Assembly: GCF_018390605.1 (NCBI RefSeq) | Contig: NZ_JAHBGD010000024.1 | Location: 310,001 to 374,000 of the forward strand | Source: Ancylobacter defluvii | Lineage (GTDB): Bacteria > Pseudomonadota > Alphaproteobacteria > Rhizobiales > Xanthobacteraceae | DNA length: 64,000 nt | Direction: 5' to 3' | Shown: positions 1-64,000 of the stretch, piece by piece | Layout: each line of letters opens with the position of its first letter | Position numbering within the stretch: position 1 is the stretch's first letter | Program-made: the position numbers and the translations under genes | The notes under the pieces: generated by a model | Databases searched by the model: none | The model's input: only the letters and a program-made list of their open reading frames with translations | What the model was told of the DNA's origin: nothing

Positions 1-1085
1 TGCTGGCGTTGCTCGGCATCACCGCCACCGCAAGTCTGGGCACCGGCTCGGCGATCAAGGCGATGATCGGCGCCACCCTCGGCCTGATGATCGCACTGGT
101 CGGCACCGATCCGATCCAGGGCACGTCGCGCCTCACCTTCGGCTCGCTGGATCTGCTGGAGGGCATCGACTTCCTGCCCGTGGCCATCGGCGTGTTCGGC
201 ATCGCCGAAATCCTTGTCTCGATGGAGCAGACGCAGGCCGGCCACGTCGTGCGCACGCGGCTGAAGGATATGTGGCTCACCCGCAAGGACTGGCTGGAAT
301 GCCGCATGGCGATGCTGCGCGGCGGCGTCATCGGCTTCTTCATCGGGCTGATGCCCGGCGCCGGCCCGACGGTCGCCGCCCTGCTGGCCTATGTGGTGGA
401 GAAGAAGGCCAGCCCGCATCCGGAGAAGTTCGGCCATGGCGCGCTCGATGGCGTGGCGGCGGCGGAATCCGCCAACAACTCGGCGGCGCACGGGGCGATG
501 ATTCCGATGCTGGCGCTCGGCATTCCCGGCTCGGCCTCCACCGCCGTGCTGCTGGCGGCGCTGGTGCTGCTCGGCATCCGCCCCGGCCCGATGCTGCTGA
601 CCGAACAGGCGGATCTCGTCTGGGGCCTCATCGCCTCGATGTTCATCGGCAACGTCATGCTGCTGATCATGAACCTGCCGCTGGCCCCGCTCTTCGCCAG
701 CATATTGCGCATTCCCTACGCCTATCTGGTGCCGGGCATCCTCATCGTCTCGCTGGTCGGCGCCTATGCGATCAGTCTCAGCCTGTTCAATGTCGGGCTG
801 ACGCTGTTCTTCGGCATGGTCGGCTATCTGATGATCCGCGCCGATATTCCCCGCGCGCCGCTGGTGCTGGCCGTGGTGCTGGCGCCGCTGATGGAAAGCT
901 CGCTGCGCCAGAGCCTGATGCTGTCGGAAGGCAGTCCGGGGATCTTCGTCCAGCGCCCGCTCTCGGCGGTGCTGGCGCTGCTGGTGATCCTCTCGCTGGC
1001 CCTGCCGCTGTTCAATTTCCTGCTCGCCCGCCGGGCGGCGCGCCGTGCCGGCGTCGCCGAGGCGCTGTCCCACTCATCCGACTAG
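1..1085 (+). CDS. tctA: TctA-type tripartite tricarboxylate transporter permease (5' end outside window)
   Basis: The large membrane subunit of a TTT-family carboxylate importer. The frame is open to the left edge (first full codon at base 3), so the natural start lies upstream; about 360 residues are visible of a family that is usually about 500. The visible part holds the conserved TctA block PGAGPTVAALLAY followed by GALDGVAAAESANNSAAHG and LALGIPGSASTAVLL (about bases 350-560). Several hydrophobic segments follow, and the C-terminus ends in an RRAARRAG-type basic tail. No TctB or TctC partner is visible beside it; they may lie upstream. It is 9 bp from the downstream ACMSD-like gene, so it probably heads or sits inside the catabolic operon and imports its substrate. 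Family assignment is firm, substrate unknown. Confidence 0.93.
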   Translation, partial: LALLGITATASLGTGSAIKAMIGATLGLMIALVGTDPIQGTSRLTFGSLDLLEGIDFLPVAIGVFGIAEILVSMEQTQAGHVVRTRLKDMWLTRKDWLECRMAMLRGGVIGFFIGLMPGAGPTVAALLAYVVEKKASPHPEKFGHGALDGVAAAESANNSAAHGAMIPMLALGIPGSASTAVLLAALVLLGIRPGPMLLTEQADLVWGLIASMFIGNVMLLIMNLPLAPLFASILRIPYAYLVPGILIVSLVGAYAISLSLFNVGLTLFFGMVGYLMIRADIPRAPLVLAVVLAPLMESSLRQSLMLSEGSPGIFVQRPLSAVLALLVILSLALPLFNFLLARRAARRAGVAEALSHSSD

Positions 1086-1094
1086 GACACCTGC

Positions 1095-2120
1095 ATGACC
1101 ATTCCCGTAATCGACGTTCACGCCCACATCCTCACCGAGGAGATGATGGCCCGTATGCGCCGCGAGGCGCCCGATATCGGACCGACGCTCTCCGAGGTCG
1201 ATGCCGAGGGCGGGGTGCTCAAGGTCGGCGACATCGTGCAGCGCCCGTTCCCGCGCGGCGGCTGGGATCTCGACCGGCGCCTCGCCGATCTCGAACTCGC
1301 CGGCTTCGACCTGCAGGTGCTGTCCAACTGCCCGCAGACCTTCCTCTATGACCGCGAGGCGGCGCTCACCGGCGCGCTCTGCCAGATCCAGAACGAGGCG
1401 ATCGCCGAGTTGGTCCACCGCCATCCCGACCGCTTCCTCGGCATCGCCACCCTGCCGATGCAGGATCCCGTCCGCGCCGCCGACGAGTTGCGCCGCGCGG
1501 TGACGAAGCTCGGGCTGAAGGGCGCGCAGATCGGCTCGCATGTCGAAGGCAAGAACCTCGACGACCCGGCGCTGGAGCCGATCTGGGCCACCGCCGAGGA
1601 ACTGGGCGCCTTCCTCCTCATCCACCCGCAGAAGACGGCGGCCGGCGAGCGCACCAAGGAATTCTACCTCAAGAACCTGATCGGCAACCCCTTGGAGACC
1701 ACCATCGCCGCCGCCTCGCTGGTGTTCGGCGGCGTGCTGGAGCGCTACCCCGATCTCAAGATCTGCCTGGTGCATGGCGGCGGCTTCCTGCCGTTCCAGA
1801 CCGGCCGGATGATCCATGGCTGGAAGGAGCGCCCGGAATGCCGGCGCTTCATCAAGGACAGCCCGGAAGTCTCGATCCGCCGGCTGTATTTCGACACGCT
1901 GACCCATTTCGGCCCGGCGCTGCGCTACCTCACCGACACCTTCGGCGCCGACCACGTTCTGCTCGGCAGCGACTACCCGTTCGACATGGGCACGCTGGAA
2001 GGCGCCCGGCAGGTCCGCGCCGCCGGCCTCGCCAAGGCCGATGAGACGGCGATCCTCGGCGGCACGGCGAGCGGCTGGTTCGGCCTCAATACGACCTCGC
2101 GCGAAACGGTGTCGGCATGA
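1095..2120 (+). CDS. ACMSD-like amidohydrolase-family decarboxylase
   Basis: A 341-residue amidohydrolase-2 protein resembling 2-amino-3-carboxymuconate-6-semialdehyde decarboxylase (ACMSD), which decarboxylates ring-cleavage semialdehydes. Metal-ligand candidates are H9 and H11 (DVHAH), H177 (LLIHPQK) and D293 (GSDYPFDMG), with H227 (VHGGGF) as the candidate catalytic histidine. These positions fall within one residue of those I recall for the Pseudomonas fluorescens enzyme, and R50 sits where that enzyme has a substrate-binding arginine. The C-terminal half (ICLVHGGG, GRMIHGW, LGSDYPF) follows the ACMSD pattern. It follows the TctA gene by 9 bp and its TGA overlaps the next start (ATGA). 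Related members act on resorcylate or carboxyvanillate, so the exact substrate is open. Confidence 0.88.
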   Translation: MTIPVIDVHAHILTEEMMARMRREAPDIGPTLSEVDAEGGVLKVGDIVQRPFPRGGWDLDRRLADLELAGFDLQVLSNCPQTFLYDREAALTGALCQIQNEAIAELVHRHPDRFLGIATLPMQDPVRAADELRRAVTKLGLKGAQIGSHVEGKNLDDPALEPIWATAEELGAFLLIHPQKTAAGERTKEFYLKNLIGNPLETTIAAASLVFGGVLERYPDLKICLVHGGGFLPFQTGRMIHGWKERPECRRFIKDSPEVSIRRLYFDTLTHFGPALRYLTDTFGADHVLLGSDYPFDMGTLEGARQVRAAGLAKADETAILGGTASGWFGLNTTSRETVSA

Positions 2121-2587
2121 GTGAAGCCGCCATTCTCCGCCCCAGCGCCCTCCCCGTCACCGAGCGCGGCGGCGGTGCCCGCACCGTGCGCCTGGTCACC
2201 GCCGAACTCGGCTCGCAGAAGCTGCTCAACGGCATCACCCGCTTCGGGCCGGGCGCGGCGATCCCGCTGCACAGCCATAATTGCGAGGAAAGCGTCATCA
2301 TCCTCGAGGGCGACGCGGTGTTCGAGATCGACGGCGTCGCCCATGAGCTGACGCAATACGACACCACTTGGATCCCGCCGAACGTGCCGCACCGCTTCCG
2401 CAATACCTCGCAGACGGCGCCGCTCGCCATTTTCTGGACCTATGCCGACACCGCCGCCACCCGCACCATGGCGGCGACCGGCGAAACCCATTCCATCGCC
2501 TCCGAACACGCGAACGACCGGCACACGAACGACCGGCGCGCGGGGCAAGCGCCCACGAGGGAAAAGCCTGCGGGGGACCGCCCATGA
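2117..2587 (+). CDS. Small single-domain cupin protein
   Basis: A 156-residue cupin. Motif 1 is complete (H52, H54, E58 in PLHSHNCEES) and the second motif supplies H92 (PPNVPHRF), so a metal centre is likely. It could be a dioxygenase, an isomerase or a binding protein; it is shorter than 3-hydroxyanthranilate dioxygenase and lacks that family's sequence signature. Residues from about 115 onward form a hydrophilic tail containing NDRHTNDRR, encoded by a 12-bp exact repeat (2511-2522 and 2526-2537, period 15). It overlaps the previous gene (ATGA at 2117) and the following dehydrogenase by 4 bp, indicating translational coupling in the catabolic operon. Confidence 0.85.
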   Translation: MSEAAILRPSALPVTERGGGARTVRLVTAELGSQKLLNGITRFGPGAAIPLHSHNCEESVIILEGDAVFEIDGVAHELTQYDTTWIPPNVPHRFRNTSQTAPLAIFWTYADTAATRTMAATGETHSIASEHANDRHTNDRRAGQAPTREKPAGDRP

Positions 2588-3681
2588 ACGCCGCCGTGAA
2601 ACCGGATCCGGGCGCCGCGCCCTCCACCGCCTCCGCCCAGGCGCTTGAAGACCTGATCGCCGATGCCATGCGCGCCTGCGAGCTGCCGCCGGAGGACGCC
2701 CGCGGCGTCGGACGGCTGATGGCCGAGGCCGACCTCACCGGCGCCGACGGCCACGGCGTGTTCCGCCTGCCGCAATATGTGCGGCGGCTGAAGGGCGGCG
2801 CGGTCAATCCGCGCCCGCGCATCGAGGTCGAGCGCGCCGCGCCCGGCGTCGCGCTGGTCGATGGCGACAACGGCATGGGCCATCTGGTGATGAGCACGGC
2901 GGCGAACACCGCCATCGCCATCGCCCGCGAGATCGGCATCGGCTGGGTCGGGGTGCGCCGCTCCAACCATGCCGGCCCGGCCGCGCTCTATGTCGACAGG
3001 CTGGCGCAGGCCGGCATGGTCGGCATCTATTCGGTGGTGGCGAGCTCCAACCACATGGCGCCGTGGGGCGGCACCTCGTCGCTGCTCGGCACCAACCCGC
3101 TCGCCATCGCCATCCCCGCCGGCGACGGCGCCCCGCCGGTGCTGCTCGACATCGCCACCACCGTGGTGTCCTACGGCACCATCAAGAAGCACGCGCTGAG
3201 CGACATCCCACTGCCGGAGGGCTGGCTGGTCAGCAAGGCCGACGGGCAGCCGATCACCGATCCCAAGCGCAGCGGCGAGGGGCTTTTGCTGCCGATCGGC
3301 GGCTATAAGGGTTCCGGCCTCGCCTTGATGCTCGGCCTGCTCGCCGGCACGCTGAACGGCGCCGCCTTCGGCCGCGAGGTGGTCGATTTCAACGCTGATT
3401 CCTCCACCGAGACCAATACCGGCCACTTCATACTGGCCTTGGACGTCGCCCGCTTCATGCCTCCCGCCATCTTCGCCTCGGTGCTGCAACACCAGCTCGA
3501 CGAGCTGCGCCACGATGCCCCGCTGCCCGGCACGGAAGGGGTGCGCATCCCCGGCGACCGCCGCGCCACGCTGCGCGAAGCCCGCGCCCGCGACGGCGTG
3601 CCGATCCCCGCGCCGCTGCGCCGCCAGCTCGACGAGCTGGCCGCCACGCTCGGCATCCCAACCCTTGCCGCCCGGCAGTAG
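2584..3681 (+). CDS. Ldh2/malate-sulfolactate dehydrogenase family NAD(P)-dependent oxidoreductase
   Basis: A 365-residue member of the Ldh2 family, which oxidises 2-hydroxyacids such as malate, lactate, ureidoglycolate or sulfolactate with NAD(P). Family marks are DGHGVFRLPQY (H57), SNHAGPAALY (H129), GTNPLAIAIP and GGYKGSGLALMLGLL. The reading frame is open well upstream, but the ATG at 2584 overlaps the cupin stop and gives the family N-terminus, so it was chosen. In this context it likely oxidises a hydroxy-acid intermediate of the ACMSD-like pathway. Substrate is inferred only. Confidence 0.88.
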   Translation: MNAAVKPDPGAAPSTASAQALEDLIADAMRACELPPEDARGVGRLMAEADLTGADGHGVFRLPQYVRRLKGGAVNPRPRIEVERAAPGVALVDGDNGMGHLVMSTAANTAIAIAREIGIGWVGVRRSNHAGPAALYVDRLAQAGMVGIYSVVASSNHMAPWGGTSSLLGTNPLAIAIPAGDGAPPVLLDIATTVVSYGTIKKHALSDIPLPEGWLVSKADGQPITDPKRSGEGLLLPIGGYKGSGLALMLGLLAGTLNGAAFGREVVDFNADSSTETNTGHFILALDVARFMPPAIFASVLQHQLDELRHDAPLPGTEGVRIPGDRRATLREARARDGVPIPAPLRRQLDELAATLGIPTLAARQ

Positions 3682-3699
3682 CAATCGGAGTTCCCCGCC

Positions 3700-4161
3700 A
3701 TGTCCGCCACCGCAACCACCACCGAGCGCACCACCCTCAATGCCGGCGCCTTCAAGGCCGGCGACGGCGCCTATCTGTTCCAGCTCGACCAATTGTCCGC
3801 CATCGAGGGCGGCCCCGGCTATTCCACCGCCATCGGCTCGGTGGTGGAGGGCATCCGCACCCAATGCGGGCTGATGCGCAAGGCGCGCGGCACCGGCGCC
3901 CGCCCGCATTCGCACCCCAACGAGCAGTGGAACTATGTGGTGCAGGGCCGGCTCAGGGTGAACATAGAGGGCCAGCCGGAACGCATCGCCGGCCCCGGCA
4001 CCCTCATCTATTTCCCGCCCGACGTGATCCACTCGACGGTGGCGCTGCCGGAGGAGGACGTGGTGTTCTTCGTGGTCAAGGATACCACCCACGGCATCGC
4101 CGGCAAGGCCGCCGACGGCACCATGAGCGGCGGGCACTACGACACGCCGGCCTCCTCATAG
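3700..4161 (+). CDS. Second cupin-domain protein
   Basis: A 153-residue cupin unlike the one at 2117. Metal ligands are in RPHSHPNEQWNYVVQGR and PPDVIHSTV. An N-terminal segment of about 60 residues precedes the barrel and a short GIAGKAADGTMSGGHYD tail follows. It starts 18 bp after the Ldh2-type gene and is the last plus-strand gene of this run; its last 25 bp overlap the end of the convergent LysR gene. Possible roles are ring-fission dioxygenase, isomerase or a protein binding the pathway intermediate; the sequence does not decide. Confidence 0.83.
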   Translation: MSATATTTERTTLNAGAFKAGDGAYLFQLDQLSAIEGGPGYSTAIGSVVEGIRTQCGLMRKARGTGARPHSHPNEQWNYVVQGRLRVNIEGQPERIAGPGTLIYFPPDVIHSTVALPEEDVVFFVVKDTTHGIAGKAADGTMSGGHYDTPASS

Positions 4162-5105
4162 AGCCCGGCCCGCTCGCCCCAGACGTCGCCGATCCGCGCC
4201 GTCTCCTGCGCCAGCACCTCGAGAAACGCGGCGGCCGCCGGCTCCAGCGGCCGCCGCGCCGGCTCGATCAGCACCAGGTCCATCCCCACCGGCGGATCGG
4301 CGATCGGGTTGACGGTGAAGCGCCGCGGCGCCTGCGGCCCGACCGGCCGCGCGGCTTCCTCCGCCATCATCAGGCCGGGCAGGATCGCCACCCAGTCGGT
4401 GGAGGCGACGAAGTCGAGCGTGCCCATCATCGCGTCCAGCTCCAGCCGCCGCTCCACCACCACGCCGTTGGAGGCCAGATAGGTCTCGATATTGGCGCGC
4501 CGCGCATTCTGCCCGCTCGGCACCACCACCTTGAGCGGGCCGAGATCGGCCAGCTTCACCGGCTTCATGTGCTCGCGCCCCGCCGCCGCGCCGGAAACCA
4601 GCACCTCCGGCGTATAGGCGAAGCGGGTGGTCTTCACCCCCACCGTGCCGGTGGAGGCCGGCACGATGGCGAAGGCGAGTTCGCCCGCCCGCACCTGCTG
4701 GGTGAGGTTGGCGGAATAGGCCTCCCAGATCCGCACCCCGACATTGGGATGCAGGGCGACGAAGCGGGCGAGCGCCGGCGCCAGCACCGAGCGGGTCATG
4801 GTCGGCATCAGCCCCACCACCATCTCGCCGTCCAGCCCGGCGCCGAAGCGCTCCACCGAGCGGTTGGCCATCTCGTTGAGCCGCAGCAATTCGATGCAGT
4901 GGCGGTAATAGCTCTCCCCCGCCGGGGTCGGCTGCACGCTGCCGCCGCCGCGGGCGAACAGCTTCACCCCGAAGCGGTCCTCGATCTTGCGGATATGCTG
5001 GGAGACGCCGGATTGCGTGGCGTTCTCCCGCTCCGCGGCGGCGGTGAAGGAACGCTCCTCATAGGCCGCCACGAACAGCCGGACATCCCGCAGCGTATCG
5101 CTCAT
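4137..5105 (-). CDS. LysR-family transcriptional regulator
   Basis: A LysR-type activator or repressor of about 322 residues. The first 60 residues are the winged helix-turn-helix (SFTAAAERENATQSGVSQHIRKIEDRFG region) and the remainder is the effector-binding domain. The frame extends 11 codons upstream to 5138, but the ATG at 5105 starts the standard LysR N-terminus (SDTLRDVRLFV). It is divergent from the flavin reductase gene with 74 bp between starts, and convergent with the second cupin gene, so it probably controls the flavin reductase/monooxygenase operon and perhaps the upstream run. A TGAT-N12-ATCA inverted repeat lies in the divergent spacer. Confidence 0.9.
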   Translation of the reverse strand: MSDTLRDVRLFVAAYEERSFTAAAERENATQSGVSQHIRKIEDRFGVKLFARGGGSVQPTPAGESYYRHCIELLRLNEMANRSVERFGAGLDGEMVVGLMPTMTRSVLAPALARFVALHPNVGVRIWEAYSANLTQQVRAGELAFAIVPASTGTVGVKTTRFAYTPEVLVSGAAAGREHMKPVKLADLGPLKVVVPSGQNARRANIETYLASNGVVVERRLELDAMMGTLDFVASTDWVAILPGLMMAEEAARPVGPQAPRRFTVNPIADPPVGMDLVLIEPARRPLEPAAAAFLEVLAQETARIGDVWGERAGLYEEAGVS

Positions 5106-5117
5106 CATTACGTTTCC

Positions 5118-5137
5118 TGATGGAGATGAGCAGATCA
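5118..5137. promoter_or_regulatory. Possible LysR operator (TGAT-N12-ATCA)
   Basis: An inverted repeat with TGAT and ATCA arms lies in the 74-bp spacer between the LysR gene (minus) and the flavin reductase gene (plus). LysR proteins typically bind dyads containing T-N11-A in such divergent spacers. The match is short, so this is a candidate only. Confidence 0.3.
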
Positions 5138-5179
5138 TATCATTTCTACAGCGGGCAGCATCCCCCTAAGCTCAGTGTC

Positions 5180-5752
5180 ATGAGCGAACATGTCATCGAC
5201 TTCCGATCCAGCGACGATCATGGCCATTTCCGGCGGGCGCTCGGACGTTTCGCCACCGGGGTCACCATCGTCACCACCCGCACCGCCGACGGAAAGCTCG
5301 AAGGCCTGACCGCCAACAGCTTCTCGTCGGTCTCGCTCGACCCGCCGCTGGTGCTGTGGAGCCTGCGGCGGCAGGCGCCCTCGCTGGCGAGCTTCACCTC
5401 CTCCGGCTGTTTCGCCGTCAATGTGCTCGGCACCCATCAGAAGCATCTGTGCCGGCACTTCGCCACCCCGCACCCCGACAAGTTCGACAGCGTGCCGCAC
5501 GGCATCGGCGATCACGGCTCACCGCTGATCGAGGGCGCCATCGCCCGTTTCGAGTGCCGCACCGAGCAGGTCATCGAGGCCGGCGACCACCTCATCTTCC
5601 TCGGCCGGGTGCTGCGCGCCGCGCATCGCGACGGCGAGCCGCTCATCTACGCCACCGGCGCGCTCTGCGGCCCGGCCCTGCTGCCGGCCGATCCGCCGGC
5701 CAACGACACCTCCGCAAACGAAATTGCCGCGAACCGGGAACGCGCATCATGA
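5180..5752 (+). CDS. Flavin reductase-like FMN-binding protein
   Basis: A 190-residue flavin reductase-domain protein (HpaC/RutF type) that would supply reduced FMN to a partner monooxygenase using NAD(P)H. Typical pieces are FRRALGRFATGVTIVTT, LTANSFSSVSLDPPLVLWSL and the GDHLIFLGRV strand near the C-terminus. The frame is open to 5120, but the ATG at 5180 places the family start normally. The C-terminal tail (ANDTSANEIAANRE) is low complexity. Its stop overlaps the start of the LLM monooxygenase (ATGA at 5749), which argues for a two-component monooxygenase. Confidence 0.9.
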   Translation: MSEHVIDFRSSDDHGHFRRALGRFATGVTIVTTRTADGKLEGLTANSFSSVSLDPPLVLWSLRRQAPSLASFTSSGCFAVNVLGTHQKHLCRHFATPHPDKFDSVPHGIGDHGSPLIEGAIARFECRTEQVIEAGDHLIFLGRVLRAAHRDGEPLIYATGALCGPALLPADPPANDTSANEIAANRERAS

Positions 5753-6849
5753 AACTCGGCTTCTTCACCATGCCGATCCACCCGCTGCACCGCCCGCTCA
5801 CCGAGACGCTGCGGGAGGACCGGGAATTCTGCCTCATCGCCGAGAAGCTCGGCTTCTGCGAGGGCTATTTCGGCGAGCATGTCACCGATGGCGCCGAGAC
5901 CATCACCTCCTCGCTGATCTTCATCGCCTGGCTGCTGGAAGCGACCAAGACCATCAAGCTCGGCTCCGGCACCATCAACCTGCCGAACCAGCACCCCGCC
6001 CGGGTCGCCGGCGAGGTGGCGATGCTCGATCACATGGCGCAGGGCCGCTACATCATGGGCATCAGCCCCGGCGGCCTGCTCTCCGACGCCGAGGTGTTCG
6101 GCAATCTCGACAAGAACCGCACCGAGATGTTCGTCGAGGCCATCGACCACATACTCGGCATCTGGTCCGGCGAGCCGCCCTACAGCCGCGTCGGCCAGCA
6201 CTGGACCATCACCACCGAGCGCACCTATCTGCCGGCGCTCGGCCAGGGGCTGATGCACAAGCCCTATCAGCGCCCGCACCCGCCCATCGTCGTCACCGCC
6301 GTCGCGCCGTTCTCCAAGGGCGTCACGGAAGCCGCCGCGCGCGGCTGGGAGCCGATCTCGGCCAATTTCCTGCTGCCGATCTGGGTGAAGACCCACTGGC
6401 CGAAATATGTCGAGGGCTGCGAGAAGGGCGGCCGCCCCGCCGATCCGGCCAATTGGCGGGTGGCCAAGAGCATCTTCGTCGCCGACGACCTCACCACCGC
6501 GAAGCGCTACGCCACCGAGCCGGGCAGCCCGTATTATGCCTATTACAACTCGCTGGCGACCAAGCTGGTGGGCAATGGCCGCGCCAACCTGTTCAAGCGC
6601 GACCAGAGCGCGCCCGACAGTTCGGTGACGGTGGACAGCGTGCTCGCCGACCTGGTCATCTGGGGCACCCCCGACAAGGTCGCCGACGAGCTCGCCGCCT
6701 TCGAGGAGGAGATCGGCGAATTCGGCACCCTGCTCTATGCCGGCCATGACTGGGCGGATCGCGATCTCGCCATCCGCTCCCTGGAGCTGATGGCCGAGCA
6801 GGTGATGCCGGCGGTGAATGCCGGCCGGCAATCCGCCGCCGCCGAGTAG
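5749..6849 (+). CDS. LLM-class flavin-dependent monooxygenase
   Basis: A 366-residue luciferase-like monooxygenase that would use reduced flavin and O2 to hydroxylate or cleave a substrate. The TIM-barrel starts MKLGFFTMPIHP and carries EHVTDG, SGTINLPNQHPARVAGE and GRYIMGISPGG, closest in style to limonene/alkanal-monooxygenase-like members. It is not RutA-like despite the adjacent reductase: the N-terminus and flavin region differ from uracil oxygenase. Start overlap with the reductase gene indicates a co-translated two-component system. The substrate is unknown; the neighbours (ACMSD-like enzyme, cupins, CMD-like protein) suggest a ring compound. Confidence 0.9.
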   Translation: MKLGFFTMPIHPLHRPLTETLREDREFCLIAEKLGFCEGYFGEHVTDGAETITSSLIFIAWLLEATKTIKLGSGTINLPNQHPARVAGEVAMLDHMAQGRYIMGISPGGLLSDAEVFGNLDKNRTEMFVEAIDHILGIWSGEPPYSRVGQHWTITTERTYLPALGQGLMHKPYQRPHPPIVVTAVAPFSKGVTEAAARGWEPISANFLLPIWVKTHWPKYVEGCEKGGRPADPANWRVAKSIFVADDLTTAKRYATEPGSPYYAYYNSLATKLVGNGRANLFKRDQSAPDSSVTVDSVLADLVIWGTPDKVADELAAFEEEIGEFGTLLYAGHDWADRDLAIRSLELMAEQVMPAVNAGRQSAAAE

Positions 6850-6927
6850 GATGCAACATTCAGGAGCCGCCGGCACAAGGCGGCAAGAAACGGGAAAATG
6901 CCGCCCAAGGCGGCGTAGGGAGGACAC

Positions 6928-7962
6928 ATGATTCGCGCCGCAATCGCCGGCCTCGGCTGGTGGGGCAAGCACATGATCCGCCGCATGGCGGATTCCAGCG
7001 AGCTGCGCATCGTCGCCGCCATCGACACCTCGGAGGCGCAGGCCGCCTTCGCCGCCGAGCACGGCATCCCGCTGACGACCAACTGGGACGACGTGCTGGC
7101 CGACCCGTCCATCGACGCCGTCATCCTGTGCACGCCGCACTCGCTGCACACCGCGCAGGTAGCGATGGTGGCGCGCGCGGGCAAGCACGTGTTCTGCGAG
7201 AAGCCGCTCGCACTCACACGCGCCGATGCCGAGCGCTCGGTCGCCGCCTGCCGCGCCGCCGGGGTGAAGCTCGGCATCGGCCATGAGCGCCGCTACGAAC
7301 TCGCCATGTTGCAGATCAAGGAGCTGGTGCAGTCCGGCGCCCTCGGCACCATCATGCATGTCGAGGCCAATTTCAGCCATGACAAGCTCGCCAGCGTGCC
7401 GAAGACCGACTGGCGCGCCTCGACCGTCGATGCCCCCGCCGCCGGCATGACCGCGATGGGCATCCACCTCACCGACGGTTTCATCGAGCTTTTCGGGCCG
7501 ATATTCGAGGTCTACGCCGCCACCGCCACCCGCGCCTCCGACCGGCCGAATGGCGACGTGGTGTCGGTGCACACCCGCTTCGCTTCCGGCGCCACCGGCT
7601 ATCTCAACGCCATACTGGTAACGCCGCTCTATATCGGCATCACCGTGTTCGGCACCGAGGCCTGGGTCGAGGCGCGCAACCAGACCCATCCCGACACCCC
7701 CGGCCCGACGACGCTGACCATCCAGCACAAGGACGGCCGGCGGGAGGTACGGGACTATGAATGGACCGACACGGTGCGCGCCAATCTCGAAGCCTTTGCC
7801 CGCTCCATCGAGAGCGGCACGCCCTATGTGTTCACCGACGCGCAGAAGGTCGGCAACATCGCGGTGCTGGAGGCGATCTGCCGCTCAGTGGCGACCAACC
7901 TGCCGGTCAAGGTCGAAGGCACCACCGAAGCCGACCACCCCGCGCTCAAAGCCAGTGCCTGA
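6928..7962 (+). CDS. Gfo/Idh/MocA-family dehydrogenase
   Basis: A 344-residue NAD(P)-dependent oxidoreductase. The N-terminal Rossmann fold has AGLGWWGKHM (G8, G10, G13) and the family EKPLAL motif; the C-terminal alpha/beta domain contains GIHLTDGFIELFGP with a candidate active-site histidine. An AGGGAGG ribosome site precedes the ATG. Members oxidise sugars, inositols or other cyclic hydroxyl compounds, and some act on phthalate-type cis-diols. It follows the LLM gene by 78 bp and probably belongs to the same transcript. Confidence 0.9.
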   Translation: MIRAAIAGLGWWGKHMIRRMADSSELRIVAAIDTSEAQAAFAAEHGIPLTTNWDDVLADPSIDAVILCTPHSLHTAQVAMVARAGKHVFCEKPLALTRADAERSVAACRAAGVKLGIGHERRYELAMLQIKELVQSGALGTIMHVEANFSHDKLASVPKTDWRASTVDAPAAGMTAMGIHLTDGFIELFGPIFEVYAATATRASDRPNGDVVSVHTRFASGATGYLNAILVTPLYIGITVFGTEAWVEARNQTHPDTPGPTTLTIQHKDGRREVRDYEWTDTVRANLEAFARSIESGTPYVFTDAQKVGNIAVLEAICRSVATNLPVKVEGTTEADHPALKASA

Positions 7963-7991
7963 AGGCCTGAGTTAACGAAGCGGTGTCTTCT

Positions 7992-8014
7992 CCCTCTCCC
8001 CGACGGGGAGAGGG
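7992..8014. repeat. REP-like GC palindrome in intergenic spacer
   Basis: A perfect 10-bp inverted repeat (CCCTCTCCCC / GGGGAGAGGG) with loop GAC, followed by TTGGGGTGAGGGG, in the 236-bp spacer after the dehydrogenase gene. This kind of palindrome is a common dispersed intergenic element in Hyphomicrobiales (known from general experience). It occurs once in this window and could also act as a transcription-ending hairpin. The rest of the spacer (8030-8180) shows no coding signal and may belong to the same composite element. Confidence 0.6.
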
Positions 8015-8198
8015 TTGGGGTGAGGGGTCTACAACGCTCCGCAATGTCGTCGTCCCTCGCCGCCCCGCTTCGCCGGCCACCTCTCCGCCGAAGCTGGATG
8101 TTTCCAGCGTCGGCCTTGCCCAAGCCGGATCCGGTAACAGCCGGGTTCGGGCGGGTGAAGGATAGTTTCGAGCCCGAGCCAAACACCAAGGACGCCGC

Positions 8199-8747
8199 AT
8201 GGACAGCCTCGCCGCCGCCCCGCCCCGCTACCGCGAACTCGATCCCGCCGGGCTCGACGCCGACCAGCGCCGCATCTTCGAGGAGATCGGCCGCCCGCGC
8301 GCCGGCGCGGTTCCGGCGCCGTTCCACATCTATGTCGAGAGCCCCGAGCTCGCCGCCACCGCCCAGGCGGTCGGCGCCTTCTGCCGCTACCGCACCGGCC
8401 TGCCGCCGCGGCTGTCGGAGCTCGCCATCCTCACCACGGCGTCCTATTGGGGCGCCGCATACGAGTTCACCGTGCACGCCCGCGAGGCCCGCAAGGCCGG
8501 GGTGCCGGAGTTCGAGATCGAGGCGCTCGCCGCCGGCCACCGCCCGGATTTCACCGAGGCCGATGCGGCGCTGGTGCATGATTTCGCCAGCGCCGTCTAC
8601 CAGCACCAGGACGTGCCCGACGCGCTGTTCGCCGCCGCGGTCGAGCGTTTCGGCCGCCGGACGGTGATCGAGCTGACCGGCCTGCTCGGCTACTACTCGA
8701 TGCTGGCCATCGCCCTGCGGGTGTTTCGCGTACCGCCGCCCGCGTGA
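8199..8747 (+). CDS. Carboxymuconolactone decarboxylase-like (CMD/AhpD fold) protein
   Basis: A 182-residue protein of the carboxymuconolactone decarboxylase family. The core LSELAILTTASYWGAAYEFTVHAREARKAGV matches in two adjoining parts: LSELAILTTASYW, then GAAYEFTVHAREA, with the histidine retained. The CxxC redox pair of AhpD-type members is absent, so a decarboxylase or lyase-like role is more likely than peroxidase reduction. It fits an aromatic-acid pathway next to the ACMSD-like gene, but the true reaction cannot be read. It precedes the LysR gene at 8812 on the same strand. Confidence 0.85.
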   Translation: MDSLAAAPPRYRELDPAGLDADQRRIFEEIGRPRAGAVPAPFHIYVESPELAATAQAVGAFCRYRTGLPPRLSELAILTTASYWGAAYEFTVHAREARKAGVPEFEIEALAAGHRPDFTEADAALVHDFASAVYQHQDVPDALFAAAVERFGRRTVIELTGLLGYYSMLAIALRVFRVPPPA

Positions 8748-8811
8748 GAGGATCATCACCACAAAGGGGGGCGCATCATAACAAAACAGGCCCCTCCCGG
8801 AGGAAAACGCC

Positions 8812-9771
8812 ATGGAACTGCGCAGCATCGAAGCCTTCGTGCGTGTTGCCGAACTCGGCAGCATCACCCGGGCGTCCCGCGATCTCGGCATCGTCCAGCC
8901 GGCACTCAGCCGCCACATCCAGCGCATCGAGACCGAAATCGGCACGCCGCTGCTGGTGCGCCTGCCGCGCGGCGTGCAGCTCACCCTCGCCGGCCGCCGG
9001 TTTCTGCAACATAGCCGCCGGATATTGCAGGAAGTCGCCCGCGCCACCGAGGAGATGAATATCGGTGGCGACTGCCTGTCCGGCCGGGTGGTGGTCGGCA
9101 TCTCGCCGACGCTGTCCTCGCTGCTGGCGCCCGGCCTCATCGAGCGCTGCGCCTCGACCTATCCGGCGATCAACCTGACCATCGTCGAGGAGTTCACCCG
9201 CCGGCTGCAGGTCGATCTCGTCAACAGCCAGGTCGACCTCGCCTTGCTCACCAACCCGCCGCCGAACCGGGCGCTGCGCTTCACCGCCGTGCTCACCGAG
9301 CCGATCGTGGTGGTGATGCCGCGCCAGTCGCGCGGCGTCTCGCCGGTGGTGACGCTGGACGAGCTCGCCTCGACGCCGATGCTGGTGACGCGCGGCATCC
9401 GGGCGCTGGTCGACGAACAGCTGGCCTCGCATGGCGTGTGCATCGAGGTCGATTGCGAGATCGACGCGGTGGAGGCGATCCGGCGCATGCTGCTGCGCGG
9501 GCGCGGCGCCTCGATCATGCCGATCTCCGCCTTCCGCAAGGAGATCGACGAGGGCCTGCTCACCGGCCTCGCTGTGGGCGGGGTCAATCTCAGCCGCACC
9601 ATCATGCTCTCGCATGTCGGCGACAATGTCAGCGCCGCCGCCCATGTGGTGATGGGGTTGCTGCGGGCCGAGATCGACGCCCTCGCCCAGCGCGGCATCT
9701 TCAGCGCCCTGCCGGACAGCGCCTCGCATTGGGCACCGCCGCAGCAGCGCGCGCTGGCCGGCGTCGCCTGA
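8812..9771 (+). CDS. LysR-family transcriptional regulator
   Basis: A 319-residue LysR protein starting MELRSIEAFVRVAELGSIT with the helix-turn-helix in residues 1-60 and an effector domain after about 90. A strong CGGAGGAAAA ribosome site precedes the ATG. The 64-bp spacer upstream contains an AT-rich stretch (ATCATAACAAAAC), so it may have its own promoter. It is convergent with the tctABC-dehydrogenase operon and lies between the two halves of the catabolic island, and is a candidate regulator of either. Confidence 0.9.
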   Translation: MELRSIEAFVRVAELGSITRASRDLGIVQPALSRHIQRIETEIGTPLLVRLPRGVQLTLAGRRFLQHSRRILQEVARATEEMNIGGDCLSGRVVVGISPTLSSLLAPGLIERCASTYPAINLTIVEEFTRRLQVDLVNSQVDLALLTNPPPNRALRFTAVLTEPIVVVMPRQSRGVSPVVTLDELASTPMLVTRGIRALVDEQLASHGVCIEVDCEIDAVEAIRRMLLRGRGASIMPISAFRKEIDEGLLTGLAVGGVNLSRTIMLSHVGDNVSAAAHVVMGLLRAEIDALAQRGIFSALPDSASHWAPPQQRALAGVA

Positions 9772-9797
9772 CGCCGCTTCGCCCTTCCGCACATGAA

Positions 9798-9824
9798 AAC
9801 GGCCGGGCAGCAAGCCCGGCCGTT
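9798..9824 (+). terminator. Terminator after LysR gene
   Basis: A perfect 11-bp stem (AACGGCCGGGC / GCCCGGCCGTT) with loop AGCAA, 27 bp after the LysR stop. It is preceded by AA and followed by GTCGTTT, so it can work in both directions between the convergent genes. Confidence 0.75.
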
Positions 9825-9834
9825 GTCGTTTGCC

Positions 9835-9864
9835 CCCAACCTCGTTCGTCCCAACCTCGTTTGC
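9835..9864. repeat. 15-bp tandem duplication between two hairpins
   Basis: Two adjacent copies of a 15-bp unit (CCCAACCTCGTTCGT and CCCAACCTCGTTTGC, 13 of 15 identical) fill the space between the terminators of the convergent transcripts. No coding or binding role is evident. Confidence 0.6.
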
Positions 9865-9867
9865 CCC

Positions 9868-9901
9868 GGGCATCGGCCGGGCCTCCGCCCGGCCGATGCC
9901 C
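9868..9901 (-). terminator. Hairpin terminator of the minus-strand tct operon
   Basis: A perfect 15-bp stem (GGGCATCGGCCGGGC / GCCCGGCCGATGCCC) with a CTCC loop ends 4 bp from the tctA stop codon at 9906. It lacks a T tract, so it may stop transcription weakly or protect the 3' end. Confidence 0.65.
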
Positions 9902-9905
9902 GCCG

Positions 9906-11414
9906 TCAGTCGGTGCTCTCCTCGAAGGCCCGCTGCCGGGTCACCCGGATCATCGGCGCGATCAGCACCACCAGCAGCAGCACGGTCAGCACCAGGAAGC
10001 TCAGGCTGATCGGCCGCTGCAGAAACACCATCGGGTCGCCATGCGAGATCAGCAGCGCCCGGCGCAGCGTCTCCTCGATCATCGGCCCGAGGATGAAGCC
10101 GAGCAGCAGCGGCGCCGGCTCGCAGTGCAGGCGCTTCATCAGGTAGCCGAACCCGCCGAAGATCGCCGCCAGCATCACGTCGAGGGCGTTGTTGTTGATG
10201 GAGTACACGCCGATGCAGCAGAACAGCATGATCGCCGGATAGAGCATGCGGTAGGGCACCGAGAGCAGCTTCACCCAGATGCCGACCAGCGGCAGGTTGA
10301 GCACCACCAGCATCAGGTTGCCGAGCCACATCGACGCTATGAGGCCCCAGAACAGGTCGGGCCGCTGGTTCATGAGCTGCGGTCCGGGCGAGAGGCCCTG
10401 CATCATCAGCGCGCCGATCATCAGCGCCATCACCGCGCTGGAGGGCAAGCCCAGCGTCAGCATCGGGATGAAGGCGGTCTGCGCGGCCGCGTTGTTGGCC
10501 GCCTCCGGGCCGGCGACCCCCTCGATGGCGCCCTTGCCGAACTCGCCGGGGGTCTTGGAGAGCTTCTTCTCCAGCGCATAGGTGGAAAAGGAGGCCAGCA
10601 CCGGCCCGCCGCCCGGCAGCAGGCCGAGGCAGCCGCCGAGAAACGTGCCGCGCAGCGCCGGCTTGATGAAGCGCTTTATGTCCGCCCAGCGCGGCCACAG
10701 CCCGTGCACCTCCTTCACGAAGCTGCGCCCGCCCTCGCTCTGCCCGAGATTGGAGATGGTCTCGCCGATGCCGAACATGCCCATGGCGATGACGGCGAAG
10801 TCGATGCCGTCACCGAAGGCGGGAATGCCGAAGGTGTAGCGCTCCAGGCTGGTATTGGCGTCGATGCCGATGGTGCCGAGCAGGATGCCGACCAGGATCA
10901 TGCCGATCGCCTTGACCACCGAGCCATGGGCGAGGATCACCGCCGCCACCAGGCCGAACAGCATCAGCGAGAAATAGTCCGCCGGCCCGAAGTCGAGCGC
11001 CACCTCCGCCAGCGCCGGCGCCGCCACCGCGATCACCAGCGTCGCCAGCGTGCCGGCGATGAAGGAACACAGCGCGGCGGTGGCGAGCGCGAGGCCCGCC
11101 TGCCCCTTGCGGGCCATCTGGTAGCCGTCGATGGCGGTGACCACCGAGGAACTCTCGCCGGGCAGGTTGACCAGGATGGCGGTGGTCGAGCCACCATATT
11201 GCGCGCCGTAATAGATGCCGGCGAGCATGATCAGCGCCGCCGGCGCCGGTAGCGCGAAGGTCACCGGCAGCAGGATCGAGATGGTCGCCACCGGCCCGAG
11301 GCCCGGCAGCACGCCGATGACGGTGCCGAGCAGCACGCCGAGGAAGCCGTAGAGCAGGTTCGCCGGCGTCAGTGCCACCGAGAAGCCGAGCAGCAAGTCG
11401 TTGAACAGTTCCAT
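9906..11414 (-). CDS. tctA: TctA large permease subunit of a TTT transporter
   Basis: A complete TctA of 502 residues. The start at 11414 gives the family N-terminus MELFNDLLLGFSVALTP; the frame is open 17 codons further. Two copies of the TctA hallmark are visible: LPGLGPVATISILLP near residue 45 and LPGGGPVLASFSTYALEK later, plus GAIEGVAGPEAANNAAAQT and LTLGLPSSAVM. The last motif reads SSAV where the first TctA in this window has GSAS. It lies 10 bp after tctB and with tctC forms a complete three-component carboxylate importer. Confidence 0.95.
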   Translation of the reverse strand: MELFNDLLLGFSVALTPANLLYGFLGVLLGTVIGVLPGLGPVATISILLPVTFALPAPAALIMLAGIYYGAQYGGSTTAILVNLPGESSSVVTAIDGYQMARKGQAGLALATAALCSFIAGTLATLVIAVAAPALAEVALDFGPADYFSLMLFGLVAAVILAHGSVVKAIGMILVGILLGTIGIDANTSLERYTFGIPAFGDGIDFAVIAMGMFGIGETISNLGQSEGGRSFVKEVHGLWPRWADIKRFIKPALRGTFLGGCLGLLPGGGPVLASFSTYALEKKLSKTPGEFGKGAIEGVAGPEAANNAAAQTAFIPMLTLGLPSSAVMALMIGALMMQGLSPGPQLMNQRPDLFWGLIASMWLGNLMLVVLNLPLVGIWVKLLSVPYRMLYPAIMLFCCIGVYSINNNALDVMLAAIFGGFGYLMKRLHCEPAPLLLGFILGPMIEETLRRALLISHGDPMVFLQRPISLSFLVLTVLLLVVLIAPMIRVTRQRAFEESTD

Positions 11415-11424
11415 CGGACCGCCC

Positions 11425-11871
11425 TCACCAGAGCCGGGTGGCGGGCAGATGCAGCCCGAGACCATAGGAGAACAGCACGAGGCAGAAGCCCACCAGCCCC
11501 ACCGCCAGCAGCGCGGTCTCCAGCGGCTTGTAGTGGCGGCCGGCGATACGCGCGCCGATCACCACCGCCAGACCGGCGACGGGGAAGCCCCAGTCCTCGA
11601 TCAGCAGCCCGAACAGCAGGATGCTGCCGATGAGCAGCAGCAGCGGCCGGACGTCGATGGCGCCGATCTCCTCGGTCTCGGTCAGGAAGGAGCGGATGAT
11701 GAGGATGCCGCCCAGCAGGATGAGACCGCTGCTCACCATCAGCGGGAAATAGCCGGCGCCCATGCGGGCGGCGGTCCCGATCGGGTAGTCCGAACCGATG
11801 ATGATGGCGAGCGCGCCGAGGCTGCAGAAGAACAGCCCGGTGAGGAAGTCGGAGGAAAGCTTGATGTCCAT
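11425..11871 (-). CDS. tctB: TctB small membrane subunit of a TTT transporter
   Basis: A small membrane protein of 148 residues with four predicted hydrophobic segments, including FLTGLFFCSLGALAIII near the N-terminus and ALLAVGLVGFCLVLFSYGL near the C-terminus. This is the size and layout of TctB. ATG at 11871 (MDIKLSSDF) is preferred; the alternative at 11889 would add six residues. It lies 10 bp upstream of tctA. Confidence 0.9.
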   Translation of the reverse strand: MDIKLSSDFLTGLFFCSLGALAIIIGSDYPIGTAARMGAGYFPLMVSSGLILLGGILIIRSFLTETEEIGAIDVRPLLLLIGSILLFGLLIEDWGFPVAGLAVVIGARIAGRHYKPLETALLAVGLVGFCLVLFSYGLGLHLPATRLW

Positions 11872-11946
11872 GGATGACCCCGTTTCCACCTCGGCCGCGC
11901 GGAGCGCGCGTCGGCACGATGGCGGCAGGATGACCGGATGTGACGT

Positions 11947-11983
11947 GTCGAGGCCGGCACCGCTTGCGGCGGCCGGCCTCGAC
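11947..11983 (-). terminator. Strong intercistronic hairpin between tctC and tctB
   Basis: A perfect 12-bp stem (GTCGAGGCCGGC / GCCGGCCTCGAC) with a 13-base loop sits in the 144-bp space between tctC and tctB. No T tract follows on the minus strand. It is placed to end or stabilise the tctC part of the transcript, so the binding protein can be made in excess over the permease. The role is inferred from position. Confidence 0.6.
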
Positions 11984-12015
11984 CTGTCGGAGCGAAAGGG
12001 CGCAAGTCGGCCGGA

Positions 12016-13032
12016 TCAGTCGGCTTTCGCGCCGATTTCCTTGATGACGCCGCTCCATTTGTCGGCGTCGGCCTGGATGTAGGCCTTGAAGTCCGCCGGG
12101 CTGGGGCTGGAGACCGCGATCACGCCGGATTCACCCATGCGCTCGCGGATGGTCGGGTCCTTCATCGCCTCGACCACCGCCGCATGCAGCTTGTCGATGA
12201 TCGGCTGCGGCGTGCCGGCCGGCGCGAGCACGCCCTGCCAGGAAGAGGAGACGCTCTTGGGGAAGCCCTGCTCGGTCATGGTCGGCACGTCCGGCAATTG
12301 CGGCACGCGCTGCTTGGTCGAGACGCCGAGCGCCTTCAGCCGCCCGCCCTTCACATGGTTGATGCCGGAGGAGATGGTGACGAACATCAGGCTGACATGC
12401 CCGCCCATGACGTCGGCGGCGGCCGGTCCGGCACCGCCCTTATAGGGCACGTGGATCATGTCGAGCCCCGCCTCGCGGCGGAACGCCTCCATCTCCAGCC
12501 GGTTGACCGAGCCGGTGCCGGGCGAGGCGAAGTTCACCTGCCCCGGCCGCGCCTTCACATACTCCACCAGTTCCTTGACGTTGTTGGGCGGGAACTTCGG
12601 GTTGGCGATCAGCAGGCCGGGAGTGTCGGCGACGATGGAGATCGGGATGAAGTCCTGCAGCGGCTTCACCCGGAGGCTGGAGAAGATGTAGGGGTTGATC
12701 GACACCGTGCCGACATTGCCGAGGAACAGCGTGTAGCCGTCCGGCTTGGCGCGGGCGGCGAGGTCCATGCCGACATTGCCGGCGGCGCCGTCGCGGTTCT
12801 CCACAACGATCTGCTGGCCGAGGATCTGCGACAGCCGCGGCTGCAGCAGCCGGGCGGCGAAGTCCGAGGCGCCGCCCGGCGCAAACGGCACGATCAGGGT
12901 GATCGGCTGGTTGGGATAGTCGGCTTGCGCCGAAGCGGGCCGCGTGGTGGCGAGGCCGGCGGCCAGCACGGCCCCGGCCAGGGCCACGCCGGAAAGCACG
13001 GCACGGCGGGTGACAGGCAGACAGGCTTTCAT
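12016..13032 (-). CDS. tctC: TctC/Bug-family periplasmic binding protein
   Basis: A 338-residue extracytoplasmic solute receptor of the Bug family. The signal region begins MKACLPVTRRAVLSGVALAG and ends in an ASA-Q-like cleavage site near residue 35, with a twin-arginine pair. The mature start YPNQPITLIVPFAPGGASD is the family's ligand-binding loop. It opens the tctCBA group and delivers a carboxylic acid to TctAB. It is separated from the permease genes by a strong hairpin. Confidence 0.94.
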   Translation of the reverse strand: MKACLPVTRRAVLSGVALAGAVLAAGLATTRPASAQADYPNQPITLIVPFAPGGASDFAARLLQPRLSQILGQQIVVENRDGAAGNVGMDLAARAKPDGYTLFLGNVGTVSINPYIFSSLRVKPLQDFIPISIVADTPGLLIANPKFPPNNVKELVEYVKARPGQVNFASPGTGSVNRLEMEAFRREAGLDMIHVPYKGGAGPAAADVMGGHVSLMFVTISSGINHVKGGRLKALGVSTKQRVPQLPDVPTMTEQGFPKSVSSSWQGVLAPAGTPQPIIDKLHAAVVEAMKDPTIRERMGESGVIAVSSPSPADFKAYIQADADKWSGVIKEIGAKAD

Positions 13033-13122
13033 CGTTCCCTCCCAGGAATCGCGGCGCCGCTTCTTGTTGTGGCTGGCGCCGTTTCAGCTTGCAGTGTCAG
13101 GCACTCGATCGTCAGGCACGCC

Positions 13123-14259
13123 TCAGGCCATCGCGGCCTCGCGCATCATCTCGCGCTCGCCTTCGACTTCCAGCGGCAGCTTCACCGGCCGCTTCAGCTT
13201 GGCGGAGAGGTCGAGCGCCTTGGTCAGCATCAGCCGGTTATGCGCCTCCGCCGCCGTGGCGTGCTGGGTCGGCAGGTCGAGCGCGATGCGGTTGAGCCAG
13301 GATTCGGTCTCGGTGCGCATCGGCCCGCGCAATTCGCCGAGCGCCATGTCGCCGGGCGGGTAGCTGCCCATGAAGTCGACGAGGCGGGTCTTGTCCGGCA
13401 GGTAGCCCTCCTCCTGCGGCGCCGAGACCGCCAGCACGATATCGCGATGGGTGTCGTCGATGGTCAGCACGCCGGTGGTGCCGACGATACCGACCTCGAG
13501 GCTGTACACCGCACCGGGCCAGGTCACCGGCAATGCCCAGGAAATGTTGAGGTGATAGATCGAGCCGTCGCTCATCATGATCATGCCGGCGGTGCCGTCG
13601 ATGCCGCGCCAGTCAGGGCCGAGCACCTTGTCGACCGAGCGGGCATAGACCTCCACCGGCGTCTTGGCCTCCAGGTACCACATGACGATGTCGAGGGCGT
13701 GGGTGCCGGAGATCACCATCGGCGAGATGGTCTCCGGCGCATTGGAGCGGCGGTAATTGTCGATCGCCACCAGCCGGTTCATGAAGGCGCGCGACGTCAC
13801 CATGGTCACGTCGCCGAGCGCGCCGGTGCGCACCTTCTCCTTGGCGGCGAGCCAGCGGCGGCGGAAGCGCTGGGTGTAGCCGACCACCGCGTCGACGCCG
13901 GACGCCTCGATCTCGCGCAGCACCCGGGCCGAGTCGCCCAGATGCGTCGCCAGCGGCTTCTCGATCAGCATCGGCAGCTCGCGCTCCAGCGCCGCCATCA
14001 CCGGATCGACATGCAAATGCTCGTCGGTGGCGACGATCACCGCCGTCACCTCCGGCCGCCTCAAGAGTTCGCGGTGATCGGTGGTGACGAAATCGGCGCC
14101 GATCTCGGCACCGACGCGCCGCCCCTTTTCGGGATCGATCTCGGCGAGGCCGATCCACTCCACCGCCGGATGGCGGGCGGCCACCGCGCCGCGGAACAGG
14201 CCGACGCGTCCGGCGCCGACGATGGCGAGGCCGATGCCCTTGGGCGAGTTGCGGCGCAT
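13123..14259 (-). CDS. Gfo/Idh/MocA-family dehydrogenase (second of tandem pair)
   Basis: A 378-residue oxidoreductase with Rossmann motif AIVGAGRVGLFRGAV and the EKPLAT motif. The C-terminal domain contains SGTHALDIVMWYLEAK and TGVLTIDDTHRDIV. The start at 14259 overlaps the stop of the upstream paralogue (ATGA); the frame is open about 124 codons further but that stretch is the other gene read out of phase. It shares the IDDTHRD signature and layout with its neighbour, pointing to an old duplication or a two-subunit enzyme. Probable role: oxidation of a cyclic or sugar-like acid imported by TctABC. Confidence 0.9.
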   Translation of the reverse strand: MRRNSPKGIGLAIVGAGRVGLFRGAVAARHPAVEWIGLAEIDPEKGRRVGAEIGADFVTTDHRELLRRPEVTAVIVATDEHLHVDPVMAALERELPMLIEKPLATHLGDSARVLREIEASGVDAVVGYTQRFRRRWLAAKEKVRTGALGDVTMVTSRAFMNRLVAIDNYRRSNAPETISPMVISGTHALDIVMWYLEAKTPVEVYARSVDKVLGPDWRGIDGTAGMIMMSDGSIYHLNISWALPVTWPGAVYSLEVGIVGTTGVLTIDDTHRDIVLAVSAPQEEGYLPDKTRLVDFMGSYPPGDMALGELRGPMRTETESWLNRIALDLPTQHATAAEAHNRLMLTKALDLSAKLKRPVKLPLEVEGEREMMREAAMA

Positions 14260-15326
14260 CACAGGGCTCCCTCGGCGATCTTGACGGCGTCGGCATTGGA
14301 GAATGGCAGGTCCACCGGCTCGTTGGTCTCGGAGGACAGGTCGGCGGCGATATAGACCTCCATCACCGTGCGGGCGGCGGCGGGTGTCACCATGACGTCG
14401 CGGTCGAAGATCACCGCTTCGAGGAAGTGCAGCGTCTCCGGCCCCATGGCGCCGGCATAGACATGGTCGACCTGCTCGCCCGGCATGGTCGACATCGGGA
14501 ACACGCTGCCGCCAGTCATGGTGTTGAGCCAGACATCGCGATGGGTGTCGTCGATGATCAGCGCGCCTTCCGAGCCGACCAGCTCGATCCAGGTGGAGGA
14601 GAAATTCGGATAGCCGGGCGGCAGGATCCACCCCGCCCCGACCACCACCACGCAGCCATTGTCCATGGTCACGGTGATGAACTGGCAGTCATAGGCCTGC
14701 GTCGCCGGGTACATCACCCGCTGCACGCCCTGGGCGTAGACGCGCACCGGCTTGGCCGGCTCCAGCAGCCAGAACACGAAGTCGAGGTCGTGCGTCGCTT
14801 CCATCGCCGCCGGCGAAAGCTTGCCGCGGCCGGTGATCTTCTTGCCGAGGCCGCGGGTGATGTGGCGGCTCACCAGCGCGCTCACCGGCACGCCCAGCGT
14901 GCCGTCGACGATCTTCTTCCTGGCGTAGGCGAATTTCGGGTTGAAGCGCTGCGAATAGCCGATGGTGAACTTCACCCCCTTGCGGCGTGCAATGGCGATG
15001 AGATCGTCCGCCTCGTGGAGTTCGAGCGCGATCGGCTTTTCGAGGAAGACATGCTTGCCCACCTCCAGCGCCGCCTTGGCTATAGGGTAATGCGTGCTCT
15101 CCGGCGTGGCGCAGACATAGACCGCCTCGATATCGGCATTGCCGACGATGTCGCGGTAATCCGCCGTCACGGTCTTGGCGCCGGTGCGCTCGGCGACCTC
15201 CTTCCGGCGCTCGTCACGGGTTTCCGCCACATGCAGGTTCTTGACGAGCGGGCTGGCCGCCAGAGTTTCGGCGCGAATACCTCCGCACCATCCTGTGCCA
15301 ATGACGGCGACGTCTATCTGCCTCAT
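14259..15326 (-). CDS. Gfo/Idh/MocA-family dehydrogenase (first of tandem pair)
   Basis: A 355-residue oxidoreductase beginning MRQIDVAVIGTGWCGGI (Rossmann glycines), followed by the EKPIALE motif, TIGYSQRFNPKFAYA, ATHDLDFVFWLLEPAKP and ALIIDDTHRDVW. A GGTGGAG ribosome site precedes the ATG at 15326; the frame is open 16 codons further. It is first in the minus-strand operon with its paralogue, followed by tctC, B and A. Its partner shares the same IDDTHRD core, so they may form a hetero-oligomer or act on successive intermediates. Confidence 0.9.
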   Translation of the reverse strand: MRQIDVAVIGTGWCGGIRAETLAASPLVKNLHVAETRDERRKEVAERTGAKTVTADYRDIVGNADIEAVYVCATPESTHYPIAKAALEVGKHVFLEKPIALELHEADDLIAIARRKGVKFTIGYSQRFNPKFAYARKKIVDGTLGVPVSALVSRHITRGLGKKITGRGKLSPAAMEATHDLDFVFWLLEPAKPVRVYAQGVQRVMYPATQAYDCQFITVTMDNGCVVVVGAGWILPPGYPNFSSTWIELVGSEGALIIDDTHRDVWLNTMTGGSVFPMSTMPGEQVDHVYAGAMGPETLHFLEAVIFDRDVMVTPAAARTVMEVYIAADLSSETNEPVDLPFSNADAVKIAEGAL

Positions 15327-15678
15327 CGTTCTCCACCCTAGGTCACATCTTTTATTTGACCGGGAGCGGATCATGCGGGGCTACGCCGCGCAAATACTCT
15401 TTCGCCATTGGCACATAGTGAAAGGGCATGGGTCGGGCGAAACGGGCGCGGCGGCTTTCGCCTGCGCAGGGCGACCTTAGCGCATGCTGTTAGCTTTCGT
15501 GTAATTCTGATAAAGTCAATTATACGCCCATCTATCCCACGCATACGAAGCCGTCACGCACGTATAGCCATATATGACTGAAGCATCCGGGGAATAGTGC
15601 TGAAGATACCGCTCCGTTGAAGGATCGGCTCGTGCCCGCCGGGACGTGGCGCGCGGCCGTCGAGCGAGGGGAGCACCG
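15327..15678. other. 352-bp divergent promoter region
   Basis: This gap separates the minus-strand dehydrogenase-tct operon from the plus-strand molybdenum hydroxylase operon. It is less GC-rich in the middle (15484-15570). A TATAAT-like hexamer reads on the minus strand at 15524-15519 without a good -35. No coding signal, tRNA or clear dyad was found. Confidence 0.5.
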
Positions 15679-16246
<568 letters not shown>

Positions 16247-16260
<14 letters not shown>

Positions 16261-17242
16261 CTATGTGCGGGCGACCAGCGTCGCCGATGCGGTCCGGGCC
16301 TTCGGCGCCGCCGGACCCGATACCCGCCTGCTTGCCGGCGGCACCACCCTCTATGATCTGATGAAGCTGGGCGTGGAAACGCCGGCGCATGTCATCGACG
16401 TCAACGGGCTGCGCGAGCTGGAAACCATCGATACGTCGCAGCCCGACGAGCTGGTGTTCGGCGCCCTCGCCCGCATGAGCGACGTCGCCGCCGATCCGGT
16501 GATCGCGGGCGAATATCCGGCGCTGGCGGAATCGCTGTGGCGCGCCGCCTCGCAGCAATTGCGCAACATGGCGAGCGTCGGCGGCAACCTGCTCCAGCGC
16601 ACCCGCTGCGCCTATTTCCGCGGCGGCGAGCCCTTTGCCTGCAACAAGCGCGCGCCGGGCAGCGGCTGCGCGGCGCAGGAGGGCATCGACCGCGGCCATG
16701 CCCTGTTCGGCGGCAGCGAGGCCTGCATCGCCGTCTATCCCGGCGACTGGGCCGTCGCGCTCGCCGCCTTCGAGGCACAGGTGGATGTCGAGGGCCCGCA
16801 CGGCCCGCGCAGCCTTGCCATCGAGGCGCTGCATGTCGAGCCGGGCCGCACGCCCGATGTCGAGACCACGCTGGCGCCGGGCGAGATCATCGTGCGCATC
16901 CGGGTGCCGAAGACCCCGCTGGGCCGCGCCTCGACCTATCACAAGATCCGCGACCGCGAATCCTATGCCTTCGCGCTGGTCTCGGTGGCCGCCGCGCTGC
17001 GGATGGAAGGCGACATGGTGGCCGAGGCGCGTCTCGCCCTCGGCGGTGTCGCCACCCGGCCATGGCGGGTGCGCGCGGCCGAGGCGGTGCTGCGCGGCCA
17101 GCCCTTCACCCCGGCGCTCGCCCGCCGCGCCGGCGAGGCCGCGCTCAGCGGCGCCCGGCCGGGCCGGATGAACGCCTTCAAGGTCGAGCTCGGCATCCGT
17201 GCCGTCGCCGACGCCCTGTCCATCGCCCGGCAGAGGGGCTGA
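16247..17242 (+). CDS. paoB: Molybdenum hydroxylase FAD subunit with extra 4Fe-4S cysteines (PaoB-like)
   Basis: A 331-residue FAD-binding subunit. FAD contacts are LLAGGTTLYDLMK (residues 28-40) and SVGGNLLQRTRC. Four cysteines, C121, C132, C141 and C160 (RTRCAYFR, FACNKR, GSGCAA, EACIA), match the 4Fe-4S insertion seen in PaoB and 4-hydroxybenzoyl-CoA reductase beta subunits and absent from xanthine dehydrogenase. It lies between the 2Fe-2S and Mo subunits with overlapping or 4-bp junctions, so the three are one translational unit. Confidence 0.93.
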
Positions 17243-17246
17243 TCCG

Positions 17247-19445
17247 ATGAATATGATGCCCTTCGCCGACCTCGCCCGCGTCGACGCCCATGACAAGGTG
17301 CGCGGCGCGGTGGCCTTCGCCGCCGACGACGCCCGGCCGAACCTCGCTTACGGTGCCTTCGCCGTCGCCACCATCGGCAAGGGCCGGCTGGCCTCGCTCG
17401 ATGTCGCCGCCGCCGAAGCGGCCGACGGCGTCCGGCTGGTGCTGACCCACGCCAATATCGGCGCGGTGGCCTCCGCCGGCTTCATCATGGGTGGCGGCTA
17501 CGGCTTCCAGAGCCACCAGCCGCTCATCTCGCCGGAGATCGCCTATCGCGGCGAGCCCATCGCCCTCGTCGTGGCCGATAGCCTTGAAGCCGCCACCCAT
17601 GCCGCCGCGCTGGTGCGCGCCACCTATGAGACCGCGCCCTTCGCGGTGGAGCTGGATGCCCCCGGCGTCGAGGTGGTCGATCAGGCGGAAACTCCGCTCG
17701 CCCATTTCATCCCGCCGGTGGCCGCCGGCGACGCCGACGCCGCCTATGCGCGGGCGCCGGTGCAGATCGACGCCCGGTTCGCCAGCGCGCCGCAGCACCA
17801 GAACCCGATCGAGCTGATCGCCTGCGTCGCCGAATGGCAGGCGGGCCGCCTCGTCATCCATGAGGGCACGCAGAACGCCGAGGCGGTGCGGCACGGTCTG
17901 GCCGCCGCGCTCGGCCTCGATGCCGGCCTCATCGATGTCGTCTCGCCCTTCGTCGGCGGCGGCTTCGGGCAGAAGAACTCGCTTCAGGGCCACACCGTGC
18001 TCGCCGCCGAGGCGGCGCGCCGGCTCGCCCGGCCGGTGAAGATCGTGGTGCCGCGCGCCCAGCTCTACCACCTCGCCAGCTTCCGGCCGGCCAATCGCCA
18101 CCATGTCCGCCTCGGCGCCGACCGCTCGGGGCGCATGCTGGCGGCGATCCACGAGGCGCAGGCGCAGACCTCGCGGCACGACCTGTTTCCCGGCGAATAC
18201 GCCACTACCTCGGCGCGGCTCTACGGCATCGCCGATTTCCGCGGCAAGGACGAGTTGCTGCGCACCGACGCGCAGACCCCCGGCTATATGCGGGCCCCGT
18301 TCGAGCACATCGCCTGCTTCGCCTTCGAATCCTGCGTCGACGAGCTCGCCTATGCGCTCGGCATCGACCCCGTCGCCCTGCGGCTCGCCAACGACACCAC
18401 CGTCGACGCCGTCACCGGACGGCCGCTCTCCTCGCGCCATGTCGGCCAGTGCCTGGAGCGCGGCGCCGCGATGTTCGGCTGGGAGCGGCGCTCGATGGCG
18501 CCGGGCTCGATGCGCGCCGAGGATGGCGGCCTGATCGGCTGGGGCGTCGCCATCGGCACCTATGCCGGGCTGCGGGCGCCCGCCATCGCCAAGCTGAAGC
18601 TGACCGATGACGGGCGGGTCGAGATCCGCGTCGGCGTGCACGAGATGGGCCAGGGCGTGCGCACCGCGCTCGCCGCGGTGCTGGCCCGCAAGCTCGGCAT
18701 CGCGCCGGAGCACATCGTCGCCATCATCGGCGACACCCGCGCGGCGCCGCAGCACCTCACCGCCGGCTCCTGGGGCACCGCCACCGCGATCCCGGTGGTC
18801 GAGGCGGCCGCCGACGCCCTGCTCGCCCGGCTGGCGGAGCTGGCGCCGGGCGGGGTGTCGAACCGCGAGCCGGCGCAGATCCTGCGCGCCGCCGGGCTGC
18901 CGGAACTCGCCGTCGAGGTGCAGGGCAAGGCCCCCGGCCAGCCGGACGCCATCTATGACCGGCTCAAGGCCGGCCTGCCCTCCATAGGCGGCCCGGTCTA
19001 TCCGGAATTCGTCACCTACAGCTACATCGCGCATTTCGTCGAGGTGCGGGTGGAGGCGACGACGCGGCGGGTGCGGGTGCCGCGCGTGGTCAGCGTCGCC
19101 GATTGCGGCCGGGTGGTGTCGCCGCGCACCGCCGCCAGCCAGGTGCGCGGCGGCGTGGTCTGGGGCATCGGCGCGGCGCTGCGCGAGGCGAGCGAGGTCG
19201 ACCCGCGCTATGGCGGCTTCCTCAATGCCGATCTCGCCGAATACGCCCTGCCGGTGAATGCCGATATCGGCGCCATCGAGGTCGCCTTCGTCGACGAGCC
19301 GGACACCCGCTTCAACAGCGCCGGCGTGAAGGGGCTGGGCGAAGTGTCGATGGCCGGGGTGGCGGCGGCGATCGCCAACGCCATCCATCACGCCACCGGC
19401 AAGCGGCTGCGCGAACTGCCGATCCGCATCGAGGACGTGCTCTGA
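17247..19445 (+). CDS. paoC: Molybdenum hydroxylase large Mo-binding subunit (PaoC-like)
   Basis: A 732-residue molybdopterin subunit, the same length I recall for E. coli PaoC. Cofactor contacts include FVGGGFGQKNSLQG and GPVYPEF; the catalytic glutamate is E699 in VKGLGEVSM. The ATG at 17247 follows AGAGGGG; the frame opens 16 codons upstream in the previous gene. The PaoABC type oxidises aromatic and other aldehydes to acids, but purine- or heterocycle-hydroxylating relatives exist. No XdhC/PaoD-type maturation factor is beside it. Confidence 0.93.
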   Translation: MNMMPFADLARVDAHDKVRGAVAFAADDARPNLAYGAFAVATIGKGRLASLDVAAAEAADGVRLVLTHANIGAVASAGFIMGGGYGFQSHQPLISPEIAYRGEPIALVVADSLEAATHAAALVRATYETAPFAVELDAPGVEVVDQAETPLAHFIPPVAAGDADAAYARAPVQIDARFASAPQHQNPIELIACVAEWQAGRLVIHEGTQNAEAVRHGLAAALGLDAGLIDVVSPFVGGGFGQKNSLQGHTVLAAEAARRLARPVKIVVPRAQLYHLASFRPANRHHVRLGADRSGRMLAAIHEAQAQTSRHDLFPGEYATTSARLYGIADFRGKDELLRTDAQTPGYMRAPFEHIACFAFESCVDELAYALGIDPVALRLANDTTVDAVTGRPLSSRHVGQCLERGAAMFGWERRSMAPGSMRAEDGGLIGWGVAIGTYAGLRAPAIAKLKLTDDGRVEIRVGVHEMGQGVRTALAAVLARKLGIAPEHIVAIIGDTRAAPQHLTAGSWGTATAIPVVEAAADALLARLAELAPGGVSNREPAQILRAAGLPELAVEVQGKAPGQPDAIYDRLKAGLPSIGGPVYPEFVTYSYIAHFVEVRVEATTRRVRVPRVVSVADCGRVVSPRTAASQVRGGVVWGIGAALREASEVDPRYGGFLNADLAEYALPVNADIGAIEVAFVDEPDTRFNSAGVKGLGEVSMAGVAAAIANAIHHATGKRLRELPIRIEDVL

Positions 19446-19484
19446 GGCGGCGCTTCAAGGCCTGCCCCCCTGCACGGCGACGCC

Positions 19485-19520
19485 GAACCAAGTCCACGTG
19501 GAGAACCAAGTCGACATGGA
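19485..19520. repeat. 18-bp imperfect tandem repeat
   Basis: Two adjacent copies of an 18-bp unit (GAACCAAGTCCACGTGGA and GAACCAAGTCGACATGGA, 16 of 18 identical) lie in the 146-bp space after the Mo subunit gene. The first copy contains the palindrome TCCACGTGGA. It may be a chance duplication or a binding site for the downstream gene. Confidence 0.55.
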
Positions 19521-19591
19521 GCACGCCGCCGTCGATGCTATAAGCGGCCACGTCGCACCGGAAGCTGCCGGGCCGTCGAGGGAGGCACGCC

Positions 19592-20464
19592 ATGACCATC
19601 GCCGCCGCATCCGATACCGGCGCGTCTCCCCTGGCCGCTCCCGCCGCCGCCGTGGTGACGCTCGGCATGTACGATCCGCCGTTTCTGCATGCGGCGCAGG
19701 ATGCGCTATGGGCGGCGCTGCGCCGCGCCCTCGTCGCCGAGGGGGTGGAGGCGCTCGCCGGCCGGCTGCCGCCGACGCTCGACCGCGCGCGGCCGATCGG
19801 CGAGGCGCTGGTCGATCCCCGCCTCGCGCTCGGCCATACCTGCGGCTATCCGCTGCGCACCCGCTATGCCGGCCGGCTGAAGCCGGTCGCCACCCCGGCC
19901 TATGCCACGCCCTATACCGAGGGCGGCTGGCACCGCAGCGCCATCGTGGTGCGCGTGGACGAGGCGGCGCCGGACCTCGCGGCGCTGCGCGGGCGCGTGG
20001 CGGCGATAAACGGCACCGACAGCAATAGCGGCATGAACCTGTTCCGCGCCGCGCTGGCGCCGCTCGCCGGCGGCCGGCCGTTCTTCTCGGCGGTGGTGGA
20101 AACCGGCGCGCATCTCGCCAGTGTCGAGGCGGTGGCGCAGGGACGCGCCGACGTCGCCGCCATCGATGGCGTCACCTTCACCCTCGCCGCCCGCCACGCG
20201 CCGGAGCGGGTCGCCGGGGTGCGGGTGATCGCGGTGACGCCGGCCAGCCCCGGCCTGCCGCTGGTCGTCCCGGTCGATACGCCGGAGCCGCAGGTCGCGG
20301 CGATCCGCCGGGCGCTCGACGCCTTCCTCGCCGATCCGGCGGCGGCCGACGCCCGCGCGGCCTTCGGCCTGGTCGGTTTCGAGGCGATCCCCGAAGCCGC
20401 CTATGACCGGGTGATCGAGCTGGAGGACGCCGCCATCGCGGCCGGCTATCCCCGCCTCGCCTGA
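19592..20464 (+). CDS. PhnD/SsuA-like substrate-binding-fold protein without signal peptide
   Basis: A 290-residue protein of the phosphonate-type periplasmic binding fold: LGMYDPPFLHAAQDALW at the start, GHTCGYPLRTRY, INGTDSNSGMNLFR and GRADVAAIDGVTF are family landmarks. There is no hydrophobic signal, only an Ala-rich N-terminus (residues 1-20), so it should stay in the cytoplasm. No ABC permease or ATPase is near. It follows the molybdenum hydroxylase on the same strand, so it may bind that enzyme's substrate or help deliver a cofactor; both are guesses. Confidence 0.75.
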   Translation: MTIAAASDTGASPLAAPAAAVVTLGMYDPPFLHAAQDALWAALRRALVAEGVEALAGRLPPTLDRARPIGEALVDPRLALGHTCGYPLRTRYAGRLKPVATPAYATPYTEGGWHRSAIVVRVDEAAPDLAALRGRVAAINGTDSNSGMNLFRAALAPLAGGRPFFSAVVETGAHLASVEAVAQGRADVAAIDGVTFTLAARHAPERVAGVRVIAVTPASPGLPLVVPVDTPEPQVAAIRRALDAFLADPAAADARAAFGLVGFEAIPEAAYDRVIELEDAAIAAGYPRLA

Positions 20465-20651
20465 ACGCCGGGCGGCGCCGGCCGTGCCGCCGCCGGCGGC
20501 GGTCCACCGGCGAACCGCCGCCTCGGCCGCCTCGGCCGGCCTGCCTAATGCGGCATCATTCCCGCCCGGAAACTGCAGCTTATTCCCGCTTAAGGCGCCC
20601 TGGCCGCCGCGTTACTCTCCGCGGCGGATCGGGGGGTCGCAGCGGGAGAGG

Positions 20652-21593
20652 ATGGACGTGCGCCATTTCGATAGCGATGCGCTGGCCGCGCTGGTCGCCG
20701 TGGCGGATTTCGGCAGCTTCACCGCCGCCGCCGAGCATCTCGGCAAGACCCAGGCGGCGGTCAGCATGTCGGTCGCGCGGCTGGAGGATCGCCTCGGCAA
20801 GAAGCTGTTCGAGCGCGGCCACCGCCGCGTCACCGCCACCGTCACCGGCGAATGCCTGATCGGCTATGCCCGCCAGATCCAGTCGATCGAGGCCGAGGCG
20901 CTGGAGGCGGTCGCCGACCGGGTGACCGAGAGCCGCGTCCGGCTCGGCATGCCGGACGATTTCGTCGCCTCGATGGGCGAGGCGCTGCTGCACCGTTTCA
21001 GCCCGCAGAACCGCGCCCTCTATATCGACCTCAGCTGCGACTTCTCGCGCAAGCTGCGGCTGATGATGCACAATGGCGAGCTGGACGTCGCCATCGTCAC
21101 CCAGGGGCCGGAGGATCCGCCGGAGGCGGTGTTCCGCTATGAGCGGCAGGTCTGGTGCACCGGCCCCAATGGCTATCCCGAGCATGAGGACGTGCTGCGC
21201 CTCGCCATGTTCTCCGATGATTGCTCGGCCCGCCCGCGCGTCTTCGCGATTCTGGATCGCGCCGGGCGTCCCTGGCGGCTCGCCCACACCTCCTCGCATG
21301 TCAGCGGCATCCACCTCGCGGTAGCATCGGGCAGCATGCTGACCGTGCTGCCGGAATCGGCGGTGCCGGCCGGCTGGCGCCGCCTCGGCGAAGAGGACGG
21401 CCTGCCCGCTCTGCCGGCGCTGCCGCTGGTATTACTGGTCAGCCGCAGCGAGCGCCTCGCCGCCCGCCGCCTCGCCGCCTTCCTGCGCCATGAATTCGCC
21501 CGCCCCTACGAGCCCGATATCGGCGGCGTCAGCTGGATCGCGCCGACGGAGGAGCGCGACCTCCCCGCCGCCAGCAATAAAGCGGGCTTATGA
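20652..21593 (+). CDS. LysR-family transcriptional regulator
   Basis: A 313-residue LysR protein. The ATG at 20652 follows GGGAGAGG and gives MDVRHFDSDALAALVAVADFGSFT as two adjoining parts of a normal helix-turn-helix start; the frame is open 56 codons further upstream without coding features. The DNA-binding helix includes LGKTQAAVSMSVARLE. It sits 188 bp after the PhnD-like gene and 209 bp before the TRAP operon on the same strand, so it may control either. Confidence 0.88.
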   Translation: MDVRHFDSDALAALVAVADFGSFTAAAEHLGKTQAAVSMSVARLEDRLGKKLFERGHRRVTATVTGECLIGYARQIQSIEAEALEAVADRVTESRVRLGMPDDFVASMGEALLHRFSPQNRALYIDLSCDFSRKLRLMMHNGELDVAIVTQGPEDPPEAVFRYERQVWCTGPNGYPEHEDVLRLAMFSDDCSARPRVFAILDRAGRPWRLAHTSSHVSGIHLAVASGSMLTVLPESAVPAGWRRLGEEDGLPALPALPLVLLVSRSERLAARRLAAFLRHEFARPYEPDIGGVSWIAPTEERDLPAASNKAGL

Positions 21594-21802
21594 AGCCATA
21601 AGAACTTGTTGGCTCGTCCCGGCCTGCCGGCGATTGACGCTGCGGGCACCGCAGGACCACAGTGTCACCAACTCGTCATCGAGAGCAATCTCCAGCGGTA
21701 ATCCGTGCCGCTATGGGACAGCTTTTTCGTACAGAACGATATCCGGGCAGGAAACTCCGAGGGTTCATCTGATTTCAACGGGTGGGACATCTGGAGACGA
21801 CT
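21594..21802 (+). promoter_or_regulatory. Spacer holding the likely TRAP operon promoter
   Basis: A 209-bp gap of lower GC content between the LysR stop and dctP. It contains a 6-bp stem (CTGCGG / CCGCAG, 21640-21654) that could end the LysR transcript. The later AT-rich stretch before the CTGGAGACG ribosome site is the likely promoter area; no confident -35/-10 pair was assigned. Confidence 0.35.
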
Positions 21803-22786
21803 ATGCGCCTTGACCGCAGGACTTTTATCGCCGGCGTAGCCGCCACCTCCACCTTCGCGATTACCGGGCGCGCTTCGGCCGCCACGACGCTGAAGGTGGC
21901 GCATTCCTCGCCCGAAGACAGCCTCATCCAGCAGGCGCTTCTCAAGTTCAAGGCCGATGTCGAGAAGTCGACCGGCGGCAGCGTGAAGATCACCATCTTC
22001 GCCAACGGCCTTTTGGGCGACGAGGGCCCGGTCTGCGAGCAGGTCGGCGACGGGTCGATCGACATGGGCCTCGGCGGCGTCGTCGACGCCATCGACCCGC
22101 GCATGAGCGTCGTCTCGCTGCCCTTCCTGTTCGACAGCTTCGCCAAGGTCCACACCGTCCTCGACGGCCCGGTCGGCAAGGAAATCTACGCGATGGCCCC
22201 GCCCAAGGGCTACGAGATCATCGGCGCGCTGGATTCCGGCTTCCGCAGCTTCACCAATTCGAAGAAGCCGATCGTGAAGCCGGAGGACATGGCCGGCCTC
22301 AAGATGCGCACGCCGCCGATCCCGGTCGCCATCGAGACCATCAAGACGCTGGGCGCGCTGCCGCAGGCCATTCCCTATGGCGAGGTCTACACCTCGCTGC
22401 AGAGCGGCGTGGTCGATGGCGCCGAGCCGGAGCTGCGCGATTTCTACGATGCCAAATGGTACGAGGCGCAGAAGTACCTGTCGCTGTCCAACTACATGTG
22501 GATGGCGAACTGGTGGTACGCCAACAAGGCCAAGCTCGACAGCCTCTCCCCGGCCGAGCGCAAGGCGGTCACCGATGCCGCCACCGCCACCCAGGGCTGG
22601 TACCGCACCGCCATCTCCGGCGCCTATGACGGCGTCATCGCCAAGCTGAAGGAGAAGGGGCTTCAGGTGAACGCCGTCGACACCGCGCCCTTCGCCGCCA
22701 TGGTCGGCCCGGTCTACGAGACCTTCTCGAAGGAATACGGCGCCGATCTGGTGAAATCGGTGCGCGACGCGGCGAGCAAGGCGTGA
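21803..22786 (+). CDS. dctP: TRAP transporter substrate-binding protein DctP
   Basis: A 327-residue DctP-family receptor. The start at 21803 gives MRLDRRTFIAGVAATST, a twin-arginine signal with an ASA cleavage site near residue 27. The mature part contains GSVKITIFANGLLGDEG, KMRTPPIPVAIETI and GVVDGAEPEL, the family's carboxylate-binding region. It overlaps dctQ by 4 bp (GTGA). The ligand is probably an organic acid or a sugar acid, but the sequence does not fix it. Confidence 0.94.
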   Translation: MRLDRRTFIAGVAATSTFAITGRASAATTLKVAHSSPEDSLIQQALLKFKADVEKSTGGSVKITIFANGLLGDEGPVCEQVGDGSIDMGLGGVVDAIDPRMSVVSLPFLFDSFAKVHTVLDGPVGKEIYAMAPPKGYEIIGALDSGFRSFTNSKKPIVKPEDMAGLKMRTPPIPVAIETIKTLGALPQAIPYGEVYTSLQSGVVDGAEPELRDFYDAKWYEAQKYLSLSNYMWMANWWYANKAKLDSLSPAERKAVTDAATATQGWYRTAISGAYDGVIAKLKEKGLQVNAVDTAPFAAMVGPVYETFSKEYGADLVKSVRDAASKA

Positions 22787-23262
22787 GCGCCCCGACCACC
22801 CCGGCCGGAACCGGCCTCGCCCGGTTCGGCCGCGCCGTGCATCTCGGCCTGAACTGGGCCGGGATGCTGGCGCTCCTCGTGCTGCTGGTCTCCACCGGCC
22901 TCGGCGTCATCGGCCGCTATTTCCACATCCAGGGTGTCACCTGGTCGTTCGAGATGCTGTCGATCATGTTCCTGTGGGTCATCGCGGTCGGCACCGTGCT
23001 GGCCGAGGTGGTCGGCGAGAACGTCTCGGTGGATGGCACCAGCAGCGATCGCGGCCCGGTCTTCCGCACCTATCACGCGCTGGTCCTGCTGCTGGTCTCT
23101 GCCGCCCTGGCGCGCAGCGGCTATGCCATGCTGGGGCGCACCGGCTTCATGCCGACCCCGGTGATGCGCATCCCGTCCTGGACCATGCAGGGCATCGTCC
23201 TCTTCATGGGCGTCGGCCTCGGCATCATCGCGCTGCTGCGCCTGTTCCGCATTCTTCGCTGA
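22783..23262 (+). CDS. dctQ: TRAP transporter small permease DctQ
   Basis: A 159-residue membrane protein with four hydrophobic helices. It starts with GTG at 22783 inside the dctP stop. Typical DctQ features are LGVIGRYFHIQGVTWSFEM and the FLWVIAVGT helix. It lies between the receptor and the large permease, as in most TRAP operons. Confidence 0.9.
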   Translation: MSAPTTPAGTGLARFGRAVHLGLNWAGMLALLVLLVSTGLGVIGRYFHIQGVTWSFEMLSIMFLWVIAVGTVLAEVVGENVSVDGTSSDRGPVFRTYHALVLLLVSAALARSGYAMLGRTGFMPTPVMRIPSWTMQGIVLFMGVGLGIIALLRLFRILR

Positions 23263-23279
23263 AGCGCCGAAAGACAGTC

Positions 23280-24566
23280 ATGACCCTTCTCGTTCTCTTC
23301 GGCGTGTTCGCGCTCACGCTGTATTCCGGCGTGCCGGTCGCGTGGTCGATCGCCATGTCCGCCCTCGCCGTCATCACCCTCGGCTTCGTGCCGCTGCCGC
23401 CGGCCTGGTTCGCCCAGCAGGTGTTCAACGGCGCCAACTCGATCGCGCTCGCCGCCATCCCGCTGTTTCTGGTCGCCGGCGGCATCATGAACGAGGGCGG
23501 GCTGACGCGGCGCATCATCAATCTGTGCGACGACGTGTTCGGCCGCATCCGCGGCGGCCTCGGCCTGGTGAATGTCGCCACCTGCATGGTCTATGGCGGC
23601 ATCACCGGCTCGGCCACCGCCGATACCGGCGCCGTCGGCTCGGTGATGATCCCGGCGATGACCGAGCGCGGCTATCCGAAGGATTTCTCCGCCGCGGTGA
23701 CCGCCGCCGCCGGCACGCTCGGCATCATCATCCCGCCCAGCGTGGTGATGATCATGTACGGCGTCATCACCAACACCTCGATCGGCGGCCTGTTCGCCGC
23801 CGGCATCATCCCCGGCCTGATGCTCACCATCACCTTCATGCTGACCGCCTACTGGATCGGCGTGCGCGAGAACTTCCCCAAGTCGGAGACCACGCCGACC
23901 CTCGCTTCCTTCTCCCGGCACCTGTTCCGCGCCCTGCCGGCGGTGCTGATGCCGGTCGGCGTGCTCGGCTCGATGCTCACCGGCATCGTCACCCCCACCG
24001 AGGCCGCCTTCGTGGCGGTGGTGTGGGCGCTGGTGGTCGGCGGCCTCATCTATCGCGAGATCGGCTGGGGCAAGCTGTGGAAGGTCGGCGACGAGACGGT
24101 GAAGATGACCGGCGCCATCATGATCATCATGGCGGTGTCGGTGCCGTTCTCCTGGATCCTCACCGTCGAGGAGGTGCCGCAATGGACCGCCGGTCTGCTG
24201 CACGACCTGGGCGCCGGCTACGTTGTCACCACGCTGCTGATCATCCTGTTGCTCACCTTCGTCGGCACCTGGGCCGATCTCGGCCCGACGCTGATCATCC
24301 TCGCTCCCATCGTCCACCCCATCGGCCTCGAAGTCGGCCTGCAGCCCTACCAGCTCGGGCTGATCTTCGTGATCTCCGGCGGCATCGGGCTGTTCACCCC
24401 GCCGGTGGGCACCAACATCTTCGTGGTCTGCAACATCGCCAAGATCGGGGTGAACCCGGTCACGCGGCGGCTGATCCCCTTCTTCATCAGCAGCAACATC
24501 TGCCTTTTGGTCGTCGCCTTCGTGCCGGCCACCACCGAGTGGCTGCCGAAGCTGCTTGGCTTCTGA
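23280..24566 (+). CDS. dctM: TRAP transporter large permease DctM
   Basis: A 428-residue membrane protein of the DctM family, starting MTLLVLFGVFALTLYSGVPV. The frame is open 102 codons upstream within dctQ, but the ATG at 23280, 18 bp after the dctQ stop, matches the family start. Conserved pieces include YGGITGSATADTGAVGSVM and GTLGIIIPPSVVMIMYG. It uses a sodium gradient with DctPQ to import the ligand. Confidence 0.94.
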   Translation: MTLLVLFGVFALTLYSGVPVAWSIAMSALAVITLGFVPLPPAWFAQQVFNGANSIALAAIPLFLVAGGIMNEGGLTRRIINLCDDVFGRIRGGLGLVNVATCMVYGGITGSATADTGAVGSVMIPAMTERGYPKDFSAAVTAAAGTLGIIIPPSVVMIMYGVITNTSIGGLFAAGIIPGLMLTITFMLTAYWIGVRENFPKSETTPTLASFSRHLFRALPAVLMPVGVLGSMLTGIVTPTEAAFVAVVWALVVGGLIYREIGWGKLWKVGDETVKMTGAIMIIMAVSVPFSWILTVEEVPQWTAGLLHDLGAGYVVTTLLIILLLTFVGTWADLGPTLIILAPIVHPIGLEVGLQPYQLGLIFVISGGIGLFTPPVGTNIFVVCNIAKIGVNPVTRRLIPFFISSNICLLVVAFVPATTEWLPKLLGF

Positions 24567-24596
24567 TCAAGTCTTTGAACGCATTGGAGTATTGAG

Positions 24597-25856
24597 ATGA
24601 ACGCACTCACGGTGCCGTTCGGCGTGTCGAGCCGCGCCCGCAGCCTGCCGCTGCTGGACGGCAAGGGCTTCACGGTCGCCCGCAGCCAGGGCGCCCGCCT
24701 CTTCGACACCGAAGGCCGCAGCTTCGTCGATTACGGCATGGCGATGGGCGCCACCCTCATCGGCCACGCCCATCCCGCCGTCGTGGAGGCCTGCAAGACG
24801 GCGCTGGAAAACGGCCCGATGCCGGGTTTTCCCAACGATATCGAGGAGTTGGCAGGAAAAGCGCTCGCCCGCATCGGCGGCGCCCGCGTCACCCGCGCCA
24901 CCTTCGCCACCACCGGCACGGAAGCCGTGCACCTTGCCTGCCGCATCGCCCGCGCCACCACCGGCCGGCGGCTGATCGCCAAGGCGGTGGGCGGCTATGA
25001 TGGCTGGTTCGACCCGGTCCGCTTCGGCCTGGTGGAATCCGCCGAGGCCGAGCGCACCAATATTCGCCCGGTCAAGGAAGACACCACGCTGTTCCGCGTC
25101 AACGAGATCGACGATATCGACCAGCTCTTCGACGAGATGGGTGCCGATCTCGCCGCCATCCTGGTCGAGCCGATGCTGGGCAACACCGGCTGCCTCGTCC
25201 CCGAACGCGCCTTCTTCGAGCATCTGACCAGGCGGGCGCAGGAAAACGGCACGCAGATCATCGCCGACGAGGTGATGGTCGGCCTGCGTCGCGGCGTGAG
25301 GCTGGTGTCGGAGGAACTCGGGCTGATGCCGGACCTCGTCACCCTCGGCAAGGCCATTGGCAGCGGCGTGCCGGTGGCCGCCGTCCTCGGCACGCCCAAA
25401 GCCTTCGAGGTGGTGGAAAACGGCACGGTTCCTTGCTTCGGCACCTATCACGGCAACCCGCTGGTCGCCTCGGCGGTGCTGGCGACGATGAAGCTCTTGG
25501 AGGACGAGAGCCACTATACCCGCCTGTTCGACTGGGGCGCCGCGCTGCGGCGCGCGGCGGTCGAGGCCTTTGCCGCCGAGGGCATCACCGCCATCACCAC
25601 CGGCTTCGACAGCGTGTTCTCGCTGTGGTTCACCGACCGGATGCCGCGCAGCTATGACGAGGCCAAGACCAAGGTCCGCCCGGAGGCGACCAAGCGGGTG
25701 AGCGACACGCTGCGCCGGCACGGCGTGGTCAGCCTGCCCTCGCCCTGGGGGCGGTATTTCATCTCGCTCGCCCATGGCGACAGCGAGATGGAGCAGACGG
25801 TGCTGGCCTTCCGCGCCGCCGCGCGCGACCTTGCCGCCTCGGGCTTCAAGGGATGA
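24597..25856 (+). CDS. Class III aminotransferase, glutamate-1-semialdehyde aminotransferase-like
   Basis: A 419-residue PLP enzyme related to HemL by sequence style. K252 (TLGKAIGSGVP) should hold PLP and D224 (IIADEVMVGLR) contact its nitrogen; GTEAVHLACRIARA is the phosphate-binding area. A hemL role is unlikely because it is embedded in a transporter-catabolic operon; a transaminase or aminomutase for the TRAP ligand or its keto derivative is more plausible. It starts 30 bp after dctM and overlaps the next gene by 4 bp. Confidence 0.88.
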   Translation: MNALTVPFGVSSRARSLPLLDGKGFTVARSQGARLFDTEGRSFVDYGMAMGATLIGHAHPAVVEACKTALENGPMPGFPNDIEELAGKALARIGGARVTRATFATTGTEAVHLACRIARATTGRRLIAKAVGGYDGWFDPVRFGLVESAEAERTNIRPVKEDTTLFRVNEIDDIDQLFDEMGADLAAILVEPMLGNTGCLVPERAFFEHLTRRAQENGTQIIADEVMVGLRRGVRLVSEELGLMPDLVTLGKAIGSGVPVAAVLGTPKAFEVVENGTVPCFGTYHGNPLVASAVLATMKLLEDESHYTRLFDWGAALRRAAVEAFAAEGITAITTGFDSVFSLWFTDRMPRSYDEAKTKVRPEATKRVSDTLRRHGVVSLPSPWGRYFISLAHGDSEMEQTVLAFRAAARDLAASGFKG

Positions 25857-26659
25857 GCGCCGCTACCGATGATGCGCCGGTCCGCCTGCTGGTGACCGGC
25901 GCCAGCCGTGGCATCGGCGCCGCCATCGCCCTCAGGCTGGGGCGCCAGCATGGTGCACGGCTGCGCATCGCCATTGCCGGCCGCTCCACCGGCGAGGCGC
26001 TCGCCGAGGTCGCCGCGGAGCTTGCCGATCTCGGCGCCGCCGTCACCACCCTCGCCGGCGATCTCGCCGATGAAACGGTGCCGGCGAGGCTGGTGGCCGA
26101 AGCGACGGCGTTCTGCGGCGGGCTCGACGGCGTGGTCGCCAATGCCGGCATCACTGGTCCGGCGCCGCTGGCGACGCTCGACCCTGCCGAGTGGGACCGG
26201 CTTTTCGCGGTCAATGTCCGCGCGGTCTGGCTACTGGCGAAGGCGGCTCATGCCGATCTCGCCGCCAGCCGCGGCGCCTTCGTCGCGGTGGCCTCGGCCT
26301 CCGGCATGGCGCCGCATCCCGGCATGGGCGCCTATTCGGCGAGCAAGGCGGCGCTGATCATGCTGTGCCGCCAGTTGGCGCAGGAATGGGCTCCTGCCGG
26401 CATAAGGGTGAACAGCGTCTCCCCCGGCATGATCCGCACCACCCTCACCGAAGCGATCTACCGCAACCCGCAGGTGGCGGCCGAGCGCAACCGCATCGTG
26501 CCGCTGGGCCGTGTCGGCGAGGCGGACGATGTCGCCGCCACGGTGGCGTTCCTGCTCGGCCCCGGAGCGGGCTTCATCATCGGCCAGAACATCTGCATGG
26601 ACGGCGGCTATACCGAATCCGCCCTCAGCCGTATTCCCGGCCTGCCGCGCTCGGCCTGA
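25853..26659 (+). CDS. Short-chain dehydrogenase/reductase
   Basis: A 268-residue classical SDR. Cofactor motif TGASRGIG lies at residues 15-22 and NAG at 97-99. The active site is S148 or S150 with Y161 and K165 (YSASK). The C-terminus IIGQNICMDGGYTES is standard. ATGA overlap with the aminotransferase gene suggests the two act in sequence on one substrate, for example keto/hydroxyl conversion. Confidence 0.92.
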   Translation: MSAATDDAPVRLLVTGASRGIGAAIALRLGRQHGARLRIAIAGRSTGEALAEVAAELADLGAAVTTLAGDLADETVPARLVAEATAFCGGLDGVVANAGITGPAPLATLDPAEWDRLFAVNVRAVWLLAKAAHADLAASRGAFVAVASASGMAPHPGMGAYSASKAALIMLCRQLAQEWAPAGIRVNSVSPGMIRTTLTEAIYRNPQVAAERNRIVPLGRVGEADDVAATVAFLLGPGAGFIIGQNICMDGGYTESALSRIPGLPRSA

Positions 26660-26686
26660 ACCGGGCGCCTTTCAAGGATCATTGCC

Positions 26687-27871
26687 GTGCTACGCCCCCC
26701 GACGAGCCGTGAGAGGCCGGTGCTGCTCCGCATCCTGCCGATCTCGTTCGTCAATTTCTGCACCTATCTCGGCGTCGGCGTGCCGCTGGCGATCCTGCCG
26801 GTCTATGTCATGCACCAGCTCGGCTACGGGCCGGTGCTGGCCGGCCTTTCGGTCAGCAGCCAGTTCCTCTCGACCGTGGTCACCCGCTCGCTCGCCGGCC
26901 GCATGTCGGATGCCATCGGCGCCCGCCGTACCGTGCTCTACGGCCTGACGGCGGCGCTGCTGGCCGGCCTCATGCTCACCTGCGTGCCGCTGGTCGAAGC
27001 GACGCCTCTCCTCGCCTATGCGGCCATCGTGATCAGCCGCCTGCTGCTCGGCTTCGGGGAAAGCTGCTCCGGCACCGCGACCATCACCTGGAACATCGGC
27101 CGTGTCGGCACCGCCCATACGGCGCAGGTGATGTCCTGGGGCGGGGTGGCCGCCTATGGCGCCATCGCGGCGGGCGCCCCCATCGGCGGCGCCGCCTTCG
27201 ATGCCCTGGGCCTGTGGGCGGTGGGATTCGTCACCATCCTGGCGCCGCTGGCCGGGCTGCTGGTGGCGCTGCTGCATGGCGAGACCCCGGTCATTGCGGG
27301 CGTGCGCCAGAAGGCCGGGCGCACGCTGGCGCTGGTGCTGCCCTTCGGCGCGGCGCTCACCCTCGGCGCCATCGGCTTCGGCGCGGTGGCGAGCTTCGGC
27401 GGGTTGATGTTCATCGCCGCCGGCTGGGAGGGCGCCTCTCTGCTCGTCTCGGTGTTCGGCCTGTGCTTTGCCGGTTCGCGCGTCGTCTTCGGCGGTCAGA
27501 TCGCCCGCGTCGGCGGCTTTCGCGTCGCCGCGCTCGCCCTCGGGCTGGAGACGCTCGGCCTCGGGCTGATCTGGCTCGCCTGGGCACCGCTGCCGGCGCT
27601 GATCGGCGGCGCGCTGGCCGGCCTCGGCTTCGGCATGGTGTTCCCCTCGCTCGGCGTCGAGCTGATGAAGCGGGTGCCGGCCGCCAGCCGCGGCGGCGCG
27701 CTCGGCATCTACACCGTATTTCTGGATCTCGCCTTGGCGATCACCGGCCCGCTGGCCGGCCTCGTGCTCGCCTGGCTGGATTATCCCGGCATCTTCGCCA
27801 TCTGCGCCCTGTGCGCGGCGGCGGGCATCGGCATGGTCGCCCTCTGCCGCGCCCGACCGAGCGAGGCCTGA
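26687..27871 (+). CDS. MFS transporter
   Basis: A 394-residue major facilitator protein with about 12 hydrophobic segments and a GRMSDAIGARRTVLYG loop between helices 2 and 3, the typical MFS motif. It starts with GTG at 26687 behind AAGGA. The layout resembles sugar-efflux/arabinose-type carriers. Last gene of the TRAP-aminotransferase-SDR run; it may export a product or provide a second uptake route. Confidence 0.88.
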   Translation: MLRPPTSRERPVLLRILPISFVNFCTYLGVGVPLAILPVYVMHQLGYGPVLAGLSVSSQFLSTVVTRSLAGRMSDAIGARRTVLYGLTAALLAGLMLTCVPLVEATPLLAYAAIVISRLLLGFGESCSGTATITWNIGRVGTAHTAQVMSWGGVAAYGAIAAGAPIGGAAFDALGLWAVGFVTILAPLAGLLVALLHGETPVIAGVRQKAGRTLALVLPFGAALTLGAIGFGAVASFGGLMFIAAGWEGASLLVSVFGLCFAGSRVVFGGQIARVGGFRVAALALGLETLGLGLIWLAWAPLPALIGGALAGLGFGMVFPSLGVELMKRVPAASRGGALGIYTVFLDLALAITGPLAGLVLAWLDYPGIFAICALCAAAGIGMVALCRARPSEA

Positions 27872-27895
27872 CGCCGGGACCGGAGCCCCGGCGTC
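27870..27895. terminator. Hairpin between convergent MFS and aldolase genes
   Basis: A perfect 9-bp stem (GACGCCGGG / CCCGGCGTC) with an 8-base loop begins at the MFS stop codon and lies 10 bp before the end of the minus-strand aldolase gene. It can serve both transcripts; no strong T tract is present. Confidence 0.55.
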
Positions 27896-27904
27896 CGCTT
27901 CGGG

Positions 27905-28810
27905 TCACACCTTTGCGAGTGTCCCGTCGGCGACCAGCGCGCCGACTGCCTCGGCGAGCCGCGCCTCGGCAGCGGCGGAGAGCGCTCCGACCGGCGGCAG
28001 CGAGCGGCCGATCGGCAGGCCGATCAGCGCGAAGGCCCGCCGCACCGCCTCGGGGAACTGCTCGGAAAACAGCGCGTCCATCAGCGGGTGCAGGCGTCCC
28101 TGCATCGCCAGCGCTTCCTTCACCCGGCCCTGCTCCGCCCGCTTCTGCACCACGTCCCAATAGCCGGGCAGCAGCGCCGCCGAGGTGAGCACGCCGCCCT
28201 TGGCACCGAGCAGAACCTGCTCGACGAACAGCGTGTCCTGGCCGGACAGCAGGCAGAAGCGGTCGCTCACCAGCCGCGCCAGCTGGTCGAAATGGTAGAG
28301 GTCGGTGCTGGAGGCCTTCATCCCGACGATGAGCCCCTCCTCCTCCAGCCGGGCGATGGTGGCCGGCGTGGTCACCATGTTGGTGCGATAGGGATTGTCG
28401 TAGAAGACGATGGGCAGCTTCAGCTCCGGCGCCAGCGCCCGGAAATAGCGCAGCGTGCCGTCCTGGTCCGGGCGGGCGTAATAGGGCGGGATCACCATCA
28501 GCCCGTCAGCGCCGGCCTCGCGATAGGCGCGGCCGCTTTCCAGCGCGCCGCCAAGGCCGGGGTCCAGCACCCCGGCGATCACCGGCACCCGGCCGGCGGC
28601 GGCGGTGACGGTGATCTCGACGATGCGGCGGCGGTCGGCGAGGCTGAACGAATTCGCCTCGCCGGTGCCGCCGACCGGCACCAGGCCGGAGGCGCCGCGT
28701 TCGATCTGGTAGTCGACGATGCGGGCGAGATTGGCCTCATCGATCACCCCATCGGCCTTGAGCGGCGTGGGGAAGGCGGGGATCAGTCCGCGGAACATCA
28801 GCTCTGCCAT
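27905..28810 (-). CDS. DHDPS/KDG-aldolase family lyase
   Basis: A 301-residue dihydrodipicolinate synthase-family enzyme. The Schiff-base lysine is K165 (VGMKASSTD) and Y137 (VFYDNPYRT) the catalytic tyrosine; GGTGEANS replaces the GTTGES of DapA. ATG at 28810 follows GGGGGCGG; an alternative ATG at 28822 overlaps the aldehyde dehydrogenase stop. It is downstream of, and coupled to, that gene. The aldolase-plus-dehydrogenase pairing is typical of sugar-acid or hydroxyproline degradation, so a catabolic role is more likely than lysine synthesis. Confidence 0.88.
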   Translation of the reverse strand: MAELMFRGLIPAFPTPLKADGVIDEANLARIVDYQIERGASGLVPVGGTGEANSFSLADRRRIVEITVTAAAGRVPVIAGVLDPGLGGALESGRAYREAGADGLMVIPPYYARPDQDGTLRYFRALAPELKLPIVFYDNPYRTNMVTTPATIARLEEEGLIVGMKASSTDLYHFDQLARLVSDRFCLLSGQDTLFVEQVLLGAKGGVLTSAALLPGYWDVVQKRAEQGRVKEALAMQGRLHPLMDALFSEQFPEAVRRAFALIGLPIGRSLPPVGALSAAAEARLAEAVGALVADGTLAKV

Positions 28811-28821
28811 TGCCGCCCCCA

Positions 28822-30315
28822 TCAGCCCAGATTGATCCAGGTCGCCTTCAGCTCGGTATATTTCTCCAGCGCATGCAACGACTTGTCGCGCCCGAAGCCG
28901 GACTGCTTGAAGCCGCCGAACGGCGAGGAGATATCGCCATGGTCGAAGCAGTTCACCCACACCACCCCGGCCCGCAAGGCCGAGGAGGCCTTGAACGCCT
29001 TGTTGATGTCGCGAGTCCAAACCGCGGCGGCAAGGCCGTAGGTGGTGTCGTTGCCGATCCGGATCGCCTCGTCGATGTCCTTCGCCGCGAGGGTGGCGAG
29101 CACCGGCCCGAAGATCTCCTCGCGGGCGATGGTCATGTCGCTGGTGACGTCGTCGAACAGCGTGGTCTCGATGAAGCTGCCCTCCGAGGCGAGGCGCTTG
29201 CCGCCGAGCTTCAGCTTGGCACCCTCGGCGACGCCCTTCTCGATATAGCCCATCACCCGCTCGGCCTGGCGGGCATCGACCATGGCGCCCATCTCGGTGG
29301 CCGGATCGAGCGGGTCGCCAACCTTTATGGCGCCGCCGACCTCGACCACCTTCTCGACGATGCGGTCCTTCACGCTCTCCTCGACGACGAGGCGCGAGCC
29401 GGCGTTACACACCTCGCCCTGATTGTAGAAGATGCCCCAGGCCGCCGAGGTGGCGGCGGCATCGAGGTCCGGCGCGTCGGCGAGAATGATGTTCGGGCTC
29501 TTGCCGCCGCATTCCAGGCCAACCCGCTTCATGTTGGACTGGCCGGAATACTGCAGGAAGTACTTGCCGACCTCGGTCGAACCGGTGAAGGCGACGGCGT
29601 CGACATCCATATGCAGGCCGAGTGCCTGCCCAGCGGTCTCGCCGAAGCCCGGCAGCACATTGAACACCCCATCCGGGATGCCGGCCTCCACGGCAAGCGC
29701 GCCGAGCCGGATGGCGGTGAGCGACGACTGCTCGGCCGGCTTCAGGATCACCGAATTGCCGGCGGCGAGGATCGGCCCGAGCTTCCAGGCCGCCATCAGC
29801 AACGGGAAATTCCACGGCACCACCGCGGCGACCACGCCGAGCGGCTCGCGGCGGATCAGCGAGACGGCGGTCGGCGCGGTCGGGGCGATCTCGTCATAAA
29901 CCTTGTCGATGGCCTCGGCGTACCAGTCGATGCACTGCGCCGACAGCGGAAGGTCGACGGCGAGGCTGTCGCGGATCGGCTTGCCCATATCGAGGGTCTC
30001 GAGCAGCGCCAGTTCCTCGGTGTGGGCAGCAATAAGCGCGGCGAAGGCCGCAAGCCGCTTCTTGCGCTCGCGCGGCGCCATGCGCGACCAGCTGCCGGCC
30101 TCGAACACCGCGCGCGCCACCGCCACCGCCTGGTCGACATCTTCCTTGTCGCAGGCCGCGACCTGCGTCAGCACCTTGCCGGTGGCGGGATTGACGCAGT
30201 CGAACAGCTTGCCGGACAGCGCCGGGACATAGCGCCCGCCGACGAAAGCCTGGCCGTTGAGGGAAAGCGACGCGGCACGCGCGTGCCAATCGATCGAAGC
30301 GGGCGAAGCGGACAT
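28822..30315 (-). CDS. NAD-dependent aldehyde dehydrogenase (PuuC-like)
   Basis: A 497-residue ALDH. Catalytic residues are N169 (VPWNFP), K192 (LKPAEQS), E268 (LECGGKS) and C303 (NQGEVCNAGSR). The sequence resembles gamma-glutamyl-gamma-aminobutyraldehyde and similar aminoaldehyde dehydrogenases. It heads a minus-strand operon with the aldolase and is divergent from the XRE-cupin regulator, 214 bp away. The context with PotABCD-like and PuuB-like genes supports aminoaldehyde oxidation. Confidence 0.92.
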   Translation of the reverse strand: MSASPASIDWHARAASLSLNGQAFVGGRYVPALSGKLFDCVNPATGKVLTQVAACDKEDVDQAVAVARAVFEAGSWSRMAPRERKKRLAAFAALIAAHTEELALLETLDMGKPIRDSLAVDLPLSAQCIDWYAEAIDKVYDEIAPTAPTAVSLIRREPLGVVAAVVPWNFPLLMAAWKLGPILAAGNSVILKPAEQSSLTAIRLGALAVEAGIPDGVFNVLPGFGETAGQALGLHMDVDAVAFTGSTEVGKYFLQYSGQSNMKRVGLECGGKSPNIILADAPDLDAAATSAAWGIFYNQGEVCNAGSRLVVEESVKDRIVEKVVEVGGAIKVGDPLDPATEMGAMVDARQAERVMGYIEKGVAEGAKLKLGGKRLASEGSFIETTLFDDVTSDMTIAREEIFGPVLATLAAKDIDEAIRIGNDTTYGLAAAVWTRDINKAFKASSALRAGVVWVNCFDHGDISSPFGGFKQSGFGRDKSLHALEKYTELKATWINLG

Positions 30316-30529
30316 GGGGGGAGATCCTGAAACAAGCGGCCGGCAGCGCGCGGACGGCCTCTGAAAAGACGGCGCTCATGATAGGCAGCGCTTTCATTCT
30401 CCTCTACATCTTTTTTGGTTTTCTGAAAAATGAATTGGCTTATTCGCCATATCGGGCTATCGCTATAGACTGTGAGAGCCTGCCTCTTGGGCGGGACCAT
30501 CGGTCGGATGAAACGGATTTTTCCCCTCC
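30316..30529. promoter_or_regulatory. Divergent promoter region between aldehyde dehydrogenase and XRE-cupin regulator
   Basis: A 214-bp AT-richer gap with back-to-back promoters implied by gene order. It contains the palindrome TTTTCTGAAAA at 30419-30429 (perfect 5-bp arms around T) and a TATAGA hexamer at 30464-30469 as possible -10 for the regulator. Confidence 0.5.
30419..30429. promoter_or_regulatory. Candidate operator TTTTCTGAAAA
   Basis: An 11-bp palindrome containing TTCTGAAAA, which occurs again as both arms of the inverted repeat at 31160-31198 on the other side of the XRE-cupin gene. Repetition around one regulator gene suggests it is that regulator's site. Confidence 0.5.
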
Positions 30530-31150
30530 ATGTCGCCCATGAAGATCGCTGACGACGCCACACGCATGCCGGCCGGCATGAGCAATCCTGACGACGAAAC
30601 CCAGAAGCTCGGCCAGCGAATCCGCGATCTGCGGCTCAAGGCGGGGATGACATTGTCGGATCTCGCCAAGGGCACCGGCGTGTCGATCGGCACGCTGTCG
30701 CAGCTGGAGCGCGGTCTGGTTTCGCCGACCGTACGCACCGTCTATACCGTCGCCAATGCGCTCGGCGTCATGCCGGCCTGGCTGATCGACCCGTCGCAGA
30801 GCCCGATCCAGACCTCGGAAAGCCGTTATATCGTAAGGGCCGGCCAACGCTCGCGCCTGCTCGACATCGATGGCATCCGCAAGGACATCGCGTCGCCATC
30901 GGCGAGCGAGCGGCTGCGCGGCTTCTTCATGGTGATCCAGCCCGGCTGCAATTCCGGCTCCCAGCCCTATTCGCACAAAGGCGAGGAGATCGGTTTCCTG
31001 CTGTCGGGCTCGCTCGAGTTGCAGATCGACGGCGAGACCTTCAGCCTCAACGAGGGCGATTGCTTCGCCTTCTCCAGCGACAAGCCGCATCATTTCGCGA
31101 ATCTCGGCTCGCGCGCGGCTTCGGTATTCTGGGTGAACGCCGATATTTAG
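30530..31150 (+). CDS. XRE-cupin transcriptional regulator (PuuR-like)
   Basis: A 206-residue regulator with an XRE helix-turn-helix at about residues 27-80 (LGQRIRDLRLKAGMTLSDLAKGTG in two parts; SIGTLSQLERG) and a cupin domain at about 130-200 (PYSHKGEEIGFLLSGSLEL, DKPHHF). The cupin histidines and glutamate are present, so it likely senses a ligand or metal. It is divergent from the aldehyde dehydrogenase operon and directly upstream of the ABC importer, with TTCTGAAAA sites on both sides. ATG at 30530 or 30539 could be used. Confidence 0.9.
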   Translation: MSPMKIADDATRMPAGMSNPDDETQKLGQRIRDLRLKAGMTLSDLAKGTGVSIGTLSQLERGLVSPTVRTVYTVANALGVMPAWLIDPSQSPIQTSESRYIVRAGQRSRLLDIDGIRKDIASPSASERLRGFFMVIQPGCNSGSQPYSHKGEEIGFLLSGSLELQIDGETFSLNEGDCFAFSSDKPHHFANLGSRAASVFWVNADI

Positions 31151-31159
31151 CGCGTTTAG

Positions 31160-31198
31160 TTTTCAGAATTTTGAAATTGCACATTGCAGTTCTGAAAA
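31160..31198. promoter_or_regulatory. Inverted repeat TTTTCAGAA-N21-TTCTGAAAA before the ABC operon
   Basis: Two perfectly complementary 9-bp arms at 31160-31168 and 31190-31198. The right arm overlaps the spacer of a promoter-like TTGCAG-N16-TCATAG. It shares its half-site with 30419-30429, so it is a good candidate for binding the XRE-cupin protein and controlling the importer. Confidence 0.55.
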
Positions 31199-31218
31199 TC
31201 GGCTGTCATAGTCCGGCC

Positions 31219-32142
31219 ATGCCCTGCGGGGCGACGGCGCGCGGTCCTCAGGAGGCCGCCCGGCAACCGAAGGACGTGCCGCCCTTGGCCCAATCATCCT
31301 CCGCATCGGATCTCAGCCCGTGGACGGCCGTGCTGCTGCTGGCCCCGCTGACGGCCGTGATGCTGCTGATCCTCATCTACCCGCTCGGGCTCACCCTCTG
31401 GACCAGCCTGTATAACGGGCGTTTCTCGTTCGACGCCTATGCCGAGCTCGCCTCCAGCACGCTGTTCCTGCGGGTGCTGCGCAACACCTTCGAGATCGCC
31501 GTCGGCGGCACGCTGGTGAGCCTTCTCTTCGGCTACCCGGTCGCCCTGCACCTCGCCGCCCAGCCGCCGCGCAAGCGCACCGCCTATCTCATCATGGTCA
31601 TGCTGCCGTTCTGGACCAGCATTCTGGTGAAAAGCTTCGCGCTGGTGGCGGTGTTCGGCAATCAGGGCCTGATCAACCAGTTTCTCGGCTTCGTCAGCGG
31701 CGGCACGGTCAACCTGCCGATGATGTTCAACCGCGTCGGCGTGATCCTCGGCATGATCAACTTCCTCCTGCCCTTCATGATCCTGTCCATCCTCGGCAGC
31801 CTGCTGTCGCTGGACCGCCGGCTCATCCTCGCCGCCGAGACCATGGGCGCGGGCCCGCTGCGCATCTTCTGGAAGATCACCCTGCCGCTCAGCATGCCGG
31901 GCGTGCTTGCCGGCGTGCTGATCAACATCACGCTGTCGATCGGCATGTACATCACCCCGGCCCTGCTCGGCGGACGGCAGGACATGATGGTCGCCAACCT
32001 CGTCGACTTCTACACCCGCCAGACGCTGGACTGGACCGCCGCCTCGGCCACCGCCATGGTGCTGCTGATCCTGTCGGGGTTGCTCGTCGCCATGCTCGGC
32101 AAGGTGCGCGGCGCGGCCGGCCTTGCGGGAGCCGGCGCATGA
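31219..32142 (+). CDS. Polyamine-type ABC transporter permease (PotB-like)
   Basis: A PotB-family inner membrane permease, 307 residues from the ATG at 31219. If the promoter suggested upstream is real, TTG at 31285 behind GAAGGA (285 residues, LAQSSSASDL) may be the true start. It has six hydrophobic segments and the coupling loop AAETMGAGPLRIFWKITLPLS (given as AAETMGAGPLR, FWKITLPLS). It overlaps the second permease by 4 bp. Substrate probably a polyamine or other small cation. Confidence 0.88.
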   Translation: MPCGATARGPQEAARQPKDVPPLAQSSSASDLSPWTAVLLLAPLTAVMLLILIYPLGLTLWTSLYNGRFSFDAYAELASSTLFLRVLRNTFEIAVGGTLVSLLFGYPVALHLAAQPPRKRTAYLIMVMLPFWTSILVKSFALVAVFGNQGLINQFLGFVSGGTVNLPMMFNRVGVILGMINFLLPFMILSILGSLLSLDRRLILAAETMGAGPLRIFWKITLPLSMPGVLAGVLINITLSIGMYITPALLGGRQDMMVANLVDFYTRQTLDWTAASATAMVLLILSGLLVAMLGKVRGAAGLAGAGA

Positions 32143-32945
32143 ACGAGCTGTTCGGTTCGAGCCGCCTCGCCCGCGGCCTCGTCTCATCGTCCGCCTGGCT
32201 TTGCTACATCTTCCTGGTGGTGCCGAGCCTGATCGTCATCCCGATCTCCTTCGGCAATCCCGGGCAGATCGAGTTTCCACCCCGGCAGTTCACGCTGGAG
32301 CTGTACCGCCAGTTCTTCACCGACCCCGCCTGGTGGGGCTCGACGGTGCAGAGCCTGATCGTCGCCTGCCTGACCACGCTCGCCACCCTGGTGCTCGCCG
32401 TGCCGGCCGCCTATGCGCTCGCCCGCTCGCGCCTGCCGGGACGCGGCGGCCTCCAGGGCCTGTTCATGATGCCGATGCTGGTGCCGGTCATCGTGCTCGG
32501 CCTCGGCCTCTATCTGCAATACTCGAACTGGGGCCTGCTCGACACCACCGCCGGCCTGGTGCTCGCCCATGTCATGCTGACGACGCCCTACATCATGGTG
32601 TCGGTGATGTCGGGCCTGCAGCATTCCGACGTCGCGCTGGAAACGGTCGCCTCGATCATGGGCGCCTCGCGGCTGCGCATCTTCTTCCGCGTGGTGCTGC
32701 CGCAGCTGAAGGCGTCGATCGCGGTCGGGGCACTGTTCGCCTTCCTGATGTCGCTCGACGAGGTGGTCGTCGCCTACTTCCTCACCGGCACCGACAGCAT
32801 GACGCTGCCGGTCAAGATGTACTCCTCCATCCGCTGGGAACTGACGCCGGTGCTCGCGGCGGTTTCCACGCTGCTCACCGTTCTCTCGCTGCTGATCGCC
32901 CTCGGGATCATCGCGATGCAGGGCAAGACCGAGGCCTCCTCATGA
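32139..32945 (+). CDS. Polyamine-type ABC transporter permease (PotC-like)
   Basis: A 268-residue permease of the PotC type with six hydrophobic segments and coupling loop ASIMGASRLRIFFRVVLP. SLDEVVVAYFLTG near residue 210 is characteristic of spermidine/putrescine permeases. ATGA overlaps on both sides join it to PotB-like and ATPase genes. Confidence 0.92.
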   Translation: MNELFGSSRLARGLVSSSAWLCYIFLVVPSLIVIPISFGNPGQIEFPPRQFTLELYRQFFTDPAWWGSTVQSLIVACLTTLATLVLAVPAAYALARSRLPGRGGLQGLFMMPMLVPVIVLGLGLYLQYSNWGLLDTTAGLVLAHVMLTTPYIMVSVMSGLQHSDVALETVASIMGASRLRIFFRVVLPQLKASIAVGALFAFLMSLDEVVVAYFLTGTDSMTLPVKMYSSIRWELTPVLAAVSTLLTVLSLLIALGIIAMQGKTEASS

Positions 32946-34039
32946 CCGCCACTCCCGTCCCCGCGATGGTCGAACTCCAGGGCGTCGCCAAGCGTTATGG
33001 CGAGGTCAACGCCCTGCACCGGGTCGACCTCTCCATCGCCAAGGGCGAGTTCGTCACCCTGCTCGGGCCTTCCGGCTCGGGCAAGACGACGCTGCTCAAC
33101 CTGATCGCCGGCATGATCACCCCGTCCTCGGGGCGCATCGTCATCGACGGCCGCGACGCCACCACCCTGCCGACCAACCGGCGCGGCCTCGGCATGGTGT
33201 TCCAGAACTACGCGCTGATGCCGCATATGACGGTGTTCGAGAACATCGCCTTCCCGCTGGAAGTGCGGCGGCTGTCCAAGGCGGAGATCAAGCGCAAGGT
33301 CGGCGAGGCGCTGGAGCTGATCCAGCTCGGCCATGTGGCGAACCGCAAGCCGCGCGAGCTCTCCGGCGGCCAGCAGCAGCGCATCTCGCTGGCGCGCTGC
33401 ATCGTCTACAACCCGACGCTGATCCTGATGGACGAGCCGCTGGGCGCGCTCGACAAGAAGCTGCGCGAGCAGATGCAGCTGGAGATCAAGCGGCTGCATG
33501 CCGAGCTCGGCATCACCATGCTCTACGTCACCCACGATCAGGACGAGGCGCTGACCATGTCCGATCGCATCGTGCTGATGAATGGCGGGCGCATCGAGCA
33601 GCAGGGCGCACCGGACACGCTGTATTTCCGCCCCGAGACGGTGTTCAGCGCCGAGTTCATCGGCTCGTCCAACCTGATCCCCGGCACGGTCGAGATCGAC
33701 GCCGACGGCGCCTATGCGCTGAAAACCGCGCTCGGCCGCTTCGCCGCGCCGGCACCGGACATGGCGCTCGCGGCCGGCGCCCCGGCCGTGCTGCTGGTCC
33801 GGCCGGAGAACATGGCGCTCGCCGCGGCGCCGACAGCCGCCAGCGTCGCCGGCCATATCGAGGATTCCATCCTGCTCGGCGGCGTGGTGCGCCATTTCGT
33901 GCGCTGCGCCAACGGCTCGACCCTGGTCATCCAGGAGTTGAACCAGCCCGGCCGCTCCGGCGCCCATCGGGGCGACGCGGTGCGCGCCGCCTGGCAGCCG
34001 CAGCACGGCCGTCTTCTTCCGCCGGCCCCGGCCGGTTGA
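32942..34039 (+). CDS. Polyamine-type ABC transporter ATPase (PotA-like)
   Basis: A 365-residue ATPase. Walker A is GPSGSGKTT, the signature LSGGQQQR and Walker B LILMDEPLGALD, followed by the switch histidine in YVTHDQDEAL. The C-terminal third is a TOBE domain. The start at 32942 overlaps the permease stop; the longer open frame upstream lies in the permease gene. It powers the PotBC-like channel. Confidence 0.94.
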   Translation: MTATPVPAMVELQGVAKRYGEVNALHRVDLSIAKGEFVTLLGPSGSGKTTLLNLIAGMITPSSGRIVIDGRDATTLPTNRRGLGMVFQNYALMPHMTVFENIAFPLEVRRLSKAEIKRKVGEALELIQLGHVANRKPRELSGGQQQRISLARCIVYNPTLILMDEPLGALDKKLREQMQLEIKRLHAELGITMLYVTHDQDEALTMSDRIVLMNGGRIEQQGAPDTLYFRPETVFSAEFIGSSNLIPGTVEIDADGAYALKTALGRFAAPAPDMALAAGAPAVLLVRPENMALAAAPTAASVAGHIEDSILLGGVVRHFVRCANGSTLVIQELNQPGRSGAHRGDAVRAAWQPQHGRLLPPAPAG

Positions 34040-34078
34040 TCGACGAACGAACACACGAAAAGAAGAGGGGAAGTGCTT

Positions 34079-35143
34079 ATGACCAAGATGATGCTCACCA
34101 CATCGCGGCGCGGCGTCCTGCGCGGCGGTGCCGGCCTTCTCGGACTCATCGCGGCTCCGGCGGTGTTCACCGGCCGGGCGGCGGCCGCCGACGCCACGCT
34201 CACCGTCACTTCCTGGGGCGGCGATTACAACAAGTCGGTGCGCGAGGTGTTCGCCGATCCCTTCGCCGCCGAGACCGGCATCAAGGTGACACTGGTCGAC
34301 AATGGCGACATGGCCAAGGTGAAGGCACAGGTGCAGGGTGGCAACGTCCAGTGGGACGTGATCGACGCCCCCGCAGCCTTCGCCACCTCCGGCGCCCGCG
34401 ACAAGCTCTGGGAAGAGCTGGACATGTCGATCATCAAGCCGGGCCCGCTGGTCTCCCAGCCGGCGGCGGACTACATGCCGATGTATCTCTATTCGGGCGG
34501 CCTGCTGTGGGACGAGAAGCGCACCCCGGACGGCAAGCACCCGGTCGACTTCGCCGGCTTCTATGATTTCGAGAAGTTTCCCGGCCGGCGCGTGATGCGC
34601 TCGCTCGCCTCCGAGACGCTGGAAGTGGCGCTGGTCGCCGACGGCGTGGCGCCGAAGGACCTCTACCCGCTCGACATCGACCGCGCCTTCGCCGCGCTCG
34701 ACCGCATGAAGCCGCACGTCTCCAAATGGGCGGCGACGACGCCGGACCAGGTCAACGCGGTGGTGCAGAACGAGGGCGACTTCTCCTACAGCTACTTCAA
34801 CCGGGTGAAGTCGGCGCAGAAGGCCGGCGCGCCGCTGGCCTTCTCCTTCCAGCAGACCGTCAACTCGCTCGACTATTTCGCCGTTCCCAAGGGCACGAAG
34901 AACAAGGAAGCGGCGATGCGCTTCATCGACTTCTGCCTGCGGCCCGACCGGCAGGTCGCCTGGGCGGTGCGCGGCTATTACATGCCGAACAGCGTCGCCG
35001 CCATAGACGAGGTGAAGAAGTCGCCCTCCGGCGATTTCCTGCCCGACCTCACCAACGGCAAGAACGTCATCGTGAACTCCCAGTGGTGGGGCGAGAACTA
35101 CACGGCGGTGCAGAAGCGCTACGCCGAGTGGATGCTCATCTGA
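34079..35143 (+). CDS. ABC transporter substrate-binding protein (PotD-like)
   Basis: A 354-residue binding protein with a Tat-like signal (SRRGVLRGGAGLLGL, cleavage near AAA-D at residue 38). The mature part begins ATLTVTSWGGDYNKSV and includes WDVIDAPAAFAT, the family type that binds spermidine/putrescine. AGAAGAGGGG lies 9 bp before the ATG at 34079; GTG at 34073 is an alternative. A polyamine ligand is inferred from operon context. Confidence 0.9.
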   Translation: MTKMMLTTSRRGVLRGGAGLLGLIAAPAVFTGRAAAADATLTVTSWGGDYNKSVREVFADPFAAETGIKVTLVDNGDMAKVKAQVQGGNVQWDVIDAPAAFATSGARDKLWEELDMSIIKPGPLVSQPAADYMPMYLYSGGLLWDEKRTPDGKHPVDFAGFYDFEKFPGRRVMRSLASETLEVALVADGVAPKDLYPLDIDRAFAALDRMKPHVSKWAATTPDQVNAVVQNEGDFSYSYFNRVKSAQKAGAPLAFSFQQTVNSLDYFAVPKGTKNKEAAMRFIDFCLRPDRQVAWAVRGYYMPNSVAAIDEVKKSPSGDFLPDLTNGKNVIVNSQWWGENYTAVQKRYAEWMLI

Positions 35144-35236
35144 TCCGCCTGCTCATCCGCCCCGTCCCGGTCCGCCGGGGCAGGGCTTGCCTCATGCCGT
35201 GCCGTCCCTCCTCGCCGTCCATCTGGTACGAATGCC

Positions 35237-36694
35237 ATGTCTAGCGACGCCCGCTCCAACGACGCCTCCACCTTCCTCGTCGCGCTGAAGGCGATCGTCG
35301 GGGAGCGCTATGTCCTCACCGATGCCGTCGATACCGCGCTGTTCCTCACCGACCATCGCGGCCGTTACCACGGCAAGGCATTGGCGGTGGTACGGCCGGC
35401 CTCGACCGACGAGGTGGCGAAGCTGGTGAAGGCCTGTGCCGAGGCCGGCATCGCCATCGTGCCGCAGGGAGGCAATACCGGCCTGTGCGGCGGCGCCACC
35501 CCGCTGGAACCGCGTCCCACCGTGGTGCTGCGGCTCGACCGGATGAACCGCATCCGCGCCGTCTCGCCGGCGGAGGAGACCATCACGGTGGAGGCCGGCT
35601 GCATCCTCGCCGACATCCAGGGTGCGGCGGCGAAGGAAGGCTTGCTGTTCCCGCTCAGCCTCGGCGCCGAGGGCAGCTGCCAGATCGGCGGCAACATCTC
35701 CACCAATGCCGGCGGCATCGCCGTGCTGCGCTATGGCAACATGCGCCAGCTGGTGCTCGGGCTCGAAGTGGTGCTGGCCGACGGCACCGTGCTCGACGGG
35801 CTGCGCCGCCTGCGCAAGGACAATGCCGGCTACGACCTAAAGCAGCTGTTCATCGGCGCGGAAGGCACGCTCGGCGTCGTCACCGCCGCGACGCTGAAGC
35901 TGTTCCCGGCCATCCGCTCGCGCGCCATCACCATGATGCAGCTCGACAGCGTCGAGGACGCGCTGACCCTTTTCGCCCGCGCCCGCGCGGTGTTCGGCGA
36001 GCGCATCTCCAGCTTCGAGATCATCGGCTCGTCCTATATGGATTTCGTGCTGCGCTACGTGCCGGGCACGGTGATGCCCTTCGCGCAGAAATCGCCCTGG
36101 TATTTGCTGATCGAGGCCGGCGACTCGCAGCTCGACGCCCCGCTCGCCGCGGCGATGGAGGGCTTCCTCGCCGACGCCTTCGAGGCCGGGCTGATCAGCG
36201 ACGCCACCATCGCATCGAGCCTGGCGCAGGAAGAGGCGATCTGGAAGCTGCGCCATGGCGTCACCGGCGAGTTCAAGCTGGCCGGCAAGACCATGTCGCA
36301 CGACACCTCGGTGCCGGTGGCCGAGCAGCCGGCCTTCGTGACCCGCGTCGAGGAAGGCGTGCTCAAAGCCTATCCCGATGCGAATGTGATGATGGTCGGC
36401 CATATCGGCGACGGCAACATCCACGTCGTGGTGCTGTTCCCGCATGAACGCTTCGCCGGCTCGGAAGATTTCGAAGCCGCCTCCGACGCCATCGACGTCA
36501 TCATCGACGACGTGGCGATGGAGCTCGGCGGCTCGATCACCGCCGAGCACGGCGTGGGCACCACCTATCGCAAGCGTCTCGCCCGCACCAAGAACCCGGC
36601 CGAGCTGGTGGTGATGCGGCAGATCAAGGCGATGCTCGACCCGGAGAACCGGATGAATCCCGGCAAGCTTTTCCTCCCCGACACCGCCGCCTGA
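35237..36694 (+). CDS. FAD-linked D-2-hydroxyacid dehydrogenase (GlcD/D2HGDH-like)
   Basis: A 485-residue VAO-fold flavoprotein. The FAD site is VPQGGNTGLCGGATP and GSCQIGGNISTNAGG with GAEGTLGVVT; the C-terminal cap carries VGHIGDGNIHV and TAEHGVGTTYR, the metal/substrate motifs of D-2-hydroxyglutarate and D-lactate dehydrogenases. It lies 93 bp after the binding protein gene and 23 bp before an FMN enzyme acting on L-2-hydroxyacids, so both enantiomers could be handled. Electron acceptor and substrate are unknown. Confidence 0.91.
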   Translation: MSSDARSNDASTFLVALKAIVGERYVLTDAVDTALFLTDHRGRYHGKALAVVRPASTDEVAKLVKACAEAGIAIVPQGGNTGLCGGATPLEPRPTVVLRLDRMNRIRAVSPAEETITVEAGCILADIQGAAAKEGLLFPLSLGAEGSCQIGGNISTNAGGIAVLRYGNMRQLVLGLEVVLADGTVLDGLRRLRKDNAGYDLKQLFIGAEGTLGVVTAATLKLFPAIRSRAITMMQLDSVEDALTLFARARAVFGERISSFEIIGSSYMDFVLRYVPGTVMPFAQKSPWYLLIEAGDSQLDAPLAAAMEGFLADAFEAGLISDATIASSLAQEEAIWKLRHGVTGEFKLAGKTMSHDTSVPVAEQPAFVTRVEEGVLKAYPDANVMMVGHIGDGNIHVVVLFPHERFAGSEDFEAASDAIDVIIDDVAMELGGSITAEHGVGTTYRKRLARTKNPAELVVMRQIKAMLDPENRMNPGKLFLPDTAA

Positions 36695-36717
36695 CGCGGC
36701 CGGGCGAGGATCTCGGC

Positions 36718-37902
36718 ATGCTGTCCACCGCCCTCAATGTCGAGGATGTCCGCAAGCTGGCGCGGCGGCGCCTGCCGCGCGGCATCTTCGACTATATCGA
36801 CCGCGGCGCCGAGGACGAGGTCGGCCTCGGCCGGCTGCGGCGCGGCTTCGACGAACTCGTCTTCCACCCGCGCGTGCTGGTCGACGTCTCCCGCCGCGAC
36901 CTGTCGACCCGGCTGTTCGATCGCGTCCAGCCGCTCCCGCTCGTCATCGCCCCGACGGCGGCGGCCGGCCTCGTCTGGCACCAGGGCGAGATCGAGCTCG
37001 CCCGCGCCGCCGCCAAGGCCGGCATTCCCTTCACCATCGCCACCGGCTCGATGACCGAGATGGAGCGCATCGCCACCGAAGCCCGCGGCGAATTGTGGTT
37101 CCAGCTTTATATGTGGCACACGCGGGAGCTCTCCTACGCGCTGATCGACCGCGCCTGGGCCAACGGCATCGAGACGCTGGTGCTCACCGTCGACACCGTT
37201 GCCAACCCGATCCGCGAATACAACACCCGCAACGGCTATGAGGTGCCGATCCGCGCCAGCCTGCGGGGCGGCCTCGATATGCTCATGCATCCGCGCTGGG
37301 TGGTCGGCGTGCTGCTGCGCTACCTCCTCGACGAGGGCATCCCGACCTACCGGCATTATCCCGAGAGCTTCCGCTCCAGCATCACCCGCAGGGCGACCTG
37401 GGAGCAGGTACGCCTCACCGACGCCATGGGCTGGGACGACCTGAAGGAGCTGCGCCGCCGTTGGCGCGGCCGGCTGATTCTAAAGGGCGTACTGCGGGCC
37501 GACGACGCTTTGCGCGCGGTGGAGGCTGGCGTCGACGGCCTCGTGGTCTCCAGCCACGGCGCGCGCAACCTCGATGCCGCCGTGCCTCCGGTCCGCGCCC
37601 TGCCCGCCATCGTCGAGGCGGTACGCGGGCGCGCCGCAGTGCTCGCCGACAGCGGCGTGCGGCGCGGTGCCGATGTGCTCAAGCTCCTGGCGCTGGGCGC
37701 CGACGCCGTGCTCATCGGCCGCGCCCCGCTCTATGGCACCGCCGCCGGCGGCGAGGCCGGCGCCAGCCATGTGCTGCAGCTGCTGCGGCAGGAAATGGAG
37801 GCGGTGATGGGATTTCTCGGTTGCGCCAGCCTCAAGGAACTCGATACCTCCTTCGTCTCGCACGAGGACGACCGGCCGGATCACCCCCTCGCGGGACATT
37901 GA
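36718..37902 (+). CDS. FMN-dependent L-2-hydroxyacid dehydrogenase (LldD/mandelate dehydrogenase type)
   Basis: A 394-residue alpha-hydroxyacid dehydrogenase. K256 (LILKGVL) binds FMN and H280 with R283 (SSHGARNLD) act in catalysis. The usual SNHGGRQLD reads SSHGARNLD, a modest change at the active-site loop. PTAAAGLVWHQGE and YMWHTRE are typical of the family. It is 23 bp after the D-type enzyme and 4 bp before the PuuB-like gene. Confidence 0.9.
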   Translation: MLSTALNVEDVRKLARRRLPRGIFDYIDRGAEDEVGLGRLRRGFDELVFHPRVLVDVSRRDLSTRLFDRVQPLPLVIAPTAAAGLVWHQGEIELARAAAKAGIPFTIATGSMTEMERIATEARGELWFQLYMWHTRELSYALIDRAWANGIETLVLTVDTVANPIREYNTRNGYEVPIRASLRGGLDMLMHPRWVVGVLLRYLLDEGIPTYRHYPESFRSSITRRATWEQVRLTDAMGWDDLKELRRRWRGRLILKGVLRADDALRAVEAGVDGLVVSSHGARNLDAAVPPVRALPAIVEAVRGRAAVLADSGVRRGADVLKLLALGADAVLIGRAPLYGTAAGGEAGASHVLQLLRQEMEAVMGFLGCASLKELDTSFVSHEDDRPDHPLAGH

Positions 37903-37906
37903 CATC

Positions 37907-39217
37907 ATGAGCACCCCCACCTCCCCGAAGCTTCTGCCCCCGAAGCCCCTGCCCCCGAACGTCTACCAGCTCGACGCCCCGCCGGCGCCGGATACCCCGC
38001 CGCTCGACGGCTCGCGCCGCGCTTCGGTGGCGATCATCGGCGGCGGCATCGTCGGGCTGACCACCGCCCTGCATCTCGCCGAGGCCGGCACCGACGTGGT
38101 GGTGCTGGAGGCCAACCAGCCGGGCTGGGGGGCCTCAGGCAATAATGGCGGCCAGCTCAATCCCGGCCTCAAATTCGATCCCGACGTCATCGAGGAGACC
38201 TGGGGTCCCGAACTCGGCCGGCGCATGGTGAGTTTCGCCTGGGACACACCGACCCGCGCCCTCGAACTGATCGCCCGGCTCGGCATCGCCTGCGACGCCC
38301 ATCATGGCGGCACACTGCGCGCTGCCCGCAGCGCTCGGGCGCGCGAGGCGGTGGAGACGACCGCCCGCCAGTGCATAGCGCGCGGCATGCCGGTCGACTG
38401 GCTCGACCGCGCGGAGACCGCCGCCGCCGTCGGCTCTCCGGCCTATCACGGCGCCATGCTGGACCGGCGCGGCGGCAACCTCAATCCGCTCGCCTATTCG
38501 CGCGGCCTCGCCCGCGCCGCGCTCGCTGCCGGTGCCCGCGTCCATGGCGGCACCCCCGCCACCGCGCTGCGCCGCACCGCTGCCGGCTGGTCGGTCGAAA
38601 CCCCGGCCGGCACCATCGAAGCCGAGAAGATCCTCATCGCCACCAACGGCTTCACCGGCGATTTGTGGAAGGGCCTGCGCCAGACCATCGTGCCGGTCTA
38701 CAGCGCCATCGCCGCCACCGAGCCCCTGAGCGCGGCCCAGCGGGCCGGCATCACGCCCGGCCGTCCCTCGGTCTACGAAAGCGGCCGCATCACCGTCTAT
38801 TACCGCATCGACGCGCAGGGCCGCCTGCTGATGGGTGGGCGCGGCCCGATGCAGCCCATCGCGACGCCCGATCCCATCGCCTATCTCACCGACTACGCGG
38901 TCGAACTCTGGCCGCAGTTGCAGGGCGTGCGCTGGACCCATGGCTGGAACAGCCAGCTCGCCATGACCAAGGACCACTGGCCGCACATCCACGAGCCGTC
39001 GCCAGACGCGCTGATCTATCTCGGCTGCAACGGCCGCGGCGTCGCGCTCGGCACCGCGCTCGCCGCGCAGTTGGCCGGCCGGCTGCTGCACGGCGCGAGC
39101 TTCCAGCTCGATCTGCCGATCGTGCAGCCGAAGCCGATCGCCTTCCACGCCTTCTGGCCGCTCGGCGTGCGTGCCGCCGTGCTGCACGGCCGCCTCATGG
39201 ACCGCCTCGGCCTCTAG
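37907..39217 (+). CDS. FAD-dependent amine/amino-acid oxidase (PuuB-like)
   Basis: A 436-residue DAO-family flavoprotein. The FAD motif is AIIGGGIVGLTTALHLAEAG at about residues 43-62, followed by GASGNNGGQLNPG and the C-terminal GCNGRGVALGTALA. It resembles gamma-glutamylputrescine oxidase and other secondary amine oxidases. The N-terminal 35 residues are proline-rich (LLPPKPLPPN) and encoded by a 15-bp tandem repeat. It ends the ABC-dehydrogenase operon, 15 bp from the convergent regulator. Confidence 0.88.
   Translation: MSTPTSPKLLPPKPLPPNVYQLDAPPAPDTPPLDGSRRASVAIIGGGIVGLTTALHLAEAGTDVVVLEANQPGWGASGNNGGQLNPGLKFDPDVIEETWGPELGRRMVSFAWDTPTRALELIARLGIACDAHHGGTLRAARSARAREAVETTARQCIARGMPVDWLDRAETAAAVGSPAYHGAMLDRRGGNLNPLAYSRGLARAALAAGARVHGGTPATALRRTAAGWSVETPAGTIEAEKILIATNGFTGDLWKGLRQTIVPVYSAIAATEPLSAAQRAGITPGRPSVYESGRITVYYRIDAQGRLLMGGRGPMQPIATPDPIAYLTDYAVELWPQLQGVRWTHGWNSQLAMTKDHWPHIHEPSPDALIYLGCNGRGVALGTALAAQLAGRLLHGASFQLDLPIVQPKPIAFHAFWPLGVRAAVLHGRLMDRLGL
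37923..37960. repeat. 15-bp period tandem repeat in the PuuB-like gene start
   Basis: CCCCGAAG recurs at 37923, 37938 and (as CCCCGAAC) 37953, giving two and a half 15-bp units that encode a Pro-rich PK-LLP/PK-PLP stretch. The same 15-bp period appears at 2511-2537 and 9835-9864. Confidence 0.55.
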
Positions 39218-39231
39218 CCCCTGGCGAGCCC

Positions 39232-39783
39232 TCAGAAGGTCGGCGGCGTGCAGGCGCTGACGACCTCGCACGGCACCGGCCCGACGCAGCGGAAGCGATG
39301 CGGCCGCCGGCTCTCGAAATAATAGGCGTCGCCCGGCCCGAGCAGCCGCCGCTCGCCATCCACCGTCACCTCCAGCCGACCCGAGAGGATGATGCCGCCC
39401 TCCTCGCCATCATGCACCAGCGGGATGATTCCGGTATCAGCACCGGGCTGGTAGCACTCCTTGAGAATCTGCAGCGCCCGCCCGAAGGCGCTCTCGCCCA
39501 CCTGGCGATAGGAGACCGCGCCCTTGCCGATCTCGGTCAGCTCGTCCTCGCGGTAGAACGCCTTCTTCGGCAGCGTCGGCGCCAGCCCGAAAAAGTCCGC
39601 CATGCTGATCGGGATGCCGTCGAGGATGCGCTTCAGCGCGCCCACCGACGGGTTGCTGGTGTTGGATTCGATCAGCGAGATCGTCGAATTGGTCACGCCG
39701 GCGCGGCGGGCGAGCTCCCGCTGCGACAGCTTGTGCAGCTGGCGGACATAGCGGAGCCGCCCCCCGAGATCCTCCTCGACCAT
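39232..39783 (-). CDS. Second XRE-cupin transcriptional regulator (PuuR-like)
   Basis: A 183-residue XRE-cupin protein. The helix-turn-helix covers residues 7-62 (LSQRELARRAGVTNSTISLIE in two parts: LSQRELARRAG, NSTISLIESN); the cupin is at 110-178 (VHDGEEGGIILSGRLEV, RRPHRFRC). This is the PuuR architecture. It is divergent from the omega-aminotransferase gene (141 bp apart) and convergent with the PuuB-like gene, so it likely regulates amine catabolism. The half-site TTCTGAAAA of the first regulator is not present here, so the two should have different operators. Confidence 0.9.
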   Translation of the reverse strand: MVEEDLGGRLRYVRQLHKLSQRELARRAGVTNSTISLIESNTSNPSVGALKRILDGIPISMADFFGLAPTLPKKAFYREDELTEIGKGAVSYRQVGESAFGRALQILKECYQPGADTGIIPLVHDGEEGGIILSGRLEVTVDGERRLLGPGDAYYFESRRPHRFRCVGPVPCEVVSACTPPTF

Positions 39784-39924
39784 CCGCCTGTTTCACCCGT
39801 TGCAAATATCGAAAACTATCAGCCTTCATGCCTTATATAACAGCGTGTTAATCCACACCAGAAAAGGACTTGTCCCGCGCTGCCCATCGTGGCCAAGGTC
39901 GGCCTCCGCAAGAGGAGACCCGCC

Positions 39925-41247
39925 GTGAACGCCCGCGCCAATACCCCTTCCCTCGAAGCCTTCTGGATGCCGTTCACCGCCAACCGGCAGTTCAAGGCGG
40001 CGCCGCGCCTGCTGGCGGCGGCCCAGGGCATGTACTACACGAGCGACGACGGTCGCCGCGTGCTCGACGGCACCGCCGGCCTGTGGTGCGTCAATGCCGG
40101 CCATGGCCGCCGGCAGATCACCGAGGCGGTCGAGCGCCAGCTCTCCACCCTCGACTTCGCGCCCACCTTCCAGATGGGCCATCCCATCGCCTTCGATTTC
40201 GCCGAGCGCCTCGCCGCCATCGCGCCGGGCGGGCTCGACCGTGTCTTCTTCACCAATTCCGGTTCGGAATCGGTCGATACCGCGCTGAAGATCGCCATCG
40301 CCTATCAGCGTGCCATCGGCCAGGGCACCCGCACCCGCGTCATCGGCCGCGAGCGCGGCTATCACGGCGTCGGCTTCGGCGGTATCACCGTCGGCGGCCT
40401 GGTCAATAATCGCCGCGTCTTCCCGCTGCTGCCCGGCGCCGACCATCTGCGCCACACCCATGATCCGGCGCGCAACGCCTTCACCAAGGGTGGCCTGCCG
40501 GCGCACGGGGCCGAACTCGCCGACGACCTCGAGCGCCTCGTCGCGCTGCACGGCGCCGAGACCATCGCCGCGGTGATCGTCGAGCCGATGGCCGGCTCCA
40601 CCGGCGTGCTGCTGCCGCCCCAGGGCTATCTGCAGCGGCTGCGCGAAATCGCCACCCGCCACGGCATCCTGTTGATCTTCGACGAGGTCATCACCGGCTT
40701 CGGCCGCCTCGGCGCCCCCTTCGCCACCGATTATTTCGGCGTGACGCCGGATCTCGTGACCACCGCCAAGGGCATCACCAACGGCACCATCCCGATGGGC
40801 GCCGTCTTCGCCAGCCGCAAGGTGCATGATGGGCTGATGACCGGCCCGGAGGCCGCCATCGAGCTGTTCCACGGCTACACCTATTCCGGCCATCCGGTCG
40901 CCTGCGCCGCCGGCCTCGCCACGCTGGACATCTATGCCGAGGAAGGCCTGCTCACCCGCGCAGCGGAGCTCGCCCCGCATTGGGAGGCGGCGATGCATTC
41001 CCTGCGTGACCTGCCCAATGTCGTCGACATCCGCACCATCGGCCTCGTCGCCGGCATCGAGCTCTCCTCGCGCGAGGGCGCGCCCGGCGCCCGCGCCTAT
41101 GACGTCTTCGTCGATTGCTTCAACAAGGGCCTGCTGGTCCGCGTCACCGGCGACATCATCGCGCTGTCGCCGCCGCTGATCGCCGAGACGCAGCACATCG
41201 ACGACCTCGCCGCGATGCTGGGCGATGCGCTCAAGCGCGCCGCCTGA
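39925..41247 (+). CDS. Omega-amino acid:pyruvate aminotransferase (class III)
   Basis: A 440-residue PLP enzyme. The lysine is K282 (TTAKGITNG) and D253 (IFDEVITGFGR) the ring-nitrogen contact. The N-terminal half (LEAFWMPFTANRQF, GTAGLWCVNAGH, NSGSESVDTALK) follows beta-alanine:pyruvate transaminase closely. GTG at 39925 behind AGAGGAG was chosen; the frame opens 12 codons upstream. It probably moves the amino group of beta-alanine, GABA or a polyamine-derived amine to pyruvate, completing the amine pathway. Confidence 0.93.
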   Translation: MNARANTPSLEAFWMPFTANRQFKAAPRLLAAAQGMYYTSDDGRRVLDGTAGLWCVNAGHGRRQITEAVERQLSTLDFAPTFQMGHPIAFDFAERLAAIAPGGLDRVFFTNSGSESVDTALKIAIAYQRAIGQGTRTRVIGRERGYHGVGFGGITVGGLVNNRRVFPLLPGADHLRHTHDPARNAFTKGGLPAHGAELADDLERLVALHGAETIAAVIVEPMAGSTGVLLPPQGYLQRLREIATRHGILLIFDEVITGFGRLGAPFATDYFGVTPDLVTTAKGITNGTIPMGAVFASRKVHDGLMTGPEAAIELFHGYTYSGHPVACAAGLATLDIYAEEGLLTRAAELAPHWEAAMHSLRDLPNVVDIRTIGLVAGIELSSREGAPGARAYDVFVDCFNKGLLVRVTGDIIALSPPLIAETQHIDDLAAMLGDALKRAA

Positions 41248-41271
41248 TCCTGACCTCCGGCCCGCATCCGC

Positions 41272-44200
41272 TCATTCGGCGGGTGCGGGCTGCGCCGTCG
41301 CCGGCGGCGCGGTGGTAAAGCACCGCTGCAAGCGGGCCAGATAAATATAGACCACCGGCGTCGTGTAGAGCGTCAGCACCTGGCTGAGCGCCAGCCCGCC
41401 GACCATGGCGTAGCCCAGCGGCTGGCGCAGCTCCGAGCCGGTGCCATGGCCGAGCATCAGCGGCACGCCGGCCAGCAGCGCCGCCAGAGTCGTCATCAGG
41501 ATCGGCCGGAACCGCAGCCGGCACGCCTCGGCAATGGCCTCCTCCGGCGCCATCCCCCGCTCGCGCTCGGCGGCGATGGCGAAGTCGACCAGCATGATGC
41601 CGTTCTTCTTCACGATGCCGATCAGCAGGATGATGCCGATGATGCCGATCACCGACAGGTCGAAGCCGCCGGCCCATAACGCCAGCAGCGCGCCGATGCC
41701 GGCCGAAGGTAGCGTCGAGAGAATAGTCAGCGGGTGGATGTAGCTCTCATAGAGCACGCCGAGGATCACATAGACCGCGAACAGGGCCGCCGCGATCAGC
41801 GCCGGTTCGCTGGCCAGCGCGCTCTGGAACACCTGCGCGCTACCCTGGAAGCTGCCGGTAATCGTCGCGGGCGCGCCGAGCTCGGCAGAGGCGGTGTTGA
41901 TCGCCTGCACCGCCTCGCCGAGCGACACCCCCGGCTTGAGGTTGAAGGAGAGCGTCACCGCCGGGAACTGCGCCTGGTGCGATACGGACAACGACCCCAC
42001 CGCCTTGGCGTCTATGCTCACGAAGGTGGAGAGCGGGATCGCCTGCCCGGTGGTCGGCGACTTCACATAGATCTGGTCCAGCGTGCCGATATGCCTTTGC
42101 AGTTCCGGCGTCGCCTCGATGATCACCGAGTAGGAATCCAGCTGGGTGAAGTATTGCGTCGCCTGCCGCTGGCCGAAGGCGTCGTTCAGCGTCGCATCGA
42201 TCAGCGCCGGCTGGATGCCGAAGCGGGCGGCGCGGTCGCGGTCGATGCTGATCTTGAGCTGTGGCGCATTGCCCTGCTGGTCGCTGGTGACGTCGGTGAG
42301 TTCAGGCAGCTGGCGCAGCTTGGCGAGCAGCTTCGGCGCCCAGCCATTCAGCTCGTCGAGATCGACGTCGGTGAGGGTGTATTGATACTGCGCGCGCGAA
42401 ATGCGCCCACCCACCGTGATGTCCTGCGAGGGTTGCAGGAACACATTGGCCCCCGACACCTGCGTCAGCTTCGGCCGCAGCCGGTCGATCACCTGGCGGG
42501 CATTGGCGTCGCGCTCCTCGCGCGGCTTCAGCGCGATGAAGAAACGGCCGGTATTGGTGGTGTTGGCGCCGCCGGCGCCGAGCAGCGAGCCGAAGGCCGC
42601 CACCGCCGGGTCCTTGGCGATCACCGCCCCGAGCGCGATCTGGAGCCGCTTCATCTCGTCGGGCGAGACGTCCTGCGCCGCCTCCGACAGGCCGGTGATG
42701 ACGCCGATGTCCTGCGTCGGGAAAAAGCCCTTCGGCACCACGACGAACAGCCAGCCGGTCAGCGCGATGGTGGCGAAGAACACCATCAGCGTCGCGAAGC
42801 GGAAGCGCAGCGCGATGGCCAGCGTGCGCTCGTAGAAGGCAAGAATGCCGTCGAAGCCGGCCTCGATCAGCCGGTAGAGCCGCCCATGCTCGTGCGAAGG
42901 GGCCTTCAGGAACCGCGAGCACAGCATCGGGGTCAGCGTCAGCGACACCAGCGCCGAGACCGCGATGGCGGCGGTGACGGTCAGCGCGAATTCGCGGAAC
43001 AGCCGGCCGACGATGCCGCCCATCAGCAGCAGCGGGATGAACACCGCCACCAGCGAGATGCTGATCGACAGCACGGTGAAGCCGATCTCGCGCGCGCCCT
43101 TCATCGCCGCGATGAAGGCGGGCTCGCCCTCCTCCATGTGGCGGACGATGTTCTCCACCACCACGATGGCGTCGTCGACCACGAAGCCGACCGCGATGGT
43201 GAGTGCCATGAGCGACAGATTGTCGAGGCTGAAGTCGAGTACGTACATCACCGCCGCCGAGCCGGCCAGCGAGATCGGCACCACCACCGCCGGGATCAGC
43301 GTGGCGCGGATGTTGCGCAGGAACAGCAGGATCACCATCACCACCAGCGCGATGGTGATGCCGAGGGTGAACTGCACGTCCTCCACCGAGGCGCGGATGG
43401 TGGTGGTGCGGTCGACGATGGTGTCGATGCTGATGCCGGCGGGAATGATGCCGTCGAGCTTCGGCAGCGTCGCCTTGATGGCGTCGACGGTCTCGATGAC
43501 ATTGGCGCCCGGCTGCTTGAAGATCAGCAGCACCACCGCCCGCTTGTCGGTGCTCCAGGCCGCGACATTGACGTTCTCCGGCCCCTCCACCGCATGGCCG
43601 ACATCGCGCACCCTTATCGGCGCGCCGTTGCGATAGGCGAGGATGACGTCGTCATAATCGGCCGGCTTCACGATCTGGTCGTTGGCGGCGATGGTGAAGC
43701 TGCGCACCGCGTTGTTGATGGTGCCCTTCGCCGCCAGCGCGGTGGAATCGGCGAGCGTTCCGCGCACATCCTCGAAAGTCAGGCCGTTGGCGGCGAGCCG
43801 GGCGGGATCGAGCTGCACCCGCACCGCCGGCTTCTGCTCGCCGCCGATGATCACCTGCGCCACGCCCTGCACCTGTGACAGCCGCTGGGCCAGCACATTG
43901 TCGGCGAAATCGTCCACCGCCGTCATCGGCATCGTGTCCGAGCGGGCGGCAAGGATCATGATCGGCGAGTCCGCGGGATTGACCTTGCGGTAGCTCGGCG
44001 GCGAGGAGAGGTCGTCCGGCAGCTGGCGCTGCGCCGCGGTGATCGCCGCCTGCACGTCCTGCGCCGCCGCATCGATGTTGCGGGAGAGGTCGAACTGCAA
44101 CGTGATCGAGGTCGAGCCCAGCGTCGAGGTCGAGGTCATCTGGTCGAGGCCGGCGATCTGGCCGAAGCGCCGCTCCAGCGGCGCGGCAACCGCCGAGGCC

Positions 44201-44376
44201 ATGGTATCGGGGCTGGCGCCGGGCAGGCTGGCCGAGACCTGCACCGTGGGAAAATCCACCTGCGGCAGCGGCGCCACCGGCAACAGCGGATAGGCGACGA
44301 CGCCCAGCACCGCGAGTGCCGCCATCATCAGCGAGGTGGCGATCGGGCGTTGGATGAAGGGGGCGGAGAGGTTCAC
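41272..44376 (-). CDS. RND efflux pump inner membrane transporter (MdtB/MdtC-like)
   Basis: A 1034-residue HAE1-type RND transporter. MNLSAPFIQRPIATSLMMAA is the usual start; the proton-relay helix reads VGFVVDDAIVVVENIVRHM with the two aspartates. Two large periplasmic loops and 12 hydrophobic segments fit the family. The sequence is closer to MdtB/C-type than AcrB-type transporters. It overlaps the adaptor gene by 4 bp. Only one RND gene is present, so the pump should be a homotrimer, and no outer membrane factor is near. Confidence 0.94.
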   Translation of the reverse strand: MNLSAPFIQRPIATSLMMAALAVLGVVAYPLLPVAPLPQVDFPTVQVSASLPGASPDTMASAVAAPLERRFGQIAGLDQMTSTSTLGSTSITLQFDLSRNIDAAAQDVQAAITAAQRQLPDDLSSPPSYRKVNPADSPIMILAARSDTMPMTAVDDFADNVLAQRLSQVQGVAQVIIGGEQKPAVRVQLDPARLAANGLTFEDVRGTLADSTALAAKGTINNAVRSFTIAANDQIVKPADYDDVILAYRNGAPIRVRDVGHAVEGPENVNVAAWSTDKRAVVLLIFKQPGANVIETVDAIKATLPKLDGIIPAGISIDTIVDRTTTIRASVEDVQFTLGITIALVVMVILLFLRNIRATLIPAVVVPISLAGSAAVMYVLDFSLDNLSLMALTIAVGFVVDDAIVVVENIVRHMEEGEPAFIAAMKGAREIGFTVLSISISLVAVFIPLLLMGGIVGRLFREFALTVTAAIAVSALVSLTLTPMLCSRFLKAPSHEHGRLYRLIEAGFDGILAFYERTLAIALRFRFATLMVFFATIALTGWLFVVVPKGFFPTQDIGVITGLSEAAQDVSPDEMKRLQIALGAVIAKDPAVAAFGSLLGAGGANTTNTGRFFIALKPREERDANARQVIDRLRPKLTQVSGANVFLQPSQDITVGGRISRAQYQYTLTDVDLDELNGWAPKLLAKLRQLPELTDVTSDQQGNAPQLKISIDRDRAARFGIQPALIDATLNDAFGQRQATQYFTQLDSYSVIIEATPELQRHIGTLDQIYVKSPTTGQAIPLSTFVSIDAKAVGSLSVSHQAQFPAVTLSFNLKPGVSLGEAVQAINTASAELGAPATITGSFQGSAQVFQSALASEPALIAAALFAVYVILGVLYESYIHPLTILSTLPSAGIGALLALWAGGFDLSVIGIIGIILLIGIVKKNGIMLVDFAIAAERERGMAPEEAIAEACRLRFRPILMTTLAALLAGVPLMLGHGTGSELRQPLGYAMVGGLALSQVLTLYTTPVVYIYLARLQRCFTTAPPATAQPAPAE

Positions 44377-45575
44377 GGCGTCGCCGCCTTTCCGCTGTCG
44401 CTCTCGGCGAGGTGCTCGGCCGGCGCGCCTTTGCCCTCGACCACGGCAACCTTGGCATTGGGCCGCAGCCGGTACTGGCCATCCACGATCACGCGGTCGC
44501 CGTCGGCGAGCCCGCTCGTCACCACGCTAACCCCACCGGCCACCCGACCGGTCTCGATCGGCTTCACCGTGGCGGCATCGTCGGCGCCGAGAACCCAGGC
44601 GAACAGCCCGTCCGGCCCGCGCTGCACCGCCGCCACCGGCACGGTAAGCGCGTTCTTCACCGTGTCGACCGAAAGCTCGACATGGACGAAGGCGCCCGGC
44701 CACAACCGCTCATCCTCATTGGGGAACACCGCCTTGAGCTTCAGCATTGCGGTGCCTGCATCGATCTGGTTGTCGACCACCGACAGCGTTCCGGTGCCGA
44801 GCACGGTGCCGTCGTCGCGCGTCGCCACCGCCGCGACCGGCCCGCGCGCCGCCGCCTGCTGCACGGCGTCGAGGTCCTTTTCCGGCAGCGAGAAGATCAC
44901 CGAGATCGGCTTGAGCGTCGTCAGCACCGCGATCGGCGTGGTGTCGCTCGAATGCACGATATTGCCGGCGTCGAGCTGGCGGATGCCCATCCGCCCGTCG
45001 ACCGGGGCGATGAGCGTGGTGTAGGCGAGATTGGTCTGCGCGGTCTCGATCGCCGCGTCGTCGGCAACGATGGAGGCCTTCAGCCCGTCCACCGTCGCCT
45101 GCTGCTGGTCGAGCGACTGCCGGCTGGCATAGTCCTTCTGCACCAGCTGCGAATAGCGGGTCAGATCGGCCTCGGCGCCCTTCAACTGCGCCTGGTCCTT
45201 GACCTTGGCGGCCTGCGCCTGGTCGAGGCTGGCCTGCGCCAGCCGGGGGTCCAGCCGGGCCAGCACGTCGCCTGCCTTGACGTTCTGGCCCTCGGTGAAG
45301 TTCACCGATTGCAGCGTGCCATCGACCCGCGCATGGACGTTGACCGTCTGCGAGGCCTGCACGCTGCCGAGCCCGTTCAGCACCACCGGCACGTCCCGCC
45401 GCTGCACCGGCGCCACATGGACGTGCACGAGCGGCGATTTCGCAGCCGCCACCGGCTGGGCCGCCTGCGCCCGGCTCTCGCGCCAGACATAGGCACCGCA
45501 GCCAAGCGCCAGAAGGCCGATCAGCAAGGGGACGGCAAGACGCCCTCTTCGTGGCGGCCGTGTTGCAGTCTCCAT
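44373..45575 (-). CDS. RND efflux periplasmic adaptor (MdtA-like)
   Basis: A 400-residue membrane fusion protein. An N-terminal hydrophobic anchor (residues 12-32) is followed by the lipoyl half-motifs (ARVDGTLQSVNFTEGQNVKAG in parts ARVDGTLQ and GQNVKAGDVL), a coiled-coil hairpin rich in Gln and Ala, and the beta-barrel. Residues 25-27 (LGC) do not make a good lipobox, so it is probably anchored by the helix. It precedes and overlaps the transporter gene. Confidence 0.93.
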   Translation of the reverse strand: METATRPPRRGRLAVPLLIGLLALGCGAYVWRESRAQAAQPVAAAKSPLVHVHVAPVQRRDVPVVLNGLGSVQASQTVNVHARVDGTLQSVNFTEGQNVKAGDVLARLDPRLAQASLDQAQAAKVKDQAQLKGAEADLTRYSQLVQKDYASRQSLDQQQATVDGLKASIVADDAAIETAQTNLAYTTLIAPVDGRMGIRQLDAGNIVHSSDTTPIAVLTTLKPISVIFSLPEKDLDAVQQAAARGPVAAVATRDDGTVLGTGTLSVVDNQIDAGTAMLKLKAVFPNEDERLWPGAFVHVELSVDTVKNALTVPVAAVQRGPDGLFAWVLGADDAATVKPIETGRVAGGVSVVTSGLADGDRVIVDGQYRLRPNAKVAVVEGKGAPAEHLAESDSGKAATP

Positions 45576-45755
45576 TCACTCAACTCCGCTGGCGATCCCG
45601 GCCTGTGCGCCATTGTGCCCTGCAACGCAGCGGATCTTGCATTAAATCTTGTTTATCTACAGCACCTTACGTCAATTCATCCCGTTACGGCATGTGCGAC
45701 ATTGGGGTGACGGTCCTTCGTGGCCCACGCTGGAGCGGAGCTTCGAAGACCGGAG

Positions 45756-45779
45756 GGGCCGGGCCTTGCGGCTCGGCCC
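45756..45779 (-). terminator. Terminator hairpin after minus-strand metQ
   Basis: A 10-bp stem (GGGCCGGGCC / GGCTCGGCCC, one G-T pair) with a TTGC loop, 20 bp past the metQ stop. There is no long T tract. Confidence 0.55.
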
Positions 45780-45798
45780 TCTCTGGAGGATCGAAGGT

Positions 45799-46617
45799 TC
45801 ACCATGCCGGCAGGATCGCGCCCTTGAAGCGGGTGCCGAGGAAGTCCTTCACTTCCTGCGACTGATAGGCCTTCACCAGCTTCACCACCGCGGGCTTGCC
45901 CTCGTCGCCGGCACGCACGGCGATGAAATTGCCGTAGGGGTTGTCGGTCCGGCTCTCCTGCACCAGGGCGTCCTTGCGCGGGTCGAGCTTGGCGCCGAGC
46001 GCGTAGTTGGTATTGATCACCGCCCCGTCGAGATCGGCGAGCTGCTTGGGCAGCAGCGCCGCGTCCAGCTCGCGCAGCTTCACCTTCTTCGGATTGCCGG
46101 TGACGTCGAGCACGGTCGGCTGCAGGCCCTTGCCCGGCACCAGCGTGAGGAGGCCGTTGGCGGCCAGTAGGTTCAGCGCCCGCCCGCCATTGGACGGATC
46201 GTTGGGAATGCCGATCTGCGCGCCTTCGGGCAGGTCCTTGAAGTCCTTGAGCTTCACCGAATAGAAGCCGATCGGCTCGACGATGGTGAAGCCGGCCGCG
46301 ACGATCTTGTAGCCGCGCGCCGCGATCTGCGCGTCGAGATAGGGTTTGTGCTGGAAGGCATTGGCGTCGAGGTCGCCGCGCGAGAGCGCCTCGTTGGGCA
46401 GCGTGTAATCGGAGAAGGTGACGACGTCGATCTCCAGCCCCTCCTTCGCCGCGACCTTCTTCGCCACCTCGGCGATTTCCTCCTCGTCGCCGCCAATGAC
46501 GCCGAGCTTGATCTTGTCGGCGGCAGCCTTGACGTCGGCTTGGGCGGGCAGAATGGCGAAGGCGGCCAGCGTGGCGCCGAGGCCAAGGCCGAGCCCGCGG
46601 CGGGTAAGGGCAGTCAT
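45799..46617 (-). CDS. metQ: MetQ/NlpA-family binding protein (divergent copy)
   Basis: A 272-residue methionine-type ABC binding protein. The ATG at 46617 follows CAGGAG by 8 bp. The signal is TRRGLGLGLGATLAAFAIL ending PAQA, without the lipobox cysteine usual in MetQ, so the mature protein is probably soluble. Typical pieces are NAFQHKPYLD, GIPNDPSNGGRAL and VINTNYAL. It is divergent from the metNI operon and should share that ABC engine. Ligand may be methionine or another sulfur compound. Confidence 0.92.
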   Translation of the reverse strand: MTALTRRGLGLGLGATLAAFAILPAQADVKAAADKIKLGVIGGDEEEIAEVAKKVAAKEGLEIDVVTFSDYTLPNEALSRGDLDANAFQHKPYLDAQIAARGYKIVAAGFTIVEPIGFYSVKLKDFKDLPEGAQIGIPNDPSNGGRALNLLAANGLLTLVPGKGLQPTVLDVTGNPKKVKLRELDAALLPKQLADLDGAVINTNYALGAKLDPRKDALVQESRTDNPYGNFIAVRAGDEGKPAVVKLVKAYQSQEVKDFLGTRFKGAILPAW

Positions 46618-46692
46618 GGTGTTCACTCCTGAGGTGCGGAAGGCGCGCAGGGCACCGGTTGCCTCAGCTAGGCGGGGCGGCGCGAAATAGTC

Positions 46693-46710
46693 TATTCAAT
46701 TAATGGAATA
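46693..46710. promoter_or_regulatory. Near-perfect 18-bp palindrome, candidate operator
   Basis: TATTCAATTAATGGAATA is symmetric at all but one base pair. It lies 76 bp before the metQ start on the minus strand, a good place for a repressor or activator of sulfur uptake. The regulator is unknown. Confidence 0.5.
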
Positions 46711-46783
46711 CAAGGTATGCATATTTGTTATGCGGATTGCGCACGCATTGTGCAGACGTCGTCACGCCACTGGCACAACGAGT

Positions 46784-46793
46784 AATCTATTAG
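46784..46793 (+). promoter_or_regulatory. AATCTATTAG motif shared with the cystine-type ABC operon
   Basis: The 10-mer AATCTATTAG matches AATCTAGTAG found on the minus strand at 62060-62051, in the same direction relative to the downstream operon and at similar distance (about 145-160 bases) from the first start codon. Confidence 0.35.
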
Positions 46794-46953
46794 TTTAGTT
46801 GACTTCTCCCGTAGGCATGATAAATAGCGTGCTGTTCGATGGCGTAGCCGTCGGATCGCGGCATTTGACACCCGGCAGATTGCACCGCGTCACCAATGCT
46901 AAAGCGCCACGGAGCGACTTCGTGGTTGGGCAACGAGCTTAAGGAGCTGAGCC

Positions 46954-46989
46954 ATGACCATGTGTTGTCGACGTCCCAAACGGGCCTGA
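46954..46989 (+). CDS. Putative 11-residue Cys-Cys leader peptide (MTMCCRRPKRA)
   Basis: A tiny open frame with a perfect AAGGAG ribosome site at 46941-46946, seven bases before ATG. It has two consecutive cysteine codons (46963-46968) followed by RRPKRA and a stop that falls inside a GGGCC-TGA-GGCCC hairpin. It precedes the small ORF-metN-metI-metQ genes. Consecutive codons for the regulated amino acid are the hallmark of leader-peptide attenuation, so it may sense charged Cys-tRNA. The role is inference; the ribosome site and peptide are directly visible. Confidence 0.55.
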   Translation: MTMCCRRPKRA

Positions 46990-47040
46990 GGCCCCTTCTC
47001 CGCCCTTTGCCGAGACTGAAGGATGCCCGTGCGGGCGTCC
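46982..47040 (+). promoter_or_regulatory. Two hairpins of the putative attenuator
   Basis: Hairpin A (GGGCC-TGA-GGCCC, 46982-46994) contains the leader stop codon. Hairpin B (47021-47040) has an 8-bp stem with a GTGC loop and one G-T pair. The bases right after the Cys codons (46970-46976, GACGTCC) can pair with the right arm of B (47033-47039, GGGCGTC), so ribosome position could choose between structures. No T tract follows B, so control may be by Rho or by access to the next start. Confidence 0.45.
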
Positions 47041-47059
47041 GACCATTGGGATATCTGCG

Positions 47060-47260
47060 ATGAGCTCCGTCATCCTTTCGGGCGCCGCCGAGGCGCCATT
47101 GAACCTTTCCGAACCCAGCCTGGACGAGATCCTCGCCGACCCGCTGGTCGGCCTGATCCTGCGTCGCGACGGGCTCACCCCCGGCGTGGTGCGGGTGAAG
47201 CTCGACCGCGAGCGCCAGCGCCTCGCCCGCTCCGGCCACGCCCTTCCCCGCGCCGCCTGA
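47060..47260 (+). CDS. Small 66-residue protein of unknown function
   Basis: A short protein starting MSSVILSGAAEAPLNLSEPS with the compact core DEILADPLVGLILRRDGLT and a basic helix KLDRERQRLARSG. It has no signal or cysteine. Codon use resembles the neighbouring genes and it fills the space between the leader and metN (23 bp before metN), so it is probably translated. The ribosome site is weak (TTGGGA). Not recognised; a small regulator or adaptor of the importer is possible. Confidence 0.55.
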   Translation: MSSVILSGAAEAPLNLSEPSLDEILADPLVGLILRRDGLTPGVVRVKLDRERQRLARSGHALPRAA

Positions 47261-47283
47261 GCCCGTCTCGCACGACAAACACG

Positions 47284-48468
47284 ATGATTCAGAACGCCTC
47301 CGCCCCGCCCTTCCCGCCGGCGCTGTTCCGCGACCTCGCCGCCCGCCTGCCCTCGGGGGCTGGTAGGGCCTCGCGGGCGCACGAACCCGCCGGGCCTGGC
47401 GGCCGAGGCGGGGCGGCGGATGGTGCTGCCATCGTGCTGCGCGACGTCGCCAAGACCTTTCCCGCCCGCGGCTCGGATGCGGCGGTGGAGGCGCTGGCCG
47501 ACATCGCGCTCGATATCCCGCGCAGCGAGATCTACGGCATCATCGGCCGCTCCGGCGCCGGCAAGTCGACGCTGATCCGCACCATCAACGGGCTGGAGCG
47601 CCCGACCCGCGGCGAGGTGATCGTCGACGGCGTCACCATCAACCGGCTCGACGAGGCGGCGCTGCGCAACGAGCGGCGGAAGATCGGCATGATCTTCCAG
47701 CACTTCAACCTGCTCTCCTCACGCTCCGCCTTCGACAATGTGGCGCTGCCGCTGGAACTGGCCGGCCTCTCCCGCGTGGCGATACGCGCCAAGGTGGAGC
47801 GGTTGCTCGATCTCGTCGGCCTCGCCGACAAGCGCGACCGCTACCCGGTCGAACTGTCCGGCGGGCAGAAGCAGCGCGTCGGCATCGCCCGCGCCCTCGC
47901 CACCGATCCCAAGGTGCTGCTGTCCGACGAGGCGACCAGCGCCCTCGATCCCGAGACCACGCGCTCCATCCTCGCTTTGCTGGCGCGGGTGAATGCCGAA
48001 CTCGGCGTCACCATCGTGCTGATCACCCATGAGATGGCGGTGATCAAGGAAATCTGCCACCGCGTCGGCGTCATCGAGGCCGGGCGCATCATCGAGGAAG
48101 GCCCGGTCGGCGAGGTGTTCGCGCATCCGCGTACCGCCACCGCCCGCTCCTTCATCGGCAGCCTGCCCGGCCGCGAGATTCCCGCCGCGCTGGCCGGCCA
48201 TCTGCGCGCGGATCCCACCGGCGCCCGCCAGAGCGTGCTGCGCCTTACCCTCACCGGCGCGGCGGCCGGCCAGCCGGTGGTCACCCGCCTGGCCCGCCAG
48301 CTCGGCATCGACGTGGTGCTGCTCGGCGGCCAGATCGACAGCATCGGGACGCTGCCCTTCGCGCTGCTCTATGTCGGCGTGCCGACGCAGGCCTGGGCGA
48401 GCGGCGCGGTCGGCGCGGCGCTGGAGGCGGCCGGCGCCAGCACGGAGGTGATCGGCCATGTTCTCTGA
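47284..48468 (+). CDS. metN: Methionine-type ABC transporter ATPase MetN
   Basis: A 394-residue ATPase. Walker A is GRSGAGKST, signature ELSGGQKQR and Walker B VLLSDEATSALD, with switch THEMAVI. The C-terminal NIL/ACT-like domain (about residues 315-390) is typical of MetN and allows feedback inhibition by the imported amino acid. An unusual 48-residue Ala/Gly-rich N-terminal stretch precedes the ATPase core; the ATG at 47284 lacks a clear ribosome site, so the true start is uncertain. It overlaps metI by 11 bp. Confidence 0.93.
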   Translation: MIQNASAPPFPPALFRDLAARLPSGAGRASRAHEPAGPGGRGGAADGAAIVLRDVAKTFPARGSDAAVEALADIALDIPRSEIYGIIGRSGAGKSTLIRTINGLERPTRGEVIVDGVTINRLDEAALRNERRKIGMIFQHFNLLSSRSAFDNVALPLELAGLSRVAIRAKVERLLDLVGLADKRDRYPVELSGGQKQRVGIARALATDPKVLLSDEATSALDPETTRSILALLARVNAELGVTIVLITHEMAVIKEICHRVGVIEAGRIIEEGPVGEVFAHPRTATARSFIGSLPGREIPAALAGHLRADPTGARQSVLRLTLTGAAAGQPVVTRLARQLGIDVVLLGGQIDSIGTLPFALLYVGVPTQAWASGAVGAALEAAGASTEVIGHVL

Positions 48469-49138
48469 CCTGATTTCACCGGCCATCCTCAGCCTCATCG
48501 TCGATTCGACGCTCGAGACCCTCTACATGGTCGCCATCGCGGCGCTGATCGGCACGCTGGCCGGCCTGCCGCTCGGCATCTTCCTGGCCACCAGCGCCAG
48601 GGGCGAGCTGTTCGAGGCGGTCACGGTCAACCGTGTACTCGGGCTCATCGTCAACGCCACCCGCTCGACGCCGTTCATCATCCTCGTCGTCGCCATCATC
48701 CCGTTCACCCGCCTCGTCGCCGGCACCTCGATCGGCACCACCGCCGCCATCGTGCCGCTCTCCCTTGCCGCGACGCCCTTCATCGCCCGCATCGTCGAGG
48801 CGGCGGTGCGCGAGGTCGACCAGGGCCTCGTCGAGGCTTCGCTGGCCATGGGCGCGACGCCGCTGCAGATCGTACGCAAGGTGCTGATCCCCGAGGCGCT
48901 GCCCGGCCTGGTGCTCGGCATCACCCTCTCGGTGGTCAGCCTGCTCTCCAACTCCGCCATGGTCGGTGCGGTGGGCGGCGGCGGGCTGGGCGACCTCGGC
49001 ATACGCTATGGCTACCAGCGCTTCATGCCCGAGGTGATGCTGATGGTGGTGGTCGTGCTCATCATCCTCGTGCAGACCGTGCAATCGCTCGGCGAGACGC
49101 TGGCGAAGAAGGTCAACCGCCGGCTGCGGCGCCACTGA
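48458..49138 (+). CDS. metI: Methionine-type ABC transporter permease MetI
   Basis: A 226-residue permease with five to six hydrophobic segments, starting MFSDLISPAILSLIVDSTLET in parts and carrying coupling loop EASLAMGATPLQIVRKVLIPEA (ASLAMGATPLQIV). NATRSTPFIILVV is a MetI hallmark. It overlaps metN and precedes the second metQ by 28 bp. Confidence 0.94.
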   Translation: MFSDLISPAILSLIVDSTLETLYMVAIAALIGTLAGLPLGIFLATSARGELFEAVTVNRVLGLIVNATRSTPFIILVVAIIPFTRLVAGTSIGTTAAIVPLSLAATPFIARIVEAAVREVDQGLVEASLAMGATPLQIVRKVLIPEALPGLVLGITLSVVSLLSNSAMVGAVGGGGLGDLGIRYGYQRFMPEVMLMVVVVLIILVQTVQSLGETLAKKVNRRLRRH

Positions 49139-49165
49139 ATCCTGTCCGATCCCGGAGAACTCATT

Positions 49166-49960
49166 ATGTTCACGCGCTCCATCCTCGCGGCGTTCGCCCT
49201 CCTCGCCACCGCCGGCATCGCCGGAATCACTCCTGTCCGCGCCGAAACCATCCGCGTCGCCGCCACCCCCGGCCCGCACGCGCAGATCCTCGAGGCGGTG
49301 AAGCCGGTCGCCGCTGCCAAGGGGCTCGACATCAAGATCATCGAATTCTCCGATTATGTGGTGCCGAACCAGGCGCTCGATGCTGGCGAGATCGAGGCCA
49401 ACTCGTTCCAGAACCGGCCCTATCTCGACAACCAGAAGGCCGACCGCGGCTACAGGATCGAGCCGGCGGCGCTCACGGTGAACTTCCCGCTCGGCATCTA
49501 TTCCAAGAAATGGAAGAGCTGGGCCGAGGTGCCGGACGGCGCCACCGTCGCCATCCAGAACGACCCGACCAATGGCGGCCGCTCGCTGCTGCTCCTGCAG
49601 GACAAGGGTGTGATCAAGCTGAAGGACGGCGTCGGCTTCAAACCTACCGTGGTCGACATCGTCGAGAACCCGAAGAAGCTGCGCATCGTCGAACTGGAAG
49701 CCGCGCAAACCCCGCGCTCGCTGGAGGACGTCGACGCAGCCGCCATCAACACCAACTACGCGGTGTCGGCCGGCCTCGACCCGGTGAAGGGCCCGATCCT
49801 CAGGGAGGAAGCCAAGGGCCCCTATGTGAACCTCATCGCCGTGCGCAGCGTCGACAAGGACAAGCCCTGGGTGAAGATACTGGTCGATTCCTACCATTCG
49901 CCGGAGGTGAAGGCCTTCATCGACCAGAAGTTCAAGGGCTCGGTGCTGACGTCCTGGTGA
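49166..49960 (+). CDS. metQ: MetQ/NlpA-family binding protein (operon copy)
   Basis: A 264-residue binding protein with Sec signal MFTRSILAAFALLATAGIAG and a VRA cleavage site, again without lipobox cysteine. Features: VVPNQALDAGEIEANSFQ, NDPTNGGRSLLL, AINTNYAV. It is a paralogue of the divergent metQ; together they give one MetNI engine two receptors, possibly for different sulfur compounds or enantiomers. Confidence 0.93.
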   Translation: MFTRSILAAFALLATAGIAGITPVRAETIRVAATPGPHAQILEAVKPVAAAKGLDIKIIEFSDYVVPNQALDAGEIEANSFQNRPYLDNQKADRGYRIEPAALTVNFPLGIYSKKWKSWAEVPDGATVAIQNDPTNGGRSLLLLQDKGVIKLKDGVGFKPTVVDIVENPKKLRIVELEAAQTPRSLEDVDAAAINTNYAVSAGLDPVKGPILREEAKGPYVNLIAVRSVDKDKPWVKILVDSYHSPEVKAFIDQKFKGSVLTSW

Positions 49961-50139
49961 AGCCGGGCAACCTCCGCGTCGGCAGCGCCGCCGCCACTGG
50001 CGCCGCCGCGTCCGGGCGGGCATGGTTGAACCATGCAGCTTGAGAAGATTCGTCCGCGGACCGGACTGCCACTGCCGACGCCGCCCCTCGCCGCAGCGGG
50101 CGGCTTTTCGGCCGGCGGCGCCGGTTGTCCGGCCGCCGC

Positions 50140-51270
50140 ATGATGTTCCGCTTCCTCCATTCCAGCGATCTGCATCTCGGCAAGCGCTTCGGCAACATCG
50201 CCGACGAGAACCTGCGCGGCCGCCTGCGCGACGCCCGCCACACCGTGCTCGGCCGGCTTGCCGCCCGCGCCCGCGAGCATGGCGCCGGCACCGTCCTGCT
50301 CGCCGGCGACAGCTTCGACACCGAGACCCCCACCCCCGATATTCGTCGGCAGGCGCTGGCCGAGATGCGCCATCACGCCCCGTTGCAATGGGTGCTGCTG
50401 CCCGGCAACCACGATTCCCTGCAGGCGACGCAGCTGTGGAGCGCCATCCGCGCCGAGGCGCCGCCCAATGTCGTCATCGCCGCCGAGCCCGCCCCCATCG
50501 AGCTGGCGCCCGGCGTCGTGCTGCTGCCCGCCCCCTGTACCACCCGCCGTCCCGGCCGCGACCTCACCGAATGGATGGACGCCGCGCCGACACCAGAAGG
50601 CACGCTGCGCCTCGGCCTCGCCCATGGCGCCGTCCGCGACTTCTCGGAGGAAGGCGTCGGCCTCGACGTGCTGGCTCCTGATCGCGCCGCCCGCGCCGGC
50701 CTCGCCTATCTGGCGCTCGGCGACTGGCACGGCGCGGTGGAGGTCGACGCCCGCACCCGCTACAGCGGCACCCCCGAGCCCGACCGCTTCAAGCACGATC
50801 GCCCCGGCGAAGCGCTCATCGTCAGCTTTTCCGCCCCCGCCGCGCCGCCGGAGGTCATTCCGGTCGAAACCGCCAGCTTTTCCTGGCGCAGCCTGCCGCT
50901 GCATTTGCTCTCCGGCGACGACGGCGCGGGCATGCTTGCCAATCTGCTGCCGCCCGGCGCCGCCCGCCGCCAGACGCTGGCGCGGATCCTCGCCTCGGGT
51001 CGCGCCAGCCTGTCCGCGCGCACCGCGCTGGCCGCCGCCATCGCCCATGCCGCGCCGGAATTCGCCCGGCTGGAACTCGACGATTCCGCCCTCACCACCG
51101 ATGTCGAGGCCGGCGACCTCGACCTCATCGACCGCGCCGGCGCCCTGCGCGACGCCGCCGAGACGCTGCGCGCCGAAAGCCTCGACGAGGCGCGCTCCGC
51201 TGCCGAGCGCGCTATCGCCCGCGCCGCGCTCGCACGACTGTTCTCGCTCAGCCAGCAGGCCGGCATATGA
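50140..51270 (+). CDS. SbcD/Mre11-like DNA repair exonuclease (YhaO type)
   Basis: A 376-residue metallophosphoesterase. The five Mre11 motifs are clear: SSDLHLGK (D10, H12), LAGDSFD, LPGNHDSL, LAHGAVRDF and LGDWHGAV. This is the nuclease partner of an SbcC/Rad50-like ATPase encoded immediately downstream with a 4-bp overlap. The ATG at 50140 (or 50143) is the likely start; an earlier TTG is possible. Predicted to process broken DNA ends in the cytoplasm. Confidence 0.9.
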   Translation: MMFRFLHSSDLHLGKRFGNIADENLRGRLRDARHTVLGRLAARAREHGAGTVLLAGDSFDTETPTPDIRRQALAEMRHHAPLQWVLLPGNHDSLQATQLWSAIRAEAPPNVVIAAEPAPIELAPGVVLLPAPCTTRRPGRDLTEWMDAAPTPEGTLRLGLAHGAVRDFSEEGVGLDVLAPDRAARAGLAYLALGDWHGAVEVDARTRYSGTPEPDRFKHDRPGEALIVSFSAPAAPPEVIPVETASFSWRSLPLHLLSGDDGAGMLANLLPPGAARRQTLARILASGRASLSARTALAAAIAHAAPEFARLELDDSALTTDVEAGDLDLIDRAGALRDAAETLRAESLDEARSAAERAIARAALARLFSLSQQAGI

Positions 51271-53891
51271 AGATCGCGGCGCTGCGGCTCTTCAACGTCA
51301 AACGCTTCGCCCGGCAGGGCGTCGCCATCGAGGGCATTGGCGACGGCGTCAACGTGCTGTGCGCCGCCAATGAGTTCGGCAAGTCGACCAGCTTCGAGGC
51401 CTTGCACGCGCTGTTCTTCCAGCCGCACACCGGCACGCCGAAGGATGTACGCCGCCTCCAGCCCTATAGCGGCGGCCATCCGCTGGTCGAGGCCGATATC
51501 GCGGTGCCGGAAGGCCGGTTTCGCCTCACCAAGCAGTTCATCGGCGGCAAGCGCGCCAGCGTCGTCGATCTCGGAACCGGCCGCCTCGTCGCGCAGGCGG
51601 ACGAGGCCGAGCGTTTCATCGCCGACCTGATCCGCGGCGGCACCGCTGGCCCCGCCGGCCTGCTCTGGGTACGGCAGGGCAATACCGGGCTGGAGAAGCG
51701 CAAGGAAGACGAGGACGAACGGCAGGTTCGCGAGAGCCTTCTTACCTCGGTGCAGGGAGAGGTCGAGGCGATCACCGGCGGCCGGCGCATGTCGGAGATC
51801 ATGGCGGCCTGCGAGGAAGAGCTGGACCGGCTAGCCACCTCCCGGCTGCGGCCGAAGGCCGGCGGCCCCTATCTCAAGGCTGTGGAGGAACGCGATCGCC
51901 TCGCCGCCGAGGAGCAGCGCCTGGCCGCCGATGTCGCCACGCTGCGCGAAGCGCTCGACCGCCGCGCCGCTACGCTGAAGCGCCTCTCCGAACTCGGCGA
52001 TGCCGAGGAAAAGACCGCCCGCCGTGCCGCCGTCGACAAGGCGGCAACCGCCTTGGAAACCGCCAAGGCCCATGCCGAAAAGCTGAAGGCCGCCGAGGCG
52101 GAAGCCGCCCTGGCGCGCAACCGTCGCGACGCGGCCGAGCGCGAGCTCACAGCCTTCCGCGAGGCGCTGGACCGCGCCGGACACCTGCACGCCGAACTCG
52201 CCGCCGCCGAGGCGCGCCGCTCGGAGGCGCAGGACCGCCGCCGCGACGCCGCTGCCGCCATCGACGCCGCCGCCGCTACCGTCCATGCCGCCGAGGGTCA
52301 GGAGCAGGAGGCCCGCGAATTGCTGGCCCGGCTCGACGCCGCCCTCATCGCGCGGCAGGCGGCAGCGGAGCTGGAAGCCCTGCGCAGCCGCCTGCAACAG
52401 GCGGAAACCGCCCGCACCGCGATGGAACAAAGCGAGGCGGCGTTTGCCTTGCTCGCCATCCCTGCCGAGGGCATCGAGCAACTGCAACGCAGCGAGATCG
52501 AGATCGCCCGGCTGCGCGCCGCCGAGGAGGCCGGCCTGCCCTCGCTGCGCATCGCCTATGAGGCCGGTGTCGCCCCGGTTCTCCTCGACGGCGCGCCACT
52601 GCCCGAGGCGGAGGAACGCGGCATTCGCGATGTCGTGCGGCTGACCCTGCCCGGCATAGGCGCCCTTACCGTCCGCTCCAACCGGCCCGCCGGTGCCGAC
52701 AATGCCCGCCGAACCGCCGAGCGCAGCCGCGCCGAACTGCTGCAGGCCCTCGAGGTTTCCGACATCGCCGCCGCCCGTCGCCGGCAGGTCGAGGCTCAGG
52801 AGAAGGCCGCCGAGCGCGACCGCCTGCGCCTGGAACTGCGCCATCTCGCCCCGGAAGGCTTGCCGAAGCTGCGCGAGGAGGTGGCGCGCCGCGTTGCCGT
52901 GCTGCCCGAAGCGCTGGAGCTGAAAGCCGATCCCGATGCGGCCCGCGCAGCCCTTGCCGGCGCCGCCGAGCGCGTCAAGGCCGCCCGCACCGCTGCCCGC
53001 GAGGTGCATCCGTTGCAGGGCCGGGCCGGCGACGCCGTCGTGCAGGCGGAAACCGCCTATGCCATGCTCACCGGCGAACGCGCCCGCCTCGACGCGGTGC
53101 TCGGCCCGGAAGCCGAGCGCCCGGCGCGGGAGCAGGGCTTCGCGACCGCGCACGCCGGCCAGCAGGCTGCGTTCGAAGCCTCCGCCGCCCATGCGGAAAA
53201 ACTCCGCGTCGCCGCTCCCGACCTCGCCTCGGCGGAGGCTGTCCTGCGCCGGGCCAAATCGGTCGAGCAGGCCGCCGCTGAGGAAGAAAGCCGGCTAAAC
53301 GTCACCCTCGCCGATCTCAACGGCCAGATCCGCACCCGCTCCGATGACGCGGTGGAGGAAGCCTGGCAAGAGACGCGCGACGCCCTCCAGGCCGCCGAAG
53401 CCCGTGTCGTGACCTTCGAGACCGAGGTCGCGGTGCTCGACCGGCTGCGCGAGGCACTGCAGGCCTCCCGTTCGGCCGCGCGCGACCTCTATCTCCAGCC
53501 GGTGCTGGCCGAGCTGAAGCCGTTGCTCGGCCTGCTGTTCGACGACATCTCCATCACCTTCGACGAGAAGACGTTGCTGCCGCAGGTGGTGCGCCGCAAT
53601 GGGCAGGACGAGGAGGTGGACCGGCTGTCGGGCGGCATGCGCGAGCAGCTCTCGGTGCTTACCCGCCTCGCCTTCGCCCGGCTGCTCGCCCGCGATGGCC
53701 GCCCGGCGCCGGTGATCCTCGACGATGCCCTGGTCTATTCCGACGACGACCGCATCGAGCGCATGTTCGACGCGCTGCACCGGCAGGCGCGCGAGCAGCA
53801 GATCATCGTGTTTTCCTGCCGCCAGCGCGCCTTCTCGAAGCTCGGCGGCAACGTGCTGCACATGCAGCCCTGGCAGCCGGAGCCGGCTTAG
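51267..53891 (+). CDS. SbcC/Rad50-like AAA ATPase (YhaN type)
   Basis: An 874-residue SMC-like ATPase. Walker A is [10 protein letters not shown] with K39; the C-terminal signature is [16 protein letters not shown] and Walker [15 protein letters not shown]. The middle is a long Ala/Glu/Arg-rich coiled coil in two arms separated by a folded segment near residues 425-475 ([23 protein letters not shown]). No CxxC zinc hook is present; the protein has only three cysteines. It forms a nuclease-ATPase pair with the upstream SbcD-like protein. Confidence 0.9.
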
Positions 53892-53943
53892 GGCGCGCGC
53901 CGCCGCAGATCGACGGCGCCCGGCCATCGGGGAAGAGCCGGGT

Positions 53944-54604
53944 TTGGTCCACGCATTCGTGAAGACCTCCGTCTTCCCGCTGGCGCTGTTCATGCGCCTC
54001 GCCCTGCTGGCCTCGGTGTCGTGGATCGTCACGCTCACCTATCCGCTGTTCACCATGCTCGGCAGCGAGATCTCCTGGCGCGACGTCATCCTCATCGTCG
54101 GCGGCCTGTTCCTCTTGTTCAAGGGCACCACCGAGTTGCACGAGCGGCCGGAGGGCGGCGACGATGCCGGGAATGCCAGCCCGGTCCATGCGGTGTTCTG
54201 GCAGGTGATCGTGCAGATCGTCGTGCTCGACGCGGTGTTTTCGCTCGACAGCGTCATCACCGCGGTCGGCATGGTGCGCGAGCTGTCGATCATGATGCCG
54301 CGTGTCGATACGGTGTGGCTGGATGCCGGGGAGAGATCGACGAGGTGCTGCGCCAGCCGCTCTACATCGCCGAGACGCTGCCGATCCTGCGCCTGCTCGA
54401 ACAGTTCAAGACCTCGCCGGTGCTCATGGCGGTGGTGGTGGACGAGCACGGCACCTTCGAGGGGCATCGTCACCCCCACCGACATCCTGGTCGCCATCGA
54501 CGGCGATCTGCCCGAGCTTGCCGGCGAGGAAACGTCCTATGCGGTACGGCAGGAGAATCCTGGCTGCTCGACGCCCGGTCGCCGGCGCCGAGGCGGTCGT
54601 CTAG
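53944..54604 (+). pseudogene. Decayed TerC-CBS (YegH/YoaE-type) membrane protein gene
   Basis: Frame 1 encodes TerC-like helices [35 protein letters not shown] and [19 protein letters not shown] up to about 54330. The sequence then shifts frame into CBS-domain pieces: [19 protein letters not shown] (about 54331-54468), back to [19 protein letters not shown] (54466-54560), then [11 protein letters not shown]. The first TerC helices, the last membrane helices and part of the first CBS motif are missing. At least three frame changes plus internal deletions mean the fused TerC-CBS-CorC protein is no longer made. Confidence 0.8.
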
Positions 54605-54618
54605 GCACTACCGGCGAC

Positions 54619-55707
54619 CTACCAGGAGAACTCCGGCGGTTCGGTGGCGAGGCGCAGGCCGGGGAACAATCCCCCCAGCGCACCGAGGCGCGCCTGCGGC
54701 AGGAAGGCCGGCAGCATCACCGTCGGCGCTACCGCCGCGACCAGCTCGCGAAGTCCGTCGCAGGTCGGGTGCACGTTCCAGCGCCGCATCGTCGCCTGCT
54801 CCGATGCGATGAGGCGCTCGGCGCCCGATCCCTCGGCGACATGGCCGGTGAAGACGATCTCCGCCTCCCCCGTCGAGGCGAAACGCCCGGTCAGCGCCGC
54901 GGAAAGGCCGCGCTCCGCCTGCGCCCCGGCAACGATCATTGCCCCGGCCGGCGCACTGTCCGCCGTCAGCAGCGCGGTCGTCTCCAGCACCTGCGCCGGC
55001 CAGCCGGCGAGATGCGGCACGGCAGTGGAGGGATGCCGCGCCATCGCCTCTGCGACCGCCCGCGTGCCGGCACACAGCGAAACCGCCACTCCGGCGCGCT
55101 GGAACGCCAGCGCCATCTCCAGCGCCCGCCCGGCTGGCGGCGCCGGCAGCAGCAGCGGCCGCCGGCGCGCCCGCGCCACCAGGTCGAGCATCTGCCGGTC
55201 GAGCGGCTCCTCGGCGTCGCCATAGCTGGCGTCGCACACCAGCGCCGCGGCTGGCGGCGGCGGCGCGGAGGGGAACAGCGCGCTCTCGGCGGAATAGTCG
55301 CCGGTATAGACCAGCCCTTCCGCCCCGCCGATCCGCATCCACACCGCGCCGGGCGCATGCCCGGCCGGGCCGGTCTCGACATCGATCCCGGCGATCCGCG
55401 TCGCGCCGCCGAAGGGCAGGTCGCGCGCCTGCCGCAGCCGGTCGTCGCCCGCCAGCGCCCGCACCGGTGCGGTGGCGTAGACCGGCGGGTCGCCGATCTC
55501 CGGCGCCAGATCGAGCGCGCCGACATGGTCGGCATGGCCGTGCGAGATCAGGATCGCATCGACGTTTGCCACGCCGCGCAGAGACGGCCGCCGCCCGGCA
55601 TCCGGCCCCTCGCCAAGATCGAGCAGGAAGCGCCGGCCTCCGATGTCGAGGAGGAAACAGGCCGGCCCCTTCACCCCCCATCCCGACAGCGCGACGAGAC
55701 GTTTCAT
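54619..55707 (-). CDS. MBL-fold hydrolase with beta-CASP-like C-terminus
   Basis: A 362-residue metallo-beta-lactamase-fold protein. The metal motif is SHGHADHVG (HxHxDH), followed by GHAPGAVW and YTGDYS. The C-terminal part has [14 protein letters not shown] and [11 protein letters not shown], which look like degenerate beta-CASP motifs of CPSF/RNase J-type nucleases. The ATG at 55707 overlaps the permease stop (ATGA), so it is translated with the ABC importer. A nuclease or phosphodiesterase role is possible; why it is coupled to an importer is unclear. Confidence 0.85.
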
Positions 55708-57404
55708 CAGTGCAGTCCCGTGAAGCGCGCGCCGGCGAAGCGGCGCAGCGCCGCGATCAGCAGCATGGGGATCAACGTCGTCAGCACGATGGCGATGAAG
55801 CTCATCGTCATGCCGAGCCCCACCGAGCCCTGCTCGAACTGCCGCCAGATGAAGCCGGCAATGGTCATCATCCCCACCGGCGCCACCAGCAGCGATGCCA
55901 CCAGTTCGCGCGAGGCCACCGCGAACACCAGCAGCATCGAGGTGATCAGGCTCGGCAGGATCAAGGGCAGCATGATGCGCCGGAACACCGTGAACGGCCC
56001 CGCCCCCGCCACCCGTGCGGCGGCCTCCAGATTGTCGCCAATCTGCTGGAAAGCCGCCGTGGCGTAGCGCACCGGCTGCGGCAGCAGGATGCAGCAATAG
56101 GCAAGCAGCAGGATGAAGGCGGTGTTGTAGGGAGTGAAGGGCAGCGCCGGCTGGTTCCAGGCGAGGATCATCCCCACCGCCACCACCACGCCCGGCAGCG
56201 CGCTCGGCAGCATCGCCAGCACGTCGAGCACCGGCCGGCCGCGCCCGCTGCCCTTCACCACCGCATAGGCGGTGAGCGCGCCGAGCGCGCCGGCGACCAG
56301 CGCCGTGCCGATGCCGAGGCTCAGCGAATTCATCAACGCCTGCAGCGCCCCGCCGGCATTGCCCAGCACCTCCTCGAAATTCTGCAGCCCCATATTGGCC
56401 GGCTTCAGCCCGCCGGAAATGGTCTTCGACAAGGCGGTGGCGAGGATGGCGGCAAGCGGCACCCCGGTCGCCAGCAGGGCGACCAGCGCGAAGGCGAGCC
56501 CCACCGGCAGCGCCCACGCGCCGAGCGGACGCTTGTCCTTCGCCTGCGGCTTGCCGCCGACGGTGTCGAAATTGCGCGACGAGAGAATGCGCCGCTGGAT
56601 CAGGAACGCCACCAGCGACAGCGCCACCAGCAGCAGCGACAGGATCGCCGCGCCCGGCAGGTCGATCGGCCAGTCGGAGATGCGGTTCTCGATGCCGGTC
56701 ACCAGCACCTCGAAGCCGAAGCGGGTGCCGAGCGCCGCCGGCGTGCCGTATTCCTCGATGGCGAGCGCGAATACCAGCAGCAGGCTCGCCGCCAGCCCCG
56801 GCGTCGCCAGCGGCAGGGTGATACGGAAGAAGGCTCGCCCCGGCCGCGCCCCGAACACCCGGCCGACATCGGCATAGCGCGTGCCCACCGCCTCGATGGT
56901 GCGTGACACCGCGAAATACACCACCGGGAACAGGTTGAGGCTCATGATCAGGATCATGCCCGGCACCGAGAACAGCAGCGGGCCGAGATTGAAGCCGGTC
57001 AGCTGCTGGAGATAGCCGCGCGGCTGCATGGTCATGATCCAGCCAAGCGTGGCGATATAGGGCGGGATCATGAACGGCACGAGGAAGGCGACGTCCCACG
57101 CCAGCGCGCACGGCACCTTGAACAGCGCCCGCACCACAGCCAGCGGCACGCCGATCAGTGTACAGCCGGCGACAACGCCCAGCCCGATGATCAGCGTGTT
57201 GCCGGCGAGCCGAAGCAGCGCCGGATCGCCCAGCGTCTTCGGCAAATGTTGCAAGGGCGCGGCGAGCGACCCGCGCCCGAGTTCGGGAAAGATCGCCTGC
57301 AGCACGATGAAGACGAAGGGCACCGCCACGATCACCGCGAGGCTCACCCCTGCCACCCAGCCGATCGGGCCGTGGCCGCCGGTCCTCGCCGCTGCCGCGC
57401 GCAT
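55707..57404 (-). CDS. Iron/phosphonate-type ABC transporter permease (fused, FbpB-like)
   Basis: A 565-residue permease with two BPD_transp_1 halves, each with about six hydrophobic segments, as in FbpB-type iron importers. The first coupling loop includes [19 protein letters not shown] and the second [20 protein letters not shown]. The ATG at 57404 was chosen; the frame is open 21 codons upstream into the binding protein gene. It sits 10 bp after the binding protein gene and overlaps the MBL gene. Confidence 0.92.
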
Positions 57405-57414
57405 GTCGAACGCC

Positions 57415-58362
57415 TTACTTGCCGACCACCTTGCCGAATTCGGCGAGCGTCGCGTCGCGCTTGCCATAGACGGCGGCGGCGTCGACCGGGAGGATCTTGA
57501 GGTCGGAGATCAGCGGCCGGTTGGCGGCGATGTCGGTGCGGGCCGGCATCAGATAGGTCGCCGCCACCGCCTTCTGTCCCTCGTCGGAGAGCACGTAGTC
57601 GATGAACTTCTTGGCCTCGTCCTGCTGCTTCGACCAGTTGAGGATCATCATCGGCCGCGGCGCGATCACCGTGCCGGAGGCCGGGAAGATCACGTCGATC
57701 GACTCGCCCTTGGCCTTGGCGGCCAGCGAGATGTAGTCGACGGCGCCGAACACCGCCGCCTTGGCGCCCTGCATGACGGGGTTCAGCGCCTCGGCATTGG
57801 CGCCGGCGACGATGGCGCCGTTGGCGGCGAGGCCCTTGAACAGCTCCCAGCCATCCTTGGCCTGCAACGCGGCGACCAGTTCGAAGGAGGCGCCGGACTG
57901 CGCCGGATCCGGGATGGTGACGAGATCCTCGAATGCGGGCTTGGTCAGGTCGGCCCATTCCGCCGGCTTGGGCGTGCCGGAGGCCGGGTTCCAGGCGATG
58001 CCGAGCGCCGAGATGCCCTGCGCCACCGCTGTGCCGTTCTTCAGGAAGTCCGGCACCTTGGCGGCATTCGGGCTGGTGTAGGTCGCCAGCCAGCCACGCT
58101 TGGCGAAGTCGGTGGCGGTGTCCCAGGAAGCGGAGATCAGCACGTCGACCACCGGATTGGCGGCCTCGGATTCGATGCGTGCCATGATCTTGCCGGTGGT
58201 GGCCTGGAACACGTTGACCTTCACGCCGGTCTTGTCGGCATAGCCCTTGGCGAGCTTGTCGATCAGGCCGCCGGGACCGGCGGAATAGACGGTGATGTCC
58301 GCCATCGCGGACGTCGCGAGCAGGGACGCACCCAAAGCAAGGGCGAGGGAAAAGGCGCGCAT
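57415..58362 (-). CDS. FbpA/AfuA-type ABC substrate-binding protein
   Basis: A 315-residue binding protein with Sec signal MRAFSLALALGASLLATSAMA. The mature start DITVYSAGPGGLIDKLAKG and the VDVLISASWDTATDF and PDPAQSGASFELV segments are typical of ferric-iron and 2-aminoethylphosphonate receptors. It lies between the ATPase and permease genes. Which ligand is bound cannot be decided; a phosphonate or organophosphate ligand would fit the MBL partner. Confidence 0.9.
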   Translation of the reverse strand: MRAFSLALALGASLLATSAMADITVYSAGPGGLIDKLAKGYADKTGVKVNVFQATTGKIMARIESEAANPVVDVLISASWDTATDFAKRGWLATYTSPNAAKVPDFLKNGTAVAQGISALGIAWNPASGTPKPAEWADLTKPAFEDLVTIPDPAQSGASFELVAALQAKDGWELFKGLAANGAIVAGANAEALNPVMQGAKAAVFGAVDYISLAAKAKGESIDVIFPASGTVIAPRPMMILNWSKQQDEAKKFIDYVLSDEGQKAVAATYLMPARTDIAANRPLISDLKILPVDAAAVYGKRDATLAEFGKVVGK

Positions 58363-58377
58363 GGTTTCCTCCTGGAG

Positions 58378-59478
58378 TTAGGCCGCGACGGACGAGGCCG
58401 CAGGCAATGGGGTCGTGGGATCGGCGAACCAGCGCAAATCCTGCGGCGGGCAGAACAGCCCGACGACCTCGCCTGGGGCGACGCGGCGCGGGCTGGTGAC
58501 CTGGATGTCGAGTTCGGTGCCGCAGATGCGCAGCGTCAGCACATGGCCGTCGCCCCGGAAGCGGGCGGCGACGACGTCGGCGCGGGGACGCCCCTCCACC
58601 GCCGGACCGATCAGCGTCGCCCGGCGCGGCAGCAGCAGCCGCGCCGCCTGCGCGTCCGGCCCGCCGGTCGCGACGAGCATGGCGGTGCCGTCGATCAGCC
58701 ACCCCTCGGGCGCGCGGCGCACCGGCAGCACGCAGCCGAGATTGAGGAACTCGGCCACCTCTGGGCTGGCCGGCGCGGCGATCAGTGCCTCAGGCGCCGC
58801 GAGCTGGGCGATACGCCCGCCGCGCATCACCGCCACCTCGTCCGCGAGGGCGAAGGCCTCGGTCCGATCATGCGTCACATAAATGGCGGTGAGGCCGAGC
58901 TGGGCGACCAGGGCGCCGATCTCGCCCACCATCGCCTCCCGCAGTTCCGGATCGAGATTGGACAGCGGCTCGTCGAACAGCACCAGCGGCGGCTCGGCGA
59001 CGATGGCGCGGGCGAGCGCCACCCGCTGCTGCTGGCCGCCCGACATGTCGGAGGGCCGGCGCTCCGCCATGGCGCCGAGGCCGACACGCTCCAGCGCCAC
59101 CGCCACCCGCACCCGTCGCTCGGCCGCCGGCACGCCGCGCATCTCCAGCGGGAAGGCGACATTGGCCGCCACGCTCATATGCGGCCACAGCGCATAGTCC
59201 TGGAACACCATGCCGAGGCCGCGCGCCTCCGGCGGCACGAAGCGGCCGAGGGCGGCATCGGCGACCGGCGCGCCGAGGATTTCGATCCGCCCGGCGCTCG
59301 GCGCCAGCAGCCCGGCCAGCAGTTGCAGCAGGGTGGTCTTGCCGCAGCCGGAGGGACCGAGCAGCGCCAGCACCTTGCCCGGTGCCACGTCGAAGCCGAC
59401 GTCGTCGAGGATCCGCGCACGGCCATAGCAAAGGCCAAGGCCACGGACCGAGACCGCTGGGCTGCTGTCTGAGGGCAT
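58378..59478 (-). CDS. Iron/phosphonate-type ABC transporter ATPase (FbpC-like)
   Basis: A 366-residue ATPase. Walker A GPSGCGKTT, signature MSGGQQQRVAL and Walker B LVLFDEPLSNLD are intact, followed by YVTHDRTEAF and a TOBE domain with RPRADVVAARFRGDG. The ATG at 59478 gives the normal family N-terminus; the open frame extends 34 codons upstream without recognisable sequence, and no good ribosome site was seen. First gene of the four-gene minus-strand unit with binding protein, permease and MBL protein. Confidence 0.92.
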   Translation of the reverse strand: MPSDSSPAVSVRGLGLCYGRARILDDVGFDVAPGKVLALLGPSGCGKTTLLQLLAGLLAPSAGRIEILGAPVADAALGRFVPPEARGLGMVFQDYALWPHMSVAANVAFPLEMRGVPAAERRVRVAVALERVGLGAMAERRPSDMSGGQQQRVALARAIVAEPPLVLFDEPLSNLDPELREAMVGEIGALVAQLGLTAIYVTHDRTEAFALADEVAVMRGGRIAQLAAPEALIAAPASPEVAEFLNLGCVLPVRRAPEGWLIDGTAMLVATGGPDAQAARLLLPRRATLIGPAVEGRPRADVVAARFRGDGHVLTLRICGTELDIQVTSPRRVAPGEVVGLFCPPQDLRWFADPTTPLPAASSVAA

Positions 59479-59620
59479 GGAGGATCCGGATGCGAACGAT
59501 CCGGGCACAGCTACGGGAGCCACATGACAGTCACGTGACACCCGCCCGGCGCCGTCGCGCGTCATGCCGGGCGGAGCCACCTCGTGTCATGCCGTAACGT
59601 CCGCAGCAGCCCGGCCGGCG

Positions 59621-60376
59621 TCAGACGGCGATGACCGGGTGCCCCAGCGTGGCGATGAAACGCGCGGTGCGCTCGTGCCGCGGGCAGGCGAAGAGCTGCG
59701 CCGCCGGCCCGCTTTCCACCACCTCGCCGGCGTCCAGCAGCATGGCGTCCTGCGCCACCCGCGCCGCGAGCCGCAGATCGTGGGTGGCGATCAGCATGGT
59801 GGTGCCCTCGCGGGCGAGTTGCGCCAGCACCTCCACTACCTCCAGCGACAATTCCGGATCGAGCGCCGAGGTCGGCTCGTCGCAGAGCAGCACGCTCGGC
59901 GAGGAGGCGAGCGCGCGGGCGATGGCGACGCGCTGCTGCTGGCCGCCGGAAAGCTGCGCCGGCCAAGCGTCCACCTTGTGCGCCAGCCCGACCTTTTCGA
60001 GCAGTTCCAGCGCGCGGGCCCGCGCCTTGTCCTCCGGCCATTTCAGCACCACGACAAGGCTCTCCATCACATTGCCGAGCGCGGTGCGGTGCGGGAACAG
60101 CTGGAAATTCTGGAACATCATGCCGGTCTGGCGACGGATCCGCCGCACGGCCTCGCGGTCGAGCGCGCGGCCGGTGAAGCGTACCGCCGCCTCGCCGATG
60201 ACCAGTTCGCCGGCCTCGGGGATTTCGAGCAGGTTCACGCAGCGCAGCAGCGTCGACTTGCCGGAGCCGGAGGGGCCGATCAGCGCGGTGACGCTACCCT
60301 CGCGCACCGCCAGGCTGACGCGCTTCAGCACCTTCTGGCCGTCGAAGCTCTTTTCGATATCGGCAAGGCGGATCAT
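59621..60376 (-). CDS. Polar amino acid ABC transporter ATPase (GlnQ/TcyC-like)
   Basis: A 251-residue ATPase. Walker A GPSGSGKST, signature QLSGGQQQRVAIAR and Walker B VLLCDEPTSALDPELS match the polar amino acid class. ATG at 60376 follows GGAGGGA; the GTG three bases before (60379) overlaps the permease stop and is an alternative. Last gene of the operon with permease and binding protein. Confidence 0.94.
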   Translation of the reverse strand: MIRLADIEKSFDGQKVLKRVSLAVREGSVTALIGPSGSGKSTLLRCVNLLEIPEAGELVIGEAAVRFTGRALDREAVRRIRRQTGMMFQNFQLFPHRTALGNVMESLVVVLKWPEDKARARALELLEKVGLAHKVDAWPAQLSGGQQQRVAIARALASSPSVLLCDEPTSALDPELSLEVVEVLAQLAREGTTMLIATHDLRLAARVAQDAMLLDAGEVVESGPAAQLFACPRHERTARFIATLGHPVIAV

Positions 60377-61056
60377 CACGCTCCCTCCGGGGAGAGGCCG
60401 CTGGAGCGGGCGAGCCGGCGCTCCAGCCGGTCCTGCAGCACCGAGAGCACCGAACTCAGCGCCAGATAGATCAGCGCCGCCTCGATATAGATGATCAGCG
60501 GCTCATAGGTGGTGGCGACGATGCGCTGGGCCGCCTGGAACAGCTCGGGCACCGTCACCGCGGCGGCGAGCGAGGTATCCTTCACCAGCGAGATGAAGGT
60601 GTTGGAGAGCGGCGGCACCGCGGTGCGCGCCGCCTGTGGCAGTACCGTGCGTCGCAGCGCCTGCCACCAGCTCATGCCGATGGAATAGCTCGCTTCCCAC
60701 TGTCCCTTGGGGATGGAGGCGATCACCGCCCGTACGATCTCCGAGCTGTAGGCGCCGACATTGAGGGTGAAACCGATCAATGCCGCCGGGAAGGCGTCGA
60801 GCAGGATGCCGACGCTCGGCAGGCCGTAGAAGATCACGAAGAGCTGCACCAGCAGCGGCGTGCCGCGAATGATCCACACATAGAAACGCGCCACCGCCAC
60901 CAGCGGGCGCGGGCCATAGAGCCGGGCAAGCGCGGTGAGGAAGCCCAGCGACAATCCGAAGGCGAAGGAAAGCAGCGTCAGCGGCACGGTGAAGACGAGA
61001 CCGGCCCACAGCAGCGGAGCGAGCGAATCCAGCATGAGTTGCAGCCAGTGCGGCAC
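60376..61056 (-). CDS. Polar amino acid ABC transporter permease (TcyB/HisM-like)
   Basis: A 226-residue permease with about five hydrophobic helices and the coupling loop ASYSIGMSWWQALRRTVLPQA (core GMSWWQALRRTVLP). IIRGTPLLVQLFVIFYGLP is the family signature. GTG at 61056 behind GGGGAAGGA was chosen over ATG at 61074 or 61107, giving the usual N-terminus PHWLQLMLDSLAPLL. It overlaps the ATPase gene. Confidence 0.9.
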   Translation of the reverse strand: MPHWLQLMLDSLAPLLWAGLVFTVPLTLLSFAFGLSLGFLTALARLYGPRPLVAVARFYVWIIRGTPLLVQLFVIFYGLPSVGILLDAFPAALIGFTLNVGAYSSEIVRAVIASIPKGQWEASYSIGMSWWQALRRTVLPQAARTAVPPLSNTFISLVKDTSLAAAVTVPELFQAAQRIVATTYEPLIIYIEAALIYLALSSVLSVLQDRLERRLARSSGLSPEGA

Positions 61057-61080
61057 GGCGGTCCTTCCCCACATATGACA

Positions 61081-61102
61081 GGACCGGCCAAGCGGCCGGT
61101 CC
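61081..61102 (-). terminator. Intercistronic hairpin between binding protein and permease genes
   Basis: A perfect 9-bp stem (GGACCGGCC / GGCCGGTCC) with an AAGC loop in the 72-bp spacer. It probably lowers read-through into the permease-ATPase genes so that more binding protein is made. Confidence 0.55.
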
Positions 61103-61128
61103 TCCAAGCCTTGCGACGACGGCGGAGC

Positions 61129-61908
61129 CTACTTTGACACGTCGGCGCCGAAATAGGTGTCGGAGATGCGGGCATAGGCGCCGTCGGCCTTGATCGCGTC
61201 CAGCGCCTTGTTGATGGCCGCGACCAGCTCGGGATTGCCCTTGCGCACGATGACGCCGGAATAGTCGGCATCCTTCTGCTCGGCGACGATCTTCACCGGC
61301 GCGTCCGGCTTGTGCTTCTTGAAGTCGAGGAAGGACAGGCTGTCGTTCAGGGTGGCGTCGGCCCGCCCGTTCAGCACCAGCTGGATCGATTGGTCGAAGC
61401 CGTCGGTGCCGACGAGGCTGGCGCCATGGCTCTCGGCGAGCTTGCCGAAATTCGAGGTCAGCGACTGCGCCGCGCGCTTGCCCTTCAGGTCGTCGAAGCT
61501 CTTGATGGCGTCGTTGCCGTCGCGGACGATCAGCACCGCCTTGGAGGCGATATAGGGCTGGGAGAAATCGTATTTCGCCTTGCGCGCCTCGGTGATGCCG
61601 ACCTGGTTGATCACCGCGTCGTAGCGGCCGGCATCGAGGCCGGCGATCAGCCCGTCCCATTTGCCCTCGAGAAACTCGGCCTTCACCCCGAGGCGCTTGG
61701 CGATTTCCTGCCCGATCTCGACATCGAAGCCGACCAGCTTGCCGGCGGCATCGTGATAGGTGAAGGGCGGATAGGTGCCCTCGGTGCCGATCTTGAGGGC
61801 GCCGGCCGCCTTGATGGCCGCCAGATCGTCCGTCCGGGCAGCCAAGGCCGTGAACGGCACCAGCGCGGCGATGGCAAGGGCGAGAAGGGTCTTCCGGGTG
61901 AAGCTCAT
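61129..61908 (-). CDS. Polar amino acid/cystine-type ABC binding protein (TcyA/FliY-like)
   Basis: A 259-residue family-3 solute-binding protein with signal MSFTRKTLLALAIAALVPF and LAA cleavage. Landmarks: GTEGTYPPFTYHDAAGKL, VGFDVEIGQEIAKRLG, YDAVINQVGITEARKA (cystine-receptor style) and GVIVRKGNPEL. The ATG at 61908 is preceded by GGAG. It is first in the three-gene operon. L-cystine or a related amino acid is the likely ligand. Confidence 0.92.
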   Translation of the reverse strand: MSFTRKTLLALAIAALVPFTALAARTDDLAAIKAAGALKIGTEGTYPPFTYHDAAGKLVGFDVEIGQEIAKRLGVKAEFLEGKWDGLIAGLDAGRYDAVINQVGITEARKAKYDFSQPYIASKAVLIVRDGNDAIKSFDDLKGKRAAQSLTSNFGKLAESHGASLVGTDGFDQSIQLVLNGRADATLNDSLSFLDFKKHKPDAPVKIVAEQKDADYSGVIVRKGNPELVAAINKALDAIKADGAYARISDTYFGADVSK

Positions 61909-62050
61909 GGGGATACTCCACGGCAGCGCGCTGCCGATATGCGGCGAGGCTGATCCTGCCTCAGCTGGGGTCGAGTTTCGGATTTTGCCAGTACGCGGGC
62001 GGTCCGGCCATCGCGGAAGCAGCATGGGTGACATGGCCACCGTTAGTTGT

Positions 62051-62060
62051 CTACTAGATT
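62051..62060 (-). promoter_or_regulatory. AATCTAGTAG motif before the cystine-type ABC operon
   Basis: Read on the minus strand, this 10-mer contains the palindrome CTA-G-TAG and matches AATCTATTAG at 46784-46793 before the metNIQ operon. It is 143 bases before the binding protein start in the 185-bp spacer that also separates the GGDEF-EAL gene. Confidence 0.35.
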
Positions 62061-62093
62061 TATAGCCTTTACCCGTTCTCCGGTTTGCGAGCG

Positions 62094-64000
62094 TCAGGCC
62101 AGATGCTGCAAAGGCCGCGTCGCCGCGGCGAAGGCGTGGCGGATCGGCTGCGGATGCCCGAGATAATACCCCTGCCCCTCCGTGCAGCCCACCCGCCGGG
62201 CGACCTCCAATTGCTCGGCGGTCTCGATGCCCTCGGCGGTGGTGGTCATGTTGAGGCGCAGTGCGAGCGCGGCAAGGGCGTCGACGATCGCGGCACTGTC
62301 GGGCCGATGCGTCATCTCCTGCACGAAGGAGCGATCGATCTTGATCTTGTCGAGCGGAAACAGGCGCAGATGGCTCAGGCTGGAATAGCCAGTGCCGAAA
62401 TCGTCGAGCACGATCCGCACGCCGAGCGCCCGCAGCCGCCGCAGCACATCGAGATTGCGCTGGTCGTCGGCGAAAAGCGAGGTCTCGGTGATCTCCAGCT
62501 CCAACCGGCCGGGATCGAGGCCGGTCTCGCGCAGCACCTCGCTCACCGTCTCGACGATATAGCCGAAGGCCAGCTGGACCGGCGAAATGTTGATCGCTGC
62601 CCTCAGATCGCCCGGCAGCAGCATGATGTCGGCACAGGCGCGGCGCAGCACCCAGGCGCCGATATCGACGATCAGCCCGGTCTCCTCGGCCAGCGGGATG
62701 AAGCGGGCCGGGCAGACGGCGCCGCGCTGCGGGTGCGTCCAGCGCAGCAGCGCCTCGAAGCCGCGCAGCTGCGAGGTCGCGAGTTCGTAGATCGGCTGGT
62801 ACACGATCTCGAATTGCTGTGCCGCCAGCGCGTGGCGCAGGTCCGCCTCCATCTCCAGCCGGGCGCGCAGATGCTCGTCCATCTCCGGCGCGAAGATGCG
62901 GTAGGTGCCCCGCCCCTGCGCTTTCGCCTCGTACAGGGCGAGGTCGGCCTGCTTGAGCAGCGCGTCGGCGTCGATATCGGCTCCGTCGGCCAGGGCGATG
63001 CCGACGCTGACGCTGATCGCGATGGTATGGCCCATGATGCTGTAGGGCGCGCTCAGCGCCTCGATGATGCGCCCGCTCAGCAGCTCGGGCTCCTGCGAAG
63101 ACATCGGGGCGAAGCTGATGACGGCGAATTCGTCGCCGCCCAGCCGGGCGATCCGTTCGGGATCGCCGACGCAGCCCCGCAACCGGTCGGCGGCGGCGCG
63201 CAGCAGCGCATCGCCGACCGGGTGCCCGAGCGTATCGTTGACGTCCTTGAAGCGGTCGAGGTCGAGATAGAGCAGGGCCAGGCGGATGCCCTGACCCTCC
63301 GTGATGCGCAGCGCAGCCTCGGCCCGCTCGCGAAACAGCACCCGGTTCGGCAGGCTGGTCAGGTCGTCGTGATGCGCGAGGAAGCGGATGCGGCTCTCGC
63401 GCTCGGTCAGCGCCGCATTCTGCCGCTGTGCCTCCTCGGCCGCCTCGTTGGCCCGCATATTGGCCTCGGCAAGCTCCGCCAGCGTGGTCTTGAGAGCGGT
63501 GACATCGGTCCGGATGCCGACAATGCCGCCATCGGCGGTGCGCCGCTCCCGCACCAGGATCCAGCGCCCATCCGCCAGCCGGCGCTCGATGGTCCCGGTG
63601 CCGCTGCGATGCCAATCGACCATCTCCGCCACGAAGGCTTCGACGTCGCCACCCACATCAGGAAACTGCCCGACCTCCGCGCCCTTGCGAATAACCTCCT
63701 CGTAGCACATGCCCGGCAACAGGAACGGCGCGATCAGCGGGTAGATGTCGCGATAGCGCTGGTTACAGGTGACGAGCCGATCCTCCTCGTCCCACATGAC
63801 GAAGCCGTCCGACATCGCCTCGATGGCGTTCAGCAGCACAGTCGCGGCGCGCGTACGCTCGGCGTCGGCGCGCTCGCGCTGGCGCAGCGCAAACAGCAGT
63901 GCGCCGGCGAAGGCAACCAGCATCCCGCCCCCCAGCAGCGTCGCGACGACCAGGCGATCGCGGTCCCGCTGCCAGTCTTCCAGCATGGCCTGGCGGCTGG
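62094..64000 (-). CDS. Membrane GGDEF-EAL protein with PAS domain (5' end outside window)
   Basis: A cyclic-di-GMP protein of at least 634 residues; the frame is open to the right edge. In order: a transmembrane helix (VVATLLGGGMLVAFAGALLF in parts), a PAS-like domain (AIEAMSDGFVMWDEEDRLV in parts), a GGDEF domain with intact RLGGDEFAV and an EAL domain with FEALLRW, DDFGTGYSSL and TAEGIE. The RxxD inhibitory site before GGDEF is absent (GDPE instead). Both catalytic domains look intact, so it may make or degrade c-di-GMP; bifunctionality cannot be judged. Confidence 0.93.
   Translation of the reverse strand, partial: SRQAMLEDWQRDRDRLVVATLLGGGMLVAFAGALLFALRQRERADAERTRAATVLLNAIEAMSDGFVMWDEEDRLVTCNQRYRDIYPLIAPFLLPGMCYEEVIRKGAEVGQFPDVGGDVEAFVAEMVDWHRSGTGTIERRLADGRWILVRERRTADGGIVGIRTDVTALKTTLAELAEANMRANEAAEEAQRQNAALTERESRIRFLAHHDDLTSLPNRVLFRERAEAALRITEGQGIRLALLYLDLDRFKDVNDTLGHPVGDALLRAAADRLRGCVGDPERIARLGGDEFAVISFAPMSSQEPELLSGRIIEALSAPYSIMGHTIAISVSVGIALADGADIDADALLKQADLALYEAKAQGRGTYRIFAPEMDEHLRARLEMEADLRHALAAQQFEIVYQPIYELATSQLRGFEALLRWTHPQRGAVCPARFIPLAEETGLIVDIGAWVLRRACADIMLLPGDLRAAINISPVQLAFGYIVETVSEVLRETGLDPGRLELEITETSLFADDQRNLDVLRRLRALGVRIVLDDFGTGYSSLSHLRLFPLDKIKIDRSFVQEMTHRPDSAAIVDALAALALRLNMTTTAEGIETAEQLEVARRVGCTEGQGYYLGHPQPIRHAFAAATRPLQHLA

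Follow-up and report, generated by a model that had tools for sequence, protein, structure and literature searches.

The question raised by this locus is how a short ORF with adjacent Cys codons, lying before an operon of the metNIQ type, could take part in the control of that operon. Riboswitches and leader-peptide attenuators are usually treated separately. The preliminary description of the window (the whole stretch of 64,000 nucleotides analyzed here, from an Ancylobacter genome) had read the ORF as a lone leader. The leader was there, but a SAM-II-like aptamer directly upstream of it had been overlooked. We propose that the region is probably an RNA with two inputs: translation of the leader would be governed by a SAM-II-like switch, and the leader, sensing Cys-tRNA, would in turn control the operon.

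The operon in the window

The features of the operon were as follows.

46799..46827, + strand: possible promoter, TTGACT then GATAAATAG (by eye; similar element in 12 same-genus leaders)
47060..47260, + strand: 66-aa ORF between the leader and the metN-like gene
47284..48468, + strand: metN-like ABC ATPase (NCBIfam/Pfam matches)
48458..49138, + strand: metI-like permease (NCBIfam/Pfam matches)
49166..49960, + strand: metQ-like binding protein (NCBIfam/Pfam matches)

The earlier assignment to the metNIQ type held. The MetI protein scored above its NCBIfam cut-off, and the MetQ protein passed the TIGR00363 cut-off while staying below a stricter MetQ model. MetN was the top match of the ATPase (388.9 bits), which contains a NIL domain and missed the equivalog cut-off of 499.7. 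The 66-aa ORF had no match in Pfam or NCBIfam; its homologues were found in 12 of 41 genomes, its own included, all of the window's genus. A consensus scan of 46630-47110 returned no promoter-like site, the 46799-46827 element included. The scan returned no terminator-like site either, and a classical terminator in the window was rejected. A T tract is missing, as remarked earlier.

A SAM-II-like aptamer upstream of the leader

The segment between the possible promoter and the leader ORF could be assigned as below.

46856..46930, + strand: SAM-II-like aptamer with inserted hairpin P3 (model R1, 105.3 bits, the window sequence itself being among those used to build that model; model R2, 68.9 bits)
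46857..46861, + strand: P1 5′ strand, CGCGG, pairs with 46885-46889
46863..46868, + strand: AUUUGA loop, homologous to the third strand of the SAM-II pocket (alignment; role from an excerpt of PMC6061858)
46871..46875, + strand: P2 5′ strand, CCCGG, pseudoknot, pairs with 46926-46930 and covaries across genera
46879..46883, + strand: pocket strand AUUGC, aligned to UUGC of SAM-II
46885..46889, + strand: P1 3′ strand, CCGCG, pairs with 46857-46861
46898..46903, + strand: pocket strand GCUAAA (alignment to SAM-II)
46907..46925, + strand: inserted hairpin P3, CCACG...CGUGG (96.9% of cells paired, distal compensatory changes)
46926..46930, + strand: P2 3′ strand, UUGGG, pairs with 46871-46875

In the same-genus alignment, this upstream block was better conserved than the mini-ORF region. 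The SAM-II core was present (P1, AUUUGA, UUGC, GCUAAA and the P2 pseudoknot), with P3 placed between GCUAAA and the P2 3′ strand. The pocket strands AUUUG, UUGC and GCUAAA were kept and nearly invariant, UUGC and GCUAAA being preset in the pattern-selected rows. In the SAM-II and SAM-V structures these strands build the SAM site, and SAM-II is stated to lack P3 (PMC6061858, in the portion available).

At the gathering threshold, Rfam (Rfam 15) returned nothing in the window, nor in 9 further loci. A relaxed search of 46780-47080 gave SAM-II long loops (RF01726) as the best match, at 16.2 bits of 44. SAM_alpha (RF00521) was reached below threshold in relatives (23.4-29.7 bits of 36; 1 of 12 loci and 7 of 20). 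Membership of another Rfam family was rejected, SAM_alpha being the sole cis-regulatory family in the 20 loci at E up to 1; likewise, CC2171 sRNA reached 9.9 bits of 75 in the window. The element would thus belong with SAM-II by its kept pocket strands and P2, while missing the Rfam gathering threshold. A canonical SAM-II was separately present in the same genome (58.1 bits). The variant model told the two kinds apart: it scored 9.8-28.4 bits on canonical SAM-II (17 loci of 30 fetched) versus 68.9-83.2 bits on the window together with two loci from Azospirillum plasmids.

Covariation of the aptamer stems

P2 switched in step across lineages (examples are GGAGC/GCUCC, GGGC/GCCC, CCCGGC/GUCGGG and GAAGC/GUUUC). 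In 101 distinct combinations, P2 pairing scored 10.99 on average, compared with 9.71 for permuted partners (permuted maximum 10.37, 1000 runs). Helices of at least 4 bp were formed in 74 of the 101, against a permuted mean of 62.0 and a permuted maximum of 76, which was not exceeded. A 60-row alignment was compared with 500 shuffles, a test that ignores relatedness; all comparative counts here take in related sequences. Paired cells made up 85.3% versus 80.8% in the shuffles (0/500), double-change cells numbered 40 versus 20.7 (0/500), and the covariation score was 0.157 versus 0.099 (0/500). Stricter measures gave no excess: pairs with a double change were 6 versus 5.5 shuffled (265/500), and pair types were 19 versus 18.1 (217/500). 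Within the sequences compared, the P2 pseudoknot is supported by covariation in that its mean score lay above all 1000 permutations, the stricter alignment measures lying no higher than the shuffles.

The P1 stem was present in 60 of 60 rows; its three tested pairs were invariant, hence no covariation signal was possible there, and the invariance of core and P1 is circular in the pattern-selected set because the search fixed part of the core. At locus L278 a compensated P1 pair was seen by eye. The cells paired in the alignment came to 58.8% for P2 and 96.9% for P3, which carried compensatory changes in its distal pairs. On our own reading, a one-base register shift between rows accounts for part of the low P2 value, and some rows, such as the Azospirillum-type ones, have no clear P2 helix.

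Distribution and downstream genes

With model R1, for which only sequences of the genus had been used, matches at E of 0.1 or less were found in 46 of 198 genomes of the family and in 64 of 297 of the order; the weak matches may be chance or canonical SAM-II. With model R2 at E up to 0.001, matches were found in 78 of 385 alphaproteobacterial genomes. Since 8 of the 78 had only matches below 38 bits, near the canonical range, 70 of 385 were kept, all at 43 bits or more. A phylum draw gave 18 of 398 genomes, of which three reached no more than about 31 bits; among the matches listed, all were in Alphaproteobacteria, in a draw whose class make-up is not given. A pattern scan of named genomes yielded at least 120 stretches, the matches listed including Azospirillum, Bosea, Microvirga, Chelatococcus, Methylopila, Rhodoplanes, Rhodopseudomonas, Labrys and Ancylobacter oerskovii.

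The regulon was sampled with 63 first downstream proteins, hand-picked from 128 such ORFs and searched against Pfam at E up to 1e-8; some of these picks were in a wrong frame or came from genes without relation, such as that of a chaperonin. Among the best 25 of 35 families were 16 ABC ATPases, 13 proteins with NIL (as in MetN), 11 NlpA/MetQ and 8 NMT1-like proteins, together with 3 Cys/Met PLP enzymes, 3 CysG dimerisation domains, 3 SBP_bac_11, 2 PF03601 (presumably YeiH-type), 2 OsmC and 1 serine acetyltransferase. The MetN model matched 16 members of the 63, as did other ABC ATPase models. Where a longer ORF came straight after the aptamer, we took it to resemble CysG (L202), a sulfate-binding protein (L178, L184, L229, L238) or OsmC (L125, L180, L190, L221). 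In two Azospirillum plasmids, the order was a hypothetical protein, metQ, then metN and metI, with an acyl-CoA ligase inserted in one; the leader was not annotated as a gene in either, the gene table being incomplete. Judged from these sequences, the regulon appears to be mostly metNIQ and other sulfur-acquisition genes.

These data bear on the ligand. The aptamer could be a riboswitch for a ligand other than SAM, perhaps one from the cysteine side of metabolism, with the Cys leader working unchanged; P3 and the sulfur-acquisition targets would then be signs of this change of ligand. The missed Rfam thresholds would agree with this, as would targets mostly in uptake or assimilation, not methionine synthesis, in a genome that has a separate canonical SAM-II; a SAM-aptamer variant with another ligand, spermidine, has also been reported (PMC10853860, in excerpt). 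However, the SAM-site strands AUUUG, UUGC and GCUAAA are retained, and we regard a non-SAM ligand as rather unlikely.

Cys codons in the leader ORFs

The leader of the window and its predicted hairpins comprised the following features.

46941..46946, + strand: Shine-Dalgarno sequence AAGGAG of the leader ORF (sequence)
46954..46989, + strand: leader ORF MTMCCRRPKRA, stop at 46987-46989
46963..46968, + strand: tandem Cys codons UGU UGU within the leader ORF
46973..46979, + strand: GUCCCAA, predicted partner of the next ribosome site (predicted fold)
46982..46994, + strand: hairpin A, GGGCC-TGA-GGCCC, around the leader stop (predicted fold and same-genus alignment, columns 148-150 with 159-161)
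47025..47036, + strand: hairpin B, GCCCGUGCGGGC (predicted fold)
47046..47052, + strand: UUGGGAU with GGGA, likely ribosome site of the 66-aa ORF (GGGA position)

The AAGGAG, the 7-nt gap, the ATG at 46954 and the peptide MTMCCRRPKRA with its adjacent Cys codons were all present as the preliminary description had them. It had also placed the leader stop inside hairpin A, followed by hairpin B, and both hairpins appeared in the predicted fold of 46929-47100 (z -2.14 versus dinucleotide shuffles; 7 of 200 shuffles as stable).

An SD-preceded mini-ORF with CC or CCC was found in 12 of the 12 same-genus leaders examined (13 loci were listed, and L036, a second copy in one genome, was left out). 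The peptide at an Ancylobacter oerskovii locus (L179) was identical to that of the window. A genome-wide search with an ATG..CC-Arg-Arg pattern was uninformative, giving 93 matches in the window's own genome (46 forward, 47 reverse).

Leader ORFs were read across loci by a single rule, the first SD-preceded start 38-95 nt past GCUAAA with ATG preferred, and an ORF under 65 aa was called short. The core was readable in 57 of the 59 loci L044-L102 (L072 and L073 were dropped), and 115 aptamers with enough flank came from among the at least 120 pattern stretches; the combined set held 172 aptamers, 158 of them unique. The unique aptamers were followed by 134 short ORFs and 17 longer ORFs, and 7 had no SD-preceded start. 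Cys was found in 132 of the 134 short ORFs, twice or more in 105 and as CC in 73; it fell within the last 8 residues in 130 and made up 10.5% of the residues. Base shuffles of the leaders (200) gave means of 73.8 ORFs with Cys and 4.0 with CC (maxima 89 and 11), and frames +1 and +2 of the leader DNA contained Cys in 91 and 49 ORFs and CC in 3 and 0. The leader statistics are not circular, because the pattern search fixed part of the aptamer core and not the leader.

Canonical SAM-II loci served as a control, read by much the same rule over a wider range (L244 was unreadable, leaving 29 of 30). A Cys leader ORF was found in 0 of the 29: one had a 3-aa ORF without Cys, 4 had no ORF, and 24 had long ones, most of them near 400 aa in length. 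To us, these long ORFs look like homoserine sulfhydrylases. Class and phylum searches gave 38 further R2 loci, of which 7 were dropped (6 duplicates, 1 unreadable core) and 31 read, with 28 short ORFs, 2 longer ones and 1 locus without. Cys occurred in 23 of these 28, two or more in 16 and CC in 7, and five had none. A short SD-led Cys ORF before a sulfur gene, the pattern by which a candidate Cys attenuator would be recognized, was thus found in 132 of 134 cases and in 23 of 28 further ones.

Codon usage was also compared. The leaders used UGU 221 times and UGC 120 times; in the ORFs downstream the counts were 8 and 125, an odds ratio of 28.8. These ORFs had been chosen by high third-position GC and were therefore biased toward UGC. 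Because this filter favours UGC, an unfiltered check was made, in which 15 annotated Azospirillum genes had UGU 0/UGC 33 versus 20/20 in Azospirillum-type leaders. The 132 leaders with Cys were 5-64 residues long (median 26) and shared little besides Cys and Arg, Arg being the next residue after Cys in 130 of 341 cases. The Cys enrichment, the UGU preference and the divergent peptides therefore point to Cys decoding as the selected function of the leader.

The preliminary description had proposed Cys attenuation before a sulfur importer and had made this depend on conservation. Comparison strongly supports the leader, and because of this, with mini-ORF and Cys codons recurring in the genus and the class, the doubt about conservation falls away; the sensing of Cys-tRNA we infer.

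Spacing to the first start codon

The distance from GCUAAA to the start had a median of 52 nt, with the central 90% at 47-61 nt within the search range of 38-95, and it was 48-76 nt for the 17 longer ORFs. The aptamer looks tuned to the first start codon, whether of a leader or of a gene. Because the spacing to this start is near-constant with or without a leader, control by the aptamer would be exerted on initiation there.

The spacing also bears on whether a single regulator could suffice, either a plain Cys attenuator with an upstream standby or stability RNA, or a riboswitch alone with the ORF as a by-product. Aptamer-free Cys leaders have been described before cysS (PMC8632094, in excerpt), and among the 158 aptamers are the 17 that precede an ORF of at least 65 aa (most read as the gene itself) and the 7 without an SD-preceded start. 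Against this, 132 of 158 loci have both aptamer and Cys leader, conserved at a near-constant distance, and P2 and P3 covary, so that we hold a single regulator to be quite improbable. That the Cys-rich peptide acts in trans, for instance by binding metal or RNA as a small protein, appears very improbable, for the Arg after Cys in 130 of 341 cases and the precedent of peTrpL, a leader peptide active in trans (PMC7298713, in excerpt), are opposed by lengths of 5 to 64 with little in common beyond Cys and Arg, and the preference for rare UGU points to decoding.

The ribosome site downstream of the leader

An alternative pairing of the mini-ORF had been proposed earlier with the right arm of hairpin B. 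A pairing was indeed predicted, but its partner was the next ribosome site: GUCCCAA (46973-46979) pairs with UUGGGAU (47046-47052) in the predicted fold. A short pairing of the 3′ half of the mini-ORF with hairpin B is possible by eye. In 11 same-genus leaders, GGGA lies 8-9 nt upstream of the start of the 66-aa ORF.

In the window, the predicted unpaired probability of this site was 0.01 with no ribosome, 0.60 with a ribosome at the second Cys codon and 0.35 with one at the stop. The predicted exposure rose by 0.16 to 0.59 in 8 of 11 same-genus leaders; L035 and L043 changed in the opposite direction, and L041 barely changed. Since a ribosome at the leader stop exposed the next site about equally in several same-genus leaders, the predicted fold does not separate stalling from passage. 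Outside the genus, exposure rose by more than 0.15 in only 2 of 51 loci and fell by more than 0.15 in 1. The idea that ribosomes on the Cys codons generally free the downstream site was rejected, as control windows rose more (mean 0.086 versus 0.018). Terminator-like hairpins were found in 28 of 132 loci, compared with a shuffle mean of 9.9 (maximum 16, 20 shuffles). Because the site helix is absent outside the genus while terminator-like hairpins are somewhat enriched, the final regulatory step seems, from these predictions, to differ from lineage to lineage. Swapping of the P2 3′ strand (CUCC) between P2 and the leader SD (GGAG) was rejected, permuted partners doing equally well (fraction 0.314).

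A two-input model

Comparison of the loci brings out the aptamer, the leader, its Cys enrichment, the spacing and the sulfur regulon. From these we infer the ligand, ribosome stalling, the wiring and the direction in which each input acts. The first input would be the SAM-II-like pseudoknot aptamer with P3, most likely with SAM as its ligand. The second would be the Cys-rich short ORF, often with the rare UGU codon, on which a shortage of charged tRNA-Cys would make a ribosome stall. The aptamer would most likely act on initiation at the first start codon. By analogy with the off-switches reported for SAM-II and SAM-V (PMC6061858 and PMC1273637, in excerpt), ligand should reduce initiation of the leader. 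Leader translation would in turn control the sulfur operon. In the window, a ribosome on the Cys codons would leave the next ribosome site open and an untranslated leader would leave it closed, and low SAM together with low Cys would give full expression of the operon.

The broader statement is that a SAM-II-derived riboswitch subclass, with a P3 insertion and perhaps a shifted ligand, is widespread in alphaproteobacteria and gates a Cys-sensing leader, giving two-input logic over sulfur acquisition, with SAM or a related sulfur metabolite as one input and charged tRNA-Cys as the other; we consider the case for it evenly balanced. If true, one transcript would read both ends of the Cys-Met-SAM pathway, and this would help account for the control of methionine, sulfonate and sulfate uptake in many alphaproteobacteria. 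It would also provide a naturally occurring logic gate made of RNA and add a new structural form to a textbook pseudoknot riboswitch.

Relation to known systems

The Cys leader peptides of mycobacterial cys operons are reportedly the subject of Canestrari 2020. Such leaders resemble the present ones in having Cys runs near the stop and no obvious terminator, but they are actinobacterial, and an aptamer is not described in the excerpt of PMC1262725. In the same excerpt, the LEU element of actinobacterial leuA is similar in that regulatory codons of the leader base-pair with the following gene's SD; it differs in responding to leucine, in its other pseudoknot and in having no SAM-II-like aptamer. 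Closer in lineage is uORFC-8-2 before cysS in Rhodobacterales, an alphaproteobacterial tandem-Cys uORF with proposed ribosome-mediated attenuation. It has an intrinsic terminator and an aminoacyl-tRNA synthetase as its target, however, and the portion of PMC8632094 at hand describes no SAM-II-like aptamer with it.

On the riboswitch side, SAM-II (RF00521 SAM_alpha; RF01726) shares P1, the AUUUG loop, UUGC and GCUAAA, P2, occurrence in alphaproteobacteria and the link to sulfur genes, whereas the variant of the window has P3, sub-threshold scores, a Cys leader ORF and mostly uptake or assimilation targets. SAM-II is known upstream of metA and metZ (PMC9373788, in excerpt), as well as metY, metX, hom and others, and metNIQ is not named among the SAM_alpha targets in the excerpt of PMC4239095, which compares methionine regulation between genomes. 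The SAM-II of S. meliloti metA acts on translation, as proposed here, with the used start far 3′ of the riboswitch SD, but its aptamer is canonical, and a Cys leader ORF is not reported there in the portion of PMC9373788 available. In the M. tuberculosis B12 riboswitch, riboswitch and uORF translation also interact, with another ligand and in another lineage (PMC11260477, in excerpt). A limited survey of open-licence papers found none in which such an aptamer and a Cys leader are joined. We rate as new the SAM-II-derived aptamer subclass coupled to a Cys leader, both parent kinds being already known.

Other features of the loci

Several copies of the variant aptamer occur in some genomes, ahead of different sulfur genes; genome G134 had four matches (L057, L108 and L109 among the loci). 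Locus L173 carried two variant aptamers in opposite orientation. In Kiloniellaceae-type genomes an OsmC-like gene lay directly 3′ of the aptamer (L125, L180, L190, L221), and at L125 an O-acetylhomoserine sulfhydrylase-like ORF was seen further downstream.

In the window, a second metQ-like gene lies at 45799-46626 on the - strand, divergent from the operon. In the region 46685-46800, the AATAGTCTATTCAATTAATGG before this gene and the AATCTATTAGTTTAGTTGAC before the operon look related, as if a common DNA-binding regulator existed, and the AATCTATTAGTTTAGTTGAC element recurs in same-genus leaders.

A small unannotated protein was often found between leader and operon in several genera. It is of the DPLVGLILRRDGL type in the window's genus (47060-47260) and of the Y(V/I)IEV..AGIVVRD type in many other genera (L108, L112-L117, L119, L120, L122). 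In several genera (L063, L064, L078, L092), a compact hairpin 3′ of the leader stop separated a GGAG-like site from the start codon of the small protein, as though its folding drew the two together.
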